64,000 bases of DNA, taken from the NCBI GenBank assembly GCA_003669605.1, contig QWOP01000053.1:62001-126000 (forward strand), given 5' to 3'. Origin of the DNA: Planctomycetota bacterium (GTDB lineage Bacteria > Planctomycetota > Planctomycetia > Pirellulales > UBA1268). This document shows, one piece after another, positions 1 to 64,000 of this stretch (within the stretch, counting starts at the first letter, position 1; every line of letters begins with the position of its first letter). The notes under the pieces are model-generated. The model saw only the letters and a list, made by a program, of their open reading frames with translations. It searched no databases and had not been told where the DNA came from. The translations under genes were made by a program, and so were the position numbers.

Positions 1-267
1 AATCTGAGGGTGGAGGAGGGGCTCGCCGCCAGGGATCGACACCATCGGAGCCCCACACTCATCGACCGCGTGGAAGCATTGCTCAGGCGTGAGATGGGAA
101 CGGAGGATCTCCGTCGGTTGCTGGATCTTGCCACACCCGCCACATGCCAGGTTGCAGCGAAAGAGCGGCTCCAGCATGAGTACCAGCGGATAGCGCTGAT
201 TGCCGCGGAGCCGCTCCCGGAGGACGTGCCGCACCACCGCGATCATCTGTCCGACTGGAACACTCAT
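1..267 (-). CDS. hpnH: Adenosyl-hopane transferase HpnH, radical SAM (N-terminal 89 residues, runs off window edge)
   Basis: Only the first 89 codons are in the window; the gene continues past base 1. HpnH couples a 5'-deoxyadenosyl radical to hopene, the first step of side-chain elongation in extended hopanoids. The visible part holds the radical SAM iron-sulfur cluster motif, Cys38-x3-Cys42-x2-Cys45 ([11 protein letters not shown]), and the GGEPL motif near residues 80-84. The ATG (267-265) overlaps the stop of the squalene-hopene cyclase gene in an ATGA arrangement, so the two are very probably translationally coupled. The neighbouring cyclase, which makes the substrate, is the main reason for choosing HpnH over another SPASM-like radical SAM protein. 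Nothing can be said about the C-terminus. Confidence 0.85.
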
Positions 268-2597
268 GCGACTTTCTCCCGTTCCCTGGCCGCACCGTTG
301 TCGGCGCAAACCCGATTGGCATTCGCTGCAGCCACCTCAACACATTCTGACTGTTTGGCGGACGAGACCTCCACACGGTCCTGTCCCAAGGCCTGATTCC
401 CCGCCGCCGCGATCGACCAGCGGCCGAGCGCCATCAAGGGGAAGTAGAGCCGGTACCAGTGGTAGCGAAGGTAGAACACTTTCGGGAAACCGGTCCCGGT
501 GAATGCCTCCTCTTCCCAATCGCCACAGGCGGTCTGCCGGCCCACCAGCCACTGCACTCCGCGGCGGGCGTGTGGCGAGTCGTGCCGGCCGGCGGCGAGC
601 AGTCCGGCCAGAGCCCAAGCGGTCTGCGACGGCGTGGGCTCCCCCTGCCCGGCGCAGGCGGGATTGGCGTAACTGTCAGGCGACTCGCCCCAGCCCCCGC
701 AGGGACTCTGGTGCGCTGCCAGCCAGTCGGCGGCAGCCACCACGGCATGATCGGTTTTCGGAACACCCACCGCCAGCAACCCCTCGATCGCCTGCCACGC
801 CCCGTAGACGTAGTTCACGCCCCAGCGCCCATACCAGGCGCCGCTGGCTTCCTGGGAACGGCGAAGATAGGCCACGGCCCGGTCGACCGCAGGGTGCCCC
901 TGACGGAGCCCAATCCTCCCCAACGCCTCCAGCACACGGCCGGCGAGATCGGGCGAACTGGGATCGATCATGGCGTTGTGGTCGGCGAACGGCACCTTGC
1001 AGAGCAACTCGCAATTATTGTCGCGGTCGAACGCCCCCCAACCGCCATCCGAATTCTGCAGGGCTTCGAGCCACAGGCGCGCCCGGTCGATGGCGGCGTT
1101 TGCCCGCGTCAGCCGGCGGGAGCAGAAGGTCTCTTCGCCGGCGAGTGTCTGCCGCCAAGTGGCCATTGCGATGACAACCATCGCCGTGTCATCAACATCG
1201 GGATAGAAGCGGTTGCTGTACTCGAAGCACCACCCCGACGGTGCCACTGGTGCGGTCCGCCGCGACCAGTCCCCGTCGGTCCGCACCTCCCTGTCGAGCA
1301 ACCAATCAACCGCTGCCTCCAGCGCCCGGGCATCGGCAGGAGAGTCGGCGTCACACTGACCGCGACGCGCCAACCTGTCGACCGCCAGCCCCCTCAGGGT
1401 CAGCGCGGTGTCCCAGACGGGGGAGCGACACGGTTCGATCCGCGTGGAGCCATCCTCCTCGTGTTCGATGAGCCCTTCGAGCTGCCTCCAGCACTCCTGG
1501 ACCTCGGGCGATTCTTCGGAACACCCCATCGCCCGGAGGGCGACAATGCTCCACACAATGGGGGGGAAAATTGCCCCCAGTCCATCACTGCCGTCGAAGC
1601 GCTCGAGCATCCAGCGGCGGCATTCGGCCACCGCCCGGCTCCGCAACGGCCTGATGCCGAAGGCATCGAGCGTCTTGAACACCCGGTCGACACCGCGAAA
1701 AAACTTGGCCCAGAGATCATCCCCGCCGAGTCGGCCCACCACTCGTTCGGCGTGGACCCCGGAGGCGTCGGCGAACAATTCGGCAATCCCCTGTTCCCGG
1801 GGAAGGACCCGCAACGGCTTGAATGCCCAGATCAGCGACAGCGGCACGATCATCGTCCGCGACCATGCCGACACGCGACGGAGGTTGACTGGAAACCAAT
1901 CCGGAAGCAGCACTATTTCTGGTGGCACTGCGGGGCAAGCGGCATACGACATCTGTCCGAGGAGAGCCAGATAGAAGCGGGTGAAACTGTTCACCGCCCA
2001 AGGGCCTCCAGCAACGGTGATCGCCCGGCGGGCCCGGCGCATCGGCTCCGACTCAGGGTCGTGACCAGTGAGCTTGAGGGCCAAGTAGGCCTTGACGCTC
2101 GCGCTGATATCGACCGGGCCGCCGCGGTAAATCGCCCAACCTCCGCCCGGCAACTGCTCCCGGAGAATGCGGAGGACGGCACCGGGCACATGCGCTCCGG
2201 TGAGCTTGCCGGCCCAGGCGAGAATCAGGATGTATTCGCTCTCCAGGATCGTGTCCCCTTCCAGGGGCCCACGCCAATGGCCATCGGCAGCCTGATGCCG
2301 GTACAACCATCGCGCCGTGAGGCGGCAGGCATCGAGCACCGGATTCTCATTCCCGGTCGACACCCGCCCCATCCCCCGACCGGAATGGCTGAGCGAATCA
2401 GTCGCTGCCGGGAGTTCCGCCGGAAAGGAAGGGGAAGCCGCCGGAAAGGAAGGGGAAGCCGCCGGATAGGAAGGGGAAGCCGAGGGCGGACCGCGGCGTC
2501 CGTCACCAAGGGAACGGTTTGCTGGCGGAGCCAATGTCGAGCTCTCCGCGTCCGCCATCGTGTGTCGCGTGTCCGTTCCGGGTCCTGTGTAGCTCAT
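264..2597 (-). CDS. shc: Squalene-hopene cyclase
   Basis: Cyclises squalene to hopene/hopanol, giving the hopanoid skeleton; a monotopic membrane enzyme. The protein (about 777 residues) carries the catalytic Asp-rich motif DVDDTAM near residue 465, several QW-type repeats (for example [11 protein letters not shown]) and the conserved end segment [19 protein letters not shown]. The family is usually about 630-720 residues; the excess is an N-terminal extension rich in Pro, Ser and Ala that includes three near-identical 7-residue units (A-S-P-S-F/Y-P-A) coded by a 21-base repeat around 2419-2479. The start is uncertain: ATG at 2597 is used here, GTG at 2630 and ATGs at 2558 and 2372 are alternatives, and none has a clear ribosome binding site. 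The stop overlaps the hpnH start (ATGA). Confidence 0.93.
2418..2480. repeat. 21-base tandem repeat inside shc
   Basis: Three consecutive units of about 21 bases (GCCGCCGGAAAGGAAGGGGA on the plus strand, third unit with one substitution) keep the reading frame and encode the repeated A-S-P-S-F/Y-P-A heptapeptide in the N-terminal extension of squalene-hopene cyclase. The length is a multiple of three, so copy-number change would not break the gene. Confidence 0.85.
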
Positions 2598-2828
2598 GGC
2601 GCATCCGTGCTCCGAGCAGGAGAAATCCACACCGGCTTTTCTCAGTGTTCGCTTCCAGGAAAATCAACCAAGGGCGATCCTTCGCCCCGAAGCCCAAGCC
2701 TTCGAGACACTGTGCCTGTGCCGGCGGAGAATAGAGAAACCCGGGGAGTACCACAAGGTCGGCTGTACCCAGGCGCCGCCCCCCAGCCCCGCAGAAGCCG
2801 TGGATTGCCACGAGCAACCTGACTGCCG

Positions 2829-4169
2829 TCATGCTGGGACGACTGGGTTGTTTGTACTGCCAGAGCCCTGGGATGAATCCCCGGCAGGCACCAGCGGCAA
2901 TCGAATCCATGCCCTGGTTCCCTGACCGGGACGCGATTCAAGGGCGATTCCACCGCCGTTGGCCTCGAGGAATTTCCAGGCCTTCGAAAGCCCGAGCCCC
3001 GCGCCACGACCCGCCTCACGGCCACTAAAAAAAGGATCGAATGCACGACGCAACACGGCTGGTTCCATCCCCCGGCCATCATCCTCGACGAGGATTTCGC
3101 AGACCCTTGAGGATTCGGCCCCCGGCCCGAACACGGCCAGCGTGATCCGACCGCCATCAGCGACCGCCTCGATCGCGTTGGCAGCCACCGCCCGCAGCGC
3201 CTCCTCCACCTGGGACTGATCGACAAACACTGCCAGCGGTGCCGGCGGCGGACTGTACTCCACCCGCACCCCTCGGCCTAAAGCCTGGCCGTTGATTCCA
3301 TCAACCACCGCAGCCACGATCCGGCCGACATCGGTGGCGGCACGGACTGGCCGGGGAGGGCGTGCAAAGAGCATCAAGCCGCCGATCATGTCACGGGCAC
3401 GAAAAGCCTGATCCACGATCGTCGACAACCGGCGACGACGGTCGGGAACCCGCTCGTCGAGAAGGAGCGTCTGGGCCCGCGTGGTGATGTTGGCCAAGGG
3501 ATTGTTGATCTCATGACCGGCACCGTAGGCGAGCTCCCTGATCGCCTCCAGCCTCGCTTCCTCGAGCGTCTCCTGGAATCGTTCGCGGAGCGTCACATGC
3601 TCTGTCACCAACCGCGCGACAGCCAGAAGGAGTTGTCCTTCGCCCGTGGGAACCGCACTGCCAGCCTCCGCGGTGGGAGGGTAGTCACCGCGGGAGAGTC
3701 GTTCGAGCCACGCCGTGGCCCGCAGCCCACCCCCTGCCGACGCTCCATCCTGCGGTGAAGCCACCCCCAACCACCCCGGCCAGGCTGCCGGATCGGCGAC
3801 CATGCATCCAGAGACCGTCGTCGACGACGAAATGAGATCGGCTGCAAAAAACGCCACCGGCGAAGACCCAACGCCTCCCCCGGGCCGGACGCTCGCCCAC
3901 GTCACCTCAGGCGGCACACGCCACGTCTGAATCGGACGCTTAAGAACGGCCAGGCGTTCGGCAAAGAGCAGCCAAATTGCCACCGCCGGAACGGTCGCTG
4001 CGGCATCGCGGAACCGATCCCATGACGCGTGATCGTCATCGGTCATGGCGAGCACGGCCCGCGCCAGGCCAGAACAGGCCTGGCGCGGGACCGGCAACGC
4101 AATGATGGGGCGACACTCCGGACGAACCAGCAGCCATACACCGGAGCCGTCGCTGTGGGGCACTTCCAT
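2829..4169 (-). CDS. Sensor histidine kinase (HisKA-HATPase)
   Basis: About 446 residues. Sequence shows a HisKA H-box GHEINNPLANI (phospho-accepting His near residue 218), an N-box AANAIEAV, G1 EDDGRGM (about 362), F-box FDPFFSG and G2 GRGAGLGLS (about 388), so all ATP-binding boxes are intact. The N-terminal 200 residues have no clear membrane segment, PAS or GAF motif that I can recognise, suggesting a soluble sensor of unknown input. ATG at 4169 is used; a TTG at 4199 would leave only 5 bases to the upstream response regulator. Same strand and close to the regulator at 4205, so they are very likely one operon and a cognate two-component pair. Confidence 0.88.
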   Translation of the reverse strand: MEVPHSDGSGVWLLVRPECRPIIALPVPRQACSGLARAVLAMTDDDHASWDRFRDAAATVPAVAIWLLFAERLAVLKRPIQTWRVPPEVTWASVRPGGGVGSSPVAFFAADLISSSTTVSGCMVADPAAWPGWLGVASPQDGASAGGGLRATAWLERLSRGDYPPTAEAGSAVPTGEGQLLLAVARLVTEHVTLRERFQETLEEARLEAIRELAYGAGHEINNPLANITTRAQTLLLDERVPDRRRRLSTIVDQAFRARDMIGGLMLFARPPRPVRAATDVGRIVAAVVDGINGQALGRGVRVEYSPPPAPLAVFVDQSQVEEALRAVAANAIEAVADGGRITLAVFGPGAESSRVCEILVEDDGRGMEPAVLRRAFDPFFSGREAGRGAGLGLSKAWKFLEANGGGIALESRPGQGTRAWIRLPLVPAGDSSQGSGSTNNPVVPA

Positions 4170-4204
4170 TGTTCCAGCCCGGAATGCTCCAGGCAGCAAC
4201 TTTT

Positions 4205-4792
4205 TCAGGATCCCGTCGCCACCGACTCAATGTCGAGCAGCGTGCAAATCCGGTCGACAAGCACCTCGGCCTCGAACGGCTTCTGCAGGAATTCGTTGGC
4301 GCCCGACTCTTTGAGTTCCTCAATCTTGTCAGGCTCACACATGCCCGAGATACAGATGATCCGCACCTCGTCCATCGTCGAATCGCTGCGAACCCGCTGG
4401 CAGACTTCCTTGCCATTGATATCTGGAAGCATGACGTCGAGCACGATCAGGTCGGGACGGTAATCCTTGACCATCATGCCGGCGTCAAAGCCGTTATTGA
4501 CGCTCCGAGTCTCGAACCGACCATCCCTTTCGAGAACGTCGGTGATCAGTTCCACAAGATCTTGATCGTCGTCGACGACCAGAATCTTGCGCCGGCCGCT
4601 CTCAAGCGCGTCGGTGGGAATGCCGTTATCCCTCATGAACAGGAACAACTGATCGCGGGGAATACGCCGAAAACGACTCCCCGGAACACGAAATCCCTTC
4701 AACTGACCCGAGTCGAAGCAACGAATGATCGTTTGCTGGCTGACCTTACAGATCTTGGCCGCCTCGCCCGTTGTGTACACAGTCTTTTGCAT
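4205..4792 (-). CDS. Response regulator with N-terminal excisionase/MerR-type helix-turn-helix
   Basis: 195 residues. Residues about 5-55 match the helix-turn-helix of the excisionase/MerR family (TTGEAAKICKVSQQTIIRCF, then a basic wing RVPGSRFRRIPRDQL). Residues about 69-190 form a receiver domain: acidic cluster DDD at 74-76, phospho-acceptor Asp119 in LIVLDVMLPD, and a conserved Lys in FLQKPF near 172. Order is DNA-binding first, receiver second, the reverse of OmpR or NarL regulators. It sits directly upstream of a histidine kinase gene on the same strand, its probable partner. Target genes are unknown; the 570-base region upstream of its start is the obvious place to look for autoregulation. 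Confidence 0.9.
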   Translation of the reverse strand: MQKTVYTTGEAAKICKVSQQTIIRCFDSGQLKGFRVPGSRFRRIPRDQLFLFMRDNGIPTDALESGRRKILVVDDDQDLVELITDVLERDGRFETRSVNNGFDAGMMVKDYRPDLIVLDVMLPDINGKEVCQRVRSDSTMDEVRIICISGMCEPDKIEELKESGANEFLQKPFEAEVLVDRICTLLDIESVATGS

Positions 4793-5366
4793 CGCTTTAC
4801 CACCCTCTCCCTAGCCGTGGTGCAGCTAGTCGAAACGGCATCCCGGAGTTTGCCTCATCCACAAAGGCCACCCCGACTGCCTAGGCCTCCTTGTTGCCAT
4901 TCGCTCTACGCCATCCATGAACATGACCTAAACATGACCAGATCGATCAGATCGCTCGAGTCATGCTCAAACCAGCCGTCATCTCATCCCCAAGGGCTCC
5001 AGCATCACGCCAGAATCCTGCCGAGACCCGGTCTCCCGCGGAAGTTACCCGCAAGCCACCCATTCCTCCCAGACAGACAGCCCGAGCAACGCTCCTGGCC
5101 GACTGTTCTCTGGGCCAACGCCCCTCGACGGCATCCTGAATCCCAGAAATGGCAAGTGGGGATGATTGGGGAAAATCCTTTTTCCCGGCGATCGCTTCCC
5201 TACTTACCACCCTTACCTGCGGCCAACTCTACAGCCATCTTGCGCATTGAGTCAATATCGGTGTATTCAACGCAAACTCTGTTTGCGCAACACCTTGGGC
5301 ATTGTCCCTGAATCCGCGAAAAAAGAATTCTGCCCCTTCGCAGACTGCATCGACGGCCTGTTCGCC
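4793..5366. other. 574-base intergenic region
   Basis: No convincing gene on either strand: the small frames here have no ribosome binding site or recognisable protein. It contains the short hairpin at 5271-5287 and must hold the promoter of the response-regulator operon (reading left) and the end of the chorismate-lyase-like transcript. Confidence 0.6.
5271..5287. other. Short perfect hairpin
   Basis: CGCAAAC-TCT-GTTTGCG, 7-base-pair perfect stem with a 3-base loop, about 80 bases beyond the stop of the minus-strand gene at 5367. No U-tract follows on either strand, so either an unconventional transcription end or a dyad binding site. Confidence 0.5.
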
Positions 5367-5972
5367 TCAAGTCGCCGCAACTTCCCGGTCAGGCACGACC
5401 ACCTCAAGCAATTCCACTGCTGGGTGGCCAGCGAGGGAGATTTCCGCCACGCGGCCGTAGATCGGCAGCGGTTCTTCACCGAGGACGGGAAGACTCCCAA
5501 ACAGCGACCTGAGGCGGGGACCGGGGAGGATCTTGAGGAGGCGGACGTCCCGTACTTCGCGGAGCACGCCAGCATTGATGAGCACGCGTCCTAAGGGAAT
5601 CCGACCGGAGCGGATAACTGCCGCCGTCGGCCCATCGACTCGACGCAGGTCGATCCGCACGATTCCGTACTGCACGACTTCGCCACGGGGCGAAAGAAGG
5701 AGGATCTCGCGGGCATACCAGGGGGTCGTGCCCCCGGCTTCGCCGGTATCCCTGGCACGGGCCACGACCCGCAGCCCGAGCGGAGTTCCATGCCGCTGCT
5801 CCATGGCGACAGTCATGTGGCTGTGGTGGTCGAGCAGCGCGCGGCTCGGTTCGGGCACCGCAACCGGATCGACCGCGGAGAAGACCGCGAATCCAGGGCC
5901 GGGCTCGGAAAAGATCCGCACGAGCCTCACGGCACGCGCAACGGGATCGAGTTGTGATGCGAGAGAGGTCAT
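5367..5972 (-). CDS. Chorismate lyase-like (DUF98/UbiC-fold) protein
   Basis: 201 residues, soluble. Features that resemble the DUF98/chorismate pyruvate-lyase group from memory: HMTVAMEQRHG near residues 52-62, a YAREILLLS strand, VVQYGIVRI, and IPLGRVLINAGVLR. In characterised members of the fold the reaction is chorismate to 4-hydroxybenzoate plus pyruvate; others (UTRA domains) only bind ligands, so the activity here is an inference. It lies 112 bases downstream of, and on the same strand as, the polyprenyl synthase fusion gene; 4-hydroxybenzoate plus a polyprenyl diphosphate would be the two halves of a prenylated quinone or phenol, which makes the pairing suggestive. Start ATG at 5972. 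Confidence 0.55.
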   Translation of the reverse strand: MTSLASQLDPVARAVRLVRIFSEPGPGFAVFSAVDPVAVPEPSRALLDHHSHMTVAMEQRHGTPLGLRVVARARDTGEAGGTTPWYAREILLLSPRGEVVQYGIVRIDLRRVDGPTAAVIRSGRIPLGRVLINAGVLREVRDVRLLKILPGPRLRSLFGSLPVLGEEPLPIYGRVAEISLAGHPAVELLEVVVPDREVAAT

Positions 5973-6084
5973 CCGGCCCCAACCCTGCGGAAGTCAGTTG
6001 ACCAAGGCTACGGGAGAGAGAGTACGCGGTCGGCTTCCCCCCCCGCAACCACGTCGCTGCAGACATCCTCTTCCGAGGGAGGCC

Positions 6085-8067
6085 TCACTCGACACCGCAG
6101 TCTGCTAGGCACGCCGCCGCCGCTCCATCGGGCACCGCGAGATCAAGGAGAAATTCCAGCACCTCTCGCAGCCGCGCGAACCGGCAGGTTGCTGCCGCTG
6201 CAACTGCGGCAGCCCGCTGGTCATCCACGATCGCCGCGGCGCGGGAGAAGACATCTGCCTGCTGGTAGAGGCGGCGGGCTTCGGCAATCAGAGCCGTCTC
6301 GCTAGCCCCTGCGGCATGATCGCGTCGGACAGCCTCCGCAAGCGCATCCAACCGGTCGAGTTCGGCGGCCGGAAGCCGCTCCCGCGCGAGCGCCCACATC
6401 AGCGTGGGGCGGCCACCGAGGAGATCGCCTGCCGCCCGGCGGTCGTTCTCTCGGTCCCCCTGCCAATCCTTGAGATCATTGAGCAGCTGAAAACCGATGC
6501 CAACATGCCTGGCATAGCGGTCGATCGCGCCTGCTGACCCTCGATCGACCCCCGCCAGACGGACTCCAATCGTCACCGCCACCTCGAACGCCGGAGATGT
6601 CTTGAGTCCGTAGATGGTGAGCGCTTCCTCCGACGACAACCGCTTCTGGGCCGCATCCCTCCACCACAACTCGGCCCCCTGTCCACGGGCCAGACGGACA
6701 TGCGCGTCGGCCAGCAACGCCACAACGTCTCGCTGCACCGCCGCATCCACCCCCGGTAGGGAAGATGCCAGGCGGTAGCCAAGGCCGACAAGATAATCGC
6801 CGGCATTGATCGCCGAGGGGATGCCCACATCCTGGTGGAGCGTTGCCCGACCGTACCGCATCCGATCGGCATCCTCGATGTCGTCGTGGATGAGGGAGGC
6901 TTTGTGGAAGATCTCGACTGCCACTGCCGCCGCCTGGGCGGCGGCACGACGGCCGGAGGCCAATCCTCCCGCCGCCGATCGGGCGCCGTCCCCTGCGTTG
7001 TCGCCCCCTGCGGCGCCGTCGGCCGTCAAGCTATCGAAGGTGGCAAGAGTGATAAAAGGACGGAGGAATTTGCCACCGCGGCCCAGGAAATCGGCCGCCA
7101 TCCAGGCGGTGGCATCGAGCGCCACCACCTCGCCCCCGGTGACTCCACCCTCTCCCAGCGCCGCCGGGACGCCGCTGGCGGCCACGATCCGCTGCAGGGC
7201 GTTGGGAGTGAATAATCCAGCCGCTTCACGCAACAGTGGAAGGTGGTCTACGGCCGGGACGCCCCCCACATTGGCCGCCCCCAGCAGGCCGAGCACCCAG
7301 TCGGGATCGAGGGTGGCCGTCGCTGCCGCGCGGCCGCAGAAACTGCGGGCCACCACCGATTCGTCGCAGTCCTGACTGGCGGCCACAGCAACAGGATCAA
7401 ACGGGACTGCGGCGATCGGCAATGAGAAGGCTGGGAGCATGGCGAAAGCCTTCTCGAGGTGGGAGAGTTTCGCCACCCCCAGGATGCCATCGTACTGACC
7501 GGTGAGCAGCCCGCCGATTGCGGCCACGGCCCGAGGGGTGGCTTCGACCACCCAGCCGCAGTCCCGCGCGGCGGCCCAGAGTGTGCCGATGACACACCCC
7601 GGACCGCAGACATGCGGCGGCCGGGACTCGGCATCGATTCCGGGCCTCGCGGCCACCGTGGGGCAGTCGGGCAGCAGAAGCAGCCGGCGGCCGCTGGGCC
7701 CCGTGGCCAAACGGCCACGCCAGTATTCGGAGACGATTGTGACCATCGTCCAACCAACGTGCTGCGTCGCGGCGCCCGCTTGGACGACGAGGGCCTCAGC
7801 ATGGCGCCGCAGCCCCGCGGAAGTCCGGGCTGCGGGGGGCATTCCGGCCGCTTTCCAAGTTGCCACCAATTCGGCAGACAATGTCCTCAACCGGTCGCGG
7901 AGGGCCCGGGACTGCGGACAGGAGAGTTTGCTCTCAGTCCCGAGAGACTGATTTTCAACTGGCGGATGCGGTCCTCCCTCTTCCCGCGGTCGCTTGGCCC
8001 CGGCGGTCCATTTTCCTTGAGCGTCCTCAAAGGTCGCAGCGTTGACCGGCTGGGGAATCTTTTGCAC
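6085..8067 (-). CDS. DUF116 domain fused to polyprenyl diphosphate synthase
   Basis: 660 residues from a GTG start (8067) preceded by a GGAGG-like site. The C-terminal half is an all-alpha trans-isoprenyl diphosphate synthase: GGKFLRP near 333, first Asp-rich motif DDIED near 395, second motif NDLKD near 531 (the first Asp replaced by Asn). It condenses isopentenyl diphosphate onto an allylic primer. The N-terminal half (about 60-270) is Cys-containing (VCGPGCVIG, LLLPDCPTV, SQDCDES) and matches my recollection of DUF116, a family often found beside prenyl- or lipoyl-type biosynthesis genes. Ala five residues before the first Asp motif is small and would permit long chains. The fusion is about twice the length of an ordinary synthase (300-350 residues). 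Confidence 0.85.
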   Translation of the reverse strand: MQKIPQPVNAATFEDAQGKWTAGAKRPREEGGPHPPVENQSLGTESKLSCPQSRALRDRLRTLSAELVATWKAAGMPPAARTSAGLRRHAEALVVQAGAATQHVGWTMVTIVSEYWRGRLATGPSGRRLLLLPDCPTVAARPGIDAESRPPHVCGPGCVIGTLWAAARDCGWVVEATPRAVAAIGGLLTGQYDGILGVAKLSHLEKAFAMLPAFSLPIAAVPFDPVAVAASQDCDESVVARSFCGRAAATATLDPDWVLGLLGAANVGGVPAVDHLPLLREAAGLFTPNALQRIVAASGVPAALGEGGVTGGEVVALDATAWMAADFLGRGGKFLRPFITLATFDSLTADGAAGGDNAGDGARSAAGGLASGRRAAAQAAAVAVEIFHKASLIHDDIEDADRMRYGRATLHQDVGIPSAINAGDYLVGLGYRLASSLPGVDAAVQRDVVALLADAHVRLARGQGAELWWRDAAQKRLSSEEALTIYGLKTSPAFEVAVTIGVRLAGVDRGSAGAIDRYARHVGIGFQLLNDLKDWQGDRENDRRAAGDLLGGRPTLMWALARERLPAAELDRLDALAEAVRRDHAAGASETALIAEARRLYQQADVFSRAAAIVDDQRAAAVAAAATCRFARLREVLEFLLDLAVPDGAAAACLADCGVE

Positions 8068-8255
8068 CGCGCCTCCACCTTATCCTGGAATCGATCAAGC
8101 CGTGGTTTTCCCGAGAACACCGGCCTCCGATACCGCTGGGCCCACGGACACCGCACCGTCTCACAAACACGCCCGTGACTCTGCCAACGCTGGAGGCGGC
8201 ATCCCGGCAGCGTTCTGACTGCCATTGCTGCGGTAACCGCAATGGCAGCGCCCTG

Positions 8256-9557
8256 CTAACCCCCGATTCCCCCCACCGCCACCAGATCGTCCTCGAAGAA
8301 CCGCGGCAGCAGCGAATCGACCATCAACAAGCCCCGGCGGGTGAGTACGGGAGCGGGGCGGAGTTGCGCGAGGCATCCCTCGGCCTCAAGTTGGGCCCAT
8401 TGGCGAGCAAAAGCCTCCACGGGATCAATCCCGAACTTGGTGCGGAGCCTTTCGACATCGAGGCGACCGCGTTTGAGCCCCAGGATCGTCTCGCGGATCA
8501 GCAACTCGCGGGAGGTCGGGCGGAGTCCACGGAGGATCGGCAACTGGCCCAACTCCACGGCGCTTAAGTAGTCGTCCCATTGCGTGGCATTTTGATAATG
8601 GACCCCTGACAAGTGCCCGAAACTCGCCACCCCGAGGGCCACCAGATCGCTCCCTTCCCAGAGCATGTCGCGGTAGCGGAAGTGGACGCGGTCAGGATCG
8701 CGAACCAGGGTGTAGCCACTGGAGACTGCATACCCGGCCGCGACAAACCGGTCGAAAGCGAAGTCGACCCATTCCCGCTTTGTCTTCCAGTCGGCGACCG
8801 GCGTCGGCGCGCCGCTCTCACGCGCGTCATGGACAAACGTGGTGTTGAGCGGGAGTTCGAGTTGGTAGATGGTCAGACTGTCTGGTTGGAGTGCCAACGT
8901 CCTCTCGATGGTCCGCTCCCAAGTCTCGCGGGTCTCGCCCACCATGCCGGCGATAAGGTCAATGTTGACGTTGGGGAAGCCTGCCGCACAGATCCATTCC
9001 CAGGCACGGAGAATCTCCGCCGAGAGGTGTGCCCGACCGTTGGCCTCGAGGATCTTGTCGTCGAAATTCTCCACCCCCAGGGAGAGCCTCGTCACGCCGA
9101 GTTCGCGGAGGGCCTTGATCTTCGGTTCCGAAAGCGTGCCCGGTTCGCACTCGAACGTCACCTCCTCAGCATCGTTCCATCCGAAACTGGCATGCACTCC
9201 GGCAACCAGTTTCTCCAGTTGCTTGACCGAGAGAAAGGAGGGGGTTCCACCACCGAAATAGACATACCGTAATTTTCGCCCGGCCACCGCCGGCTGCGCG
9301 GCCACAATGGCCGCTTCGCGGGAGAGACCCTGGGAATAGCGCTCGACGTCTGCCGCCTTGGTGTCGGTATAGACACGGAAATAGCAGAACTTGCAGCGCT
9401 TCCGACAAAACGGCACGTGCAGATAGAGCCCCAGCGGAGCGTCGGTGGGGGGGGAGGCAAAGGCCTCCAAGACCGTCGGCACAGCGGCGGCGTCCCAGCG
9501 GTGAAACGGCGGGTAGTTGGCGACGAAATAACTGCCCGGTTCGGTCGAGTCACTCAT
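8256..9557 (-). CDS. HemN/HemW-like radical SAM protein (coproporphyrinogen III oxidase family)
   Basis: 433 residues. Radical SAM cluster Cys51-x3-Cys55-x2-Cys58 (CRKRCKFCYF), SAM-binding GGGTPSFLS near 102-110, and a C-terminal HemN_C-type winged-helix region (about residues 350-425). Members either decarboxylate coproporphyrinogen III anaerobically (HemN), act as heme chaperones (HemW), or belong to uncharacterised subgroups. HemN needs specific N-terminal residues that I cannot verify by eye, so the exact role is open. ATG at 9557, weak ribosome binding site. It stands alone between the polyprenyl synthase and a sugar isomerase-like gene with gaps of 188 and 86 bases. Confidence 0.85.
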   Translation of the reverse strand: MSDSTEPGSYFVANYPPFHRWDAAAVPTVLEAFASPPTDAPLGLYLHVPFCRKRCKFCYFRVYTDTKAADVERYSQGLSREAAIVAAQPAVAGRKLRYVYFGGGTPSFLSVKQLEKLVAGVHASFGWNDAEEVTFECEPGTLSEPKIKALRELGVTRLSLGVENFDDKILEANGRAHLSAEILRAWEWICAAGFPNVNIDLIAGMVGETRETWERTIERTLALQPDSLTIYQLELPLNTTFVHDARESGAPTPVADWKTKREWVDFAFDRFVAAGYAVSSGYTLVRDPDRVHFRYRDMLWEGSDLVALGVASFGHLSGVHYQNATQWDDYLSAVELGQLPILRGLRPTSRELLIRETILGLKRGRLDVERLRTKFGIDPVEAFARQWAQLEAEGCLAQLRPAPVLTRRGLLMVDSLLPRFFEDDLVAVGGIGG

Positions 9558-9643
9558 TCGGTGTCACCAGTTGTCATAAGGCCGTTCTCGGGATCACCCA
9601 GTCCATCGCCCGCTCAAGCAGAGCAGACAGTCAACCAGATCGC

Positions 9644-10663
9644 TCAGCGGACGGACAGGCCGCGGGCCGCCAACAGGTCGTCAAAGTCGCGTAGATGGTA
9701 GACGATACCGGCCCCATCGAGCATGCCGCACAGACTCCGCAGTGCGATGCCCATCCCATCCGGGCCGCTGGTACCACCGAACTGACCACCGCCACGGACG
9801 TGGGGTTCGAGGTCGAGAAACACGCCGGGAATGCCCCGTCGTGCGAGCCGCTTGGCGAGCGTGGGAAGGAATGTCTTGAGATCGGCAAGGATCTTCGCAT
9901 GCCCTCCGGCACCGCGGTCGGCGGGGACGAAGTTGGCAAGCGATCCCTCGTCGACGTGCCCACCCCGGGCCACCACCGCCGTCTTGCGGGAGTCCTTGAT
10001 GTGGACCCAGCCCAGCCCGGGCTTCATCGCTTCCCACTGCCTGAAAATCTCGCTGGTCGAGAACCCCTGGACCACCAGATTGGCAGCGTCGAACACCAGT
10101 ACCAACCCGGGATGGTTGACGCGGCGGTGGATCTCGGCGAGCAAATGGCCGTCGCGGCCGACGAGGTTGGCCTCCACCTCCAGTCCGAAGGTGAGGTCGG
10201 AGCGGTGGCAGGCCTCGGCGATCCGGCCGATGCGGTCGACGGCCGCCTCAAGGTGATCCTCGGGCCGCTCTCCCTTGGGTGGATAGAAGGAGAAGCCCCG
10301 GATCAACTTGGTCTCGAAAGCGTGGGCCAACTCGCAGGCCCGGGCCACGTTGCGGGAGAGGTAGGTCTTCACGGGAACAAAGGCATTCTTCGTGCCATCC
10401 TCGACGTCGAGGAGTTTTGTCTTTCCGATCGGCGAGGCGATCGAGGCCACGTTGACGCCGTACCGGTCCCCGAGATGGCGGAGTTTCTGAATCTCGGGAA
10501 GCGTGAGTTTCATGACGTTTTTGACTCCCCGGCCGACGTCGATGAACCGCAGGCTGTAGTACTCAAGTCCCATTGCCGCCAAGGCCGTGAACTGTTCCAC
10601 CGCCGTGAGATCGAACGCCGATTCGTCGGCGAGAGCGGAGAGGAGGACGCGTGCCTGGGCCAT
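9644..10663 (-). CDS. Sugar phosphate isomerase/epimerase-like TIM barrel
   Basis: 339 residues resembling the xylose isomerase-like/AP endonuclease 2 barrel: metal-ligand type segments GLEVEAN (Glu), VFDAANLV (Asp), WVHIKDS (His and Asp) and a final FLDLEPH (Glu) appear in the expected order. No signal peptide, so cytoplasmic. Substrate unknown; many planctomycete genomes carry large numbers of such isomerases acting on keto-sugars or inositols. It ends shortly downstream of queF on the same strand (30-base gap), but I see no functional link with queuosine. Confidence 0.82.
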   Translation of the reverse strand: MAQARVLLSALADESAFDLTAVEQFTALAAMGLEYYSLRFIDVGRGVKNVMKLTLPEIQKLRHLGDRYGVNVASIASPIGKTKLLDVEDGTKNAFVPVKTYLSRNVARACELAHAFETKLIRGFSFYPPKGERPEDHLEAAVDRIGRIAEACHRSDLTFGLEVEANLVGRDGHLLAEIHRRVNHPGLVLVFDAANLVVQGFSTSEIFRQWEAMKPGLGWVHIKDSRKTAVVARGGHVDEGSLANFVPADRGAGGHAKILADLKTFLPTLAKRLARRGIPGVFLDLEPHVRGGGQFGGTSGPDGMGIALRSLCGMLDGAGIVYHLRDFDDLLAARGLSVR

Positions 10664-10693
10664 GGTGAGTTCCCGTTGAAGGGGGTCCCGACG

Positions 10694-11119
10694 TCATGCG
10701 GAAGGGGGGAGATGATCAGCAGAGGGGTGGGAGACCACGATCCGCGACGAGATGCCACCGCGGGGCGTGAAGTGGGCCAGCAGCGTCATCCGCCGCGGGG
10801 CGAGCACCGCGACCAGATCGTCGAGGATGTGGTTGGTGACGTTCTCGTAGAAGATCCCTTCGTTCCGGAAGGCCTGGAGGTACAATTTCAGGCTCTTGAG
10901 CTCCACGCACAGCCCGGCGGGGATGTAGCGGAACGTGAGCGTCCCGAAATCGGGCTGCCCCGTCTTTGGGCACATCGACGTGAACTCGGGACAGATGATT
11001 TCGATCAGGTAGTCGCGGGCCGCAAACCGGTTCTCGAAGACTTCGAGTTGCGAGCGGGACGGCGGCTTTGCAGGGTGGTGGGTCACGTTTGTCATCGGAT
11101 TGGTGCTGGATTTTGTCAT
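10694..11119 (-). CDS. queF: NADPH-dependent 7-cyano-7-deazaguanine reductase QueF
   Basis: Reduces preQ0 to preQ1 in queuosine biosynthesis. 141 residues, the short single-domain (YkvM) type. The nucleophilic Cys and catalytic Asp lie in [12 protein letters not shown] (Cys50, Asp57) and the NADPH/substrate motif ELKSLKLY follows at about 73-80. The start at 11119 is only 15 bases from the divergent queC start; the in-frame ATG at 11095 would give a more usual N-terminus and a 39-base spacer, so it is a good alternative. The tiny spacer leaves no room for a preQ1 riboswitch between the genes. Confidence 0.95.
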
Positions 11120-11134
11120 GGAGAAGAGTGTGCC

Positions 11135-11884
11135 ATGAACGACGGCCTTCTGAAAGCGGGATCGCGGCCTTCCACAGATGCGGCCCGATCACGGTCCCGA
11201 CTGGTGGTTCTTCTCTCCGGGGGGCTCGACTCGGCCACCGTGGCAGCCTGGGGCTTGCGGCAGGGCTGGCAGGTGACCGCCCTGTCGATCGACTACCGGC
11301 AACGGCACCGCATCGAACTGGACGCCGCTCGGGCTGTGGCCAGTCACCTGGGAATCGACGACCATGTGATTATCCCCCTCGATCCGGCGGCATTTAGGGG
11401 TAGCGCACTGGTGGACAGCACCATTCCGGTTCCTCGGGACCGGGCCGACGAGGATCTGGCACGCGACATTCCCACGACCTATGTACCGGCCCGCAACACC
11501 GTATTCCTGGCTTTGGCCTTGGCCCTGGCGGAGTCGCGGGGGGCAGACGCAATCGCCCTGGGAGTCAACGCCATCGACTACAGTGGCTATCCCGACTGCC
11601 GGCCGGAATTCATCGATGCCTTTCGGCGACTGGCCACCCTCGGCACCAAGGCCGGCGTGGAGGGGCGGCCAATCGGGATCCTCGCTCCGCTGGTGGAGAT
11701 GTCGAAGGAGGAGATCGTCCGCTTGGCGATCGACCTCGGGCTCGACACCAGCCTGACGAGCAGTTGCTACGATCCTGCCGCAGACGGCGGCCCCTGCGGC
11801 CACTGCGACTCCTGCCGGCTGCGAGCCGCCGGGTTCGCCGCCGCCGATGCCATCGATCGACGGGCGACCCCCTTGCGGGCTTAA
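11135..11884 (+). CDS. queC: 7-cyano-7-deazaguanine synthase QueC
   Basis: ATP-dependent conversion of 7-carboxy-7-deazaguanine to preQ0. 249 residues from ATG 11135. PP-loop SGGLDSAT at 28-35 and a C-terminal zinc site Cys211, Cys221, Cys224, Cys227 (PCGHCDSC). Divergent from queF and followed 93 bases later by queE on the same strand; queC and queE probably form one transcript. QueD, which acts before QueE, is not in the window and must be elsewhere. Confidence 0.96.
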
Positions 11885-11977
11885 GTCCCTGGCCGGATGG
11901 TCAGGATGGTCCCGCCGGCCGATATGGTTGAAGTTGGCCGTCCTGGTTGTCGGTCGCGGATCGGGAGACTCCAAAGC

Positions 11978-12703
11978 GTGCGGATCGCCGAACTCTACGC
12001 CTCCCTGCAGGGGGAGGGTCTGCTCGCCGGAACGCCGAGCACGTTCGTGCGCACCAGCGGCTGCAATCTCCGTTGCCACTGGTGCGACACGCCATTCACC
12101 TCCTGGCGACCGGGCGGGGAGGAAAGGAGCATCGATGCGATCCGCAAAGCTGTCGACGATCTCGGACTGTCTCATGTGGTGCTCACCGGCGGTGAGCCAC
12201 TGCTCCCCGCCGACGCCGGGGAACTGTGCGCCCGGCTGCGTCTGGATGGCCACCATCTCACCGTGGAAACCGCCGGCACGGTGCTCCCTGGGGGAGTGCC
12301 GGCGGAGGACCTCGCCGATCTGATGTCGGTCAGTCCCAAACTCGTCTCGTCGGCTCCCCCGCCGGACACTCCCGGCGACTGGCACGAACGTCATTCCCGA
12401 TCCAGGCGCCGGGATGACGTGCTGGAGGCGCTGCTGCGTGCGCCGCAGTGGCAGTTGAAGTTCGTCGTCGATACACCCGACGATCTGGCGGAAGTGATCG
12501 CCTGGCTCGACGACCTCGATGCCGCGGGTGTCGGTGGAGAAGGGGGGCTGCCCCGCGACCGGGTGTTTGTGATGCCGCAGGGAACAAACCCCGCGACACT
12601 CGCCGCAACGAGCCAATGGCTCGAATCAGCCTGCCATGCTGAGGGGTTGCGACTGGCGCCCCGCCACCACATCGCCTGGTTCGGCAACACCCGGGGAACC
12701 TGA
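11978..12703 (+). CDS. queE: 7-carboxy-7-deazaguanine synthase QueE (radical SAM)
   Basis: Converts 6-carboxytetrahydropterin to 7-carboxy-7-deazaguanine. Radical SAM motif Cys29-x3-Cys33-x2-Cys36 (CNLRCHWCDTP) and GGEPLL. GTG at 11978 is chosen because it starts the family's usual N-terminus (V/M-RIAELYASLQGEG) and has GGGAGA nine bases upstream; an ATG at 11897 would add 27 residues without a clear ribosome binding site. Stop lies only 4 bases from the stop of the convergent membrane-protein gene. Confidence 0.93.
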   Translation: MRIAELYASLQGEGLLAGTPSTFVRTSGCNLRCHWCDTPFTSWRPGGEERSIDAIRKAVDDLGLSHVVLTGGEPLLPADAGELCARLRLDGHHLTVETAGTVLPGGVPAEDLADLMSVSPKLVSSAPPPDTPGDWHERHSRSRRRDDVLEALLRAPQWQLKFVVDTPDDLAEVIAWLDDLDAAGVGGEGGLPRDRVFVMPQGTNPATLAATSQWLESACHAEGLRLAPRHHIAWFGNTRGT

Positions 12704-12707
12704 CGGT

Positions 12708-13808
12708 TCAGGCCGGGGCAGGGGGGGCATCGGCGGGGGAGTGGGGCTTGCCGGGGGCGTGCCCTCGAGGTCCGAAAGCCAACACGGTGGCGGCACCGGC
12801 GGCCACCACCAACAGCCCGGCGAGGAAGAACGGACTGACGGCTCCGGTGGGGGTGTGTGCGAAGGCGAGCGTGGTGAAGGTATTGATCACTGGAGCGCAG
12901 CCAAAGACCACCGGCATCACCGTGAACGGCTTGCCGCCGGAGGAGAAGGCGAGAATCGTTCCTAAGGCCCCCAGCGCGCCGAGCGACCCGCCCCCTAGGC
13001 TCCAAAGCACGCCGGAGGAGTTCCAGTTGCCTGTGTCGCCCAGCGGTCCGAGCAGCGCCAGTGGGACGAGGACGGCGATGAGGAAATAGGCGATGCCGAT
13101 GCAGATCAGCGGTCGCAGGCGACTGCCGGCCATCGCTGTTTGCCCTTTGTGGAGCACTGGACCATAGGCCCCCCAACTGAACATCGCCAACGCCACCGAC
13201 AGCAGCACCTCGAGGAACCGCTCCGGCCGGGCCGTCGCCGGGGCCACCGAATGCGTCGGGGACTCGGCCAATTCCTCGCCGGCGTCGTCGGCGTCGACGG
13301 TGGCGCTCGGGACAGCACTTGCGACGGCAGCGGGCGTCGCATGCCCATGCGGCACCGGCTTGAAGATGAGCACGGTGACGGCTCCCATGACCACGAGGAT
13401 CAAGCCGGCGAGGAATGGGGCCTTGAGTTGGTTGAACGACTTGGTCATGAAGGCGTTGAGGAGGGTGTTGATCACCGGCGCCCCGCCGAATACCAGCGGC
13501 ATCACGTAGATCGGCTTGCCACCAAAGTTGAGCGCCAAGATCACCCCCAGCGCTCCCAGTGCCCCGGCCGTTCCGGCCAGCAGGCTCCAGAGCACTCCCG
13601 TCCGCGTCCAGGATCCCTTTTCCCCACCACGGGTAAGCAAGACCAACGGGATCAGCACCGCGATCAGAAAGTAGGCGATCCCCACACAGACAAACGGGCG
13701 CAGCGGGGATTGCATCCCGTCACGTCCGAAATGGAGCACCGGGCCATACACGCCCCAGCAGAAGGCGGTCAGGGCGATCGCGGCGAGCATGCGGAGGAAC
13801 TGCACCAT
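12708..13808 (-). CDS. Internally duplicated multi-pass membrane protein (EamA/sugar-transporter-like), function unknown
   Basis: 366 residues from ATG 13808 (GGAG nine bases upstream). Two copies of a roughly 150-residue membrane unit: copy 1 begins with CWGVYGPVLH near residue 17 and copy 2 with SWGAYGPVLH near residue 212; both continue with L-R-P-(F/L)-(V/I)-C-(V/I)-GIAYFLIAVL, a Gly-Ala-rich helix (GALGALG), GGKP, a V-x-PVVFG-type segment with AP-V-I-N-T, and a last helix. Each unit has about four or five membrane segments, joined by a soluble linker rich in Ala, Asp and His. The pattern resembles the inverted or tandem repeats of drug/metabolite transporters but I do not recognise the family. 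Convergent with queE; 51 bases downstream of the heptosyltransferase. Confidence 0.8.
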   Translation of the reverse strand: MVQFLRMLAAIALTAFCWGVYGPVLHFGRDGMQSPLRPFVCVGIAYFLIAVLIPLVLLTRGGEKGSWTRTGVLWSLLAGTAGALGALGVILALNFGGKPIYVMPLVFGGAPVINTLLNAFMTKSFNQLKAPFLAGLILVVMGAVTVLIFKPVPHGHATPAAVASAVPSATVDADDAGEELAESPTHSVAPATARPERFLEVLLSVALAMFSWGAYGPVLHKGQTAMAGSRLRPLICIGIAYFLIAVLVPLALLGPLGDTGNWNSSGVLWSLGGGSLGALGALGTILAFSSGGKPFTVMPVVFGCAPVINTFTTLAFAHTPTGAVSPFFLAGLLVVAAGAATVLAFGPRGHAPGKPHSPADAPPAPA

Positions 13809-13859
13809 CGGTAAAACTCCAGCAAACAAGGGCAGGAAAACGGAGGGCGGAAGGCCTGA

Positions 13860-14978
13860 TCAACCAGCGCTGCGAGGGCGATTGGTCTCTGAGGCGACAC
13901 GGGGCTCGGCAGGGTCCGCCGATCCACCGGCTAGCGTCCCTTCCAGGAAGGGCATCATCATACGCCCTACATCGTCGACGGAGAGGAGCCGCATGCAATC
14001 GTGGTGCTTGAGCGGGCACTCTCGCCGGCCACAGGGAGAGCAGGGGAGATCGAGACGCATCTCTCGGAGGCTGGGATGATCGGAGCGGCCCAGCCTGGGG
14101 TCCATGGGCCCGAGAAGGGCGATTGTGGGGCGGTTGAAGGCGGCGGCGATGTGCCGCGGCCCGCTGTCGGAACTGACCACGACGGCAGCCCGACGGATGA
14201 GCGCCTTGGCCAGTCCGAAGGGGAGTTGAGGCTCGTCGGCTAAGCTCTGCACCGACAGATTCCCGGCACGGGTCACGACCGAGCGGGCATCGTCCCGGTC
14301 TCCGGGGCCGCAATGGACCAAGACCCGCGCATCGGGGCGCTGCTGGAGAACAAAGCGGGCCAGGGCGGCGAACTTCTCGGCCCCCCAACTCTTCGCCGGG
14401 CCGAACGCGCCGTTGTCATTAAAAACCACGAGCGGACCGGCAGCGCCGGAGGGGAAAAGACGCCCCAAAACGCCATCCGCCAGCCGCTCGTCAGCCACCA
14501 GAGTGGTCAATTCCGTCCGCAGCGAACCCGCCGGAACCCCAATCCGCACAGCCAAATCCATGGCATGTTCGGTGGGAGATGTCGGTTCCACACGCCAGCC
14601 GCGGCGGCGCGGCGGCAGCGCATCGGTGAGCAGCAACCTGCGACCGTGACGGGCAAACCCCACCCTGCGCCGCGCCCCACCCGCGAAGGCCAAGGCCGCG
14701 GTGGAGAGTGAATTCGGAACGATCAGCGCCGTGTCGAACCGCCGCCGCCGAAGTGCGCGGACGACCGCCGGAAAACGGACCGCCGCAGAGCGGCCACGGC
14801 GGTCGTAGGGGACGAAGTCGTCGAGCCAATCGGTGCCGGCAAGCAGTTCGGCGTAGTGCTCCTTGAGGACGCCTGTGATCCGGGCACGGTTGCCGAAATG
14901 ACCACGCACTGCCCGGAGCATGGGGGTCGCCATGACGAGGTCGCCGACCCAGCGAGGAAGGATCACGAGGATGTTCAT
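13860..14978 (-). CDS. Glycosyltransferase family 9 (lipopolysaccharide heptosyltransferase II-like)
   Basis: 372 residues. N-terminus MNILVILPRWVGDLVMATPM is the typical start of WaaF/WaaC enzymes, and the C-terminal half has VVFNDNGAFGPAKSW and VVSSDSGPRHIAAAFNRPT for nucleotide-sugar binding. Transfers a heptose, or another sugar, in outer-membrane lipopolysaccharide core assembly on the cytoplasmic face. The C-terminal CSPCGRRECPLKHHDCM cluster is common in the group. Gene order on the minus strand (ABC exporter, then this, then the membrane protein) does not form a known cluster. The last 20 residues are low complexity. Confidence 0.88.
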   Translation of the reverse strand: MNILVILPRWVGDLVMATPMLRAVRGHFGNRARITGVLKEHYAELLAGTDWLDDFVPYDRRGRSAAVRFPAVVRALRRRRFDTALIVPNSLSTAALAFAGGARRRVGFARHGRRLLLTDALPPRRRGWRVEPTSPTEHAMDLAVRIGVPAGSLRTELTTLVADERLADGVLGRLFPSGAAGPLVVFNDNGAFGPAKSWGAEKFAALARFVLQQRPDARVLVHCGPGDRDDARSVVTRAGNLSVQSLADEPQLPFGLAKALIRRAAVVVSSDSGPRHIAAAFNRPTIALLGPMDPRLGRSDHPSLREMRLDLPCSPCGRRECPLKHHDCMRLLSVDDVGRMMMPFLEGTLAGGSADPAEPRVASETNRPRSAG

Positions 14979-15048
14979 GACCGGTACCCTACCCGCCGGG
15001 GGATCGGGGGAACAAAGCCAAAAAGAGGGTAGTACCTGAGGAAAACGC

Positions 15049-18000
15049 TCAGCCGCGGGAGGCCAAGGCGTCGCGTGGGGAGAGCCGGGCCACGGCGCGG
15101 GTGGCCAGCAGCCCCGCCAGCAGCGCCACCAGCAGCGTCAGCAGGCAGGTTCCGGCGATCCAGACCAGCGGGACTGCAGCGCGCCCACCGGCAACGTGGG
15201 CCGGCAGGGTCGCTGCCCCAGCCAAGCCCCCGGCAACCAGACCAAGCCCCACCATGAGGAGGGTCTCAAGGATCACCAACCGCCGCAAGCGGGCAGCCGA
15301 GAAACCAACTGCCTCGAGGAGGCCGAACGTGCCGATTCGTTCCAGGACGCTCTGGATCTGGGCTGCTGCCACGCCGGCAGTCCCCAGCAGCAGGCCGAGC
15401 GTGCCGAGCGCCTGAAATGCCGACAGGAACGTGTTCTGCACCGCCGACAAGCTCTGCAACCGCTCGAGTGTCGGCTGGACCGTGACCCCGGCGTCGGTCC
15501 AAGCAGCAGCCACCGCTCTGCCAACATCGGCCCCCGTGCTCGCGTGCGGCCCCGCATCCACCAGCGCCATTCCATACCCCGAGCGGCGGGGAAACACCCG
15601 CTGAAAATCCTCTTCAGCGATCATCACCCATCCCTGCAGGATTCCCGGTTCGAGGAGCCCGACGATCTCGTATTCGACCTCCACGCCATCGTCGTCGGGC
15701 AGTTTAAAAAGCGTTCCCACGCCTCCCAACTTGAGCGCCCAGCGGGCGGTGGCATCGTCGAGAATTGCTGGCACGGGTCCATCCCCACCAGCGCGTCCCA
15801 ACAGCCGCCAGGGATTGCCCTCGGCGGCGGCCGGCAACTGCGAGTGGCCCGTGAAACCGAATCCGCCCCGGGCGACGAAGTCGGGGCCGAGCCCCAAGAC
15901 CACCGGCCGCGCTGGGGCGTAGAGGTTGGTGCAGCTGGCATCGTCGCCGGCGCTGGCCCGTACCCGGGTGATCGTGCACTCGGCGATGATCTGGCGCTGC
16001 TCATCGGAGAGGCCCAATTCCATCCGCACATCGGCATCGGCGGGATCGACACCGGTCGGTTCACCGAAGGTGGCGATCGTCGTCCATCCTCCGGTCGGTC
16101 CTGTCCGGTCGAAGGGCCGGGAAGGAACACTCAACGAAAAAGCCGACACCGCCACGATGAGGAACTCCGCCACCGCCACGATGGCGGCGATCGAGAACGC
16201 CCGCGTCGGCCGATGGGCCAATCCCCGCCAGGCGAGTCCGAAAAGCGAGCGGATCGACTGCCGGCCACCGCCAGCCACCCGCCCGAGCAACAATCGCACC
16301 AGCGCCAACAGTCCCGCCAACGCCAAGGCCCCCGAGAGGAAGAACAGCCCCACCGCTCCCTGGGCATCAAGCCGGCCGGCGGTGGCCGCCGCCACGAGGC
16401 TCAACATCAAAGCCGCCACTGCCAACTGCTGCGAGCGCCGGGCCGCCGCAGGCTTCGCCGCGGGCGCTTGATCCCCCCCCCCGCGCAAGAGCGACAGGGG
16501 TGGCTGTCCGGCAGCGCGGCGCGCGGCCCACCAGATGGCCCCCATGGAAAGCAGCGCACTGGCCACCGCCCCGGGCAGCAGGCTCACCCAGCGGATAGAA
16601 CCGTCCCCGAAGGCTGGCGTCGAACCGGCGGCGACCGCCGCATTCCAATTCGACTCAAGCGCCCGCAGAAGCAGCCGCGCCCAGAAGGGCCCGACTGCCG
16701 TCCCCACGGCCACCCCCACCAGCACCGCGGCAGCCCCCACGATCGACAGCAACGCCGCGATCCGCCGCGCCGGCCAACCGATGGCCGCGAGGACTCCGAC
16801 ATCCCGGCGCCTGGCGGCAACAAGGAGATGGAACAGCAACCACTCCAGCAACAAGCCAGAGACCACGACAAAACTCGACAGCGCCAGAAAGAGGCTCCCA
16901 AAGGGAGTCGATCCCCTAGCCGCCGCCAGCGCATCGGCGCGGGAGGCCTGCACCCGAAGGCCCATCCGTTCGGGCTCCAGGTCCTCCGCGAGCTTCGCGG
17001 CGACTTGGGCACGCTGGGAGTCGGAAAGTTCCGGCAGGAACCAAGCCGTCGTCACGCCGAACCGGCTCCCCGCCAAGCGGCGGCCACACTGGAGCGACAC
17101 AAAGGCCTTGGGAGTGGCGCCGTGCGACTTCCAGTAGCGGTCGTCCTCGTCGTGGGGGGCCACCGTCCGCACCTTCGATCGATCGAACGGGAAGGGGGGA
17201 TCCCAGTCAGCGATCGACTTTTCGTCGGTGATCCCCGGCACCTCAGGCACGAGACTCCGCGCCACTGCGGCCCCCTCCATCCGCGCGATCCCCTCGATCC
17301 GCAGCCGGTGGACGGTCTCCTCCACCTTGCCATGGAGCGTCTCGGAACGGAAAAGACGCAGATCGATCTCGTCCCCAACCGCTACTGGTCGCCCCTGGGC
17401 GGCAAGGTCGTCGGCCATCCAACGGTCGATAATGATGCCGTCGGGGCCGGGAAGCGCCAGGGCCATTCCGTCCACGCCGCACAGGCCACCGACGGGCAGC
17501 GTGGTGCCGTCGATCGCAAGCACCGTCGAATAGGGGATGGCGGCGGCGTCTTTTCCATCCGTCGCCGGCACGGTCAAGTCGTTGACGAGAAAGGCCAGCG
17601 TGGGGGTTCCGCCGAGTGGGCCCAGCACCGCGGCTGCGGCCCGATCGACCTCTGTCGAAAGCAGCAGTCTGCGGCTGGCCAGCCGGGTTGCCATCCCGAT
17701 TCCGCCACCGCTGGGCACCGCTTCAAGCGACAACCCGTAATCTTCAAGCGTTGGCCGAAGCGCTGCACGGAAGCGCGCTGCGGCATCCGCTCCAGGCGCT
17801 GGGGAACCCGCCACCGCCGATTCCCCCGGCGCCCCGCCGACGACCGGCGCCCCGCCGACGACCGGCGCCCCGCCGACGACCAGGGCCGCGTTGGCAACAG
17901 CGCCGCGGCGGAGGATCTCCTGGACGGTCGTTATCGACGCCAACAACAAGCCTCTGGTGACCTGCGCGGGACGGAGCGAGAACCGGCCAATACCCTGCGG

Positions 18001-18600
18001 CGGGAGAACCTCGGCGACCGTGAGGCGACGGCCGAACGACTCCGGTGTCCGACGACCGAGCGGACTATCGGCAGGGACATCAGACCGCTTCGCGATCCGC
18101 AGCACCACCGCGTCGCCAGGCTGCGCATCGAGCGCCTCCGCCAAGACGTCATTGATCGCGATCTGGTCTCCGGCGAATGACGCAGCCGGGGGCTCGAATC
18201 CGAGTGCCGCAGCGTCCTGGCACGCCAGGAGGGTGGCGCGGGCAGTCCGTGGAGACGAGGCGTTCCCGGCCTCGACAACCACTTCAAGGACGATCGCCGG
18301 CACAACGCCAACACCCGATACAACGGCCTCATGGGGAAGGGCTGCCCGGAAAAAGTCATCGGCGACAAGCGTCGCATCGATCCCCCCCAGCCGCTCCAGG
18401 GCCAAGCGACGCAGTCCGTTTTGGAGGGCGTCGCCAACACCGATGGCCCCGGCGATGGTGGCAGCGACGACGCCGCAGGCAACGGCCAGGGCCAGGAGTT
18501 GTCCACGCCACTGACCGACGAGTTGCCAGGCCAGGGCGGCCAGGGAGCGGGCGGCGCTTGTCGACGGTGCCGAAGGGGGGCCGGGTGGAGACGTCGTCAT
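15049..18600 (-). CDS. ABC transporter permease, FtsX/MacB-like, 1183 residues
   Basis: Large inner-membrane permease with one N-terminal membrane helix, a long periplasmic region, a first FtsX block (about residues 565-690), further helices (about 720-850), a second periplasmic region and a final FtsX block ending in LSPRDALASRG. Two FtsX units in one chain make it a self-sufficient permease of the LolC/E or MacB class, which act in lipoprotein, peptide or macrolide export rather than classical import. Its ATG overlaps the stop of the ATPase gene by 4 bases (ATGA), so the pair are coupled. A V-V-G-G-A-P hexapeptide is repeated three times near residues 238-256. Substrate unknown. Confidence 0.88.
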   Translation of the reverse strand: MTTSPPGPPSAPSTSAARSLAALAWQLVGQWRGQLLALAVACGVVAATIAGAIGVGDALQNGLRRLALERLGGIDATLVADDFFRAALPHEAVVSGVGVVPAIVLEVVVEAGNASSPRTARATLLACQDAAALGFEPPAASFAGDQIAINDVLAEALDAQPGDAVVLRIAKRSDVPADSPLGRRTPESFGRRLTVAEVLPPQGIGRFSLRPAQVTRGLLLASITTVQEILRRGAVANAALVVGGAPVVGGAPVVGGAPGESAVAGSPAPGADAAARFRAALRPTLEDYGLSLEAVPSGGGIGMATRLASRRLLLSTEVDRAAAAVLGPLGGTPTLAFLVNDLTVPATDGKDAAAIPYSTVLAIDGTTLPVGGLCGVDGMALALPGPDGIIIDRWMADDLAAQGRPVAVGDEIDLRLFRSETLHGKVEETVHRLRIEGIARMEGAAVARSLVPEVPGITDEKSIADWDPPFPFDRSKVRTVAPHDEDDRYWKSHGATPKAFVSLQCGRRLAGSRFGVTTAWFLPELSDSQRAQVAAKLAEDLEPERMGLRVQASRADALAAARGSTPFGSLFLALSSFVVVSGLLLEWLLFHLLVAARRRDVGVLAAIGWPARRIAALLSIVGAAAVLVGVAVGTAVGPFWARLLLRALESNWNAAVAAGSTPAFGDGSIRWVSLLPGAVASALLSMGAIWWAARRAAGQPPLSLLRGGGDQAPAAKPAAARRSQQLAVAALMLSLVAAATAGRLDAQGAVGLFFLSGALALAGLLALVRLLLGRVAGGGRQSIRSLFGLAWRGLAHRPTRAFSIAAIVAVAEFLIVAVSAFSLSVPSRPFDRTGPTGGWTTIATFGEPTGVDPADADVRMELGLSDEQRQIIAECTITRVRASAGDDASCTNLYAPARPVVLGLGPDFVARGGFGFTGHSQLPAAAEGNPWRLLGRAGGDGPVPAILDDATARWALKLGGVGTLFKLPDDDGVEVEYEIVGLLEPGILQGWVMIAEEDFQRVFPRRSGYGMALVDAGPHASTGADVGRAVAAAWTDAGVTVQPTLERLQSLSAVQNTFLSAFQALGTLGLLLGTAGVAAAQIQSVLERIGTFGLLEAVGFSAARLRRLVILETLLMVGLGLVAGGLAGAATLPAHVAGGRAAVPLVWIAGTCLLTLLVALLAGLLATRAVARLSPRDALASRG
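17830..17884. repeat. 18-base tandem repeat inside the ABC permease gene
   Basis: Three perfect units of GCCCCGCCGACGACCGGC on the plus strand keep frame and code for V-V-G-G-A-P three times in the first periplasmic region of the permease. Likely slippage product; length variation would be tolerated. Confidence 0.85.
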
Positions 18601-19262
18601 GCCATCAGCCGCCCGTCGACAAGGCGATGGATGCCCCCTACGCGAGCGGCGATCGCCACGGAGTGGGTCACGACCAGCAACATGCCACCGGTCTCGGCTG
18701 CCAATTCCACCAGTAATTCGCTGACCAGTCCGGCGGCGTGGGAGTCGAGTTGCCCGGTGGGCTCGTCGGCGAGAATCAAGCGCGGTGCCAAGAGCAGCGC
18801 ACGGGCCACCGCCACTCGCTGGCGTTCGCCCCCGGAGAGTTCTCCTGGCATGTGGCGCTGACGGGCCGCGAGGCCGACTCGATCGAGCAGTCCGCGCGCC
18901 CGGTCCTCGATCTGCGCCGGCACCGATCCACCCGCCAGCGCCGGGAGGAGGACGTTGTCCAGAGCGGTGCAGCCGTCGAGGAGGTGATGTTCTTGAAACA
19001 CGAATCCGATGCGCCGATTGCGAAACAGGGCGCGGCCGACAGTTCCGCCGGCAAAGGGGTCGGCCCCATCGAGCCTGACCGTGCCGGAGGTGGGCTCATC
19101 GAGGGCGCCGAGAATCGACAGCAACGTGCTCTTGCCGGAGCCGCTCGGCCCCATGACGGTGATCCGCTCGCCGGCACGCATCCGCAGCGAGACGCCGTCG
19201 AGGACACGCAGCGCCCCTGCGGCGGATAGATATTCCTTGGTGAGTGCGTCAACCTCGAGCAC
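18597..19262 (-). CDS. ABC transporter ATP-binding protein, LolD/MacB type
   Basis: 221 residues from a GTG start at 19262 with AGGGAGA eight bases upstream. Walker A GPSGSGKST at 38-46, Q-loop FQEHHLL, signature LSGGERQRVAVARA and Walker B LILADEPTGQLDS, with the switch His in VVTHS. Energises the adjacent FtsX-type permease, with which it overlaps by ATGA. One copy of the 43-base palindromic element lies 22 bases upstream of this start, in the leader of the transcript. Confidence 0.95.
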   Translation of the reverse strand: MLEVDALTKEYLSAAGALRVLDGVSLRMRAGERITVMGPSGSGKSTLLSILGALDEPTSGTVRLDGADPFAGGTVGRALFRNRRIGFVFQEHHLLDGCTALDNVLLPALAGGSVPAQIEDRARGLLDRVGLAARQRHMPGELSGGERQRVAVARALLLAPRLILADEPTGQLDSHAAGLVSELLVELAAETGGMLLVVTHSVAIAARVGGIHRLVDGRLMA

Positions 19263-19283
19263 AGGATCGGTTCTCCCTATCTA

Positions 19284-19326
19284 CCCGTGGAAAAAGTCAT
19301 CTCTGAGCTTTTTCCACTTGAAAAAC
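19284..19326. repeat. 43-base palindromic element, copy A
   Basis: Contains GTGGAAAAAG (19287-19296), an 11-base loop and CTTTTTCCAC (19308-19317), a perfect 10-base-pair inverted repeat, followed by TTGAAAAAC. 38 of 43 bases match copy B at 34255-34297; four of the five differences are in the loop and one is beside it. It lies in the leader of the ABC ATPase gene. A second small palindrome (AAAACC-TCA-GGTTTT) follows in this copy only. Confidence 0.8.
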
Positions 19327-19453
19327 CTCAGGTTTTCTCCAGTGCAACCCACTCGAGACCGCCTCGTGCGGCAAGGGCCGGCATTGTATCCACAGCCATC
19401 TCGAGGCCGCGGCCGTCCGCCATCGATGAACTCCTCCGCGGCGACATCACCCC

Positions 19454-19981
19454 TTACTGCGAAAACGCCTCCAGCCGGGCGACGACCTCAGGGGGGATCG
19501 GGACCGACTCCGGCCGCTGCCCCGGCCGCAGCCGGCAGCGCACCGCCACCATCCGTCCCCGCGCCACGCTCCGCCCTGAGTGCTCGAAGCGGTGCGACCA
19601 AGTGACGCTCGTCCGACCGATCTGTTCGATGGCGACCACAATGTCGAGCTCGTCGCCAAAGCGAACGGCAGCGACGTAGTCGCAAGACGCACTGACGCGA
19701 GGCCAACTGAAGGAGTCTCCCCCCCCAACTGCTTCCACCTCACCAGACGCCGGAGCCCCCTGCTCGATAAGGGGCACACCGACGGCGCGGAGAAACTCAT
19801 GCTCCGCCGACTCCATCCAGACAAAGAACGCCGAGAAGTGCGCAATCCCGGCGGCATCGGTGTCCCGAAACTCCACGCGACGGCGGGCCACAAAGGGCTG
19901 CCGAGCACCCCCCGAAACAACTGGGGCATCCCTGTCACCAGAGGGTTCCAAGGGGCTGTCTGGTCCGGGAAGTGTCGCCAC
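19454..19981 (-). CDS. Acyl-CoA thioesterase, 4-hydroxybenzoyl-CoA thioesterase (hotdog) family
   Basis: About 175 residues, cytoplasmic. Hotdog-fold catalytic segment FRDTDAAGIAHFSAFF with the general-base Asp at about residue 42, then a helix with HEFLRAVGVPL and a strand region ending in RCRLRPG. Hydrolyses an acyl-CoA or aromatic thioester; substrate not predictable. The annotated start at 19981 is a GTG and the first 30 residues are low complexity, so the true start may be further in. Not closely linked to other genes: 168 bases downstream of rpsR and about 190 upstream of the ABC ATPase. Confidence 0.83.
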   Translation of the reverse strand: MATLPGPDSPLEPSGDRDAPVVSGGARQPFVARRRVEFRDTDAAGIAHFSAFFVWMESAEHEFLRAVGVPLIEQGAPASGEVEAVGGGDSFSWPRVSASCDYVAAVRFGDELDIVVAIEQIGRTSVTWSHRFEHSGRSVARGRMVAVRCRLRPGQRPESVPIPPEVVARLEAFSQ

Positions 19982-20076
19982 CGATCGACCTCGGGTGAGC
20001 CTCTGCCCCTGACGGGTTCATCCAGGGTGTCGTCGGTCAACAGAAACGGTTGAACACCGACGCCCGCGTAAGCCGT

Positions 20077-20114
20077 CGTTGGATGGCCCCCGAGAAATCA
20101 GGGGCCATCCAACG
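20077..20114 (-). terminator. Strong hairpin after rpsR, no U-tract
   Basis: CGTTGGATGGCCCC paired with GGGGCCATCCAACG, 14 perfect base pairs around a 10-base loop, extended by AGCCG/CGGCT past a bulge. It lies 36 bases beyond the rpsR stop. No T-run follows in the minus direction, so it would have to work with Rho or as a 3'-end stabiliser. Confidence 0.6.
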
Positions 20115-20149
20115 GCTGGACTGGGTTCACCGAAGTTGACTGGAAGAAG

Positions 20150-20428
20150 TCATTCGCCAACGTAGGGCAGCAGGGCCATGAAACGGGCCCGCTTGATAGC
20201 GCTGGTCACGGCATGCTGACTGGCGGCAGTGCAACCACTCTTGCGTCGACCAAGAATCTTCGCCTGACGGTTGACGAGCTTCCCCAACAACTCGAGATCC
20301 TTGTAGTCGACATACATCGGACGGGGACGGGCACCGTCGATGAAGATCGGGTCGCGCCTCTTGACCTTGGCGCGGGGCTTGGCCTTCTTCTTCGCGAACT
20401 TGCCGAACTTCGGATTTACGGGGGGCAT
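20150..20428 (-). CDS. rpsR: 30S ribosomal protein bS18
   Basis: The C-terminal two thirds ([19 protein letters not shown], then [19 protein letters not shown] and [11 protein letters not shown]) is a textbook bS18 sequence, binding near the small-subunit platform beside bS6. The start at 20428 ([11 protein letters not shown]) is preferred; an in-frame ATG at 20458 would add [10 protein letters not shown]. The gene is not flanked by rpsF, ssb or rplI, its usual partners. Followed by a strong hairpin. Confidence 0.95.
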
Positions 20429-20559
20429 CGTGTGCTCGTAACAGGGATTCGGATTCATCCACCGGCATGCAGGCCGGCTGGGGTAACCATCGAGAAAAAC
20501 GACGTGTCGTCAAGGGATCCTGTCTGACGGCAGGCCCAAACAGCATACCAACATCCGTG

Positions 20560-20588
20560 CATTCCGTCACCGCCGGGGTCACGGAATG
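20560..20588. other. Hairpin between the RRM gene and rpsR
   Basis: CATTCCGTCACC and GGTCACGGAATG form a 12-base-pair stem with one mismatch and a GCCGG loop. On the minus strand a run of seven T precedes it rather than follows it, so it is not a standard terminator for the RRM gene; it sits in the leader region of rpsR and might be a regulatory fold. Confidence 0.5.
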
Positions 20589-20672
20589 AAAAAAACGATT
20601 CCTGCAGGGGCTTGAGCGGGGCCAGCCCCAGCGGAGCGGATCTGGACAAAAAAACATCGTGGCAACGCAGGA

Positions 20673-20699
20673 TGCATGACATGCGTGACATGCATGACA
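20673..20699. repeat. Three 9-base direct repeats
   Basis: TGCATGACA, TGCGTGACA, TGCATGACA in tandem in the 287-base space downstream of the RRM gene and upstream of rpsR. Could be binding sites or slippage; nothing else is recognisable around it. Confidence 0.6.
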
Positions 20700-20745
20700 T
20701 TCTTGAGGGGTCGGCGACGGGGGAAAAATGCCCCGAAAAAACCCC

Positions 20746-21069
20746 TCAGGAGCCACCACCGTAGCCACGGCCACTCCCTCCCGCACGACCACCGCCACTG
20801 CCACTGCCACCTGGACGCGGCGTCCGTTCACGGGCCTCATTGACGGTCATCGGGCGACCGTTGAGCTCGTGACCGTTGAGCGTCGCGATCGCAGCCTGGA
20901 GTCCATCATCGGTCTCCATTTCGACGAAACCGAAACCACGCGACCGACCGGTCTCGCGGTCGACGGTCACCTCGGCGGAACGGACGGCGCCATGCGGCGA
21001 GAACATCTCCTCCAGATCGGAGGACGTGGCTGACCAGGGGAGGTTGCCCACGTAGAGCTTCCGGGACAT
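20746..21069 (-). CDS. Single-RRM RNA-binding protein with Gly-rich tail
   Basis: 107 residues: RNP2 LYVGNLPW at 5-12, RNP1 RGFGFVEM at about 44-51, then a basic Gly/Arg/Ser tail (RPGGSGSGGGRAGG). Same plan as the cyanobacterial Rbp proteins, cytoplasmic RNA binders often induced by cold. Start ATG 21069 has GAGG eight bases upstream. Targets unknown. Single gene with its own spacers on both sides. Confidence 0.93.
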   Translation of the reverse strand: MSRKLYVGNLPWSATSSDLEEMFSPHGAVRSAEVTVDRETGRSRGFGFVEMETDDGLQAAIATLNGHELNGRPMTVNEARERTPRPGGSGSGGGRAGGSGRGYGGGS

Positions 21070-21226
21070 GGAAACGGCCTCAAAGACTCTGGGGGGGAGC
21101 GCGGTCGCACAGAGTCTGTTCTATCAATTGTGCCCCCCCGGAACAACGCCGGGCGCCCCATTTGCGCCCACCTCTGACGGGCAAAACAAGCCTTCGTCGG
21201 GGGAGGCTTCGCTCCGGAGCAGATGA

Positions 21227-21502
21227 TCAGAGCGTGCTTTTGGAAACCTGATTGTAGAGGCTGTCGATCAGCCCAGGCTCACGAAGACGGAGCGAGACGT
21301 AGCGGGCAAACGCCTCACGCGAGGCCTCGATCAGTGGGGTGTCCCACTCTTCGTTCCAGATCGGCCAGTTCGTCACAGCAGTTGATTGGCCGCCGACGTC
21401 GATCTCGACATGGATATTCCGGCCACCATCCCATGATGCGGCCAGAATGACTCCTGGTTTGATCGGCGACGTACAGACCAGCAGCGAATAGACCTGCGGC
21501 AT
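21227..21502 (-). CDS. Hypothetical 91-residue protein
   Basis: I do not recognise this protein. The ATG at 21502 has a strong ribosome binding site (AAGGAGGG eight bases upstream), which is the main evidence that it is a real gene. It is mixed alpha/beta in appearance (VYSLLVCTSPIKPGVILAAS, then an amphipathic helix EASREAFARYVSLRL), with no membrane segment or signal peptide, so probably a small cytoplasmic protein. A longer frame runs upstream to 21757 but its sequence is low complexity and without a binding site. Confidence 0.65.
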   Translation of the reverse strand: MPQVYSLLVCTSPIKPGVILAASWDGGRNIHVEIDVGGQSTAVTNWPIWNEEWDTPLIEASREAFARYVSLRLREPGLIDSLYNQVSKSTL

Positions 21503-22088
21503 GCCCCTGACCCTCCTTGGCTCGAGTTCGCACCATGAGACACGATCCGGTGCCAATCCGACAAGTGGCGTCGGGCCCAGACCATGCCTCATTCCCGGAT
21601 TCCCGCCGGGAAATCGACCGCGGCACACCGAAAAAGGGGAGGGGCTGGCCGACCACTTTGGCAGCGAGACTGGCTCAACTGCAAAAGACGCCGAACCAAC
21701 CCAACACCCTGCCGGCACATCCGTTGCCAACGGACAAAGATTCCAAACCATGTCCATTGAGCGCCGTCAGAATCCATTTCTGGGCCCAAATTGCAAGCCC
21801 CCGCGGGGAATTCCCGCGGGAGACCGGCAAAACAATTTCCGTCCGGTTCCATATCCTGGCCAGTGTTCGCAGCCCGCTGCGACGATCCCTGGGGACTGGA
21901 CGGGGAAGTCTGGGGGCGTAGGCTCGTACGGCTGGCAGTGGAAGCAGATCTCAATCGAAAGGCTTGCGAAAGGCTTGATTCAGGCGGTGCCCTCGTCCTC
22001 GAGGCGGCACATGGGATCCGGCGGCTGCGATCGGAGATCGTGGCCGCTGCTGCCGGGAGTGGTCCGATTTCCTCACGGAGGCAGTGGT
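21503..22088. other. 586-base intergenic region between divergent small genes
   Basis: Lies between the start of the 91-residue protein (reading left) and the small secreted protein (reading right), so it should contain two promoters. The only structure I see is a GC-rich hairpin at 21800-21820. Open frames in it look non-coding. Confidence 0.55.
21800..21820. other. GC-only hairpin CCCGCGGG-gaatt-CCCGCGGG
   Basis: Perfect 8-base-pair stem of the self-complementary octamer CCCGCGGG around a 5-base loop, in the middle of a divergent promoter region. Either a very stable RNA hairpin or two tandem symmetric protein-binding sites. Confidence 0.55.
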
Positions 22089-22454
22089 ATGCGAATGACA
22101 ATTTTGGCTGTGACCTTGGCGCTGATGGCGACGACGGCCCATGCCGGCCCGCGGCGGAGGACGGTGGTGACGACGAGGCCGACTGCCTCCGTCAGGAGCG
22201 TGAGTTCACCGACCACCACTCGGGAGGTGGTCGGCGGGGGCGGTGCTCAGGCCCATGCCGAGGCGATGGCCTCCACGGGCTCGATGGTGCATGCCCAGAG
22301 CCACGGAGCGACCTACGAAGGGGTGGGGATGGGGGAAAGCCCGCAGGCTGCGCTTCAGGCTTGCTGCAACAACGGCGGTGCTGTCGTTGAAGAGGGGGTG
22401 GCGCAGGCGAGCAGCGGCCGGTGGTTCGCCTGTCGGCGCTACTCGTTGCGCTGA
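22089..22454 (+). CDS. Small secreted protein, planctomycete CC-W/Y-type family
   Basis: 121 residues with a signal peptide (MRMTILAVTLALMATTAHA, cleavage after Ala19) and a GGAGG site eight bases before the ATG. The mature part ends in a motif block EGVGMGESPQAALQACCNN, VVEEGVA and WFACRRY that resembles a short family I recall from other planctomycetes (pattern G-V-G-x-S-x5-A-x2-CC, then G-V-A-x4-W-x-A-x2-RY). The twin Cys plus a later Cys suggest disulfides or metal. No function known. Convergent with the Ntn hydrolase gene. Confidence 0.8.
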   Translation: MRMTILAVTLALMATTAHAGPRRRTVVTTRPTASVRSVSSPTTTREVVGGGGAQAHAEAMASTGSMVHAQSHGATYEGVGMGESPQAALQACCNNGGAVVEEGVAQASSGRWFACRRYSLR

Positions 22455-22597
22455 CGATTTTCACTGTCGCGGCGGCTGGCGAGAGTCAGATCGGCTGTGG
22501 CAGTAGCCATCGGTGAAACGGGGCATCGGACGCAGAATTGGCCGCCGTGGTTCACGGCTTGGGTCAGACTCGCTGCTCTCGATTCCAGCTTCCCCGG

Positions 22598-22617
22598 CCC
22601 GCCACTGGCATGGCGGG
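22598..22617. terminator. Hairpin between convergent genes
   Basis: CCCGCCA-ctggca-TGGCGGG, 7 perfect base pairs extended by GG/CC across a one-base bulge, between the stops of the secreted protein (22454, plus) and the Ntn hydrolase (22753, minus). Symmetric and so usable in both directions, but no U-tract. Confidence 0.45.
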
Positions 22618-22752
22618 ACCGGGTGAGTGCCCGCCCGCGGCGCGACCGACACTCTCAATACGTTGGGCGAATAAACCGGCCCACCAGACCGTCGATGAAA
22701 ACAGTCTCCCGACACGATCAGAGTCTCCGAGCCTATTTCCTCGCGGACTTTT

Positions 22753-23805
22753 TCACGGTTTCGCCTCGAGAAAGGTGAAAGCGGCCCCGGGGCGAAATGA
22801 TCCGGAGGCGTCGCCGTTGTAGGTCTCGCCATCCTTCAGCGGAAGCCGCTTCACGGCCGCACCGGCCGTGAAGTCGAGGCGCTCCAGTGGAATCCAGAAC
22901 ACCGTCGGGCTCGTCGCCGAGTCGAAGTACAAGACGCGTTCCTTCTGGTCATGCACTGTTCGCCAGATCGTGCTGGCGACATTTGGTTTGCCGGGAGTTG
23001 TGATTCCCAGCGGCGCCGAGGCATTGCGGATGACGCTGAACACCGCCGCAATCGCGCGGAGCCCGGTGGTCTCCTTGGGGATCGAATCGACGTAGAAGCT
23101 CGCCCGCACGAAACGATCGCTGGCCCGGACCGTGCCGGGGAGCATCACGTCGCCGCCGATCTGCTTCCAGTAGGCGTTGAGAGCGAGCTGCTGATCATAC
23201 GGGGGGGAATTGGTCATCACGGTGTAGTCGCGGCTGTGGTGGATCACGAGGCGACCGGCGACATATTCAACGATGGCCGAGTCACCGGAGGAATCGGAGA
23301 TCGCCAGGTGGCCGACGCCAGCCTCACCGTTGGGGAGCACCGGAGCGAGAATCGTGAACGGCTCCTTCCGCAGGTCTTCCACTGCCTCGGCGACCGTGGC
23401 GTAGGAGTCGAGCACGTACTGAGCCCAGCCACCGATCGAGAGGTTCCGCCGTCCTGTCACCGGTTTCCCGTAGTCGCTCTCGGCCAGATAGAGCGTATTG
23501 GCGACGAGCCCCTTCTCGTTCATGCCATCGACGGTGGCGACGCCGTAGAAACTCACCGCTACCGACCCGTATTTGCTCGTCCACTCCAGGCTCGCTGGCC
23601 CGGCATTCCCATGCCGCTTCATCCCCTGCGGGAAGCACCAGATCTCCGAGGAGGGATCCTCCATCCAATCCATCGATCGGCCGACGATGACTCTCCCGTC
23701 ACCGAAGCGATGGAGGCAGCGGGTACAGGCCGACGCCGCCACGCCCAGCAGGGTGACGGCGAACAGGGCAACCAGAACAGCACCGAACAATCGAAAGCGT
23801 GACAT
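22753..23805 (-). CDS. Secreted linear-amide C-N hydrolase (choloylglycine hydrolase/penicillin V acylase family)
   Basis: 350 residues from ATG 23805. N-terminal nucleophile hydrolase: after the signal peptide the mature chain would begin at Cys27 (VAASA|CTRC), the catalytic Cys, with the conserved Arg43 and Asp46 in VGRSMDWMED and an Asn in the VMTNSPPYD segment (family oxyanion/active-site position). Family enzymes hydrolyse bile-salt, penicillin V or N-acyl-homoserine-lactone amides; in an environmental bacterium the last, or an unknown acyl amide, is more plausible, but this is inference. Here signal peptidase, rather than Met removal or self-cleavage, would free the nucleophile. Single gene. 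Confidence 0.88.
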   Translation of the reverse strand: MSRFRLFGAVLVALFAVTLLGVAASACTRCLHRFGDGRVIVGRSMDWMEDPSSEIWCFPQGMKRHGNAGPASLEWTSKYGSVAVSFYGVATVDGMNEKGLVANTLYLAESDYGKPVTGRRNLSIGGWAQYVLDSYATVAEAVEDLRKEPFTILAPVLPNGEAGVGHLAISDSSGDSAIVEYVAGRLVIHHSRDYTVMTNSPPYDQQLALNAYWKQIGGDVMLPGTVRASDRFVRASFYVDSIPKETTGLRAIAAVFSVIRNASAPLGITTPGKPNVASTIWRTVHDQKERVLYFDSATSPTVFWIPLERLDFTAGAAVKRLPLKDGETYNGDASGSFRPGAAFTFLEAKP

Positions 23806-24006
23806 GACGCTGGCACCTCGCGAAGGGGATCGAGCCGACCGAACCAGGATTCGGCGTACAAAGCGGCGCAGTTGGGGCTCAAAAAGCGGCGCAGCAGGCT
23901 CCTGCGGGGAATTGCACTCTTCTGCAAGTTGGGAGCAGAAACACCACAATCCCCGAGGAAACCGTTGTTTTCCCCGGGGATCGTGAGGTACTGTACAAAC
24001 GTACAA

Positions 24007-24080
24007 TGGGCAGCACAGGAGTCGAACCTGTGACCTCTACGGTGTGAACGTAGCGCTCTAACCAACTGAGCTAGCTGCCC
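24007..24080 (-). tRNA. tRNA-Val (anticodon CAC)
   Basis: Complete cloverleaf on the minus strand: acceptor GGGCAGC/GCTGCCC, D-arm with AGTTGGTTA, anticodon stem CTACG/CGTAG with loop TTCACAC, T-arm ACAGG-TTCGAAT-CCTGT and discriminator A. CCA is not encoded. Confidence 0.96.
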
Positions 24081-24450
24081 GAAACGTGGCACGGCGATGC
24101 AAAAACACCGCGTTTCCCAGGACGGAAGCCACTGCAAGGCCCTCAATCCTACACCCGCACACAGCGTGCGCAAAGTGCCGATTCTGCCCTCCGCCGGCAG
24201 AAAAAAGGGACTGCCGGGGATGGACTGCAAAAGGACCGGAAACCACCACTGGAAGGAGAGTCGAACCGGACGGGGGAAAGTCTTGAAGAAGGGCCGGTCG
24301 AATTGCCCGCTCAGAGACAATTCAAGATGGCCGGGCGAACCTTCCGCCCCCCTTCACTCGCCGCAGGAGGCGGTCGCGCGGGCGCAGCACTGGAGAAAGC
24401 CGGACGTTTTTCAAGAAGAAAAAACTCGGACGACGCTTTCCAAGGGGCGG
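24081..24450. other. 370-base intergenic region
   Basis: Between the stop of the repeat protein (24451, minus) and the tRNA-Val 5' end. Holds the hairpin at 24194-24217 and presumably the tRNA promoter; I see no gene or known small RNA. Confidence 0.5.
24194..24217 (-). terminator. Hairpin CCGGCAG / CTGCCGG
   Basis: Perfect 7-base-pair stem with an A-rich 10-base loop (T-rich on the minus strand), about 235 bases beyond the repeat-protein stop and 115 upstream of tRNA-Val. Position fits a transcription end for the repeat protein, but there is no U-tract after the stem. Confidence 0.35.
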
Positions 24451-25320
24451 TCAACGAACCGTCTCGGGGAGCATGACATGCGGATGAGTGCGGAGCGCCT
24501 CGGCTGCCTCAGGAGAGAGCACCGTCAAGCCACAGAGATAGAGCCGCCCCTTCCGCTTCGCCCCCTTCTGCTTCGCAAGCGTCTCGGCTGCCTCAGGAGA
24601 GAGCGTGGTCAGACCACTGAGGAACAGATCCCTCTTGTGATTGGCAAGCACCAAAGCCACCTCGTCCGAGAGCACCGGCAGGCCATTCAAAGACAGTCCC
24701 CCCTGATGCTCCACAAGCGCCTTGGCCACCTCGGGAGAGAGCGCCGTCAGGCCGTTGAGAGAGAGCCCGCCCTTGGGCTTCGCAAGCGCATCGGCCAAGT
24801 CGGGAGAGATTGCCATCAGGCCGCTGAGAACCAACGTGTGCTCGTGCTTCGCAAGCGCAGTAGCGACCTCAGGAGAGAGCGCCGTCAGGCCATTGAGGGA
24901 GAGCCAGCCCTTGTGCTCTTCAAGTGCCCTGGCTCCCTCAGGGGAAAGCGTCGTCAGGCCGTTGAGGACAAGGGCACCGATGTGCTTCGCCAGAGCATGG
25001 GCTAACTCTGGAGAAAGCGCCGTCAAGCCGCTGAGATCGAGACCGGCTCCGCTGTGCTCCGCAAGCGCTGTGGCCGCCTCGTCCGAAAGCGTGGTGAGGC
25101 CGCTGAGGTTTAACTCCCCCTGATGCTGCGCAAGGACCTTGGCCACCTCAGGAGAGAGCGCCGTCAGGCCGTTGAGAGAGAGCTCTCCTCCCGTGTGCTC
25201 CGCCACCAACGCTCGCGCCCTCGCGGCGGTGAGTTTCTCGATGGCATTGGTGTCGTCTTGCCCAACAGCCGATGCCATCATCGCGGCCCACAAAACGGCC
25301 ACGATTCCCCAATTCATCAT
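24451..25320 (-). CDS. Secreted protein made of ten 23-residue leucine-rich-like repeats
   Basis: 289 residues. After a signal peptide (MMNWGIVAVLWAAMMASAVGQ) and a short helix, ten repeats follow with consensus LxLNGLTALSPEVAKALAxHxG, nearly all 23 residues long (one has a 5-residue basic insert). LxLxGL fits the strand and turn of leucine-rich repeats, and SPEVAKALAxH the helix, so a curved solenoid is expected. I recall similar repeat proteins in other planctomycetes. Probably periplasmic or surface-exposed and involved in binding; no enzymatic motif. At DNA level the repeats have diverged, so this is not a recent expansion. Confidence 0.88.
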   Translation of the reverse strand: MMNWGIVAVLWAAMMASAVGQDDTNAIEKLTAARARALVAEHTGGELSLNGLTALSPEVAKVLAQHQGELNLSGLTTLSDEAATALAEHSGAGLDLSGLTALSPELAHALAKHIGALVLNGLTTLSPEGARALEEHKGWLSLNGLTALSPEVATALAKHEHTLVLSGLMAISPDLADALAKPKGGLSLNGLTALSPEVAKALVEHQGGLSLNGLPVLSDEVALVLANHKRDLFLSGLTTLSPEAAETLAKQKGAKRKGRLYLCGLTVLSPEAAEALRTHPHVMLPETVR

Positions 25321-25547
25321 GACGCTCTTTCTTTGCGACAAAGTGTGCTTACGACGCCCCACGGCCCGCCAAGGTAAGAAGCCGAGCGCCTCTTCGCTAG
25401 CCACCCATGCAGGGATTCGAGCGCCGCACAGAGGGCAACCCGCTTGGCAGATGGACGCGCTGACCTCAGCCAGCACCGGCGGGGCAATTCCCGCCCGGCA
25501 GCCTGGCGCCGCAAAGAGACGTTGCAGAGCCCGTTGCGAGAGCCCAA

Positions 25548-25841
25548 TCAGACGCCGTCCACTGGACCTGCCGGGGGATCGAACCGGGGGGCGGTCGTCG
25601 TCGGACCACTGGTCCCTTCGTCGAACCGACGCGACGGCCTCCGGGACACATTGGCGGAAGAATTGGCGGAGGAATCGATGTGGGCCGAGATGTCCATCTC
25701 CCTGGACAGCGTCGTGAACTGCTTGCGGAGCTCACCGATGCTCTGGCCCACCGACCGCCCCACCTCCGGCAGACGCTTTCCGTAGAGCATCACCGCGATT
25801 GCACCAATGACGACGATTTCGAGAGGGCCAAGGCCGAACAT
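25548..25841 (-). CDS. tatA: Twin-arginine translocase subunit TatA/E (longer paralogue)
   Basis: 97 residues from ATG 25841 (AGGAG eight bases upstream). Starts MFGLGPLEIVVIGAIAVMLY, the TatA/E membrane helix, followed by the FG-type hinge (YGKRLPEVGRSVG) and an amphipathic helix (SIGELRKQF), then a Ser/Pro/Thr-rich tail. Forms part of the pore that exports folded proteins. A second, shorter paralogue lies 143 bases upstream on the same strand; tatC is not in the window. Confidence 0.9.
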   Translation of the reverse strand: MFGLGPLEIVVIGAIAVMLYGKRLPEVGRSVGQSIGELRKQFTTLSREMDISAHIDSSANSSANVSRRPSRRFDEGTSGPTTTAPRFDPPAGPVDGV

Positions 25842-25984
25842 CGCCACAACTCCTGTCGGAATTCCCACGCACATCAGCCGAACTGCTGGACCGCCAAGAA
25901 GACGCCCGCCGGTCTACGGGACACTCTGCTCCGGTCACGACGCAGGCCACCCGTCGAATCTGCCCGGCAGACGCTCAGATCGAT

Positions 25985-26170
25985 TCAGATCGATCCGTCG
26001 CCGCGCCCCGCCGTGCCGTCGTCTTCGATGCCCTGCACGCCCCGCTTGAATTCCACGATGCCCTGGCCGAGCGAACGCATCACCTTGGGGAGACGAGAAC
26101 CGAACAGCAGCAGGATCACCGCCGCCACGATCACCAGTTCAACCGTGCCCAAACCCATGAATGCGATCAT
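25985..26170 (-). CDS. tatA: Twin-arginine translocase subunit TatA/E (shorter paralogue)
   Basis: 61 residues from ATG 26170 (an ATG at 26158, MGLGTVELVIV, is also possible). One membrane helix (TVELVIVAAVILLLFG), hinge FGSRLPKVMRSLG and amphipathic helix GIVEFKRGVQGIED; this is the canonical TatA length. Tandem with the longer paralogue, so the two may play TatA and TatB/E-like roles. Lies 172 bases downstream of the toroid-protein gene on the same strand. Confidence 0.9.
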   Translation of the reverse strand: MIAFMGLGTVELVIVAAVILLLFGSRLPKVMRSLGQGIVEFKRGVQGIEDDGTAGRGDGSI

Positions 26171-26342
26171 GACGTGTACCTGTGACCTTCCCTGGGAATC
26201 GAGCAGAAGACGAACCACTGCAGTCTAATCAAGGGCGGTGGAGGGTCAAATCGCCGCCCCCCCAATCCCTCTGTTCCGGCAGCCATACGCCCCCCCCACA
26301 GCCTCACGCCACGGCCGGTTGGCCGCCCGTCCCTTGGGCCGG

Positions 26343-28010
26343 TCAACGCCGCCGTGCCACAGTCACCCTGGCTGCCCCCCCTGGGCCCCCTTGCGGAGTG
26401 TGACGGTAGTAGACCTCGAGGGACAGCGCCGCAAGCGCCGTCGCGTACACCCGCCCTCCATGCCCTCCCCACACCGGATCAGGATCAAAACTGCCGTCGA
26501 GTGGTCCACCGTCGTGACGCTGCAACGGCAACAACGCTGCTTGAAGAGCGTTGTTCCACCGCTCCCACGCCGGGCCCCCGGCGTGGAATGATGCCAAGGT
26601 GCCGTAGTACCAGGTGTAGGCGTTGGGCGCACGCGAATCGGGGAGCGCGCGGGAGAGCAGCTCGACCCCCTCCGCCACCGCCGGATCGCTCGCGGGCGTG
26701 CCGAGGAAGAGCCGGCAAGCCAGCGCCTCGGCCGTCATCGCCACCGTCGGCCGCTCCCCAGTCCGGTAGGCGGCCAGCCCGCCAGATCGTCCGGAGGAGA
26801 CACTCTGCAGAAATCCACGAGCCCGTCTCTCGGCCATCTCCAAGCCACCAAGTCCCGCAGTTTTGGCGCTTGAGAGCACCATCACCTGCCAACCAAACTG
26901 GCTGGTGTCACCCCGGTCTCCGGCCGCATAGCGCCAACCGCCGGTGGCCGGATGCTGTGCTGAGAGGGTGTATTGCACCGCGCGTTCCAGGGGAGCTCGC
27001 AGCGCCGGATCGCCAGAGAGCGCCGCCGCCTCGGCGAGAGCCAGCGTCGCCATCCCGTGGCAGTAGAGCGCCGCGAAGAACTCGGCCTCACCCGCCAACG
27101 ACCCATCGGCCCGCTGCCGCGCGGTGAGAAAGGTGAGCCCCCGGGCGACCGTCCGGGAATGCGGCCCCTCCCGGTGCGTGGTGCCGCTGCCGAGAATCGC
27201 CAGTAATGCTAGGCCACTGACCCCACAATCGGCCCTGCCGCTGGCTCCCTGGGGATGCTCCCCGTCGACGCGCTTCCCGATGCCGCCGCCATGCCGGGCC
27301 ACCTCCCACTGCCCCTCCTCCGACTGGGCCCGCACCAGCCACGCAAGCGCTGCCTGCACCGCCTTCTCGGTGTCGGCGGAACCTCCACCGGCCTGCAGGG
27401 CCGCGGCCTGCCGGGGACCGGTGCGGGAGGCATAGACATCCGGTACCGGCACGCTGTCGCTCGCCGTCGCCTCAGGGCTGCTCGGGGATTCCTGCCCGGA
27501 CCGTGCTGGGAGCCCGGGCGGCTGAGCCTCCAAGGTCGGCGACGAGGACAGCGACACAGCATCGTCCAAGAGCGGTGATCCGCCGGGCGCCTCAGGAGCC
27601 TGCTGGTCGACGGCGGCGGCTGGTGGAGGAGGCGGATCAAGAGCCAGGAGAGGCGGAGGATCGGCGGCCGGCCCATCGTCAGCCAGCATCGTGTCACGCA
27701 GCGCAATTCCATCGCGCACGCCATCGTCGAAAGGCGATGCCGGCGCCAGTTCCATCACAAACAAGGTGGCGTCGTCGCCCAGGGCGCTGTCGTCGCCAAC
27801 CGCATCGCCAGCCGGCCCCGGAAAAAGTCGGTGCGGTCGCAGTCCGCCTACGCTTGCCAGGACCGTGGCCAGAAACAGATGGACGACGATCGACAGCCCG
27901 GCGCACTTCCGCAGCGGTTGCGACTCAAACCAGCCCCCCTTCGCCGCCGCGCCCACCCAGACGATGCCGAGGAGAGCGACTAGGGCCACCACCACCCATT
28001 GCATGGGCAT
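26343..28010 (-). CDS. TonB-like anchored protein with squalene-cyclase-type alpha/alpha toroid domain
   Basis: 555 residues from ATG 28010 (GGAG upstream). Order: membrane helix 1 (about 5-21); membrane helix 2 (about 36-56) containing Ser40-x3-His44-x6-Leu51 (LSIVVHLFLATVLA); a long acidic and Pro-rich linker (about 60-215, including DPPPPPAAA); and a C-terminal prenyltransferase/squalene-oxidase-repeat domain (about 220-545) with QW-like turns such as EEGQWEV, ADGSLAGE and ATGGWRY. The catalytic DxDD of true cyclases is absent, so it is a binding or structural toroid. ExbD ends 16 bases upstream and ExbB before that, on the same strand. Ser16-x3-His20 of the E. coli TonB helix is the part energised by ExbB/ExbD; the match suggests this protein is driven by that motor. 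Confidence 0.85.
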   Translation of the reverse strand: MPMQWVVVALVALLGIVWVGAAAKGGWFESQPLRKCAGLSIVVHLFLATVLASVGGLRPHRLFPGPAGDAVGDDSALGDDATLFVMELAPASPFDDGVRDGIALRDTMLADDGPAADPPPLLALDPPPPPAAAVDQQAPEAPGGSPLLDDAVSLSSSPTLEAQPPGLPARSGQESPSSPEATASDSVPVPDVYASRTGPRQAAALQAGGGSADTEKAVQAALAWLVRAQSEEGQWEVARHGGGIGKRVDGEHPQGASGRADCGVSGLALLAILGSGTTHREGPHSRTVARGLTFLTARQRADGSLAGEAEFFAALYCHGMATLALAEAAALSGDPALRAPLERAVQYTLSAQHPATGGWRYAAGDRGDTSQFGWQVMVLSSAKTAGLGGLEMAERRARGFLQSVSSGRSGGLAAYRTGERPTVAMTAEALACRLFLGTPASDPAVAEGVELLSRALPDSRAPNAYTWYYGTLASFHAGGPAWERWNNALQAALLPLQRHDGGPLDGSFDPDPVWGGHGGRVYATALAALSLEVYYRHTPQGGPGGAARVTVARRR

Positions 28011-28026
28011 CGGCTCGGGCTCCGTT

Positions 28027-28470
28027 TCACTCGTTGACCACCGGCCCGGCACCCGAACGCCCCGGCTGCGTCTGAACCGCGATCGCCACGCCGCGGATCC
28101 CCGCTGCGCGGCACGACTGATAGACCTCTGCCATCGTCCCATGCGAGGCTGAGCGAGCACCACGGACCACCACAGAGACATCGCCTCGCTCTTCGCGGAG
28201 CATCTGCAGCCGTGGCGTCAGCGCAGCGAGGGCCAACGGCTCCCCGGCGAACAGCAATTCCCCCGCTGCATCGACCTCGATCATCAGCGGTTGGGCGGGC
28301 TGGGCGGATGCGGCAGAGCCCACCTGGGGAAGGTCAACGTCGATCGCCCGCGGTCGATCCTCGAACCGGGTGGCACACATGAAGAAGATCGTCAGAACGA
28401 GGATGACATCGATCATCGGCGCCAGGTTGGGGGCGATCTCGTCATCGTCCGATAGTTTTACCAACGGCAT
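28027..28470 (-). CDS. exbD: ExbD/TolR-type biopolymer transport protein
   Basis: 147 residues. One N-terminal membrane helix with the proton-relaying Asp21 in NLAPMIDVILVLTIFFM, then a periplasmic domain ending AIAVQTQPG. With ExbB it forms the proton-driven motor that moves TonB or TolA. Begins 5 bases after the ExbB stop and ends 16 bases before the toroid protein: a tight three-gene operon. No tonB with a standard C-terminal domain is in the window. Confidence 0.95.
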   Translation of the reverse strand: MPLVKLSDDDEIAPNLAPMIDVILVLTIFFMCATRFEDRPRAIDVDLPQVGSAASAQPAQPLMIEVDAAGELLFAGEPLALAALTPRLQMLREERGDVSVVVRGARSASHGTMAEVYQSCRAAGIRGVAIAVQTQPGRSGAGPVVNE

Positions 28471-28475
28471 CGCTT

Positions 28476-29414
28476 TTAGCCCCCATTGGCCGGACGGCGG
28501 GGCGGAGAGCGCGAGGCGACGGACTCCAGCGAAATGCTGTCGATGACCCGTTGCCCGACCTCGTCGAGCCGCATCGCCAACCGATCGACGCGGCTGATAA
28601 ACAGCCAGTGGAGTGTCATGGCTGGAATCGCCACGAGGAGCCCGGCGGCGGTGGTGATCAACGCCTCGCCGAATCCCTTGGCGAGGAGGTCGGGCCGCCC
28701 CATGGCGCCGGCGGTGGCCACGTCGTTGAACGACCGAATCAGGCCGAAAACGGTCCCCAGCAATCCCAACAAGGGACCGATCGTGGCGATGCCGCTAAAC
28801 ACCCTCCGGTAGCGCCGCAACCGATTGATCTCGCGTTCACAAGCGTCGATCGCCGCTTGTTCGATCTCCACGACCGGTCGTCCCCACCGGCGAATGGCGG
28901 CGGCGAACACCGCGGCGGCTGGGCTGTCGCTGGTGGCACAGACCCGCAGGGCCTCCTCGCGGTCAAGTTCCCCCGCCTCGATCTGCGCGACGAATCGATC
29001 GACGAACGGCTTCGGCACCACCCGGCCGGTGCGAAGGTTGACCAGTCGTTCCAGACCGAAGACCACCAGCGCAAAGGAACAGCCGATCAGCGGCACCATC
29101 AGCAGGCCGCCGTCACGGAGCACCGCCAGGAGGTTGCCGGTGGGGATCAGTGTCTCAGTTCGATCGCCACCATCCAGAGCCCCCGCTCCATCCCTCTGCG
29201 GCAAAGCAACCGCTGCCGAGGTATCGGCGGAGTGGAAGGCATCCGGCACGGCGGCCACCCGGAGCGGAGCCCGGATCACCTCTGAGCCGGCCCAGGACCG
29301 GGGCGACTGGGCCGTGGCGACCGGTTGCACCCCGAGCAAAACCGCGACCGCCAGCGCCAGGATCGATCCGCGGCAGACACCGAACCGGTCGCCTCGTCGC
29401 ATCAGGGTGATCAT
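28476..29414 (-). CDS. exbB: ExbB/TolQ/MotA-family proton channel protein
   Basis: 312 residues from ATG 29414. A cleavable signal (about 1-38, ending VATAQ) precedes the usual three-helix ExbB core: VPLIGCSFALVVFGLERLVN, GLLGTVFGLIRSFNDVA and ITTAAGLLVAIPAMTLHWLF; the Thr residues that line the channel are present. The N-terminal extension with its own signal is seen in the longer ExbB forms. First gene of the exbB-exbD-toroid operon; a lipoprotein gene lies 224 bases upstream on the same strand. Confidence 0.93.
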   Translation of the reverse strand: MITLMRRGDRFGVCRGSILALAVAVLLGVQPVATAQSPRSWAGSEVIRAPLRVAAVPDAFHSADTSAAVALPQRDGAGALDGGDRTETLIPTGNLLAVLRDGGLLMVPLIGCSFALVVFGLERLVNLRTGRVVPKPFVDRFVAQIEAGELDREEALRVCATSDSPAAAVFAAAIRRWGRPVVEIEQAAIDACEREINRLRRYRRVFSGIATIGPLLGLLGTVFGLIRSFNDVATAGAMGRPDLLAKGFGEALITTAAGLLVAIPAMTLHWLFISRVDRLAMRLDEVGQRVIDSISLESVASRSPPRRPANGG

Positions 29415-29638
29415 GATTGGCCGGCCCGCCAGTGGAGGGGACGCGGCAAGAGCCCATTCCCTCAGGACCGGCCGTGCCCCCATCGAGACAGATCGGCAGG
29501 GAGGGGCACCAGGGGCGACCGTGGCTGGCGGGACAGGCATCGCCGTCACCACCGGCAGGGCCGGTCGGCCTGCCGGTCCTGAACGAGCAGTCCAGGACCG
29601 GCAGCCACTCGCCATTGATCAGGCATGATCCGGCATGA

Positions 29639-30217
29639 TCAGAAGTTTGCGTCACACCCGGTGTCGACATCACCCACCATGTGAAGGTGGTCATGATCGA
29701 TGTAGAGCACTTCCTGGCAGTCGTCATCCACCAGCGTGTGCGGCACAGGCCAGCCCACCCGGCGGACCTCCTGGAAGTACACCGTGCACTTGTAGTGGGC
29801 ATGGTGGAGTTGCGTCGGTCCAGCCAGCGGAAGGTGACGCGGTGCGTCGATGTAATCGGCGATCTTGCACTTCGAGATGCGGACGTGGTTCCGCTGGATC
29901 TCGTAGAGGAAGGGCCAGTTCCCCTGGACGGGACGGGCCTTCTCCAGCGCCCGCATCACTTCATCGTCGCTCGGTTCGTCGAGCGCCTCGCAGGGGCCGC
30001 CAGGCTGGAGAGCACCCAGCACCGGAGTCCGCTCGTACCGCTCGTAGTTCCAGAACTGATCCTCCTTCGCCTTCTGCAGACCGACCGGCACTGGGATCGG
30101 GATCGCCAAGGGGCCGATATTCGGGCCCTGTTGGGTAAGCCAAAAGCATCCGCTCTGCGTGATGGTGCCCGCAGCGATCAGCAGGGCGAGCAGAGTGGAG
30201 CGGGCTGAAACCATCAT
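29639..30217 (-). CDS. Putative lipoprotein, function unknown
   Basis: 192 residues from ATG 30217, with GAGGAG seven bases upstream (a second ATG follows immediately). Signal peptide ends in a lipobox-like TQSGC (Cys24); Gln at -3 is atypical, so lipidation is likely rather than sure. The mature part is rich in charged and aromatic residues with four further Cys and a His-rich end (YIDHDHLHMVGDVD, HHAHYKC), which may bind metal. I do not recognise a family. The position upstream of exbB on the same strand makes it a candidate partner of the ExbB/ExbD/toroid system. Confidence 0.75.
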   Translation of the reverse strand: MMVSARSTLLALLIAAGTITQSGCFWLTQQGPNIGPLAIPIPVPVGLQKAKEDQFWNYERYERTPVLGALQPGGPCEALDEPSDDEVMRALEKARPVQGNWPFLYEIQRNHVRISKCKIADYIDAPRHLPLAGPTQLHHAHYKCTVYFQEVRRVGWPVPHTLVDDDCQEVLYIDHDHLHMVGDVDTGCDANF

Positions 30218-30416
30218 GGGAAACTCCTCGAACTGTCTGGAAAGGCGGTCGAGTGTGGAAGGACCTGCGGGTTGTATCGACCATGCCGGCGGACAACTTT
30301 CACGATTCCTCCGCTGGCGCAGAAAAAATCGACTGTGCGGTCCGCGGCGGCCATCCGGAGGCGGCCATCCCCAGGCAGCGTGGCCGACGCCGGCAGCTGG
30401 CGAAGCCATAACGGCC

Positions 30417-30453
30417 GCGACCCACCTCCCGCTCGAAGCAGGAGGTGGGTCGC
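30417..30453 (-). terminator. Strong hairpin after the BON gene
   Basis: GCGACCCACCTCC paired with GGAGGTGGGTCGC, 13 perfect base pairs around an 11-base loop, 50 bases beyond the BON-protein stop. No U-tract in the minus direction. Confidence 0.6.
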
Positions 30454-30503
30454 GTGATTGCTTTTCTGGTCTGCTGGCGGGGCGTCAGCCGGCAGTGAGC
30501 CTG

Positions 30504-31610
30504 TTAGCGATGGTGGCTGTGGACATGACGCTCGTCAAAGTCGAGCCACCACCAGCCGTCGTCCCATTCCAGGGACACCCGCCGCCAGCCGAGTGGCACC
30601 TGCGGATAGGGGTAGAAGGGTCCGATGTATGGCCAAGCGGTCGGCGAGTACTGGGTGGGATACTGGACGGCCGCGTAATTGGGGGAGGCTGCGTAACTCG
30701 GCCAAGCGTAGTTGGGGACGTTGGGTCCATCACCCCGCATCGGCACCGGGCCACCGGCAACTCCCATCCCGCGGGCCGGCATCGGAGCACCGAGGCCGCC
30801 ACCTGGCCCACCCGGACCAGGGCCGGCAGCGTATGGAGCACCATTCATCGGGGCCCCATTCATCGGGCCACCGGCATAGGGACCACCTGGACCAGGTCCG
30901 CCGCCATAGGCATCCGCTGGTCCCCCCTCGGAATACCGCACCGATCCAGGGACCACCTGGCCGTTCTGCAGCCCTCCTGGGATCCCCGCACCACCTTCGG
31001 CTCCGTTGCCCATGCCGCCGGCATAGCCGCCGGGGCCGGGGAGATTGAAAGACTGCGACATCGCTCCGGTCTGCATGGCAACGTTCTGCCTGCCGGTCGG
31101 GCCACGCATGGAGGCGTGCGGTTGCATCGGCCGGCCGGTGGGCTCGCCGAGCGGACGGGGGCCAGCCTGTCCTGCTCCGCGGGTCGGCCCCACTGCCTGC
31201 GTGAGTTGCACCTGGCGGGCAGCATTCCCGGTTCCAGCGGACCGTTCCGCATCCGGGGCCTTCTTGCCCGAGAGACCAGCCGCCGAGCGGATCGACGAGG
31301 GAATGGCGAGCGAATTAAAGAGCCCGGTGGCGGGCTCTTCGCTCACTTTGAGTTTATTGACCACCCGTTCCACACCTTCGGTGGCACGAGCGGCAGCGAC
31401 AGCCTTGGCGATCTGCCCGGCGTCACCCACCTGGCCTTCAAGCCACACGGTGCCCCCCTTGGCCTTCACGCTCACACGGTGGCCTTGGAGTGCATTGGTG
31501 TCTCGCAGACTGCCGGCCACGCTGGCCGCCAGATCATCGGCGCCGGCGGCGGACGTCACCGCGGACGCCACGACCACCGCGAGCAGGAACGTGGACCTCG
31601 AAATGGACAT
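30504..31610 (-). CDS. Secreted BON-domain protein with long Gly/Pro-rich region
   Basis: 368 residues from ATG 31610 (AAGGAG upstream). Signal peptide ending TSAAGA, then one BON domain (about 25-95; pattern GHRVSVKAKGGTVWLEGQV then RVVNKLKV), a fold that binds phospholipid or surfaces in OsmY/BamE-adjacent proteins. The middle (about 130-320) is low complexity rich in Gly, Pro, Ala and Met, and the end is aromatic (YPYPQVPLGWRRVSLEWDD, then WWWLDFDERHVHSHH). Probably periplasmic or outer-membrane associated; role unknown. Confidence 0.82.
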   Translation of the reverse strand: MSISRSTFLLAVVVASAVTSAAGADDLAASVAGSLRDTNALQGHRVSVKAKGGTVWLEGQVGDAGQIAKAVAAARATEGVERVVNKLKVSEEPATGLFNSLAIPSSIRSAAGLSGKKAPDAERSAGTGNAARQVQLTQAVGPTRGAGQAGPRPLGEPTGRPMQPHASMRGPTGRQNVAMQTGAMSQSFNLPGPGGYAGGMGNGAEGGAGIPGGLQNGQVVPGSVRYSEGGPADAYGGGPGPGGPYAGGPMNGAPMNGAPYAAGPGPGGPGGGLGAPMPARGMGVAGGPVPMRGDGPNVPNYAWPSYAASPNYAAVQYPTQYSPTAWPYIGPFYPYPQVPLGWRRVSLEWDDGWWWLDFDERHVHSHHR

Positions 31611-31855
31611 GCATGACTCCTTGGCTCGGCAGCATTGACCGGACTGTCCGCGACCCACGTCCGACCGGTCCGGTATGCGTGGATGCTCTCGGGAGATGTC
31701 ATCGGCTGTCGGTCGCACCGAACAGGAGTCTTTTTCCGGTTTGCGCGAAGACGCCCTGGGTGCCGGCAATACCGGCAGGAGGGGCGGAAAGGGGGCCCGA
31801 GCAGTGAGCCAGCCCGGACAGGAATGCCCTGGGGAGTATTCAGGCGGGCCGTCAA

Positions 31856-32125
31856 TCAGCACGACTGGCGGAGATCGATGACGGAGATCATCGTCATCAG
31901 CATCAGTGTCACGGCCGACGTGGCTGCGGCATCGGGGCCGAATTGGATCGTGAATCCGCACAGCCCCCCCACCAAGCCCAACGCCGCCAAACACCCCCAC
32001 TGGCCCAGCCGCTCATAGCGGCTTCCCTCGGCCATTCGCGCCACGCCCGCCGCCAACAACCCCAGCAACTGCACCCCCCCAAGAGCGCAGACGATCGGCG
32101 ACAGCGAGAGGGCCAGCAGCAGCAT
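31856..32125 (-). CDS. Small integral membrane protein
   Basis: 89 residues with about three membrane helices (MLLLALSLSPIVCALGGVQL, LAALGLVGGLCGFTIQF, TSAVTLMLMTMISVI) and little else. Start ATG 32125 chosen because upstream in-frame sequence is arginine-rich and unlike protein. Lies about 100 bases downstream of the TlpA-like gene on the same strand. Family unknown to me. Confidence 0.6.
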   Translation of the reverse strand: MLLLALSLSPIVCALGGVQLLGLLAAGVARMAEGSRYERLGQWGCLAALGLVGGLCGFTIQFGPDAAATSAVTLMLMTMISVIDLRQSC

Positions 32126-32226
32126 CGGGCGACTCCTCCCCAACGTTGGGCGAAACTCGAAGCAGTGACGGTCTTCAAAACAGCAGCGAAACTCGAAGCT
32201 GCGGGCATCCACCCCCGGCCAGTGAA

Positions 32227-34170
32227 TCACTGCCCGAGGAGCTCTTCGAGTTTCTTCTCCAGGTCGGCGATCACCAGGTTGCGATCGACCACCTTGCCAT
32301 CAGCATCGAGGAGAAACATCGTCGGCAGCGTGAGGACGCCAAGCTCCTCCGCAAGCCGGCCATCGAGCCCGCCTGACTCGTGGAGTTGTGGCCAGGGGAT
32401 CGGCTTGGCAGCCAGGTATTTGGCCAATTGTGCTTTGTCCGAATCGAGCGCAATTCCGACCACGGCAAATTTTTTCGGCCCATATTTGGCGTAGAGTTCC
32501 CGGATCTGAGCGATGTCCACTTTGCACGGTTCACACCAGGTGGCCCAGTAGTGGACCAGCACCGGAGCGCCTTTGAGCGATTCAAGCGACACCGTCGTGC
32601 CATCGACCGCCGTGCCGCTCAAGGAGAGCGTCCGGCCAACACTCTGCAGCCGCCTGGCGGCTCCGCGGGCCTTCTTGGCCGATCCAGATTCGGGAAATTC
32701 CTTGACGATCGCCTCGTAGCGGGCAAGGGCGCTCTTTTCGTTGTCGCCAAACTCATCGGCGATCCCCATTTGCAACAGCGCCTCGGCCGCGTCGGGGGAG
32801 GTGGGGTGGTCCTTCACGAAAGCGGCCAACTCCTCGAGCCACGCAGTCTGCACCTTGCCGACGTCGGCGCCGGTCTGCTGCATGGCGTCGGCATACCGGG
32901 CCGATGCCAGACGGAACACGACAAAGGCCTGCAACGGCTCCTCGTCCTCGACCCTCGCGGCGAGTTTCTCCAGCCGTTGAATACCCCCCGGGAGCGCCCC
33001 TTCCTGAACGGAAGCCGAGATGGTCTCCGCCAACTGACGGATCCAGAAGGCCTTCTGGTCGTCGTCGGCAGCAGAGACAACATCCTCGAGAACGCCGACC
33101 TGCTCCTCAGCGAGGGCAGTGCGGGCGTCTCCGGCGGCGGTCGTCATCTTCCCCTCGATATCACGGAGTTTCGCCAGGAGTGGCTTCAGCTTCTCGTTTT
33201 CCTGCGGAGAGTCGTCGCCGGCCCCACGACCGGCCATCCGGGGCGTGAAAAACCCCGCCGGTTCTGCGATCTCACCCTGAACACCAGGGACCTGCGGCGC
33301 GTCTACCGGCCGCCACACCTCTCCGCAGCGGACGAGCGAGCCGACATACACCTGCCCTGTGGCCCCCTTGGCGGCTCCGGCGTCAATGAGCACGACGACG
33401 TTGTCGTAGGCGGCGACATCCCTGGCGACACCAGCGGCGCCGGCGGGGAGGATTCCGGGCTGGGCTGCGAGCATGTTGTTCCACTGGACATCGGCCCCAA
33501 TCTGCTGCTGGGACTTCGCCAGAGCAGCAAATGCCTTGGCCGCAGCAGCAGCCCGGCCAACGAGTTCACCGAGGAGCGGCTCCTCGAAGCCGGCAGCCAC
33601 GAGATCGTCCTTGCTGGGAAGCAGACGGCTGAAGACTGCCGGATCGCGGGTCTTGAGTGCCGTCACGATCTCCGCCGTCGCCTCCTCCGCAGAGAGCGAT
33701 TTCCAGGCGTCGAGGGTGCCATTCTCATCCTTGTCCACCCCCCAGCGACCGCCGCCGGAATTCACCCACCGGGCCTGATCGGCCTTGGCGTTGAAGTCGG
33801 CGTCGATATCGCGATACACCTCCACGCCATCTTTGTAGTAACTCCACCGGTCCACCACCCGGTCGCCGTTGGTGTCGGCGAAACTGCGGAGCACTTCGCC
33901 ACGCGGCCCGCGGACGACCCACGCATTGAGCCCCCCTTCCTTCTCCATCTTGAGCGTAGCTCCCTTGGCCTGCTCGGCAGTCAATGTGTCGAAATCGACG
34001 TTCTTTTGGAACGGGGACAGCCCAAGGGCGTATTCGACCGTCGGCTGCGCGGCAGCCGGGAGGGATGCCGCGGCGACGAGGGCCAGACAAAGCATTCCCG
34101 CCACCGCCGGGGCACGGCAGGGAATGGCGAAGCCCGGAAAGAGAGAGAAAGCGGGGCGTACAGCGAACAT
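32227..34170 (-). CDS. Secreted TlpA/ResA-like thioredoxin with large N-terminal region
   Basis: 647 residues from ATG 34170. Signal peptide ends LPAAAQ; residues about 30-500 hold an unrecognised region (with a stretch of helical repeats, about 380-500, that may be TPR-like); the C-terminal 140 residues are a TlpA-type thioredoxin with active site WCEPC near 542-546, preceded by LVHYWAT and with cis-Pro in LTLPTMFL. Periplasmic thiol oxidoreductase; comparable planctomycete proteins are common and of unknown substrate. Copy B of the 43-base palindromic element sits 85 bases upstream of the start. Confidence 0.85.
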   Translation of the reverse strand: MFAVRPAFSLFPGFAIPCRAPAVAGMLCLALVAAASLPAAAQPTVEYALGLSPFQKNVDFDTLTAEQAKGATLKMEKEGGLNAWVVRGPRGEVLRSFADTNGDRVVDRWSYYKDGVEVYRDIDADFNAKADQARWVNSGGGRWGVDKDENGTLDAWKSLSAEEATAEIVTALKTRDPAVFSRLLPSKDDLVAAGFEEPLLGELVGRAAAAAKAFAALAKSQQQIGADVQWNNMLAAQPGILPAGAAGVARDVAAYDNVVVLIDAGAAKGATGQVYVGSLVRCGEVWRPVDAPQVPGVQGEIAEPAGFFTPRMAGRGAGDDSPQENEKLKPLLAKLRDIEGKMTTAAGDARTALAEEQVGVLEDVVSAADDDQKAFWIRQLAETISASVQEGALPGGIQRLEKLAARVEDEEPLQAFVVFRLASARYADAMQQTGADVGKVQTAWLEELAAFVKDHPTSPDAAEALLQMGIADEFGDNEKSALARYEAIVKEFPESGSAKKARGAARRLQSVGRTLSLSGTAVDGTTVSLESLKGAPVLVHYWATWCEPCKVDIAQIRELYAKYGPKKFAVVGIALDSDKAQLAKYLAAKPIPWPQLHESGGLDGRLAEELGVLTLPTMFLLDADGKVVDRNLVIADLEKKLEELLGQ

Positions 34171-34538
34171 GGAGATGGATTCCTGAGTGGACGGACGCGT
34201 CCAGAAGGTAGCGGGAAGCCCTCGCGGCGCCAGCGCCATTTTTCACCCTCGCTGCCCGTGGAAAAAGTGACCCTCGAGCTTTTTCCACTTGAAAAACATC
34301 CGCTTTCCTCTCAATCCTGCGCAGTCGCGCCCGTCTCGCGCAGCGAGTTGCCGCGGTTTCCCCACAGCCTGCTCCCCGGGTACGGAGAGCGATCGGCCAG
34401 GGGACCGTTCCCAGGGGGCACGGTTCAGTTTCCCGGTCCTGGATCGTGCAATCCGGGAGAGGGTTGCAAAGCCGCAGCCACCGCTGGTAGTTTTTCGCAG
34501 TCTGGTTTCCGCTCGGTTTTCCGGGGGGAATGGCCCAG
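34171..34538. other. 368-base intergenic region between the TlpA-like gene and tRNA-Ile
   Basis: Divergent promoter region for the TlpA-like gene (left) and the tRNA pair (right). Its recognisable content is copy B of the palindromic element at 34255. Confidence 0.55.
34255..34297. repeat. 43-base palindromic element, copy B
   Basis: GTGGAAAAAG (34258-34267), 11-base loop, CTTTTTCCAC (34279-34288), then TTGAAAAAC. Identical to copy A at 19284-19326 except for five changes in and next to the loop. Upstream of the TlpA-like gene, same relative orientation to its downstream minus-strand gene as copy A. Confidence 0.8.
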
Positions 34539-34612
34539 GCGCGCGTAGCTCAGCTGGTTAGAGCGCCACCCTGATAAGGTGGAGGTCCCAAGTTCGAATC
34601 TTGGCGCGCGCA
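34539..34612 (+). tRNA. tRNA-Ile (anticodon GAT)
   Basis: Acceptor GCGCGCG/CGCGCGC, D-arm, anticodon stem CCACC/GGTGG with loop CTGATAA, T-arm CCAAG-TTCGAAT-CTTGG, discriminator A. Followed 184 bases later by tRNA-Ala. In most bacteria this pair sits in the 16S-23S spacer; here no rRNA is near. Confidence 0.97.
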
Positions 34613-34796
34613 GTGCTTCTCGGTTGGGGCAGTGAGTCCCAGTGGGACTGATTGATTTTGGATCAGGATGGTTTGGATCAGCCTCATTTTGGCCTGATGC
34701 CTGATGCCTGATGATGGAGTGGTCGTTGATCGCGGTGGCCTCCCCGCCTGACTGTTCCGTGTCGCAGTGAGGCCGCTGCCCGCCGAGTGATCCCGC

Positions 34797-34869
34797 GGGG
34801 ACGTAGCTCAATTGGCAGAGCACCGCCTTTGCAAGGCGGGGGTTAAGGGTTCGATTCCCTTCGTCTCCA
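34797..34869 (+). tRNA. tRNA-Ala (anticodon TGC)
   Basis: Acceptor GGGGACG/CGTCTCC (one G-T pair), anticodon stem CCGCC/GGCGG with loop TTTGCAA, T-arm AGGGT-TCGATTC-CCTTC. Second of the tRNA-Ile/tRNA-Ala pair; the GGDEF gene starts 33 bases downstream. Confidence 0.96.
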
Positions 34870-34902
34870 TTTCCCTTCTTTCTTGGCCCCCCCTTCTTCC
34901 GG

Positions 34903-35421
34903 ATGCCGGCAGTCTTGCCACGCGACCACGTCACCGGCTTGGCCCACCGGGATGCCATTGAGCGATTCCTGGAGCGTTGCCGTGCGACAGACGTGGGCGG
35001 CCCTGGGCCGGCCCTCACCGTGACTGGCGGTTCCCGGGTGGAAACACGCGCCAGCAGCCAGCAACGCCAGCAAGCGGCGTTTGTGATGGTCGATGTGGTG
35101 GGCCTGAAGAGCGCCAATGAGCAGGGGGGATTTAGCGCCGGGGATGCTCTGCTGCGTCTGGCCGCCGACCGCCTCCGGGAGCTGGCCCCCGATGCCAGGC
35201 TCTTGGTGCGGCTGGGGGGGGACGAACTGGTGGCCGTGTTCACCGGCCCGGCCGCCGCGGAACGGGCCGCCCGGTCTGCAGCGGCCGCCTTGGCGGACGG
35301 CTCATCCCCCAGGCTCCGCGCCGGCTGGACGGCCCGCCTTCCGGGTGAACCAGCGGCAGTTCTCCTCGACCGCCTGTATGCAAATGCGCGTCACGGCCTG
35401 CATCCCTCCCCGGGGGGCTGA
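34903..35421 (+). CDS. Stand-alone GGDEF-domain protein (probable diguanylate cyclase)
   Basis: 172 residues, essentially one GGDEF domain: DHVTGLAHRDAIERFL at the start, VMVDVVGLKSANEQGG and GDALLRLAADRLRELA in the middle, and signature RLGGDELVAVF. GGDEL is an active variant of GGDEF, so c-di-GMP synthesis from two GTP is plausible. No RxxD inhibitory site at the expected position before the signature, and no sensor or membrane domain; the domain is also slightly shortened at its end. No good ribosome binding site; begins 33 bases after tRNA-Ala, possibly on the same transcript. Confidence 0.72.
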   Translation: MPAVLPRDHVTGLAHRDAIERFLERCRATDVGGPGPALTVTGGSRVETRASSQQRQQAAFVMVDVVGLKSANEQGGFSAGDALLRLAADRLRELAPDARLLVRLGGDELVAVFTGPAAAERAARSAAAALADGSSPRLRAGWTARLPGEPAAVLLDRLYANARHGLHPSPGG

Positions 35422-35638
35422 AGGCGCCGGCAAAGCATGCCGATGGTGTGACTGGACGGAAACCCCACCTGTCACTGATACTGCTCGATTCCCTCCTGCC
35501 GCGAATTCCCTCTTTGAGCGGATTCCCTCCTCGAGCGGATTCCCTCCCCCCCCCCTCGTCAACCTGCGCATCGCTTCGCCCCTTCTGCATCCTCCACCTC
35601 CCGATCCGAGGGCCCGGTCCGCCGGGCACCATTTCCCC

Positions 35639-37495
35639 ATGCCCGTTTCATCGTCAGACTCCTCCGAAACTCCCTCCCTGCCGCGCCGCTCCGACATCCG
35701 CAACATCGCCATCATCGCCCACGTTGATCATGGCAAGACGACGCTCGTGGACTGCCTTCTGCGGCAAAGCGGCCAGTACCGCGCCAGCCAACTCTCTGGG
35801 GAGCGGATCCTCGACTCCAACGATTTGGAGCGCGAGCGTGGGATCACGATCCTCGCCAAGAACATCGCGGTGGAGTGGAAGGGGACGAAGATCAACATCA
35901 TCGACACCCCAGGACACGCCGACTTCGGCGGCGAGGTGGAGCGGGTGCTGCGGATGGCCGACGGGGCGCTGGTCCTTGTCGATGCCGCCGAGGGCTCGAT
36001 GCCGCAGACCCGCTTCGTCCTCTCCAAGGCCCTTGAAGCTCGGCTCCGCCCCGTGGTGGTCGTCAACAAAATCGATCGGCCAGACGCCCGCCCCCTCGAG
36101 GTGCTCGACGAGATCCTCGGCCTGTTCCTCGAACTCGGTGCCGATGACGAATTGGCTGATTTTCCGTTCGTGTATGCCTCGTCCCGGGAGGGTTTCGCGA
36201 CGCACGACGTCAACGTCCGTGAAGGGACGATGGAGCCGTTGCTGAACCTCGTGCTGGAGAAGATCCCCGGCCCCACGGTCGATCCTGATGCCCCTTTGCG
36301 GATGCTGGTGACGACGCTTGACTGGTCCGACTATGTCGGCCGGATCGCCATCGGACGACTCGATTCGGGACGGCTGATCAAGGGATCTCAGGTGGTCCGC
36401 TCGACGGCCGCTGGGACCTTCGTCGCGGCGAAGGTGGTGGGCCTGCAGGTGTTTGACAAGCTCGGGAAGATCGATGCCGAGGAGGCCACCGCCGGCGACA
36501 TCTGCGCCGTCAGCGGCTTGGATAACGTGGAGATCGGCGACACGATCTGCGACCCAGCCGACCCGCGCCCGCTGCCACGGCTGACGGTCGACGAGCCGAC
36601 GCTGAATATGGTGTTTGGGGTCAACTCCTCGCCGTTAGCGGGCCGCTCGGGAAAATATATGACCACCCGGCATCTTCGCGACCGACTCAACAAGGAACTG
36701 GAGAAGAACGTCGCCCTCCGTGTGGAACCGATCGAGGGCTCAGAGCAGTTTTCGGTCTCGGGCCGCGGGCTGCTCCACCTCTCGGTGCTCATCGAGACGA
36801 TTCGCCGCGAGGGCTACGAACTCTCGGTGGGGAAGCCGCGAGTGATTCTCCACCGCGAAGGCGACAAAGTCCTCGAGCCATTCGAGACGCTGGTCGTCGA
36901 GGTGCCGCACGACAAGCTCGGCCCCGTCATGGAACTGACCGGCTCCCGCCGCGGCCAGCTTGTTCACATGGGCAATCGCGGTGATTTCGCCCATGCGGTG
37001 TTCTCGATCCCGGCCCGCGGCCTGATCGGGCTGCGGACGAGGGTCCTCAATGCCACGCAGGGGACAGCGATCATGCACCATCGCTTCGAGGCCTGGCGCC
37101 CTCTCGAGGGGGATGTGGCAGGACGGGCCAACGGGGTGTTGATCTCGATGGTGCCTGGCAAGGCAGTGGCTTTCGGTCTCGATGGCCTGCAGGAACGGGC
37201 CGACCTGTTCATCGAGCCGGGCGACGAGGTGTACGAGGGAATGGTGGTGGGGGAAAACGCCCGCGGCGACGACATGACCGTCAACCCCACCCGGGAAAAG
37301 AAATTGACGAACATGCGTGCCAGCGGCAGCGACCGCAACATTCTCCTCAAGCCACCGCGGCGGATGTCGCTGGAGGAAGCCCTTGAGTACATCGAGGACG
37401 ACGAACTGGTGGAAGTGACGCCAGACGTCATCCGCCTGCGGAAGGTCCTTCTCTCCGAGCACGACCGGAAGCGGCACGGCCGACAGAAGTCATGA
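35639..37495 (+). CDS. typA: Translational GTPase TypA/BipA
   Basis: 618 residues. Elongation-factor-like GTPase that binds ribosomes and helps 50S assembly, especially in cold or stress. G1 AHVDHGKTT at 27-35, G2 region ERGITI, G3 DTPGHADF, G4 NKID, then domains II, III and V and the TypA-specific C-terminal domain with GRANGVLISM and LTNMRASGSDRN. Start ATG 35639. The stop codon (37493-37495) lies inside the first unit of a 10-base tandem repeat. The 217-base leader contains repeated GGATTCCCTCC segments (around 35485-35550). Confidence 0.97.
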   Translation: MPVSSSDSSETPSLPRRSDIRNIAIIAHVDHGKTTLVDCLLRQSGQYRASQLSGERILDSNDLERERGITILAKNIAVEWKGTKINIIDTPGHADFGGEVERVLRMADGALVLVDAAEGSMPQTRFVLSKALEARLRPVVVVNKIDRPDARPLEVLDEILGLFLELGADDELADFPFVYASSREGFATHDVNVREGTMEPLLNLVLEKIPGPTVDPDAPLRMLVTTLDWSDYVGRIAIGRLDSGRLIKGSQVVRSTAAGTFVAAKVVGLQVFDKLGKIDAEEATAGDICAVSGLDNVEIGDTICDPADPRPLPRLTVDEPTLNMVFGVNSSPLAGRSGKYMTTRHLRDRLNKELEKNVALRVEPIEGSEQFSVSGRGLLHLSVLIETIRREGYELSVGKPRVILHREGDKVLEPFETLVVEVPHDKLGPVMELTGSRRGQLVHMGNRGDFAHAVFSIPARGLIGLRTRVLNATQGTAIMHHRFEAWRPLEGDVAGRANGVLISMVPGKAVAFGLDGLQERADLFIEPGDEVYEGMVVGENARGDDMTVNPTREKKLTNMRASGSDRNILLKPPRRMSLEEALEYIEDDELVEVTPDVIRLRKVLLSEHDRKRHGRQKS

Positions 37496-37590
37496 GAAGT
37501 CATGAGAAGTCATGAGAAGTCATGAGAAGTCATGAGAAGTCATGAGAAGTCATGAGAAGGCATGAGAAGTCATGAGAAGGCATGAGAAGG
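37491..37590. repeat. Ten-fold tandem repeat of CATGAGAAGT/G
   Basis: Ten contiguous 10-base units, differing only in the last base (T or G), span the typA stop codon and the space before the convergent phosphodiesterase gene. The TGA of typA is part of unit 1. Perfect periodicity suggests recent slippage. Confidence 0.95.
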
Positions 37591-37618
37591 CACGCGGAGC
37601 CAGGAGTGCCTCCGCGGT

Positions 37619-38380
37619 TCAGAACAGGTAGACCTTCCCAGGCTGCACCATCTCCACCCCGGGGAGACCAAGTTCGTCGATCTCTCGGGCGATCTGGGCC
37701 GCAAACCGGGCCTTGCGGTGGACGACGATGGTCCGCACTCCAGCCGGCAACTTGGCCACCTCGGCCCCGAACGTGCGGGTACTGAGGTGGCCGGTGAGCG
37801 TCGCCAGGTCACTGTGGGTGGAAGGGAAACTCGCCTCCAGGAAGACTGCCCGGAGGTGGGGGATGGTGGCAAGGTGCCGCCACAAGTCCTCGGTGGGGCC
37901 GGTATCCGAGGGAAAGGCGACGGCCGAGACGCCGTCATCCACCACCAACCCCAACGTATCGACCCCGTGGGAAACCGGCACCGGCGTGACCGTGAGGCCG
38001 GCCCGTTGCACCGGCACCATCGACTCCAGAACCGTCGTCCGCAGGAAGGCGTTTTCGGGACTCGAGAGCTGCAGGAAGTCGGGCCAGACGCGGCCGTTGA
38101 AGACGTCACCGTGGAGGAACTCCAGCACATCAGCGGCAGCGAGCACCTCCACGCAGTCCGGCCCTGGAGAGTAGACATTTTCCAGGAAGATCGGCAGTGA
38201 CGCGATGTGATCGAGGTGTTCATGGGTCAGGAAGACGTGGCGTATCCGCTGCTGCCGCTCGAGATCAGCGAGCAGCCCGATCGCCCCGGCATCAATCACG
38301 ACAGCGTCGTTGACAAGGAACGACACGAGGTACTGCGTGTCGGCAGCGGGAATGCTCGAGGGAAGGAGTTCGATCCGCAT
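37619..38380 (-). CDS. Class II 3',5'-cyclic-nucleotide phosphodiesterase-like metallo-hydrolase
   Basis: 253 residues, metallo-beta-lactamase fold. Metal-binding THEHLDHIASLP, a later His in PVSHGVD, FPSDTGP (Asp) and VVHRKARF (His) give the set seen in PDEase class II enzymes (yeast PDE1, Vibrio CpdP), which hydrolyse cAMP or cGMP. Start: ATG 38380 gives the usual MRIELLPSS N-terminus; a GTG at 38422 would overlap the channel stop as GTGA. It directly follows a cyclic-nucleotide-binding MscS gene on the same strand, which strongly supports a cyclic-nucleotide role. Confidence 0.8.
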   Translation of the reverse strand: MRIELLPSSIPAADTQYLVSFLVNDAVVIDAGAIGLLADLERQQRIRHVFLTHEHLDHIASLPIFLENVYSPGPDCVEVLAAADVLEFLHGDVFNGRVWPDFLQLSSPENAFLRTTVLESMVPVQRAGLTVTPVPVSHGVDTLGLVVDDGVSAVAFPSDTGPTEDLWRHLATIPHLRAVFLEASFPSTHSDLATLTGHLSTRTFGAEVAKLPAGVRTIVVHRKARFAAQIAREIDELGLPGVEMVQPGKVYLF

Positions 38381-38418
38381 CAGTCGGCTGCTCCAGGCGG
38401 CGCGGATGGCGCCGCGGG

Positions 38419-39996
38419 TCACATGGCAAAGAAATCCTTGATTCGCTGAAACAGGTCCGGAGGCGGGGGCTCGGGGGGCCTGCCTCCAACGGCGATAGCG
38501 CGCGACCGCTCCTCCAGCCTGACTTTGAGCAAGGCACCGATCTTATTGACGAGGCTCGGCTCCGCCTCCAGCACCCGGCGAAACGACTGTTTATCGATCT
38601 CAAGCACATGCGCCTCGCCGATGGCAGTCACCGTCGCCGAGCGGGAGGCCCCGGTCATCAGCGACATCTCGCCGAAGAAGTCGCCGGGGCCGAGTCGGGC
38701 AAGCGACACCGGTCCAACGGAATCCTCCACCGTCGTCACCTCCACACTGCCCTCGAGGATCACGAACATGCTCTCGCCAGCATCCCCCTGGCGGATCAAC
38801 TGTTCACCAGCAGCAAACCGCAACTCGCGGCTTTCCCCAGCGAGCCGACGGAGCTGGTTCTCCTCCAAGACTTTGAGCAAATGGACCCGTTCAAGCGACA
38901 TTACCCGCCGAGACACGGCCAATTCTTCTGTTTCTAGTGTGGCAGGAGGGGGCAGCTCGGTGAGGCGAATCGCCTGCGTGGCCACGGGAATTTCAATGCC
39001 GTTGCGGGCCAGGGCGAACCAGATCCGGTCCCGTGCCATGCCGTCCACCCGGTCGCGCTTGTCGAAATCGGAGGTGAACAGCCGCACCCAGTGTTCGACA
39101 CCACGCTCAGTAAAATTGCTGGTCACGACCGACGGCATGGGGCTCTCAAGGACCCCGAAACTCCCACGAATGGCAGCGAGGATGATTCGCTGCACCCGTT
39201 GCGGCGACACGTCATAGGGGGTGACGACGAAGATCGACCGCCGCGACCAGGTGTCGGGCTTGGTGAAGTTGCGGATCGACGCTTGGGCAAGTTGTCCGTT
39301 GGGGATGATCACGGTTGCCTCGTCGAGCGTGATCACCTTGGTGGCCCGCCAATTGATCTCCACGACCCGGCCGATGTGGGCCTGGATGGTGTCGTACTGG
39401 ATCCAGTCGCCGATCTCGAAGGGGTGCTCGGCATGGATCGCCAGTCCGGCAATCACGTTCCCGAGCGTGTCCTTGAGAGCAAAGCCGACGACGGCCGTGA
39501 TCAGCGCCGACCCCGTCACCAGTTCACCGGCATTAATGCCGGCATCCCAGAGCACGATCAACAGCGCCAGTGCGAGCATCAGCCAGAGGAGGATATCGAG
39601 AAAGATCTTCGGCATCCGCCGGGCGACCCGCTCCCAGCCGGACACGGCCGCCAGCAGCAGCGCCGACTGAAGTAAAGAAGCCACCAGGAAAAAGCGGAGG
39701 ACGTGGTGGGAATGCTGGGAGACGCGCTTGGTCCCCTCGCCGATCGGACCCTCGATGTCGGCGGCGAACGTGTCCGGAGGGAAGACGAGGTTGGCGATCA
39801 GCGGAAGGACTGTCAGGCACAACAGCGCGATCGGCCCCCACGCCAGTCGCCGCCGCCCGCGGGGTGCGGAAATGAGATAGAGCGCGAGTGCCAGCAGCGC
39901 CAGGAGCAACTCCCGCAACGCCATGAAGTCGGTCCAGCCGGTGAGGCCGTTGATCAACTGATTGAAGTCGTTGCTGATGGCGAGGACTGGAAACAT
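38419..39996 (-). CDS. MscS-family channel with C-terminal cyclic-nucleotide-binding domain
   Basis: 525 residues. N-terminal membrane helices (about 15-165, including the pore helix region AGELVTGSALITAVVGFALKD), an MscS beta domain (VIIPNGQLAQASIRNFT, about 235-250), and a cNMP-binding domain (about 375-490) whose phosphate-binding cassette FGEMSLMTGASRSATVTA has the conserved Glu and Arg. Bacterial cyclic-nucleotide-gated MscS-like (bCNG) channels have this plan and are generally weak in mechanosensing. Inner-membrane. Translationally close or coupled to the phosphodiesterase gene downstream; ATG 39996. Confidence 0.93.
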   Translation of the reverse strand: MFPVLAISNDFNQLINGLTGWTDFMALRELLLALLALALYLISAPRGRRRLAWGPIALLCLTVLPLIANLVFPPDTFAADIEGPIGEGTKRVSQHSHHVLRFFLVASLLQSALLLAAVSGWERVARRMPKIFLDILLWLMLALALLIVLWDAGINAGELVTGSALITAVVGFALKDTLGNVIAGLAIHAEHPFEIGDWIQYDTIQAHIGRVVEINWRATKVITLDEATVIIPNGQLAQASIRNFTKPDTWSRRSIFVVTPYDVSPQRVQRIILAAIRGSFGVLESPMPSVVTSNFTERGVEHWVRLFTSDFDKRDRVDGMARDRIWFALARNGIEIPVATQAIRLTELPPPATLETEELAVSRRVMSLERVHLLKVLEENQLRRLAGESRELRFAAGEQLIRQGDAGESMFVILEGSVEVTTVEDSVGPVSLARLGPGDFFGEMSLMTGASRSATVTAIGEAHVLEIDKQSFRRVLEAEPSLVNKIGALLKVRLEERSRAIAVGGRPPEPPPPDLFQRIKDFFAM

Positions 39997-40389
39997 GGGC
40001 GGCCGGCTCCGGCTCGCTCAGCAGTCAATTCCCCCACCCGCGGCAACCCAGAGGTCGACACGGTCCGCAGGGGCCAACTGGTGCGCTAGGATGAAAGGGA
40101 AGGGATGAAAGGGAAGGGGTGCGGAAAGACGCTTGTGACGAGGCGGACGGAAAAGGATGCCGCTGGTTGCGGGATCGGCGCATGGCCGTCCACGCCGGCA
40201 TCCAGCAAGTTTGCAATTGTGGGAAGAGCGGGCCAAACGAGCAACCAAACCCTCATTTGGGGCCGATTCCCGACCGCTGGCAGGGGATGAGGCAGGCCTA
40301 TCGATCACCCCGGGATGGACTTATCTGCTCCGATTCGCTACCCTCTTAGACTTCACCAACGACTTTTTTCAGGGATTCCTAGGACACGT
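39997..40389. other. 393-base intergenic region upstream of rpsU
   Basis: Divergent promoter region for the MscS-cNMP gene and rpsU. Contains a 14-base direct repeat (GATGAAAGGGAAGG twice, about 40091-40118). No gene seen. Confidence 0.5.
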
Positions 40390-40584
40390 ATGGTCAAGCT
40401 CACGGTACGCGAACGGGAGAGCATCCAGGAAGCGGTTCGCCGCTTCCGCAAACTTGTCGAGCGGAGTGGCATCAAAAAGGAGATGCGCCGCCGCGAGTTC
40501 TTCGAGAAGCCCAGCGAGACCCAGCGTCGTGCCCGCCTCCGCGCTGAACGTCGCACGAAGCGAAATCGGCTCCTCGGGGTCTGA
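40390..40584 (+). CDS. rpsU: 30S ribosomal protein bS21
   Basis: 64 residues: [19 protein letters not shown], then [15 protein letters not shown] and a basic C-terminus. Needed for initiation on the 30S platform. Start ATG 40390 has AGGA upstream. Single gene, followed by a hairpin at 40621. Confidence 0.95.
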
Positions 40585-40620
40585 TCGTCTGCTGGTCCTG
40601 ATCATCTGCTCGACCCAAAG

Positions 40621-40646
40621 TCCGACGGGGTTTCTCTCCCCTCGGA
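40621..40646 (+). terminator. Hairpin after rpsU
   Basis: TCCGA-c-GGGG paired with CCCC-TCGGA around a 7-base pyrimidine loop, 36 bases past the rpsU stop. One bulged base; no U-tract. Confidence 0.45.
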
Positions 40647-40776
40647 TTGCTCAGGCCGGGAACGCCGGCCGCGGCCATCGCTCTGTCGGGCTTTCGCCGG
40701 CTGGGCATGGACGCGGGGGGTGAGCCTGTCTGTCTGCGGTGGCGGTTGACTGCCGGCGCTCTCCCCGGATGGGGAT

Positions 40777-41736
40777 TCAGCCTCGCCGGGCCTCCTCCCA
40801 ATCCAGCGCGATATCGAGCCACGGAGCACCGTGCGTTGGCCACCCGCTGCTCACCCGATCGATGCCGGTGGCGGCGATGGCGGCCACGGTTTCCACCGAA
40901 ATGCCTCCTGAGGCTTCGAGGATCACGCGGCTCTTGAGCCGATTGCGGATGGCGACCCCTTCGGCGAGCATCGCCGTCGGCATGTTGTCGAGGAGGATGA
41001 TGTCCGGTTCCGCTGCCAGCACTGCGGGGAGGTGGTGGAGCGAATCGAGTTCGATTTCCACCACCATCTCGGCCGCCCGCTGGGCCGAGAACGTCGCCCC
41101 GATGAACTGCCGGGCCTGCCGGGCCGCGGTGGCTGGATCGCCGCCGGCGGAGGCGACCGCCGCCAGATGGTTGTCTTTGATGAGGATGGCGTCGTAGAGC
41201 CCGAGGCGGTGCGTCCAGCCCCCCCCGGCCCGCGCGGCGTACTTATCGAGGAGTCGCAAGCCGGGCACCGTTTTGCGGGTGTCGTAAACGCGGCAGGGGG
41301 TGCCGGCAACCGCGTCGACCAGACGGCGGGTGGCGGTGGCCACCCCCGACATCCTTCCCAAGACGTTGAGCAACGTTCGTTCGGCGGTGAGCACGCTTCG
41401 CGTCGGGCCTGCCAGCCTGGCCACCACAGCCCCCGCGGCGACAGCCTGGCCATCCTCCGTCAGCGGTTGCCACTCCAAGCGGGGATCCGTGACGCCGGCG
41501 ACCACCGCCGCCGCCGGCAACCCGGCGATCACACCCCCTCGACGGGCCACCACATCGAGGACTGCCGTGGCTCCGGCGGAGACCAGTGCCACGCTCGTCC
41601 AGTCACACTCATGCCCCAGATCCTCCTCCAGCCAGACCACGGCACGGTCCGCGACGTACCCCACGAGATAGTCGCTCCATGCCAGGCGGCGGTGGTCACG
41701 GAGGGCTGTCGGCGGGCTGGGGGAACGATCGGCCAT
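40777..41736 (-). CDS. nadC: Nicotinate-nucleotide pyrophosphorylase (carboxylating)
   Basis: 319 residues from ATG 41736 (GGAG six bases upstream). Converts quinolinate and PRPP to nicotinate mononucleotide in NAD synthesis. Conserved ERTLLNVLGRMSGVATATR, YDTRKTVPGLRLLDKYA, HRLGLYDAILIKDNH, EIELDSL and LEASGGIS are all present. Slight variants: GGGWTHR where GGGxNHR is usual, and SGWPTHGAPWLD where GALTHS is usual. Divergent from the HhH-uvrB pair with an 83-base spacer. Confidence 0.93.
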   Translation of the reverse strand: MADRSPSPPTALRDHRRLAWSDYLVGYVADRAVVWLEEDLGHECDWTSVALVSAGATAVLDVVARRGGVIAGLPAAAVVAGVTDPRLEWQPLTEDGQAVAAGAVVARLAGPTRSVLTAERTLLNVLGRMSGVATATRRLVDAVAGTPCRVYDTRKTVPGLRLLDKYAARAGGGWTHRLGLYDAILIKDNHLAAVASAGGDPATAARQARQFIGATFSAQRAAEMVVEIELDSLHHLPAVLAAEPDIILLDNMPTAMLAEGVAIRNRLKSRVILEASGGISVETVAAIAATGIDRVSSGWPTHGAPWLDIALDWEEARRG

Positions 41737-41819
41737 GGGGGACTCCGGGGGCAGAACGGCTGCTGGGCTCTTCTCCGGGCAGCGTACCGCGACGACGAGC
41801 GGAGGGGGAAGGAGGTAGG

Positions 41820-42230
41820 ATGTTCGGCATGAACATGGCCTTCGTCGAGCGTCTCCTTCCCCGGAGGGCCCAGCCCCTCGTCGCCGTCGTCGTCGCCGCC
41901 TGCCTGGTGGGGATGATGATCTGGTTTCTCGCCTCCGGCGGGCTGGATGGTGGACTGGTCGATCACGACTTCCCCCCCACAATGCCACTGCGGTTCACGG
42001 TCGACATCAACGCTGCCAGCACGGGCGAACTGGCCCAACTCCCGGGCGTCGGCCCGGCTCTGGCCAGACGGATCGCCGACCACCGGGCCAACCGGGGACC
42101 GTTCCATGCCGCCGAGCAACTGCTCGACGTGCCCGGTATTGGTGAGGCCACGCTCGATCGGCTGCGCCCTCACCTCAGACAACTCTCTCCCCCACCAATC
42201 CCCGCCACCGCTGCAGGAGACGCTCCATGA
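41820..42230 (+). CDS. Membrane-anchored helix-hairpin-helix protein (ComEA-like)
   Basis: 136 residues. One N-terminal membrane helix (about 20-40, VAVVVAACLVGMMIWFLA), then a helix-hairpin-helix pair (DINAASTGELAQLPGVGPAL and LLDVPGIGEATLDRLRPHL, about 62-122) of the ComEA type that binds DNA non-specifically. Possible role in DNA uptake; no other competence genes nearby. Its stop overlaps the uvrB start (ATGA), so it is co-translated with a DNA repair gene, which may instead point to a repair link. Start ATG 41820 behind GGAGG; ATG 41829 possible. Confidence 0.85.
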   Translation: MFGMNMAFVERLLPRRAQPLVAVVVAACLVGMMIWFLASGGLDGGLVDHDFPPTMPLRFTVDINAASTGELAQLPGVGPALARRIADHRANRGPFHAAEQLLDVPGIGEATLDRLRPHLRQLSPPPIPATAAGDAP

Positions 42231-44317
42231 CGACGCTCCGCGAAGGGGTCTTTGAATTGGTGAGCCCCTACCAGCCGGCCGGCGACCAACCCGCTGCCAT
42301 CGACAGTTTGGTCCGTGGCATCTCCGAAGGAAGGGCATCCCAGGTGCTGATGGGTGTCACCGGTTCCGGGAAGACGTTCACGATGGCCAACTGCATCGCC
42401 CGCGTCGGCAGACCGACGCTCGTCCTTTCCCACAACAAGACCCTCGCGGCCCAACTCTACGCCGAGTTCCGCGACTTCTTCCCCCACAACGCGGTCCACT
42501 ACTTCGTCAGCTACTACGACTACTACCAGCCCGAGGCCTACATCCCCCAACGGGACATCTACATCGAGAAAGATGCCGCGATCAACAAAGAGATCGACCG
42601 GCTCCGTCTGGCAGCGACAAGCGCACTTGTCAGCCGCCAGGACGTGATCGTGGTCGCCAGCGTGTCGTGCATCTATGGCCTCGGCTCTCCCGACGACTAC
42701 CGGGCGATGGTCATCCGCCTGGCAACGGGCATGCATCTCACCCGCGAAAAACTCCTCGAACAATTGGTTTCCATCCACTACGAGCGCAGCGATCTGGCCC
42801 TGGAACGGGGCCGATTCCGCGTCCGCGGCGACACGGTCGATATCTGGCCTCCGTACGATGAACTCGCCTGCCGGATCGAATTCTGGGGCGACACCATCGA
42901 GTCGATCGCCGTCACCCATCCCACCAGCGGCGAGGTGGCGGCCCGCAAGGACGAGAGCTACTTCTACCCGGCCCGGCACTTTGTGATGCCCGAGGACCGG
43001 GTGCGGGCGGCCGTGGCGAATATCCGCCAGGAACTGGACGACCGGCTGGAGGAACTCAAATGCCAGGGAAAGTTGCTTGAGGCGCAGCGGCTCGCCGCCC
43101 GGACCCGCTTCGACTTGGAGATGCTCCTCGAGGCAGGGTTCTGCCCAGGGATCGAGAATTACTCTCGCCCTCTCTCCGGCCGCCCCGCGGGCAGCACCCC
43201 CGACACGCTGTTTAATTACTTCCCCGAGGATTTCCTGTTCTTCGTCGATGAATCACACGTCACTGTGCCGCAGGTCCGCGGGATGTACGCCGGCGACCGA
43301 AGCCGGAAAACGACGCTCGTCGACCACGGTTTCCGCCTTCCCAGCGCCATGGACAACCGGCCGCTGAAATTCGAGGAATGGGAAAAGAAACTCCACCGCA
43401 CAATCTACGTCTCGGCAACTCCCGGTGAATGGGAGTTGGCGCGCACCGGGGGTGAGGTCGTCGAACAGGTCATTCGGCCGACCGGCCTCCTCGATCCAGT
43501 GATTGAGGTCGTTCCCGCCCGCAACCAGGTGCTCCACCTCTCCACTGAAATCACCACCACTGTGGCGGCCGGCAACCGGGTGCTGGTCACGACGCTCACC
43601 AAGAAACTGGCCGAGGATCTCTCGGCCTATTTCCAACAGCGGAATGTTCGCTGCCGCTGGCTCCACAGCGAACTTGATGCCTTCGAGCGTGTGGATCTGC
43701 TCAAGCAACTCCGCCAAGGGAAGTTTGACGTCCTGGTGGGGGTCAACCTGCTCCGCGAGGGGCTCGATCTCCCCGAGGTGGCCCTGGTGGCGATCATGGA
43801 CGCCGACAAGGAGGGATTCCTCCGCAGCGAGACGTCGCTCATGCAGACCATCGGCCGCTCGGCCCGCAACGTGGACGCGCGCGTCATCCTCTACGCCGAT
43901 ACCATCACCGAATCGATGCGGCGGGCGATCGACGAGACCAAACGCCGCCGCGAACTCCAGCAGGCCTACAACACCGCCCACGGCATCACGCCGGAGACCG
44001 TCCGCAAGGAGATTCGCTCCGGGATCGAGGCGGAATCGAGTGCCCGCGCTAAGGCATTCGAGGCTGTGGGGCAGGGGGAGGAGGGGAGGCGAGAGGCGGC
44101 CGAACTCCTCGAGCAACTCGAGTCCGACATGATGGAGGCCGCAGCCGAACTCGACTTCGAGCGGGCGGCGGCGATCCGCGACCGGATCGCCGGGATGCGC
44201 AGCGGCTCCCCGCGCTCCAAAGCCTCATCCGCCAGGCGTGGCTCCTCTTCCGGAGGGGGCCAGGGCAGGGGGGGGAGCACAGCCAGCAGCGGACGGATCC
44301 CACGTCCCAAACGCTGA
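42227..44317 (+). CDS. uvrB: Excinuclease ABC subunit B
   Basis: 696 residues; damage-verification helicase of nucleotide excision repair. Walker A GVTGSGKTF at about 44-52, beta-hairpin region YYDYYQPEAYIP, DESHVTVPQ, helicase motifs VLVTTLTKKLAE and VGVNLLREGLDLPEVALVAIMD, QTIGRSARN, and a C-terminal UVR domain (about 625-660) for UvrA/UvrC contact, followed by a Ser/Gly/Arg-rich tail. GGAG eight bases before ATG 42227. Confidence 0.97.
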   Translation: MTTLREGVFELVSPYQPAGDQPAAIDSLVRGISEGRASQVLMGVTGSGKTFTMANCIARVGRPTLVLSHNKTLAAQLYAEFRDFFPHNAVHYFVSYYDYYQPEAYIPQRDIYIEKDAAINKEIDRLRLAATSALVSRQDVIVVASVSCIYGLGSPDDYRAMVIRLATGMHLTREKLLEQLVSIHYERSDLALERGRFRVRGDTVDIWPPYDELACRIEFWGDTIESIAVTHPTSGEVAARKDESYFYPARHFVMPEDRVRAAVANIRQELDDRLEELKCQGKLLEAQRLAARTRFDLEMLLEAGFCPGIENYSRPLSGRPAGSTPDTLFNYFPEDFLFFVDESHVTVPQVRGMYAGDRSRKTTLVDHGFRLPSAMDNRPLKFEEWEKKLHRTIYVSATPGEWELARTGGEVVEQVIRPTGLLDPVIEVVPARNQVLHLSTEITTTVAAGNRVLVTTLTKKLAEDLSAYFQQRNVRCRWLHSELDAFERVDLLKQLRQGKFDVLVGVNLLREGLDLPEVALVAIMDADKEGFLRSETSLMQTIGRSARNVDARVILYADTITESMRRAIDETKRRRELQQAYNTAHGITPETVRKEIRSGIEAESSARAKAFEAVGQGEEGRREAAELLEQLESDMMEAAAELDFERAAAIRDRIAGMRSGSPRSKASSARRGSSSGGGQGRGGSTASSGRIPRPKR

Positions 44318-44333
44318 CTCCGTCCGCGGCGAA

Positions 44334-44381
44334 CCGGGGCTGGCACCGTCTCCGCTGGCAGGCTGGGGAATTCAGCCCCGG
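44334..44381. terminator. Inverted repeat between convergent uvrB and phosphatase genes
   Basis: CCGGGGCTG (44334-44342) pairs with CAGCCCCGG (44373-44381), 9 base pairs enclosing 30 bases that contain smaller inverted segments. In the 92-base gap between two convergent stops, so usable by both transcripts; no U-tract. Confidence 0.45.
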
Positions 44382-44409
44382 GGGGTCCACAGTCGTGCCT
44401 CTGGCTGGC

Positions 44410-46149
44410 TCAGGCCAACGGCCGCCCGGGCCTCCGTGGCGATCCGGCCCGGATCGCCCCTCCGCCGCCGTGAGCCGGTCGGCCCACACAGAGCAGACAC
44501 ATGTCATCGCTCCGCGCCTGGCCGGCGGCATGCCGCTCGACGTCAGTAAGAATGCGGCGGCCGATCTCCTCCGCCGAGCCGGCCGGTTGGGCCACGAGTG
44601 CCTCGAGCCGATCCAGGCCGTAGATGTGGTCCTCGATGTCCATCGCCTCGCTGATGCCGTCGGTGAACAGAACGAGCGTTGTCCCCGGCGCAATATCGAT
44701 CTGCGAGGATCGAAAGCTGCCACCGGGATCCATGCCCAGCGGCAATCCTCCCTGCTCCGGTCCCACGCCCTGCACGCCCCCTTGGGCGTCCCGGACGTAG
44801 ACCGGGAGATGCCCGGCATTGACCAGCGTCGCCCGGTGCCTGCAGGGATCGATGACCACGACGACGAACGTCGCGAACCGTTCGTCCCAGCCGTTTTGAC
44901 AGAAACTCTCGTTGATCTTCGTGACTGCTGCCACCAGATCGGGTTCACTTGCCAGGCAATAGCGGACATCGGCGGCCAGCGTCGCCATCACCAGCGCGGC
45001 CGAGACCCCTTTGCCAGATACATCCGCCAGCACCACCGCCATCCGCCCCTCCGAAAGAGGCACGTAATTGAAGTAATCCCCCCCGACGTGCTGCGCCGAC
45101 TCGTAGAAATCGAACACCTCGTAGCCATCGATCTCCGGCGGCTTGGAGGGCAGGAGCCCCTGCTGGACGCGGTGGGCGATTTCCAGGTCGCGCTTGAGTT
45201 TCTCCTGAACGACGCGGGCATCATGGGCCAAAGCCTGTTCGACCGCCTGAGCCGCCGCCCCCGCGACGCCCGCCAGCACCTCAAGATCCCGCTGCCGAAA
45301 CCCCAGGCCGCTCTCCCTGGAATCGAGTTGCACGACACCGATCACCTCGCCGTCGGCCCTGCTGATCGGGACGCACATCACCGAGCGCATCGGGCCAGCC
45401 ATGATGCTCTGACTGGCGTCGAACCGCTCGTCCGCCATCAGGTCGTTGGAGAGGATGGCACGCCGCGAACGAGTCACGGCATCGAGCACCGATTGGCTGA
45501 GGCGAAGCGGCCCCTGTTCCTGGAGGGTGCGAAACTTCTTCTCCTTGAGCAGCAGGCGTCCGGAGCCAGGCTCACACAGGAGCACAAAGCCCCGCTCCGC
45601 CTGGGGGTAGATGTCAAACAGCCCGTCGAGCAACCTGGGAAGCACCTCTTTGAGCGACAGGGAATTGCCGATCGCCCGATTGATGCCAAACAGCGCCCGC
45701 AGTTGCGCCTCGGCGTGCCCCGCCAGGACGTCATCCGCCGATGGACTGGGGAGTTCCATCTGCGAGACGATCAGCGAACTGCCGGCAGACGAGGCCACAA
45801 ACTCCTCGTCATTCTCCTGGTACGTCGTCTCGTCGCCGCCGCCGACAGCGGCCCTGGCATCAACGAACCGCATCCGCTGGCTCCCGACCACGATTTCATC
45901 GCCGTGAGCCAGCAGGCGGCGACCGGCGAGCCGGCGGCCATTGACGGTGGTGCCGTTCCGGCTGCGGAGGTCCTCGATCAGCAACCGCTCCCCCTCGCGC
46001 GTGATGGCGGCATGGTGCCGGCTCACGGAGGTATCCAGGATCGGCACCTCGCAGGATGGGTGTCGACCGAGCACGACCCGGGCGGTATTGATCGCGAACC
46101 GCTCCCCCTCGTGGGGACCGGACAGGCATTCGAAACTGAACGCCGACAT
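44410..46149 (-). CDS. FHA-GAF-PP2C (SpoIIE/RsbU-type) serine phosphatase
   Basis: 579 residues from ATG 46149 (AGGGAGGGG upstream). FHA domain (about 1-95) with GRHPSCEVPILDTSVSRHHA and RSRNGTTVNG for phosphothreonine binding; GAF-like domain (about 140-310); coiled segment; PP2C-type phosphatase (about 340-560) with metal-binding Asp in HVGGDYFNY and ADVSGKGVSAAL, DGISEAMD and QARSDDMCLLCV. Such phosphatases reset anti-sigma-factor antagonists in partner-switching networks; no RsbV/W partner is in the window. Input would be a phosphorylated protein (FHA) and a small ligand (GAF). Confidence 0.93.
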   Translation of the reverse strand: MSAFSFECLSGPHEGERFAINTARVVLGRHPSCEVPILDTSVSRHHAAITREGERLLIEDLRSRNGTTVNGRRLAGRRLLAHGDEIVVGSQRMRFVDARAAVGGGDETTYQENDEEFVASSAGSSLIVSQMELPSPSADDVLAGHAEAQLRALFGINRAIGNSLSLKEVLPRLLDGLFDIYPQAERGFVLLCEPGSGRLLLKEKKFRTLQEQGPLRLSQSVLDAVTRSRRAILSNDLMADERFDASQSIMAGPMRSVMCVPISRADGEVIGVVQLDSRESGLGFRQRDLEVLAGVAGAAAQAVEQALAHDARVVQEKLKRDLEIAHRVQQGLLPSKPPEIDGYEVFDFYESAQHVGGDYFNYVPLSEGRMAVVLADVSGKGVSAALVMATLAADVRYCLASEPDLVAAVTKINESFCQNGWDERFATFVVVVIDPCRHRATLVNAGHLPVYVRDAQGGVQGVGPEQGGLPLGMDPGGSFRSSQIDIAPGTTLVLFTDGISEAMDIEDHIYGLDRLEALVAQPAGSAEEIGRRILTDVERHAAGQARSDDMCLLCVGRPAHGGGGAIRAGSPRRPGRPLA

Positions 46150-46483
46150 GGAGCCCCTCCCTTGCGTTGTGTTCTTCCGCCCCCTCATTCTCTCAATCCC
46201 TGCCGGCGAAAGCCGGCCGGCATCGTGGTGGCAGGCCAGCGGGCCCTCAGGTAGCGCCGAAGCCCGCTTTCCGCGGTCGGTGAAGGCACCGGGCGAGCGC
46301 GATTGCCTCGGCAGGATTCCGTCGGTACGCTCTTCGGGAGCGTTCCAGCCACTGTGCAACACTATATGGCGTTGTGAAGCAGCCGTGGCAAGAAGCGTTT
46401 CCCCGTCACCGGGGACCCGTCCGCATCTCCGGCTGGTGCCGGGCCCTCCACGGCCTGGTGTCGGTCCCGGATCGGCATCGATT
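46150..46483. other. 334-base intergenic region
   Basis: Between the phosphatase start (minus) and tRNA-Gln (plus). Contains GCCGGC-GAAA-GCCGGC (46202-46217), a 6-base-pair stem with a GNRA tetraloop close to the phosphatase start; otherwise nothing recognisable. Confidence 0.5.
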
Positions 46484-46554
46484 TGGGGAATGGTGTAACG
46501 GTAGCACGACTGGCTCTGAACCAGTTAGTCTAGGTTCGAATCCTAGTTCCCCAG
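46484..46554 (+). tRNA. tRNA-Gln (anticodon CTG)
   Basis: Acceptor TGGGGAA/TTCCCCA, D-arm with AACGGTA, anticodon stem ACTGG/CCAGT with loop CTCTGAA, T-arm CTAGG-TTCGAAT-CCTAG, discriminator G. 71 bases, CCA not encoded. Immediately upstream of the cyclase gene region. Confidence 0.95.
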
Positions 46555-46663
46555 TTTGTATCTCCAACGGCTCTTCGGCGCCGGCCTGTGGCCCCTCTCA
46601 CTGGCACTCGGCCAACGGAGTGCCAAGCCCCTTGGCCGATCCGCGCCCCCGGCTGGCCCTCGC

Positions 46664-47860
46664 ATGGATCCATCCCCTTCCGATCCACTCTCTGCCACTC
46701 CCACGGCCACGCGCTCTGGCGGTGTTTCGGGGGGTGTTTCCTGGTCCGCCACGCCGTCGCCACGCGGCTTCACCCTCCCGGCCGTCTCCGAACGGCACCG
46801 GGTGATGCTCATCGATGACCAGAAGTTGATCGGCACCGCTGTACAGAAGATGCTCGCCGATCAGGACGACATCGACTTCCGCTTCTGCCAGAAGCCCGAC
46901 GAGGCGGAGGCGATTGCCGCTGCCTTTCGGCCCACGGTCATCCTCCAGGATCTGGTGATGCCAGGCGTCGACGGTCTCGACATGGTGCGGAACTTCCGCA
47001 CCATCGATGGCACGCGACAGGTGCCGATCATCGTCCTTTCGGCACAGGAGGAGGCGGTCGTCAAGGCCCAGCTGTTCGAGGCTGGGGCGAACGACTACCT
47101 CGTCAAACTCCCAGACCGCATCGAACTGATCGCCCGGATCCGGGTCCACTCCGATGCCTTTCGGCGGTTGCTCGAGCGGAATGCGGCCTTCGCCGCTCTG
47201 GAGCAGTCGCTGGCCGACCTGAAACGGGAGCAGGAGAAATCAGAACGCCTCCTTCTCAACATCCTTCCTGCCAAGATCGTGGAGAAACTCAAGGACGGGC
47301 AGGGGACAATCGCCGAGAGTTTCGCCTCGGCATCTGTCCTGTTTGCCGACCTCTGCGGCTTCACCGAATTCTCCCAAACCGTCGATCCGCAGAACCTCGT
47401 CAGCATGCTCGACGAGATCTTCTCCACCTTCGACCACCTCGCCGCCGCGCACGGCATCGAAAAGATCAAGACCATCGGCGATGCCTACATGGCCGTGGCC
47501 GGCCTGCCGGTGCCCCGCGACGACCACGCCGAGGCGATGGCCGCAATGGCACTGGGAATGCTTGAGGGCTTCCGCGGCGTGATGAAGGGACGCGGACTGT
47601 CGATGCAGGTGCGGATCGGCATCCACTCCGGCCCCGTCGTCGCCGGGGTCATCGGCCGGCACAAATTCATCTACGACCTCTGGGGCGACACGGTCAACAT
47701 GGCCAGCCGGATGGAATCGCACGGCGAACCCTCCCGGGTCCATATCTCCCAGGCCACACGGGATTTGCTCCAAGGAAAATTCCGCTTCGCCGATCGGGGG
47801 CCGATCCAGGTGAAGGGGAAAGGAATGATGCACACCTCGTTTTTGCTGGGGCGTGAGTGA
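46664..47860 (+). CDS. Response-regulator-coupled class III adenylyl cyclase
   Basis: 398 residues. Receiver domain (about 46-165) with phospho-acceptor Asp96 (ILQDLVMPG), a coiled-coil linker (about 175-205, QSLADLKREQEKSERLLLNI), then a class III cyclase domain (about 220-395). Metal ligands in LFADLCGFTEF and TIGDAYM; purine-specifying residues are Lys (EKIKTIGD) and Asp (YDLWGDTVN), the pattern of adenylyl, not guanylyl, cyclases; the transition-state Asn and Arg are in NMASRM. So it should make cAMP under phosphorylation control. Start uncertain: ATG 46664 lacks a clear binding site and the first 45 residues are low complexity; ATG 46805 region is an alternative. No kinase gene adjacent. 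Confidence 0.88.
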   Translation: MDPSPSDPLSATPTATRSGGVSGGVSWSATPSPRGFTLPAVSERHRVMLIDDQKLIGTAVQKMLADQDDIDFRFCQKPDEAEAIAAAFRPTVILQDLVMPGVDGLDMVRNFRTIDGTRQVPIIVLSAQEEAVVKAQLFEAGANDYLVKLPDRIELIARIRVHSDAFRRLLERNAAFAALEQSLADLKREQEKSERLLLNILPAKIVEKLKDGQGTIAESFASASVLFADLCGFTEFSQTVDPQNLVSMLDEIFSTFDHLAAAHGIEKIKTIGDAYMAVAGLPVPRDDHAEAMAAMALGMLEGFRGVMKGRGLSMQVRIGIHSGPVVAGVIGRHKFIYDLWGDTVNMASRMESHGEPSRVHISQATRDLLQGKFRFADRGPIQVKGKGMMHTSFLLGRE

Positions 47861-47878
47861 TCTCCAGCGGCCGTGGCA

Positions 47879-49087
47879 TCAATGCCAACGCCGCAGCCAC
47901 CCCCGCTTCCAGAAGAACCACAGCATCGCCGCCGTCGTGGCAACCATCATTGCCATTGCCACCGGCGCCCCGTAGCGGAAGCGGAGCAGCGGCATGTTCC
48001 AGGGGGATTCGGTGTCGAAGTTCATCCCGTAATAGCCGGTGATGAATGTCAGCGGCATGAACACCGTGGCGATCACGGTCAGCACCTTCATCACATCGTT
48101 CATGCGATTGTTGATGCTCGCCAGGTAGATGTCTCGCAGGTCGCTGCCGATCTCGCGGTAATTCTCCATCAGGTCGAGCAGTTCCATGGTGTGGTCGTAG
48201 CAATCGCGGAAGTGCGCCCGGGCGTGGTCCCGGACAAGCGGCGTCTGCTCGCGACCGAGGGCGTGGAGCAGATCGCGCGTCGGCCACAGCGCCCTGCGGA
48301 GCGTCATCAGGTCGTTGCGAACATCGTGAATTCCCACCAACGACTGCCGCGATGGGCGGTAGAGCGCTTCCTCCTCGAGATCTTCGAGGCGGTCGCCGAA
48401 CTGTTCGAGCACGGGAAAGTAGCCGTCGATCACCACATCGAGCAACAGTGCCGCCAAGGCGTCGGCCCCCTCGTGTCCGATCCGCGTCCGTCCGTGGCGG
48501 ATCCTCTGGCGGACGTTAGCAAACGGATCCACCGCCAATCGCTCTCGGAAAGTGATCACGTAGCGGTCACCGAGAAAGATGCAGACCGGATCGGTGACGA
48601 CCTGCTCCCCATCAATCCGCACCGTGCGGGCGGCGATGAGCACCTGATGGCCGAAGAATTCGACCTTGGGGCGCTCATCCGGAGTGACAGCGTCCTCGAG
48701 TGCCAACTCCCCAATCTGAAACACGTCGCCGATCAACCGGGTGGTCTCGCTGTCGTCGAGCCCCTCAACATCGATCCAGAGCACCGGCCACGTCTCGCGG
48801 GCCACCGTCAACTCCTCCGCACGGAGAACTGTCGATTCGGCACTCGATTCCGGATCGCATCCCAGCAGTCGCAGCGTGGCAGGAGGCGCGTGGCCGGCTG
48901 CATGGTCCCCCAGCGGTGCACCAGATGGGGGCACGATGGCGGCACGGCGATGACGGCGGCGACGGCGATTCTTGCGCGGGGCCACAGGGTGGGCTCCTTG
49001 GGCGGGCGTGAGGCATTCAGGCCGGGCCGACTTGCTGCCAGCCGCCGGCAGGGGAGAAGTCTGGCAGCCCCGCCCGGGGATAGTCAT
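47879..49087 (-). CDS. corA: CorA-family magnesium/divalent-cation transporter
   Basis: 402 residues from ATG 49087 (GGAAGGGAGAG upstream). Cytoplasmic N-terminal domain, long stalk helices and two C-terminal membrane helices; the selectivity signature YGMNF (about 355) ends the first helix (FMPLTFITGYYGMNF) and the second ends WKRGWLRRWH. A basic Arg-rich stretch (RKNRRRRRHRR) near residue 40 is unusual. Convergent with the cyclase gene, 18 bases between stops. Confidence 0.94.
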   Translation of the reverse strand: MTIPGRGCQTSPLPAAGSKSARPECLTPAQGAHPVAPRKNRRRRRHRRAAIVPPSGAPLGDHAAGHAPPATLRLLGCDPESSAESTVLRAEELTVARETWPVLWIDVEGLDDSETTRLIGDVFQIGELALEDAVTPDERPKVEFFGHQVLIAARTVRIDGEQVVTDPVCIFLGDRYVITFRERLAVDPFANVRQRIRHGRTRIGHEGADALAALLLDVVIDGYFPVLEQFGDRLEDLEEEALYRPSRQSLVGIHDVRNDLMTLRRALWPTRDLLHALGREQTPLVRDHARAHFRDCYDHTMELLDLMENYREIGSDLRDIYLASINNRMNDVMKVLTVIATVFMPLTFITGYYGMNFDTESPWNMPLLRFRYGAPVAMAMMVATTAAMLWFFWKRGWLRRWH

Positions 49088-49159
49088 ACTCTCCCTTCCA
49101 CCTCGAGAACCATTGCCGGGCCCTGAGTCAGGCTCGAGGATTCGGCCAGCGGTGGATGC

Positions 49160-49567
49160 ATGGCCGGCAAACCGAGCGAGGTTCGCGTGCCGACTCCCCG
49201 TGACGAAGATCCTTTGCAGACCGCCAGCACATCGCTCCATGGAGAAGCGTCGCCTCCCGATTCGCCGCTGGGAGAGGCGATGCAATGGGTGTCGCGAATC
49301 TTCACCATCGGCCTGATGATGTTCCTGCCCGGAGTGGCCGGCCAGTGGCTCGACGAACGAATCGGGGTGGCATTTCTCGGTCCCATCGGTTGGATCCTAG
49401 GATTTGCCGGAAGCTTGCTGGCCCTCATCCGCCTGGGAAACGAAGCGCCGCCGAGAAAAGCCCCCCGGCGACTCGTTTCATCCATCGATTCCCCTCACCG
49501 GCCCCAACGCCCCCCGTGGCATTCCCAAGCCCCGATTCCCCCACCTGACCGATCCCAACGACCGTGA
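49160..49567 (+). CDS. atpZ: AtpZ/AtpI-like F0F1 ATPase-associated protein
   Basis: 135 residues with two membrane helices (about 45-60 and 70-92) in the family pattern GQWLDERIGVAFLGPIGWIL, then a Pro-rich tail. AtpZ/AtpI proteins assist assembly of the c-ring and possibly magnesium supply. First gene of the ATP synthase operon; its stop overlaps the GTG start of the next gene (GTGA). Confidence 0.78.
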   Translation: MAGKPSEVRVPTPRDEDPLQTASTSLHGEASPPDSPLGEAMQWVSRIFTIGLMMFLPGVAGQWLDERIGVAFLGPIGWILGFAGSLLALIRLGNEAPPRKAPRRLVSSIDSPHRPQRPPWHSQAPIPPPDRSQRP

Positions 49568-50058
49568 CAGCCTCCTCGTTCAACCAGCAAGCGATTCCCT
49601 CGACCCCTGGTCCCACCCCTCCGTCCCAGGGCGTCAGGACGCTCCTGGGGGGAGCGATCCTCGTCGCTGTCCTCGCCATTCTCGTGGTGTCGTCGCTGGC
49701 TTTTTCCCCTGAAAAAAAGGACTGGGAGCCAACTGTGGCGATCGTCGCAGCAGTCTGCGGGACATCGTCGCTGGGCGGATGGCTGGTAACCAGACTTGGC
49801 GCTTCCTACCCCGCTCTGGCAGTCTCTGGCTCCCTTGGCGGAATGGCTTTGAGGCTCCTGATGCCGTTACTGCTGTTGGGCTGGCTGAGCGTCGATCCGC
49901 CTACGTCCCCAGAGGCACAGCGGCTCCGCGAAGCAGGCGCCAGGGGCCTTTTGGTCGTTTTTTACCTCACCCTACTTGCCACCGACATCGTTTTGCACAT
50001 TATGTGGGGGCCGAAAGGCCCCGGTCGGCCCCTCCGCCGCCATCCGCCGTCCCCCTGA
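49564..50058 (+). CDS. Unknown four-helix membrane protein in ATP synthase operon
   Basis: 164 residues from GTG 49564, which overlaps the preceding stop. Four membrane segments (about 25-45, 55-78, 82-105, 125-145) and a soluble Ser/Pro-rich N-terminus. In position and topology it corresponds to AtpI of other operons, but the sequence is not clearly AtpI; it may be the diverged AtpI partner while the gene before is AtpZ. 20 bases before atpB. Confidence 0.7.
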   Translation: MTASSFNQQAIPSTPGPTPPSQGVRTLLGGAILVAVLAILVVSSLAFSPEKKDWEPTVAIVAAVCGTSSLGGWLVTRLGASYPALAVSGSLGGMALRLLMPLLLLGWLSVDPPTSPEAQRLREAGARGLLVVFYLTLLATDIVLHIMWGPKGPGRPLRRHPPSP

Positions 50059-50078
50059 CCCCAGCCCGAGAACTCCGC

Positions 50079-51059
50079 ATGTCGGCAAACCCGATCTACC
50101 ACCTCAAGGATTCCTACTTCTTCGAGGTCCCCAAGGCGCTCTGGCGGCACAACTGGAAGTCGATCCAGGACGTTCCAGAGTTCCTCGTCGCAGGCCATCC
50201 GGAGATCACCGACGTCGCCACGTTTAACGAGGCGATGGACGGAAAGATCCTCATTCCCCAGTTCTTCGGCGAGCTTGAAAGTCTGTACGCGATAAAGTCC
50301 GGCGGCTTCGGGATCTCCAAGTACATGCTGCTGGAACTGCTCCTGGCAGGCATCCTCCTGTGGCTGTTCACCTGGCTGGCGAAGCGGATCGCCTCGGGAG
50401 CCCCAGCCAAGGGGAAACTCGCCAACCTGCTGGAGATCATGCTGCTTTTCGTCCGCGATCAGATCGCCCGCCCGGCCATCGACGACAAGCACGCCCACGC
50501 CGACGACCATGGGCATGTGCACCACGCCTCTGATGCGTTCGTGCCGCTGCTCTGGACGCTGTTCTTTTTCATTCTCGGCTGCAATCTTCTGGGAATGGTC
50601 CCATGGGCTGGGTCCCCCACGGCATCGTTCTCGGTGACGCTGGCACTTGCTGCAGCGACGTTCCTGGGTGGCTTCATCGGGGGAACAAAGCAATTTGGTC
50701 TCGTCGGCTACTTCAAGAATCTTGTGCCGCCGATCGACATGCCCGTCTACCTGTTTCCCCTGAAAGTCGCCATCGTCGGCGGCCTGTTCTGCATCGAGCT
50801 CCTCGGCCTTGCGATCAAGCACCTTGTTCTGGCAGTACGACTGCTGGCCAACATGGTCGCCGGCCACTTGGTGCTCCTGGGAATCCTGGCACTGATCCCG
50901 GCGGCGGCCGCTTCAGGATGGTGGGGGACGGTGACGGGAATCAGCGTCGTCAGTGCAACGCTGTTCAGCGTTCTGGAGCTGTTCGTCGCCTTCCTCCAAG
51001 CCTATGTTTTCACCTTCCTTTCGGCCCTGTTCATCGGTGCCTCGGTCCATCACCACTAA
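50079..51059 (+). CDS. atpB: ATP synthase F0 subunit a
   Basis: 326 residues from ATG 50079. Proton half-channel subunit with the essential Arg in AVRLLANMVAGHL (about residue 254) and the final helix pair ELFVAFLQAYVFTFLSALF. The segment at about 135-150 between the first helices is His/Asp-rich (DDKHAHADDHGHVHHAS), and the protein ends in HHH; neither is usual. Followed by a 325-base gap before atpE. Confidence 0.95.
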   Translation: MSANPIYHLKDSYFFEVPKALWRHNWKSIQDVPEFLVAGHPEITDVATFNEAMDGKILIPQFFGELESLYAIKSGGFGISKYMLLELLLAGILLWLFTWLAKRIASGAPAKGKLANLLEIMLLFVRDQIARPAIDDKHAHADDHGHVHHASDAFVPLLWTLFFFILGCNLLGMVPWAGSPTASFSVTLALAAATFLGGFIGGTKQFGLVGYFKNLVPPIDMPVYLFPLKVAIVGGLFCIELLGLAIKHLVLAVRLLANMVAGHLVLLGILALIPAAAASGWWGTVTGISVVSATLFSVLELFVAFLQAYVFTFLSALFIGASVHHH

Positions 51060-51384
51060 TTCACAGAAGTCGGCCAGCACCAGTCGAGGTAGTCCTGCCC
51101 CGCGAATGAAGAGTCACTCGAATCAACGGCTGTGGATGACTGGCCTTCAATTTTGAAAGAATTTGCTTAGAACACCGGGATAGTTTCAGCGGACGGGTTG
51201 CAACCCCCATTGAAGCCAACCATCATCCATTTCTTGATTGCAACCATTCCCTCTCAATCGCCTCACCGGCAATCGCCCCCCGCCGACACCACCGCGGGGC
51301 AAAACCATATTCTCCGTCTTTCGTTTCCGTTTTCCTCCGTTTGGGGCCTCGCCCCGATCCCTCGTTTTCAAGGAGCCTGAACCA
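51060..51384. other. 325-base gap between atpB and atpE
   Basis: No gene. Contains a perfect 12-base palindrome GGGTTGCAACCC at 51195-51206 and then a long pyrimidine-rich leader; may hold an internal promoter or processing site for atpE, whose product is needed in about ten copies per complex. Confidence 0.5.
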
Positions 51385-51696
51385 GTGATCCGTTCGATCC
51401 TTTCGTTCCGTACGCTGTCCATCATCGCCGCCGTCTCCCTGACCATCTTTGCCAGCAACTTTGCTGCCGCCCAGGACTCAGGCCGGAGCCTGATCGAGTT
51501 CAGCTCCCCGTTCGGTGTCGGCCTGGTCGTCATCGGTGCCGCCTACGGCATCAGCAAGCTCGCTGCCGCGGCCTACGAGAGCATGGCCCGCCAGCCCGAG
51601 GTGGCGGCCAATATCCAGCTGGCGATGATCATCGCGGCGGCCCTCATCGAAGGCTTCACGTTCTACGCCTTGTTCCTCTGCACTCCGAAGGCTTGA
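51385..51696 (+). CDS. atpE: ATP synthase F0 subunit c
   Basis: 103 residues from GTG 51385 (AAGGAG nine bases upstream). Longer than usual because of an N-terminal signal-like helix (about 1-29, ending NFAAAQ), seen in planctomycetes and some others, followed by the two c-subunit helices. Loop motif ARQPE at 69-73 and ion-binding Glu89 in ALIEGFTF; the residue after Glu is Gly and no Na-type Gln/Thr/Ser set is apparent, suggesting protons as the coupling ion. Confidence 0.95.
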   Translation: MIRSILSFRTLSIIAAVSLTIFASNFAAAQDSGRSLIEFSSPFGVGLVVIGAAYGISKLAAAAYESMARQPEVAANIQLAMIIAAALIEGFTFYALFLCTPKA

Positions 51697-52144
51697 TCGA
51701 ATCCCGCCTTTCCAAGCTTGGCACTTGATCGACAGTGGTGACTGCCCCCGGAAATCGGTGGCAGACCGAACGGAACGGTTGCTGTGGAAGCGGTGGTGGT
51801 CAAATGCCACCGCTTCCACATCGGCCCGGAGACCGAAGCGATGCGCTTCACCCGGCCGTACCAAACTCCGCCCAGCATCATCTGGCGGTTGAAGGAAAGC
51901 ATTGGTCACGGGGGGCGTTGTTCGGGCAACCCAGCGGCTGTCGGTGGTCGCGAGCCCACCTGAGGGATTTTGTTTTTTTGATCTTTTTGGTCGTGGCTTT
52001 GGTCGCGTCAGGAATTGGCGCTCGGCGGATGTGGGCCGATGGTGCGTGCTTCAGTCCTGTCCTTTGCCTGTCCTTTAATTGACGGTGTGGGAAAGATCCC
52101 ACTGGGTGCGGTGACTGCTCTCGACTGCTTCAGGAGGATCCGAA
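51697..52144. other. 448-base gap between atpE and atpF
   Basis: No gene. Holds the strong hairpin at 51783-51820 about 85 bases after the atpE stop, a T-rich stretch around 51965-51990, and the atpF ribosome binding site. Unusually long for the middle of an ATP synthase operon. Confidence 0.55.
51783..51820 (+). terminator. 14-base-pair hairpin downstream of atpE
   Basis: TGTGGAAGCGGTGG and CCACCGCTTCCACA are perfect complements around a 10-base loop. No U-tract directly after it. Likely a partial terminator or a 3' stabiliser that lets atpE mRNA accumulate above that of the genes behind. Confidence 0.65.
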
Positions 52145-52909
52145 GTGAACTGGTCCGTCGTCAAAAAAGTTGGTGTTTGGGCTCTCCTGCGGAGAGTGGC
52201 CATGGCCATGCTCGTGCTCGCTTGCCTGGCAGCGGTTCTGCAGGGCTCTGCCGCAATCGCTGCTGTCGGTTCTGCGGCGAAGCCTGGCGAGGCAGCGGAT
52301 GCCGCCGGCCATGATGATCACGCAGACCATGCCGGTCACGCCGGTCACGCTGGTCATGCCGAGATCGGGAGTGCGTTTCCCACCGACGACGCTCGCAAGA
52401 AGTTCGAGAACCCGGCCGAGTTCCGCAGCGATCTGGCGATCTGGTCGCTGGCCGTATTCGGTGCCCTGCTGGCTCTTCTTGGACAGTTTGCCTGGAAGCC
52501 GATCATGCAAGGCCTCGACAAGCGGGAGCAGGGGATCGAGCACCAGATTGCCGAAACCAAGGCTGCCAACGAGGAGGCCAAGCGGATGCTCGTCTCTTAT
52601 GAGCGTCGCCTCACCGAAGCCTCCGACGAGGTTCGCGGCATGCTGGAGGAGGCCCGCCGCGACGCCGAGTCGACCCGGCAATCGATCGTGGCAGAGGCCC
52701 GCAAGGCCGCTGAGGACGAGCAACTGCGGGCCCGTCACGAGATCGGCTTAGCGCGCGACGAGGCCCTGGCATCGATCGCATCGAAGGCTGGCGAACTGGC
52801 AGTCGAGGTGGCGGGGAAGTTTCTCCGCGACAAACTCGGTTCGGATGATCATTCGAGACTGATCCGAGATTCCGTCGCCAGTCTGACAACCCGTCCGAGT
52901 AACAACTAA
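52145..52909 (+). CDS. atpF: ATP synthase F0 subunit b, with His-rich N-terminal segment
   Basis: 254 residues from GTG 52145 (AGGAGG eight bases upstream). Signal-like helix (about 15-40), then a His repeat (His56, 59, 62, 65, 68, 71 in the pattern HAG/HAD), a membrane helix (about 97-117, IWSLAVFGALLALLGQFAW) and the long charged stator helix typical of subunit b. Family length is about 160 residues, so the extra is all N-terminal and would face the periplasm. Confidence 0.93.
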   Translation: MNWSVVKKVGVWALLRRVAMAMLVLACLAAVLQGSAAIAAVGSAAKPGEAADAAGHDDHADHAGHAGHAGHAEIGSAFPTDDARKKFENPAEFRSDLAIWSLAVFGALLALLGQFAWKPIMQGLDKREQGIEHQIAETKAANEEAKRMLVSYERRLTEASDEVRGMLEEARRDAESTRQSIVAEARKAAEDEQLRARHEIGLARDEALASIASKAGELAVEVAGKFLRDKLGSDDHSRLIRDSVASLTTRPSNN

Positions 52910-53018
52910 CTGAGATCCCTTCGCCGAGATCCCTTCCCCGCCAGCCCTCCGCCCCATCACGCCTACCCCGTAACAGACTCTTCTGGCACCAGGCACACCA
53001 CCGGCCACTGGACTTCCG

Positions 53019-53669
53019 ATGACCACCTCAGGCGAACACCCCACCGACCCGTCCGCCATTGGCGAGACCGCCGCTACCGACATCGGTGGCCAGCGTCTGG
53101 CGAAGGTCTACGCCCAGGCGATCCTCGATGCCGCCGATGCCGCCGGATGCCGGAATGAAGTCCTCGCAGAACTGCACTCGCTCGCCACTGACGTCCAGTC
53201 GAAAGTCCCTGCCGCCCGCGCGCTGTTCGCCTCGCCTCGGGTGAGTATCGAGGAGAAGGAGTTGCTGGTCGAGAAGATCTGCTCCGGCCGCGTGACCCCC
53301 ACCACTCTGCACTCACTCCACGTCCTCGCCCGCCACGACCGGCTCGGTATGCTCTCCGAAATCGCAGCCGCGGCCGCCCGTCTGGCGAGCGAGCGCGACG
53401 GTCTCCGCCGGGCTGAGTTCACGACCGCAGTGCCGCTCGATTCCGCCGACCAAGCAAGGGTCGTCGCCGACACCGCTGCGGCACTCGGGCTCCGCCTGGC
53501 CGCTACGTTCACTGTTGATCCCGACGTGCTCGGCGGACTGGTCGTCCGCGTCGAGGACACCGTCTATGACCATTCCGTCGCCACGAGCCTCAACCGGCTG
53601 GGTGACCGCCTGAAGCAGAGGAGCATCCATGAAATTCAATACAGACGAGATCGCCTCGGTACTCCGTGA
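53019..53669 (+). CDS. atpH: ATP synthase F1 subunit delta
   Basis: 216 residues. Helical N-terminal domain ([16 protein letters not shown]) and C-terminal segment with [17 protein letters not shown] and [28 protein letters not shown], the delta signature. Connects the stator to alpha. Its last 41 bases overlap the start of atpA. Confidence 0.93.
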
Positions 53670-55188
53670 GGAGATTTCCCGCTTCGAGCGGAGCATCGAC
53701 GTCCGCGAGGTTGGCCGCGTCCTCGAGGTAGGCGACGGCATCGCGCGGGTGTGGGGTCTTTCCGGCGTGATGGCCGGCGAGATGGTGGAATTCCCCGGAG
53801 GCATCACCGGGCTGGCGTTTAACCTCGAAGAGAACTCCGTCGGAGTGATCATCCTCGGCGATTCCCTCAAGGTCACCGAAGGGGACGAGGTCCGCAGCAC
53901 AGGCAAACTCCTCAGCGTGCCGGTCGGCGAGGCGGTCATCGGCCGTGTCCTCGATCCGCTGGGCAATCCGCTCGACGGCAAGGGGCCTGTCGTCACCGAT
54001 CAACGGCGGCCTGTCGAGACGCTCGCTCCGGGTGTGGCCGAGCGGTCGCCCGTCCGTGAACCGCTCCAGACCGGCATCAAGGCGATCGATGCCATGACGC
54101 CGATCGGCCGTGGCCAGCGCGAGTTGATCATCGGCGACCGCAAGACCGGTAAGACCGCCATCGGCATCGACGCCATCATCAATCAGAAGAACAGCGGCGT
54201 GAAGTGCTTCTACGTGGCGGTGGGCCAGAAGGACTCATCCGTCGCCGTGGCCATCGATATTCTGCGGAAATATGGCGCCATGGACTACACGACCGTGATC
54301 GTGTCCGGTGCCAGCACGGCTGCCCCACTGCAGTACATCGCCCCGTACTCCGGGACCGCGATGGCCGAGTACTTTATGTACAAGGGCGAACACGCCCTGA
54401 TCGTTTACGACGATCTTTCCAAGCAGGCCGCCGCCTACCGCCAGTTGTCGCTGCTCATGCGGCGTCCCCCCGGACGTGAGGCCTATCCCGGCGACGTGTT
54501 CTATGCCCACAGCCGTCTCCTTGAGCGTTCGGCCAAGTTGTCGGCAGAGAAGGGGAGCGGGTCGCTGACGTCGCTACCGATCATCGAGACCCTCGAAGGG
54601 GAGGTGTCGGCCTACATTCCCACCAACGTGATCTCGATCACCGACGGTCAGATCTATCTTCAGCCCGATCTCTTCTTTGCCGGGCAACGTCCGGCGATGA
54701 ACGTCGGCATCTCGGTGTCGCGCGTGGGCGGGGCCGCCCAGACGAAGGCCATGAAGAAGGTGGCCGGTGGCCTCCGCCTCGATCTCGCCAGCTTCCGCGA
54801 ACTTGAGGCCTTCGCCCAACTCGGAACCGATCTCGACGCCGCCACTCAGTCGCGACTCGATCGCGGCTACCGGATGGTGGAACTGCTCAAGCAGGGGCAG
54901 TACCAGCCGATGGACACCGTCGACCAGGTGCTCAGCATTTACGCCGGGACGCGCGGCCATCTCGACAGCGTGAAACGCGAGGACGTGGCGACTTGGGAGA
55001 AGGATTTTCTCACCTTCGTCCGCGACCAAGTGCCCGAGTTTCGCGCCAAACTTGAGCAGACAAAAGAGCTCGACGGTGAGGGCGAGCGGCAGTTGGAGGC
55101 CGCGGTCGCCGAGTTTAAGCGTCAGTGGGCGGCCCGTGACTCGGGCAGCGGCAAAGTGGCAAAAACTGCCGTTGCCGGCGCCAAGTAA
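53629..55188 (+). CDS. atpA: ATP synthase F1 subunit alpha
   Basis: 519 residues. Walker [11 protein letters not shown] (about 170-178), regulatory nucleotide site; arginine finger region [11 protein letters not shown]; standard beta-barrel N-terminus and C-terminal bundle. ATG 53629 has AGAGGAG five bases upstream and lies inside atpH (41-base overlap), which implies coupling. C-terminal tail ([14 protein letters not shown]) slightly extended. Confidence 0.98.
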
Positions 55189-55221
55189 CCCGGTCCCACC
55201 CCCCCACGGAGCAGACGCGAC

Positions 55222-57736
<2,515 letters not shown>

Positions 57737-57810
57737 TCGGCGGACTGACGGACGAAAGCATCTATCTCAGGATCCTCCCTAGGATGGATCCTCCCCAGGA
57801 ATGCGACCCG

Positions 57811-58269
57811 ATGGCCGAAACGAAGAACCCGACCAACGCGAACTCCCCCACCACCGGGAAAGGGGTGCGGTGCGTGATCACCACGCCGGAGGCCACCGTC
57901 CTCGACACCCAAGCCCAGTTCGTGTCACTGCCGCTGTTTGATGGTCAGCGGGGTATCGGCCGCGGCCATGCTCCCTTCATCGGCCGACTCGGAGCCGGCG
58001 AGGTGCGGATCACGGGTGAGCGTGGAGGTGCGGCAGACGCCGTCCGGCGGTCGTTTGTCGAAGGTGGCTTTGTCGAGGTTGGCCAGGACACAGTCACCAT
58101 CATCACCCAGCGGTCGGTGCCGGGTGAGAAATTTGATGCCACCTCGGCCCGCGCTGATCTGGAGAAGATCCGCTCTGTTCCGGCACGGGGCGACGATGCC
58201 ATCGAGTCTAGGATGCGCTCCGAGGAAGCGGCCCGGTCGCTGGTCCGGGCCGCCGAGCGAAGGAATTGA
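57811..58269 (+). CDS. atpC: ATP synthase F1 subunit epsilon
   Basis: 152 residues from ATG 57811 (AGGA ten bases upstream; ATG 57784 would add nine residues). Beta-sandwich domain with VRCVITTPEATVLDTQAQFV and RGIGRGHAPFIGRLGAGE, then two short helices with an Arg-rich end. Last gene of the operon; the amidohydrolase gene follows after 5 bases, so read-through is likely. Confidence 0.93.
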   Translation: MAETKNPTNANSPTTGKGVRCVITTPEATVLDTQAQFVSLPLFDGQRGIGRGHAPFIGRLGAGEVRITGERGGAADAVRRSFVEGGFVEVGQDTVTIITQRSVPGEKFDATSARADLEKIRSVPARGDDAIESRMRSEEAARSLVRAAERRN

Positions 58270-58274
58270 AACCA

Positions 58275-59615
58275 ATGTCGCCGCGGGCCCGCCCCAACGC
58301 GCCCGCCGTTTTCCGTCTGCTGTCCATTATGCTAGCGGCGGCCGCCGGCTGGTGGTTCCCGGCTGGGATCGTGGTGGCTGATGAGCGTCCGCTGGCATTT
58401 GTCGGCGGGACAGTGATCCCAATTCTGTCGCCGCCGATCACCGACGGTACGGTGATCGTGGCGGGGGGGAGGATCGTCGCCGTCGGCCCCTCGGCCACAA
58501 CACCCATTCCAGCCGACGCCGAGCGGATCTCAATCGCCGGCAGGGTGGTGATGCCCGGCTTGGTCGACACCCACAGCCACGTCGGCGGCGGAGCCGGCGG
58601 CGATGCAAGTTCCCCAGTGCAACCCGATGTGCGGATTCTCGATTCGATCAACGTCCGCGACGCCGGATTCCGCAAGTGCCGAGCCGGCGGTCTGACGACC
58701 CTCAACATCATGCCCGGATCAGGACACCTCGTCAGCGGCCAGACGGTGTACGTCAAATTGCGCCCCGCCGACACGATCGAGGAACTGCTCTACCGTGGTC
58801 CCAACGGCGCGGCTCTGGTGGGGCTGAAGATGGCCAACGGCACGAACTCCCAACGCGATGCCCCGTTCCCGGGGACGCGGGGAAAGTCGGCGGCGATCGT
58901 GAGACAGAAATTCACCGCCGCCAACGAGTACCGCAGAAAGATGGCGGACGTCGACCCCGCCAAGCGGCCGCCGCGTGATCTTGAAATGGAGGCCTTGGTC
59001 GAGTGCCTGGAAGGGCGCCGCATCGTCCATCACCACAGCCACCGCGCCGATGACCTGATGACGGTTCTCCGTCTCCGCGAGGAATTCGGGTTGCGGGTGG
59101 TGCTGCACCATGCCAGCGAGGCCTGGAAAGTAGCCGATCAGATTGCGGATGCCAAAGTCCCCTGCTCCCTGATCGTCCTCGACAGCCCCGGCGGCAAGAT
59201 CGAGGCGATGGATGTGTCGCTGGCCACCGGTGCGATCCTGGAGAAGGCCGGCGTTGCCTGCGCCTTCCACACCGATGACCCGGTCACCGACTCCAGACTC
59301 TTCCTCCGTTCGGCGGCGCTGGCGGTACGAGCCGGCATGTCGCGAGAAAAAGCGCTCGAGGGGGTGACGCTCGCGGGCGCACGAATGCTCGACCTCGACG
59401 GCCGCATCGGCTCGCTCGAGCCCGGCAAAGACGCCGATCTGGTGATCCTCTCGGGCGACCCTCTCTCCTCGAAAACCAAGGTTCTCCAGACCTGGGTCGA
59501 GGGGAAAAAGGTTTTCGACCGTGATGATCCCGAGGATCGGCTGTTCGCCGTCGGCGGTTGGGGTGGCAGCCGAGACCAGCAGGCCGAGTCATGCTGTGCC
59601 GGGAGAACCCGATGA
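58275..59615 (+). CDS. Secreted amidohydrolase with intact metal site
   Basis: 446 residues from ATG 58275 (a TTG at 58266 overlaps the atpC stop). Signal peptide ends GIVVADE; amidohydrolase-superfamily barrel with His100-x-His102 (VDTHSHVGG), a His cluster HHHSH near 251-255, HHASEAW near 280 and Asp in FHTDDPV near 331, and a C-terminal GSLEPGKDADLVILSG. These fit a mono- or binuclear metal hydrolase like imidazolonepropionase or dipeptidase relatives; substrate unknown. Its stop overlaps the next gene (ATGA). The protein is paralogous to the one that follows. Confidence 0.88.
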   Translation: MSPRARPNAPAVFRLLSIMLAAAAGWWFPAGIVVADERPLAFVGGTVIPILSPPITDGTVIVAGGRIVAVGPSATTPIPADAERISIAGRVVMPGLVDTHSHVGGGAGGDASSPVQPDVRILDSINVRDAGFRKCRAGGLTTLNIMPGSGHLVSGQTVYVKLRPADTIEELLYRGPNGAALVGLKMANGTNSQRDAPFPGTRGKSAAIVRQKFTAANEYRRKMADVDPAKRPPRDLEMEALVECLEGRRIVHHHSHRADDLMTVLRLREEFGLRVVLHHASEAWKVADQIADAKVPCSLIVLDSPGGKIEAMDVSLATGAILEKAGVACAFHTDDPVTDSRLFLRSAALAVRAGMSREKALEGVTLAGARMLDLDGRIGSLEPGKDADLVILSGDPLSSKTKVLQTWVEGKKVFDRDDPEDRLFAVGGWGGSRDQQAESCCAGRTR

Positions 59616-60868
59616 TTCGCATGCCCTCTGCTGGATCCTATGCTGCCTTCCTGCTTGCCGCATGGTGTCTGGCCCCGTGTGGCCCGCTGGCATCCGCGAC
59701 TCAGGCCGAACCGCTGGCGATCCTCGGCACCACCATCCACACGATGTCTGGCGCCGCGATCGAAAATGGGATCGTGATCGTTGCCGACGGCAAGATCCAG
59801 GCGGTCGGATCGCAAGACGCCATCGCGATTCCCCCCACGGCCAGAATCATCCGTGCAGCCGTGGTGACTCCCGGCCTGATCGACGCCCACTGCGTCATCG
59901 GTGTGGCTGGGTACCTCAACCAGGACCAAGACCAGGATCAACTTGACTCGACCGAACCGGTGCAACCGGAGTTGCGGGCGATCGACGCCTACAACCCGCG
60001 GGAACGGCTGGTGGAATGGGTCCGCGGCTTCGGTATCACAGCGATCCATACCGGCCATGCGCCAGGGGCGCTGATGTCGGGGCAGACGATGGTCGTCAAA
60101 ACTGCGGGAGGCACCCTCGAGGACGCCGTCATCCTCCCCGCCGCGATGGTGTCGGTGACATTGGGGGACGGTGGCCGCTCGCCGGGCGATAAGAAATCCC
60201 CCGGCACCCGCAGCAAGTCGGTGGCCATGCTCCGTGGGGAGTTGCTCAAAGGACTCGAATACCAACGGAAGATGGCCGACGACGATGCGGAGAAGCGCCC
60301 CGCCCCCGATCTCCGTCTCGAGGCGATCGCCGCCGTGCTTTCCGGCACCTGGCCGATGCTTGTGACTGCCGATCGTGCCACCGACATCGCCTCCGCGCTG
60401 CGGGTCGCGGAGGAATTCAAGATTCGCATCGTTCTCGATTCCGCCGCCGAAGCCTATCTCCTCACCGACATGATCAGGAAAGCAGGCGTGCCAGTGATCC
60501 TCCACCCCACGATGCGCCGTGCCGGGACGGGGGAAACTGAAAATGTCAGTTTCGAGACAGCGGCCAAGCTCAGGGCAGCAGGAATCCCCGTGGCACTGCA
60601 AAGCGGCTACGAGAATTACGTCCCCAAGACCCGTGTGGTGCTCTTTGAGGCGGGTGTGGCCGCAGCCAACGGGCTTTCCACCGAGGAGGCCCTCGCCACG
60701 GTGACAATCGCGGCTGCCAGGATCCTCGGAGTCGCCGACCGCATCGGGTCGCTCGAGCCCGGGAAAGATGCCGATCTGGCCCTCTTCGATGGGGATCCGT
60801 TCGAATACACCACGCACTGCGTCGGCACGGTGATCAACGGTGTGGTGGCCAGCGAAGAACCGCGCTGA
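59612..60868 (+). CDS. Secreted amidohydrolase paralogue lacking metal ligands
   Basis: 418 residues from ATG 59612 (GGGAGA six bases upstream, ATGA overlap with the preceding stop). Signal peptide (about 1-32), then the same fold and shared segments as its neighbour: LSGGQT-like ALMSGQTMVVK, GTRSKSVAMLR, EYQRKMADDDAEKRPAPDL, and GSLEPGKDADLALFDG. The ligands are replaced: HCV instead of HSH at 93-95, LVTADRATD in place of HHHSHRADD, LDSAAEAY in place of HHASEAW, and LQSGYEN in place of HTDDPV. It is thus probably catalytically inactive and may be a structural or regulatory partner of the first. Confidence 0.86.
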   Translation: MIRMPSAGSYAAFLLAAWCLAPCGPLASATQAEPLAILGTTIHTMSGAAIENGIVIVADGKIQAVGSQDAIAIPPTARIIRAAVVTPGLIDAHCVIGVAGYLNQDQDQDQLDSTEPVQPELRAIDAYNPRERLVEWVRGFGITAIHTGHAPGALMSGQTMVVKTAGGTLEDAVILPAAMVSVTLGDGGRSPGDKKSPGTRSKSVAMLRGELLKGLEYQRKMADDDAEKRPAPDLRLEAIAAVLSGTWPMLVTADRATDIASALRVAEEFKIRIVLDSAAEAYLLTDMIRKAGVPVILHPTMRRAGTGETENVSFETAAKLRAAGIPVALQSGYENYVPKTRVVLFEAGVAAANGLSTEEALATVTIAAARILGVADRIGSLEPGKDADLALFDGDPFEYTTHCVGTVINGVVASEEPR

Positions 60869-61018
60869 CGCAAGGCTCTGCAGGCCGCTTCAAGACGCTG
60901 CCGCCGCAGACAACCAGCAGCGTGGAACGCGGGATGCGGGGGGAAGGCGGGGATGCGGGGGGAACGTAAAGAACCGCTCAAGGAATTGACCGCCCAAGGA
61001 ATCGGAGGGGTGAAGCAC

Positions 61019-62911
61019 ATGGAAACGTTTGGCAACCGCATCATGGCGCGGCTGGTTCGTGGAACCGCGATCCTGACCGCGTGTGTCGGCAGCGCCCTGT
61101 GCGGGACGGCCGATGCCCGTCCACCAAACATCGTCCTCTTGGTAGCCGACGATCTGGGAAGCCACGACCTCGGTTGCGACGGGCACTCCTCTCACCAGAC
61201 TCCCGTCCTCGATGCCTTGGCGGCCTCGGGCCTCCATTTCACCGCAGCGTATGCGGCCGCCAGCGTCTGCTCCCCCTCCCGGGCGGCGTTGCTCACCGGC
61301 CAGCATCCCGCCCGGCTCAATCTCACTACCTTCCTCCCCGGTCGCTCCGACCGCGGGAGCCACAAACTCCTCTCGCCACCGATCTCCCCGCAACTTCCTG
61401 ACGGTGTCCGCACGCTGGCCGAACTCCTCGCCCCCGTTGGGTATCGCAGTCATCATGTCGGCAAGTGGCACCTCGGGGGCCCGGGAGCGCTCCCCACCGA
61501 TCATGGCTTTGCGTCCGCTGCACCCGGAAATGCAAACCCGGGCCCGGAATCGACGGAGGGGGGCAAGGGAGAATTCCGGCAGGCCGACGCCGCCGTACGA
61601 ATCATCGGCGAGCAGTGCCGGATGCATGCTGACGAACCCTTTCTCCTGGTCGTCGGCTTCGACTCGCCGCATGTCCCGCTGGCGGCACCCGCGGCGGCCG
61701 TGGCCGCGCATGCCACCGCATTCAACCCCACCTACGCAGCCATGATGGCGGCTCTCGACGCGGCAGTGGGGCGGATCGTGACCGCGATCGATGATCACGG
61801 CATCGCTGACCGCACGCTGGTGGCGTTCACCTCCGACAACGGCGGTCTCCATGTGCCGGAGGCAGGTGACCCACCACCGACAACCAACATGCCATGCCGC
61901 GCTGGCAAGGGCTTCCTCTACGAAGGGGGGATCCGCGTCCCACTCCTGATCCGACTCCCAGGGAGTGTGCAGGCCGGCCGCACGATCGACGCTCCGGTGT
62001 CGACAGGCGATCTCGCCCCTACCCTCTGCACGCTTTCCGGAGCCGCGTTTCCAAGCCCCGGCGACTTCCACGACCTCGGATCGCTCCTCAACGGGATGCA
62101 AACGCCCCCGCCCCCGCTCTATTGGCACCAGCCGCACTCCACCAATCAAGGGGGCCGGCCGGCCGGTGCGATCCGTGACGACGACTGGAAATTAATCGAG
62201 CACTTCGAGGACGGCAGCCTCGAACTCTTTCACCTCCGGGACGATCCTGGCGAGACCCGCGACTGCGCAGCCGACGCCCCCGACCGGGTCGCCGAACTGC
62301 GTGGGAAGCTCGAAGCATGGCGGCGGGAGGTGGGGGCACGGTCGATGACGGCAAACCCGCGCTTCGATGCATACCTCTGGGCCGCCTGCCATCGCAGCAG
62401 CGACGTCTCCAGGCTTGCCCCGGCAGCAACGGCCGCCGAGATGGTGACTGCCCTCGCTGCCTGGAGGCGGGCGATGGATGACACTGCGGAGGGCCCCCCC
62501 GCCTCACGCCAGGGCTTTCTTCTCCTCCGTGCCGCCGATGCCAGCGTCCGCGGCGAGAAACTCCTCTACGAGCCCCAGCCCCACAAGGACACGCTGGGGT
62601 ATTGGGTGAACGCCGACGATGTTGCCTGGTGGGATGTGTCCCTGCCAGAGATGGGCCGCTACCGGGTGACGGTGCTCCAGGGCTGCGGAGCAGGGCAGGG
62701 GGGCTCGACGGTGGAGATGAGTGCTGGCGGTGGCGGCGAGCCGCTGCGATTCACGGTCGAGGAGACGGGCCACTTCCAGCGGTTTGTGCCCCGTGATGTC
62801 GGCGAACTGACGATTCCCGCTGGCGCTGCCAGGATCCTTGTGCGTGCAGTTGCCAAGAAGGCGGCGGCGGTGATGGACCTGCGGCAGGTGATGCTTGAAC
62901 GGCTCGACTGA
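61019..62911 (+). CDS. Secreted sulfatase with C-terminal accessory domain
   Basis: 630 residues from ATG 61019 (GGAGGGG upstream). Signal peptide (about 9-32), sulfatase domain with formylglycine site CSPSRAALLTGQH (Cys near 84), metal motifs ADDLGSHD and SDNGG, HVGKWHLGG, and a C-terminal beta-rich domain (about 495-625) of the carbohydrate-binding type seen in planctomycete sulfatases. Hydrolyses sulfate esters, probably on sulfated polysaccharides; needs the formylglycine-generating enzyme, not found in this window. Possibly the last gene read after the ATP synthase/amidohydrolase group, 150 bases behind. Confidence 0.93.
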   Translation: METFGNRIMARLVRGTAILTACVGSALCGTADARPPNIVLLVADDLGSHDLGCDGHSSHQTPVLDALAASGLHFTAAYAAASVCSPSRAALLTGQHPARLNLTTFLPGRSDRGSHKLLSPPISPQLPDGVRTLAELLAPVGYRSHHVGKWHLGGPGALPTDHGFASAAPGNANPGPESTEGGKGEFRQADAAVRIIGEQCRMHADEPFLLVVGFDSPHVPLAAPAAAVAAHATAFNPTYAAMMAALDAAVGRIVTAIDDHGIADRTLVAFTSDNGGLHVPEAGDPPPTTNMPCRAGKGFLYEGGIRVPLLIRLPGSVQAGRTIDAPVSTGDLAPTLCTLSGAAFPSPGDFHDLGSLLNGMQTPPPPLYWHQPHSTNQGGRPAGAIRDDDWKLIEHFEDGSLELFHLRDDPGETRDCAADAPDRVAELRGKLEAWRREVGARSMTANPRFDAYLWAACHRSSDVSRLAPAATAAEMVTALAAWRRAMDDTAEGPPASRQGFLLLRAADASVRGEKLLYEPQPHKDTLGYWVNADDVAWWDVSLPEMGRYRVTVLQGCGAGQGGSTVEMSAGGGGEPLRFTVEETGHFQRFVPRDVGELTIPAGAARILVRAVAKKAAAVMDLRQVMLERLD

Positions 62912-62913
62912 CC

Positions 62914-62940
62914 CTGGGAATCCCTGCCCGGGAATCCCAG
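62914..62940. terminator. Hairpin between convergent sulfatase and cysE
   Basis: CTGGGAATCCC and GGGAATCCCAG, 11-base-pair stem with one central mismatch and a 5-base loop, two bases after the sulfatase stop and 47 before the cysE stop. Symmetric, no U-tract. Confidence 0.6.
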
Positions 62941-62986
62941 CCTGGATCGTCGACTCGGCCGCCAGAAGAGACCGGCCGAGCGCCGG

Positions 62987-63991
62987 TCAGATCTGATAAT
63001 CGCCTTCCGGCGATGGCGGCATCTCGCCCCGCATCCGCAACTTCGGTCGCTCAAGGACCACTGTCGTCCGCGGGTCGATGCTCCGCGTGAGCCAGACGTT
63101 ACTGCCGATCACTGAATCGTGTCCGACCCGCGTGGCGCCGCCGAGGACCGTGGCATTGGCATAGATCACCACCCGATCCTCGATGGTCGGGTGACGCTTC
63201 GTACCACGGATGAGATTCCCCTCGCCGTCGGTCTGGAAGGAGAGGGCACCGAGGGTCACTCCTTGGTAGAGCTTCACATGGCTGCCAATCTCGCAGGTCT
63301 CTCCGATCACCACGCCCGTACCGTGGTCGATGAAGAAGTGATCGCCAATCGTGGCCCCGGGATGGATGTCGATACCGGTTCGTGCGTGGGCCCACTCGGC
63401 CATCATCCTGGGAATCAGGGGGACATCGAGCCGGTGGAGGATATGCGCCAAGCGGTGGATCGTGACCGCTTCAAGACCGGGATAGCAAAAGATCACCTCG
63501 TCGAGCGTCCGGACTGCGGGGTCGCCGTCGTAGGCCGCCTGGACGTCGGTCGCCAGCACCCGCCGCAACGCGGGGATCCGCTCGAGGAATTCGACTGCCT
63601 TGGCCTGCCCGAGGGCCTCGAAGTCGGCCTCGTCGACACAGTGCTGCGCACCGGATGGAAAAGGAGCGTGGTCGCTGCCCTGAACAGCAGTCCCCGATCG
63701 GGTGGCAACACTGTGCCGCAGGGCCCGACCAATCTGGACTGTCAACTTGTCGTGGAGTCCGTCGATCAGGTCACCGACGTGGTAGGTGACGTTGCCCAGA
63801 TGGAGGTTTTCGCGCCTCCGGTACCCGGGATAGAGGATCTCCTTGAGATCTTCGCAGGCCGAGATCACGGTCTCGTACTTGGGCAACGCGCAGTGACCGA
63901 GATACTGGATCGTGGGAACGTCGTGGTACGTCTCCACGATCCGACGGGTGAGGTCGGGCAACTGCTCCTTGATGCGGACGTCGGTGGCCAT
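62987..63991 (-). CDS. cysE: Serine O-acetyltransferase
   Basis: 334 residues, a left-handed beta-helix enzyme making O-acetylserine for cysteine synthesis. N-terminal helical domain about 170 residues, then hexapeptide repeats: [54 protein letters not shown]. The catalytic His is in DHGTGVVIG and another in the [11 protein letters not shown] segment. Longer than E. coli CysE (273), the length of the SAT group with extended N-terminus. ATG 63991; the gene ends 75 bases from the convergent sulfatase. Confidence 0.93.
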
Positions 63992-64000
63992 GGATCTCGA

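Follow-up and report, generated by a model that had tools for sequence, protein, structure and literature searches.

The locus raises the question of what an ExbBD-type motor does when the gene that follows exbB and exbD encodes a protein ending not in TonB_C but in an (alpha/alpha) toroid of the squalene-cyclase fold. In the stretch of a Planctomycetota bacterium genome analysed here (64,000 nucleotides, hereafter the window), exbB (28476..29414), exbD (28027..28470) and a gene for a 555-residue protein (26343..28010) lie on the minus strand with gaps of only 5 and 16 bases, respectively, between them. A preliminary description of this DNA had read the three genes as a single tight operon, and its coordinates, strand and gaps all proved correct. 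We propose, with a probability of roughly 80%, that the three genes encode an ExbBD-energised, TonB/TolA-like force transducer with a toroid tip, a reading drawn from sequence comparison and structural modelling.

Both motor subunits bear the hallmarks of their families. ExbB, the proton-channel subunit, carries an N-terminal signal-like extension and a MotA_ExbB domain (PF01618, E = 1.6e-26; TolQ in the PDB, 1e-11), and the pore threonines seen in ExbB/TolQ are in place. ExbD comprises a transmembrane (TM) helix with the proton-carrying Asp21, as in ExbD/TolR, and a periplasmic domain (PF02472, E = 3.5e-24); its best PDB match is ExbD (4.2e-9), to Asp25 of which Asp21 aligns. In the homologue alignments, the ExbD Asp is conserved in 70 of 70 sequences, and Ser113, Thr221, Thr255 and Pro264 of ExbB, which correspond to TolQ/ExbB residues touching TonB/TolA or lining the pore, are conserved in 47/47, 52/52, 52/52 and 52/52 sequences, respectively. 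In Escherichia coli, Ser16/His20 of TonB and Ser18/His22 of TolA touch two TM1 residues of ExbB/TolQ, namely a Ser and a Trp, and the structures link this contact site to a Pro on TM3 (PMC12215075). As the invariant Ser, Pro and pore Thr of ExbB and the Asp of ExbD match the contacts in the Ton/Tol cryo-EM structures, we count them in favour of motor coupling. On the other side of the balance, the TM1 Trp is replaced by a small residue (Val117 in the window protein; Ala, Val, Leu or Ile across all these ExbBs), which counts against a TonB-like transducer.

AlphaFold2, run from 45 sequences, predicted two membrane helices in the toroid protein (residues 3–24 and 32–55). The Ser40-x3-His44 pair pointed out in the preliminary description, which had assumed a single helix, is indeed located in a membrane helix, namely the second (TM2; codons for residues 40–49 at 27864..27893, minus strand), the one that would bind the motor as in TonB. 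Throughout an alignment of 45 homologues, S40 and H44 are invariant, and they are the sole invariant columns before the toroid. L51, also correctly located in the window protein, varies among homologues, position 55 is Gly, and the Leu and second Ser of the SHLS motif are unconserved in the toroid transducers; we count the latter point against the TonB-like reading as well, albeit Ser-His is the best conserved portion of the motif and its Leu and second Ser are weakly conserved in TonB too (PMC12215075). The positively charged loop between the helices (residues 24–35) suggests an N-out, C-out topology with the toroid in the periplasm. The segment that follows (residues 56–190) contains 18.5% Pro versus 4.8% in the toroid, bearing out the Pro-rich linker described earlier; its sequence is otherwise free to vary and appeared disordered in the model.

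A strand-like segment outside the membrane (residues about 82–89, TLFVMELA; 27744..27767, minus strand), recognised by its beta-propensity and its position relative to His44, is a putative counterpart of the D-box, the ExbD-binding residues 43–54 of TonB (PMC10907165). Mean beta-propensity in 46 toroid transducers peaks at +24 to +30 from the His, and the best 6-mer falls inside +18 to +34 in 80% of them versus 22% if positions were uniform; the core of the TonB D-box lies ~26 residues past His20. Some segments come near TonB's QPISVTMVTPAD, such as TISVTLVDD in locus L053 and MRVTMVEDE in locus L062. In the window protein, TLFVMELA lies +37 aa from His44, ~10 residues further out than in relatives (mostly 24–29 aa after the His in orthologues), and this offset counts against the transducer reading.

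The toroid itself (residues about 203–540; 26391..27404, minus strand) was modelled with pLDDT mostly 93–98. Its best structural match was the squalene-hopene cyclase 8pak_B (Z 27.2, rmsd 3.2, 297 residues), and after the squalene-hopene cyclases came AprG, sugar epimerases and GH76 enzymes. Model and structure search together confirmed the squalene-cyclase fold proposed in the preliminary description, and the catalytic DxDD of true cyclases, said there to be lacking, was found in none of the 45 toroid sequences. The window protein scored 24.5 bits against SQHop_cyclase_C in Pfam, just under the curated cut-off of 26.1, and 44 of the 45 homologues matched this profile at E up to 0.01. We failed to find a Pfam match to TonB_C (PF03544) in the window protein or in the 45 members, or to vWA in the window protein.

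Such structural neighbours raise the alternative of an enzymatic role for the toroid in the periplasm, for instance as a glycan lyase, hydrolase or epimerase that is anchored beside ExbBD or activated by it and does no pulling. The Pectic acid lyase profile matches 11 of the 45 homologues, and the conserved D, H, R, Y and W residues of the toroid (including Y316, H318, E327, R360, D368, S370, Y415, Y465, W482, W485 and R520) are largely common to secreted or soluble toroid paralogues, as would suit an enzyme. Nevertheless, the window protein stayed below the curated cut-off for every enzyme family in the profile search, the Ser/His helix and the D-box-like strand imply energy coupling rather than plain anchoring, and the three genes are lost together (see below). 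We thus regard the merely anchored enzyme as unlikely. For a force transducer, the residues shared with secreted toroids suggest that the tip and the soluble periplasmic toroids probably bind similar ligands, which may be polymers of a glycan-like kind. Sequence therefore favours, over a hopanoid, some polymer or other component of the envelope that soluble toroids encounter as well.

A hopanoid or other triterpenoid, carried or extracted by the arm, was the ligand put forward in the preliminary description. A true squalene-hopene cyclase is encoded in the same window ~24 kb from the operon (411-2339, minus strand; TIGR01507 over cut-off), nearly all family members possess one, and in several related genera the hopene cyclase gene lies ~20–50 kb from the toroid gene. 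However, six genomes (G036, G037, G041, G043, G050 and G056), each at least 92% complete, carry the orthologue without a cyclase over the cut-off, and relatives such as G010, G013, G016 and G022 have a hopene cyclase without the cassette. The absence of DxDD and the sharing of the toroid residues with secreted paralogues also speak against this ligand. From the comparison of hopene cyclase presence with orthologue presence, we rejected a hopanoid as the dedicated ligand, and a triterpenoid-handling arm now seems very improbable.

We surveyed homologues across Planctomycetota genomes and found toroid-family matches in 256 of the 294 sampled; none was found among plasmids. In a tree of 129 toroid domains, 65 fell into one clade (SH-aLRT 99), which covers at least two orders and throughout which the Ser/His helix is retained, whereas its loss among homologues had been named as grounds for abandoning the idea. 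ExbBD genes adjoin the toroid gene in 63 of the 65, and the two unlinked members (L028 and L061) sit at locus or contig edges; more broadly, exbB and exbD lie upstream of the toroid gene in nearly every locus with a long enough flank among the GTDB genomes and relatives. The alternative that the toroid protein is unrelated to the motor, the genes being neighbours by chance, has in its favour that many relatives of the toroid lie apart from ExbBD: TM-toroids with Ser-x3-His and without adjacent motor genes made up 45 of 78 in a sample picked from high-scoring matches. These orphans count against the transducer reading, although TonB is likewise often unlinked from exbBD (PMC12204202). The clade-wide linkage, the loss as a unit and the invariant Ser/His contradict mere chance, and the synteny conserved in dozens of diverged loci settles the question, leaving that explanation with hardly any credence. 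Separation of the toroid from ExbB/D, the other outcome that the preliminary description had held to be damaging, is therefore not seen within the clade, while it does apply to many distant TM-toroid relatives.

A separate toroid clade also holds ExbBD-linked members. One belongs to a paralogous exbB-exbD-toroid cassette, the second in the window's own genome (L134:11675-15186, contig C22) and present in most of the genus; the Ser/His motif is found in this paralogue as well as in the orphan TM-toroids. In four distant ExbBD-linked relatives (L098, L101, L104 and L130; 1270–1699 aa), an N-terminal PD40 (TolB-type) propeller and a C-terminal toroid are joined in one chain that also has internal TM helices. 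Three of them have Ala for Ser four residues before the kept His, and the retention of the His alone in this propeller-fused variant counts against the transducer reading. In another locus, the toroid gene is broken into three frames (L027:5881-7640, same locus as L050), owing to either sequencing-error frameshifts or gene decay.

The surroundings of the cassette are conserved in the order TlpA-like protein, small membrane protein, BON protein, lipoprotein, exbB, exbD, toroid, TatA and TatA. In the window, where these features are all on the minus strand, the upstream end is marked by a TlpA/redoxin-type protein (32227..34239; PF08534, 2.2e-18), followed by the BON-domain protein (30504..31625; PF04972, 8.5e-12) and the lipoprotein (29639..30217), of which the Gly23-Cys24 lipobox is invariant in 20 sequences. 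Two TatA-like genes follow the toroid gene in most loci; here they are a TatA-like protein directly downstream, assigned by sequence (25985..26170), and a second, TatA/B-like protein (25548..25874; PF02416, 2.6e-9). Beside the TatA pair is a gene for a protein of repeated LTALSPEVA-like units (24451-25326, minus strand), and further on a choloylglycine hydrolase family protein is encoded (22753-23805, minus strand; PF02275, E = 1.1e-43). Aligned across the order, the lipoprotein averages ~73% column identity and has several invariant His in its C-terminal part; a Pfam search returned no match for it, and its AlphaFold2 model reached pLDDT 69.

The close orthologue of the toroid gene is absent from about half of the sampled genomes in the window's family, suggesting that the cell can do without it or that paralogues take over its role. 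In 12 genomes of this family (loci L175-L181, L183-L186 and L188), exbB, exbD and the toroid gene are all missing between an intact lipoprotein gene and an intact tatA pair, and wherever the sequence was uninterrupted, we saw no cassette with only some of the three genes. As the three genes are absent together with their flanks intact, this pattern supports the view that they behave as one functional module. We considered whether the window's genome had acquired the cassette by recent horizontal transfer and rejected this; toroid identity lies below, not above, the trend of the lipoprotein and BON proteins, favouring vertical descent with losses.

The same loci bear on another alternative, in which the motor arm substitutes for Tol-Pal and has the outer-membrane lipoprotein encoded next to it as its target, just as TolA acts on Pal via TolB. 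The fixed order of lipoprotein, BON and motor genes is in keeping with this, as are the fusion of toroids to PD40 propellers in distant relatives and the absence of Pal (TIGR02802) over the cut-off from all 58 genomes searched, in which weak OmpA-like matches exist. Nevertheless, all 43 good-quality genomes have the lipoprotein gene, which is kept, like the BON gene, in the 12 cassette-less ones, showing that neither depends on the cassette, and some genomes seem to be devoid of either ExbBD-toroid cassette. We consequently rule out the lipoprotein as an obligate partner and hold a Tol-Pal substitute to be quite improbable; the suggestion that the lipoprotein and the BON protein are dedicated partners is weakened likewise.

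A toroid-tipped force transducer agrees best with the evidence above, namely the Ser/His pair, the D-box-like strand, the motor residues, the synteny and the all-or-none loss. This much of the preliminary description, a proton-motive-force-driven, TonB-like periplasmic arm with the toroid in place of the TonB C-terminal domain, is retained after its hopanoid or terpenoid ligand has been given up. In such a machine, an ExbB pentamer and an ExbD dimer would form the motor, and TM2 of the toroid protein would dock on TM1 of ExbB via Ser40 and His44, like TonB and TolA. The short strand just outside the membrane may be offered to the ExbD dimer and captured in the fashion of the TonB D-box, and the toroid would be held out in the periplasm by the Pro-rich linker of ~135 residues. 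Pulled or turned by the motor, it may grip a partner molecule or a polymer there, by means of the face or pocket that its conserved aromatic and polar residues form.

If this is the case, the toroid becomes one of the few end domains for which actuation by an ExbBD-type motor is established or has been proposed, planctomycete motors of this type can serve something besides TonB receptors, and a modular design of one motor with swappable tips is suggested. As toroid genes occur so widely and would usually be annotated as cyclase-like, a widespread envelope machine may have escaped notice in planctomycetes. It is tempting, albeit doubtful, to extend the idea to motor-driven toroids as a large class in planctomycetes, some versions being fused to propellers and others orphans, in which ExbBD works a catalytic or polymer-gripping toroid on the envelope for force-assisted processing or threading of periplasmic polymers; this would be an activity unlike those of Ton, Tol, gliding or secretion motors. 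S40 and H44 provide testable residues, and the genomes at hand form a natural gain/loss series.

Among known systems, TonB resembles the toroid protein in its Ser-x3-His helix, a D-box at a similar distance to the D-box-like strand, the Pro-rich linker and the ExbB and ExbD partners. The toroid protein differs in having no TonB_C, two TM helices, an unconserved LS of SHLS and an ExbB partner with the TM1 Trp replaced. TonB_C was detected in 0 of 36 genomes sampled from the window's family and 11 of 22 other genomes of the order, and Plug (PF07715), the mark of TonB-dependent outer-membrane receptors, in 0/36 and 15/22, respectively; several of the 36 are incomplete metagenome-assembled genomes, but the absence holds across all. 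It is thus unlikely that this ExbBD serves a conventional Ton system in the family. TolA of Tol-Pal shares the Ser/His helix, same-operon motor genes and an adjoining lipoprotein gene, and is set apart by Pal, which has no counterpart over the cut-off here, by its unrelated end domain and by the non-obligate lipoprotein. The single-domain squalene-hopene cyclases 8pak/8paj (SQHop_cyclase_C) share the (alpha/alpha) toroid (Z 27) and QW-like repeats, whereas the toroids examined here lack DxDD (45 sequences), have ~18% identity to them and are tethered to a motor.

Of the systems in print, the vWA force transducers (Williams-Jones et al. 2025; PMC12204202) come nearest, following the same logic of TM helix, linker and motor with a vWA tip. 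They are present in planctomycetes and likewise have an SHLS-type TM helix (of which only the Ser/His part is kept here), a disordered Pro-rich linker, adjacent TolQR/ExbBD-like motor genes and a globular end domain unrelated to the TonB C-terminal domain. In the window's own genome, one further locus (L163:3688-10104) contains a long upstream ORF that may correspond to the TPR gene in the published arrangement of the vWA type, with a TolQ-like gene (PF01618 match) and two TolR/ExbD-like genes. The toroid system departs from the vWA transducers in its squalene-cyclase-fold tip, its usually single exbD and the lack of an adjoining TPR gene. The words "toroid" and "squalene" are absent from the vWA paper, and we found no description of a toroid-tipped transducer in the literature searched, a search with preprints and most subscription papers outside its scope. 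The helix, linker and motor logic is already known (PMC12204202), and what appears to be new here is the toroid as the end domain of a proposed ExbBD-linked transducer.

Follow-up and report, generated by a model that had tools for sequence, protein, structure and literature searches.

The window analysed here, a stretch of 64,000 nucleotides from a Planctomycetota bacterium, carries on its reverse strand a gene for an MscS-type channel with a cyclic-nucleotide-binding (cNMP) domain, directly followed by one for a predicted cyclic-nucleotide phosphodiesterase. The features of the locus are shown in Table 1.

Table 1. Features of the channel-hydrolase locus and the nearby cyclase gene (window positions).
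Feature	Position	Strand	Evidence
Class-II-type cyclic-nucleotide phosphodiesterase (predicted; metallo-beta-lactamase fold), 253 aa from conserved ATG	37619..38380	-	PF02112, PF12706, model, structure comparison
FNGRVWPD motif, hydrolase residues 94-101	38078..38101	-	Common to yeast PDE1 (FNDLIWPD); alignment to 4ojv
Metal-binding motif HEHLDH, hydrolase residues 53-58	38207..38224	-	H53, H55, D57, H58 invariant in 36 rows of A2
Gap from channel stop to hydrolase ATG, 38 nt; GGAG 10 nt 5' of ATG	38381..38418	-	Sequence
MscS-type channel with C-terminal cyclic-nucleotide-binding domain (bCNG-type), 525 aa	38419..39996	-	Pfam, PDB sequence matches, AlphaFold + Foldseek
Channel cyclic-nucleotide-binding domain PF00027, residues 392-478	38563..38823	-	Pfam, 86.7 bits
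Channel Arg452	38641-38643	-	Alignment
Channel Glu443	38668-38670	-	Alignment
Channel MscS beta-domain PF00924, residues 176-246	39259..39471	-	Pfam, 69.6 bits
Receiver domain + class III cyclase	46664..47860	+	PF00072, 71.4 bits; PF00211, 210.7 bits; ORF open from 46556

Both PF00924 and the MscS C-terminal domain (PF21082, 30.3 bits) score above the Pfam cut-off in the channel. The phosphate-binding cassette of its cNMP domain, FGEMSLMTGASRSATV, contains Glu443 and Arg452; in the channel alignment A3 the Glu is invariant and the Arg is kept in 23 of 24 rows, the exception (L086) having Cys. Sequence matches in the PDB are to MscK/MscS and to PKA/PKG regulatory domains, and also include SthK chains. 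The AlphaFold model (pLDDT 79.1) has a pTM of 0.40, a low value that says little on assembly, and Foldseek matches it to MscK/MscS and to PKA RI CNB-B. With MscS beta and C-terminal domains and a C-terminal cNMP domain that has both cassette residues, the protein is a member of the bCNG channels, and its control by cyclic nucleotides is predicted. The sequence-only reading had placed an MscS channel with a complete cNMP domain here, and the Pfam matches, the Glu and Arg, and the coordinates all bear this out.

The hydrolase reading frame as listed spans 37619-38422 on the reverse strand and begins at a GTG at 38422, overlapping the channel stop by 4 nt. We rejected this start, as translation in the relatives starts from the ATG at 38378-38380, an invariant Met in alignment A1. 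The earlier description of the two genes as lying within a few bases of each other or overlapping is thus right in that the hydrolase is directly behind the channel, although from the conserved ATG there is a 38-nt gap and no overlap. A scan of 37300-41000 turned up no sigma-70-like promoter to define the transcript, a point against reading the two genes as one unit. Between typA and the hydrolase gene, at the typA end, lies a 10-bp repeat (AGAAGTCATG) in ten and a half copies (37485-37589).

The hydrolase scores 40.5 bits with PF02112 (PDEase_II; cut-off 23.7), with the best stretch covering only residues 56-122, and 43.8 bits with PF12706 (cut-off 27); the PF00753 score is 25.1 bits. That a class II phosphodiesterase-like hydrolase lies right behind the channel, as first proposed, agrees with these matches. 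Alignment A2, which has 36 rows down to 31% identity, shows no variation at H53, H55, D57, H58, H138 and H221 and almost none at D159; the FN, R, W, P and D of FNGRVWPD are likewise invariant or nearly so. An HXHLDH motif is present in the window protein; some relatives in A2 carry another residue at the Leu position, so the division between typical and atypical class II enzymes is not sharp here. PMC9293780 gives HXHLDH as the typical class II motif and [T/S]HXHXDH as that of an atypical group (Rv1339/YhfI/CpdA, PF12706), and the window's THEHLDH is compatible with both of the patterns set out there. The protein resembles class-II phosphodiesterases such as yeast PDE1 and Vibrio CpdP (PF02112) in its HEHLDH motif and metallo-beta-lactamase fold, and PDE1 in its FN..WPD; it differs in being shorter than PDE1 (253 aa) and in scoring on both PF02112 and PF12706.

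Structure comparison places the hydrolase near several enzymes at once. Ranked by Z against solved structures (VIA), the AlphaFold model (pLDDT 95.6) has yeast PDE1 (4ojv) in the first row (Z 25.6, rmsd 2.3, 243 residues aligned, 25% identity), with 1zkp, RNase Z (25.0-24.1) and YhfI (24.7) within about 1 Z of it and PhnP at 23.0; Foldseek and VIA together do not separate PDE1 from RNase Z. These close fits, and a PF12706 score slightly above that of PF02112, are what would be expected if the protein were an RNase Z-, PhnP- or YhfI-like enzyme acting on another ester. By sequence, though, the two best PDB matches are PhnP and PDE1, with 25% identity to each, whereas the rows of bacterial RNase Z and of YhfI reach 15-21%, and the FN..WPD motif common to PDE1 is kept in the clade. 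Cyclase genes are also neighbours in several lineages (see below), and YhfI is itself counted among the atypical class-II phosphodiesterases in PMC9293780. We thus regard action on another ester as unlikely.

A search with each protein of 59 genomes, 36 of them in the window's family, shows that the pair is well kept. In the family the hydrolase ortholog is present in 32 genomes and the channel ortholog in 29, all 29 having both, so that no genome has the channel alone; three have the hydrolase without the channel (G019, G028, G030) and four have neither (G009, 67% complete; G013, G014, G020). The expectation that the pair would be kept outside this genome is therefore supported by 29 of 36 family genomes, and also by clusters in further lineages. 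When the named genomes were scanned with the hydrolase alignment, 80 loci were found. A channel gene on the same strand precedes the hydrolase in 44 of them, 17-152 bp away in 43 cases; in the other (L073) the two are separated by the gene for a receiver-domain class III cyclase. NadC is seen upstream in 38 of the 44 loci and TypA downstream in 39, the remainder being at contig ends or not seen. Because the whole block NadC-channel-hydrolase-TypA is conserved, adjacency within the family is partly inherited gene order, and we rejected family synteny as independent proof of a link.

The window's genome (84% complete) has one PF02112 match, three PF00027 domains and three PF00924 domains. The cNMP domains are those of the window channel, of a glucose-6-phosphate dehydrogenase fusion, and of a second MscS channel on contig C84. 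In the fusion (L002:13-1842) the cNMP domain is C-terminal and its cassette intact, making it one of two intact cNMP domains in the genome. Adjacency of channel and hydrolase is not likely to be chance, since there is a single PF02112 gene and it directly adjoins one of just two genes with an intact cNMP domain. The hydrolase is the only gene of its clade found in this genome, so a cell-wide role is as possible as a local reset. It could accordingly be the cell's general cyclic-nucleotide phosphodiesterase, serving all users of cAMP, with its place behind the channel simply inherited and no special tie between them. Its singularity in the genome fits such a role, as do the conserved flanking NadC and TypA and the occurrence of the hydrolase without the channel, both in the three family genomes and at most loci outside the family; at L077, L078 and L080 the channel is absent though the hydrolase is retained, and the hydrolase thus has other uses. 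In contrast, none of the 29 family genomes with a channel is without the hydrolase, the gap between the two stays short as the flanks open (above 500 bp in one of 44 loci, against seven of 39 on the TypA side), and channel-hydrolase clusters recur in other gene orders. We give a general role close to an even chance, albeit slightly under it.

Four class III cyclases are encoded in the window's genome, including the one within the window, which lies 6.7 kb from the channel and was overlooked in the sequence-only reading. In alignment it keeps D, D, K, D, N and R, the full class III adenylyl cyclase set, which we take to be the two metal Asp, the Lys/Asp purine pair of the adenylyl type, the Asn and the Arg. 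The cyclase of adenylyl type, the nucleotide-binding channel and the predicted phosphodiesterase thus share a stretch of about 10 kb. Relatives of this cyclase adjoin the hydrolase in L096, L097 and L101, and the receiver-domain cyclase is likely the best local candidate for the source of the ligand.

This combination resembles Pycsar, in which a class III cyclase accompanies a cNMP-binding membrane or TIR effector. A defence unit of that kind would have the nucleotide-bound channel as membrane effector and the hydrolase as off-switch, and PADLOC shows similarity between the channel's nucleotide domain and Pycsar TIR effectors, and between the cyclase and PycC. The PADLOC matches are limited to the common cNMP and cyclase domains, however, and the hydrolase has none. 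Unlike Pycsar, the window set has an added hydrolase and a chromosomal housekeeping context, with the block in stable gene order throughout the family, and its cyclase has adenylate-type residues. No PycC-like cyclase lies directly next to the effector, the cyclase being at the distance given above. Given the domain-only matches and the housekeeping context, we rejected Pycsar-type defence as the main reading and consider it highly improbable.

To look beyond the family, the 4-kb flanks of a further 84 matches of the class belonging to the hydrolase clade (162-375 bits; L239 among them is a broken copy) were compared with those of 36 other metallo-hydrolases that the same profile had picked up (68-83 bits). 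Cyclases were sought, in the controls as well, with a model made from eight sequences that include some neighbours of this hydrolase. A cyclase, cNMP or MscS-cNMP gene lies within 3 kb at 27 of the 84 hydrolase-clade loci and at none of the 36 controls (Fisher p 2e-5, a value that is too kind as related genomes are counted separately). Of the 27, 13 have a cNMP gene only, ten a cyclase only, and four both a cyclase and an MscS-cNMP channel. The neighbouring cyclases are of varied architecture: FHA with cyclase (L112, L198), receiver with cyclase (L097, L101, L073), HisKA-receiver-cyclase (L091, L120), HAMP-cyclase (L094) and CHASE2-cyclase (L125). Because relatives of the hydrolase adjoin cyclases and cNMP-binding proteins, a cyclic nucleotide as substrate gains indirect support. 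At the other 57 loci the 3 kb around the hydrolase is free of cyclic-nucleotide genes, which counts against our preferred reading of channel and hydrolase as one unit.

In the FHA-type cyclases beside the hydrolase (L112:6174-7943, L160:4829-6598, L198:4791-6650), Asp and Gly replace the purine-specifying Lys/Asp, and these residues do not clearly point to cAMP or cGMP as the product. A protein resembling type II NADH dehydrogenase and carrying a cNMP domain (L217:2039-3694, Pfam) is encoded on the opposite strand, some 1.5 kb away from the hydrolase, with similar cNMP matches at the same place in L220-L222, L225-L227 and L230. Directly upstream of the hydrolase, L117:5242-7851 has cNMP-binding domain matches (Pfam) together with 4Fe-4S motifs, and the protein upstream of the hydrolase at L179:4918-7527 opens with the same residues.

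Channel and hydrolase are found together in three further lineages, in each case in a gene order that differs from that of the window's family and mostly with a cyclase present. In genus g135 (L198, L202, L205, L208) the hydrolase is followed by an FHA-cyclase and then by an MscS-cNMP channel on the opposite strand (Pfam: L198, L205). In family f83 (L322, L323) channel and hydrolase are divergent and 415-430 bp apart, and L322 also has a CHASE2-type cyclase. The third comprises L124, a Deltaproteobacteria MAG, and L125 (UBA2219), where an M48 peptidase, a CHASE2-cyclase and the channel are consecutive and the hydrolase flanks this trio, on opposite sides in the two loci. In a tree of 54 channels, those of the window's family (f1), g135, f83 and L124/L125 fall in separate places. 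Forcing all 20 hydrolase-linked channel rows together is rejected (p 1e-128), as is joining f1 with g135 (p 8e-7); joining L124/L125 with f83 is rejected weakly (p 0.039). The channel tree is less sure on account of long branches, L322/L323 among them. As the tree and the constraint tests place the hydrolase-linked channels apart, we claim at least three separate assemblies of channel-hydrolase sets from these sequences. A count of four was cut back, given the weak rejection for L124/L125 with f83 and their common M48-CHASE2-cyclase-channel context. Similar sets, often including a cyclase, thus seem to have formed several times. Among 25 MscS-cNMP channels elsewhere in the phylum, a member of the hydrolase clade is nearby in two and a cyclase in five, which counts against the preferred reading.

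The M48 peptidase and CHASE2-type cyclase recur beside MscS-cNMP channels at Planctomycetota loci as well as at L124/L125. An M48 match lies by such a channel in L124, L125, L307, L322, L323 and L325, and a cyclase match in L124, L125, L307, L308, L322, L325 and L327, with L323 lacking one. L325 has a more distant hydrolase (26% identity, E 2e-7) between cyclase and channel.

The window's family also has a second MscS channel, just behind a cyclase (L038:2070-5873, on contig C84 of the window's genome; L333, L335, L337-L340, L342-L346), with 105-361 bp between the domain matches in 11 loci. This cyclase has lost the second metal Asp and the Asn in all 12 copies examined, and the channel has lost the cNMP-domain Arg in all seven examined, including that on C84. 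To judge by these residues, the retained pair seems mute on both sides, and it may now be a directly coupled regulator.

Given the genes and domains themselves, the intact binding and metal motifs, the conserved pair and the recurrent clustering with cyclases, all directly observed, we consider it probable that the window encodes an MscS channel controlled by a cyclic nucleotide, probably cAMP, and made together with an enzyme that removes its ligand. The two proteins, presumably co-transcribed, would form a small second-messenger unit. Binding of cAMP, or less likely cGMP, to the cNMP domain would shift gating in one direction or the other, and the hydrolase, translated just behind the channel, would hydrolyse the same nucleotide and so end or limit the response. 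Class III cyclases are the probable source of the ligand; if the receiver-domain cyclase 6.7 kb away is one of them, a phosphorelay could drive the channel.

Tension may still be what mainly opens the channel. Its MscS core is intact, and a bCNG channel has reportedly been seen to gate under tension in work by Malcolm of 2012. The protein would then be an osmotic safety valve that the nucleotide domain tunes or keeps shut, with the hydrolase setting the tuning. The intact cassette in 23 of 24 relatives argues that the nucleotide matters, and while we lean against a valve of this kind, it is a real possibility.

The bCNG channels are said to belong to the MscS superfamily, in work by Caldwell of 2010. 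The window channel is like them in having an MscS core followed by a C-terminal cNMP-binding domain, and what sets it apart from those known is its phosphodiesterase partner and, among its relatives, the cyclase partners. Prokaryotic CNG channels of the SthK/MloK1 type are membrane channels with a cytoplasmic cNMP-binding domain and a K+-channel-type pore; the window channel shares the pairing of membrane pore and cytoplasmic cNMP-binding domain, but its pore is MscS-type. A literature search that missed most subscription journals found no work joining MscS-cNMP channels with class-II phosphodiesterases or cyclases. A bCNG-type channel and a class-II-type hydrolase are each known, and what appears to be new is their pairing, with cyclases in relatives.

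The broader proposal is that Planctomycetota and some other bacteria have an MscS circuit dedicated to gating by a second messenger, whose genes for cyclase, channel and class-II phosphodiesterase are clustered, and that such circuits arose on at least three occasions from different channel lineages. It further holds that one family keeps a copy mute on both sides, the cyclase without catalytic residues and the adjoining channel without its binding Arg. We regard the case for this proposal as evenly balanced. No native ligand source or physiological role is, to our knowledge, established for the bCNG channels, and clusters that join maker, eraser and channel present a direct, testable circuit in which to ask whether a bacterium gates an MscS-type pore by cAMP. 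The same circuit could also show what passes the pore and which stimulus, phosphorelay or CHASE2 sensing, drives it, and such clusters would lend themselves naturally as tools for releasing solutes under the control of cAMP.
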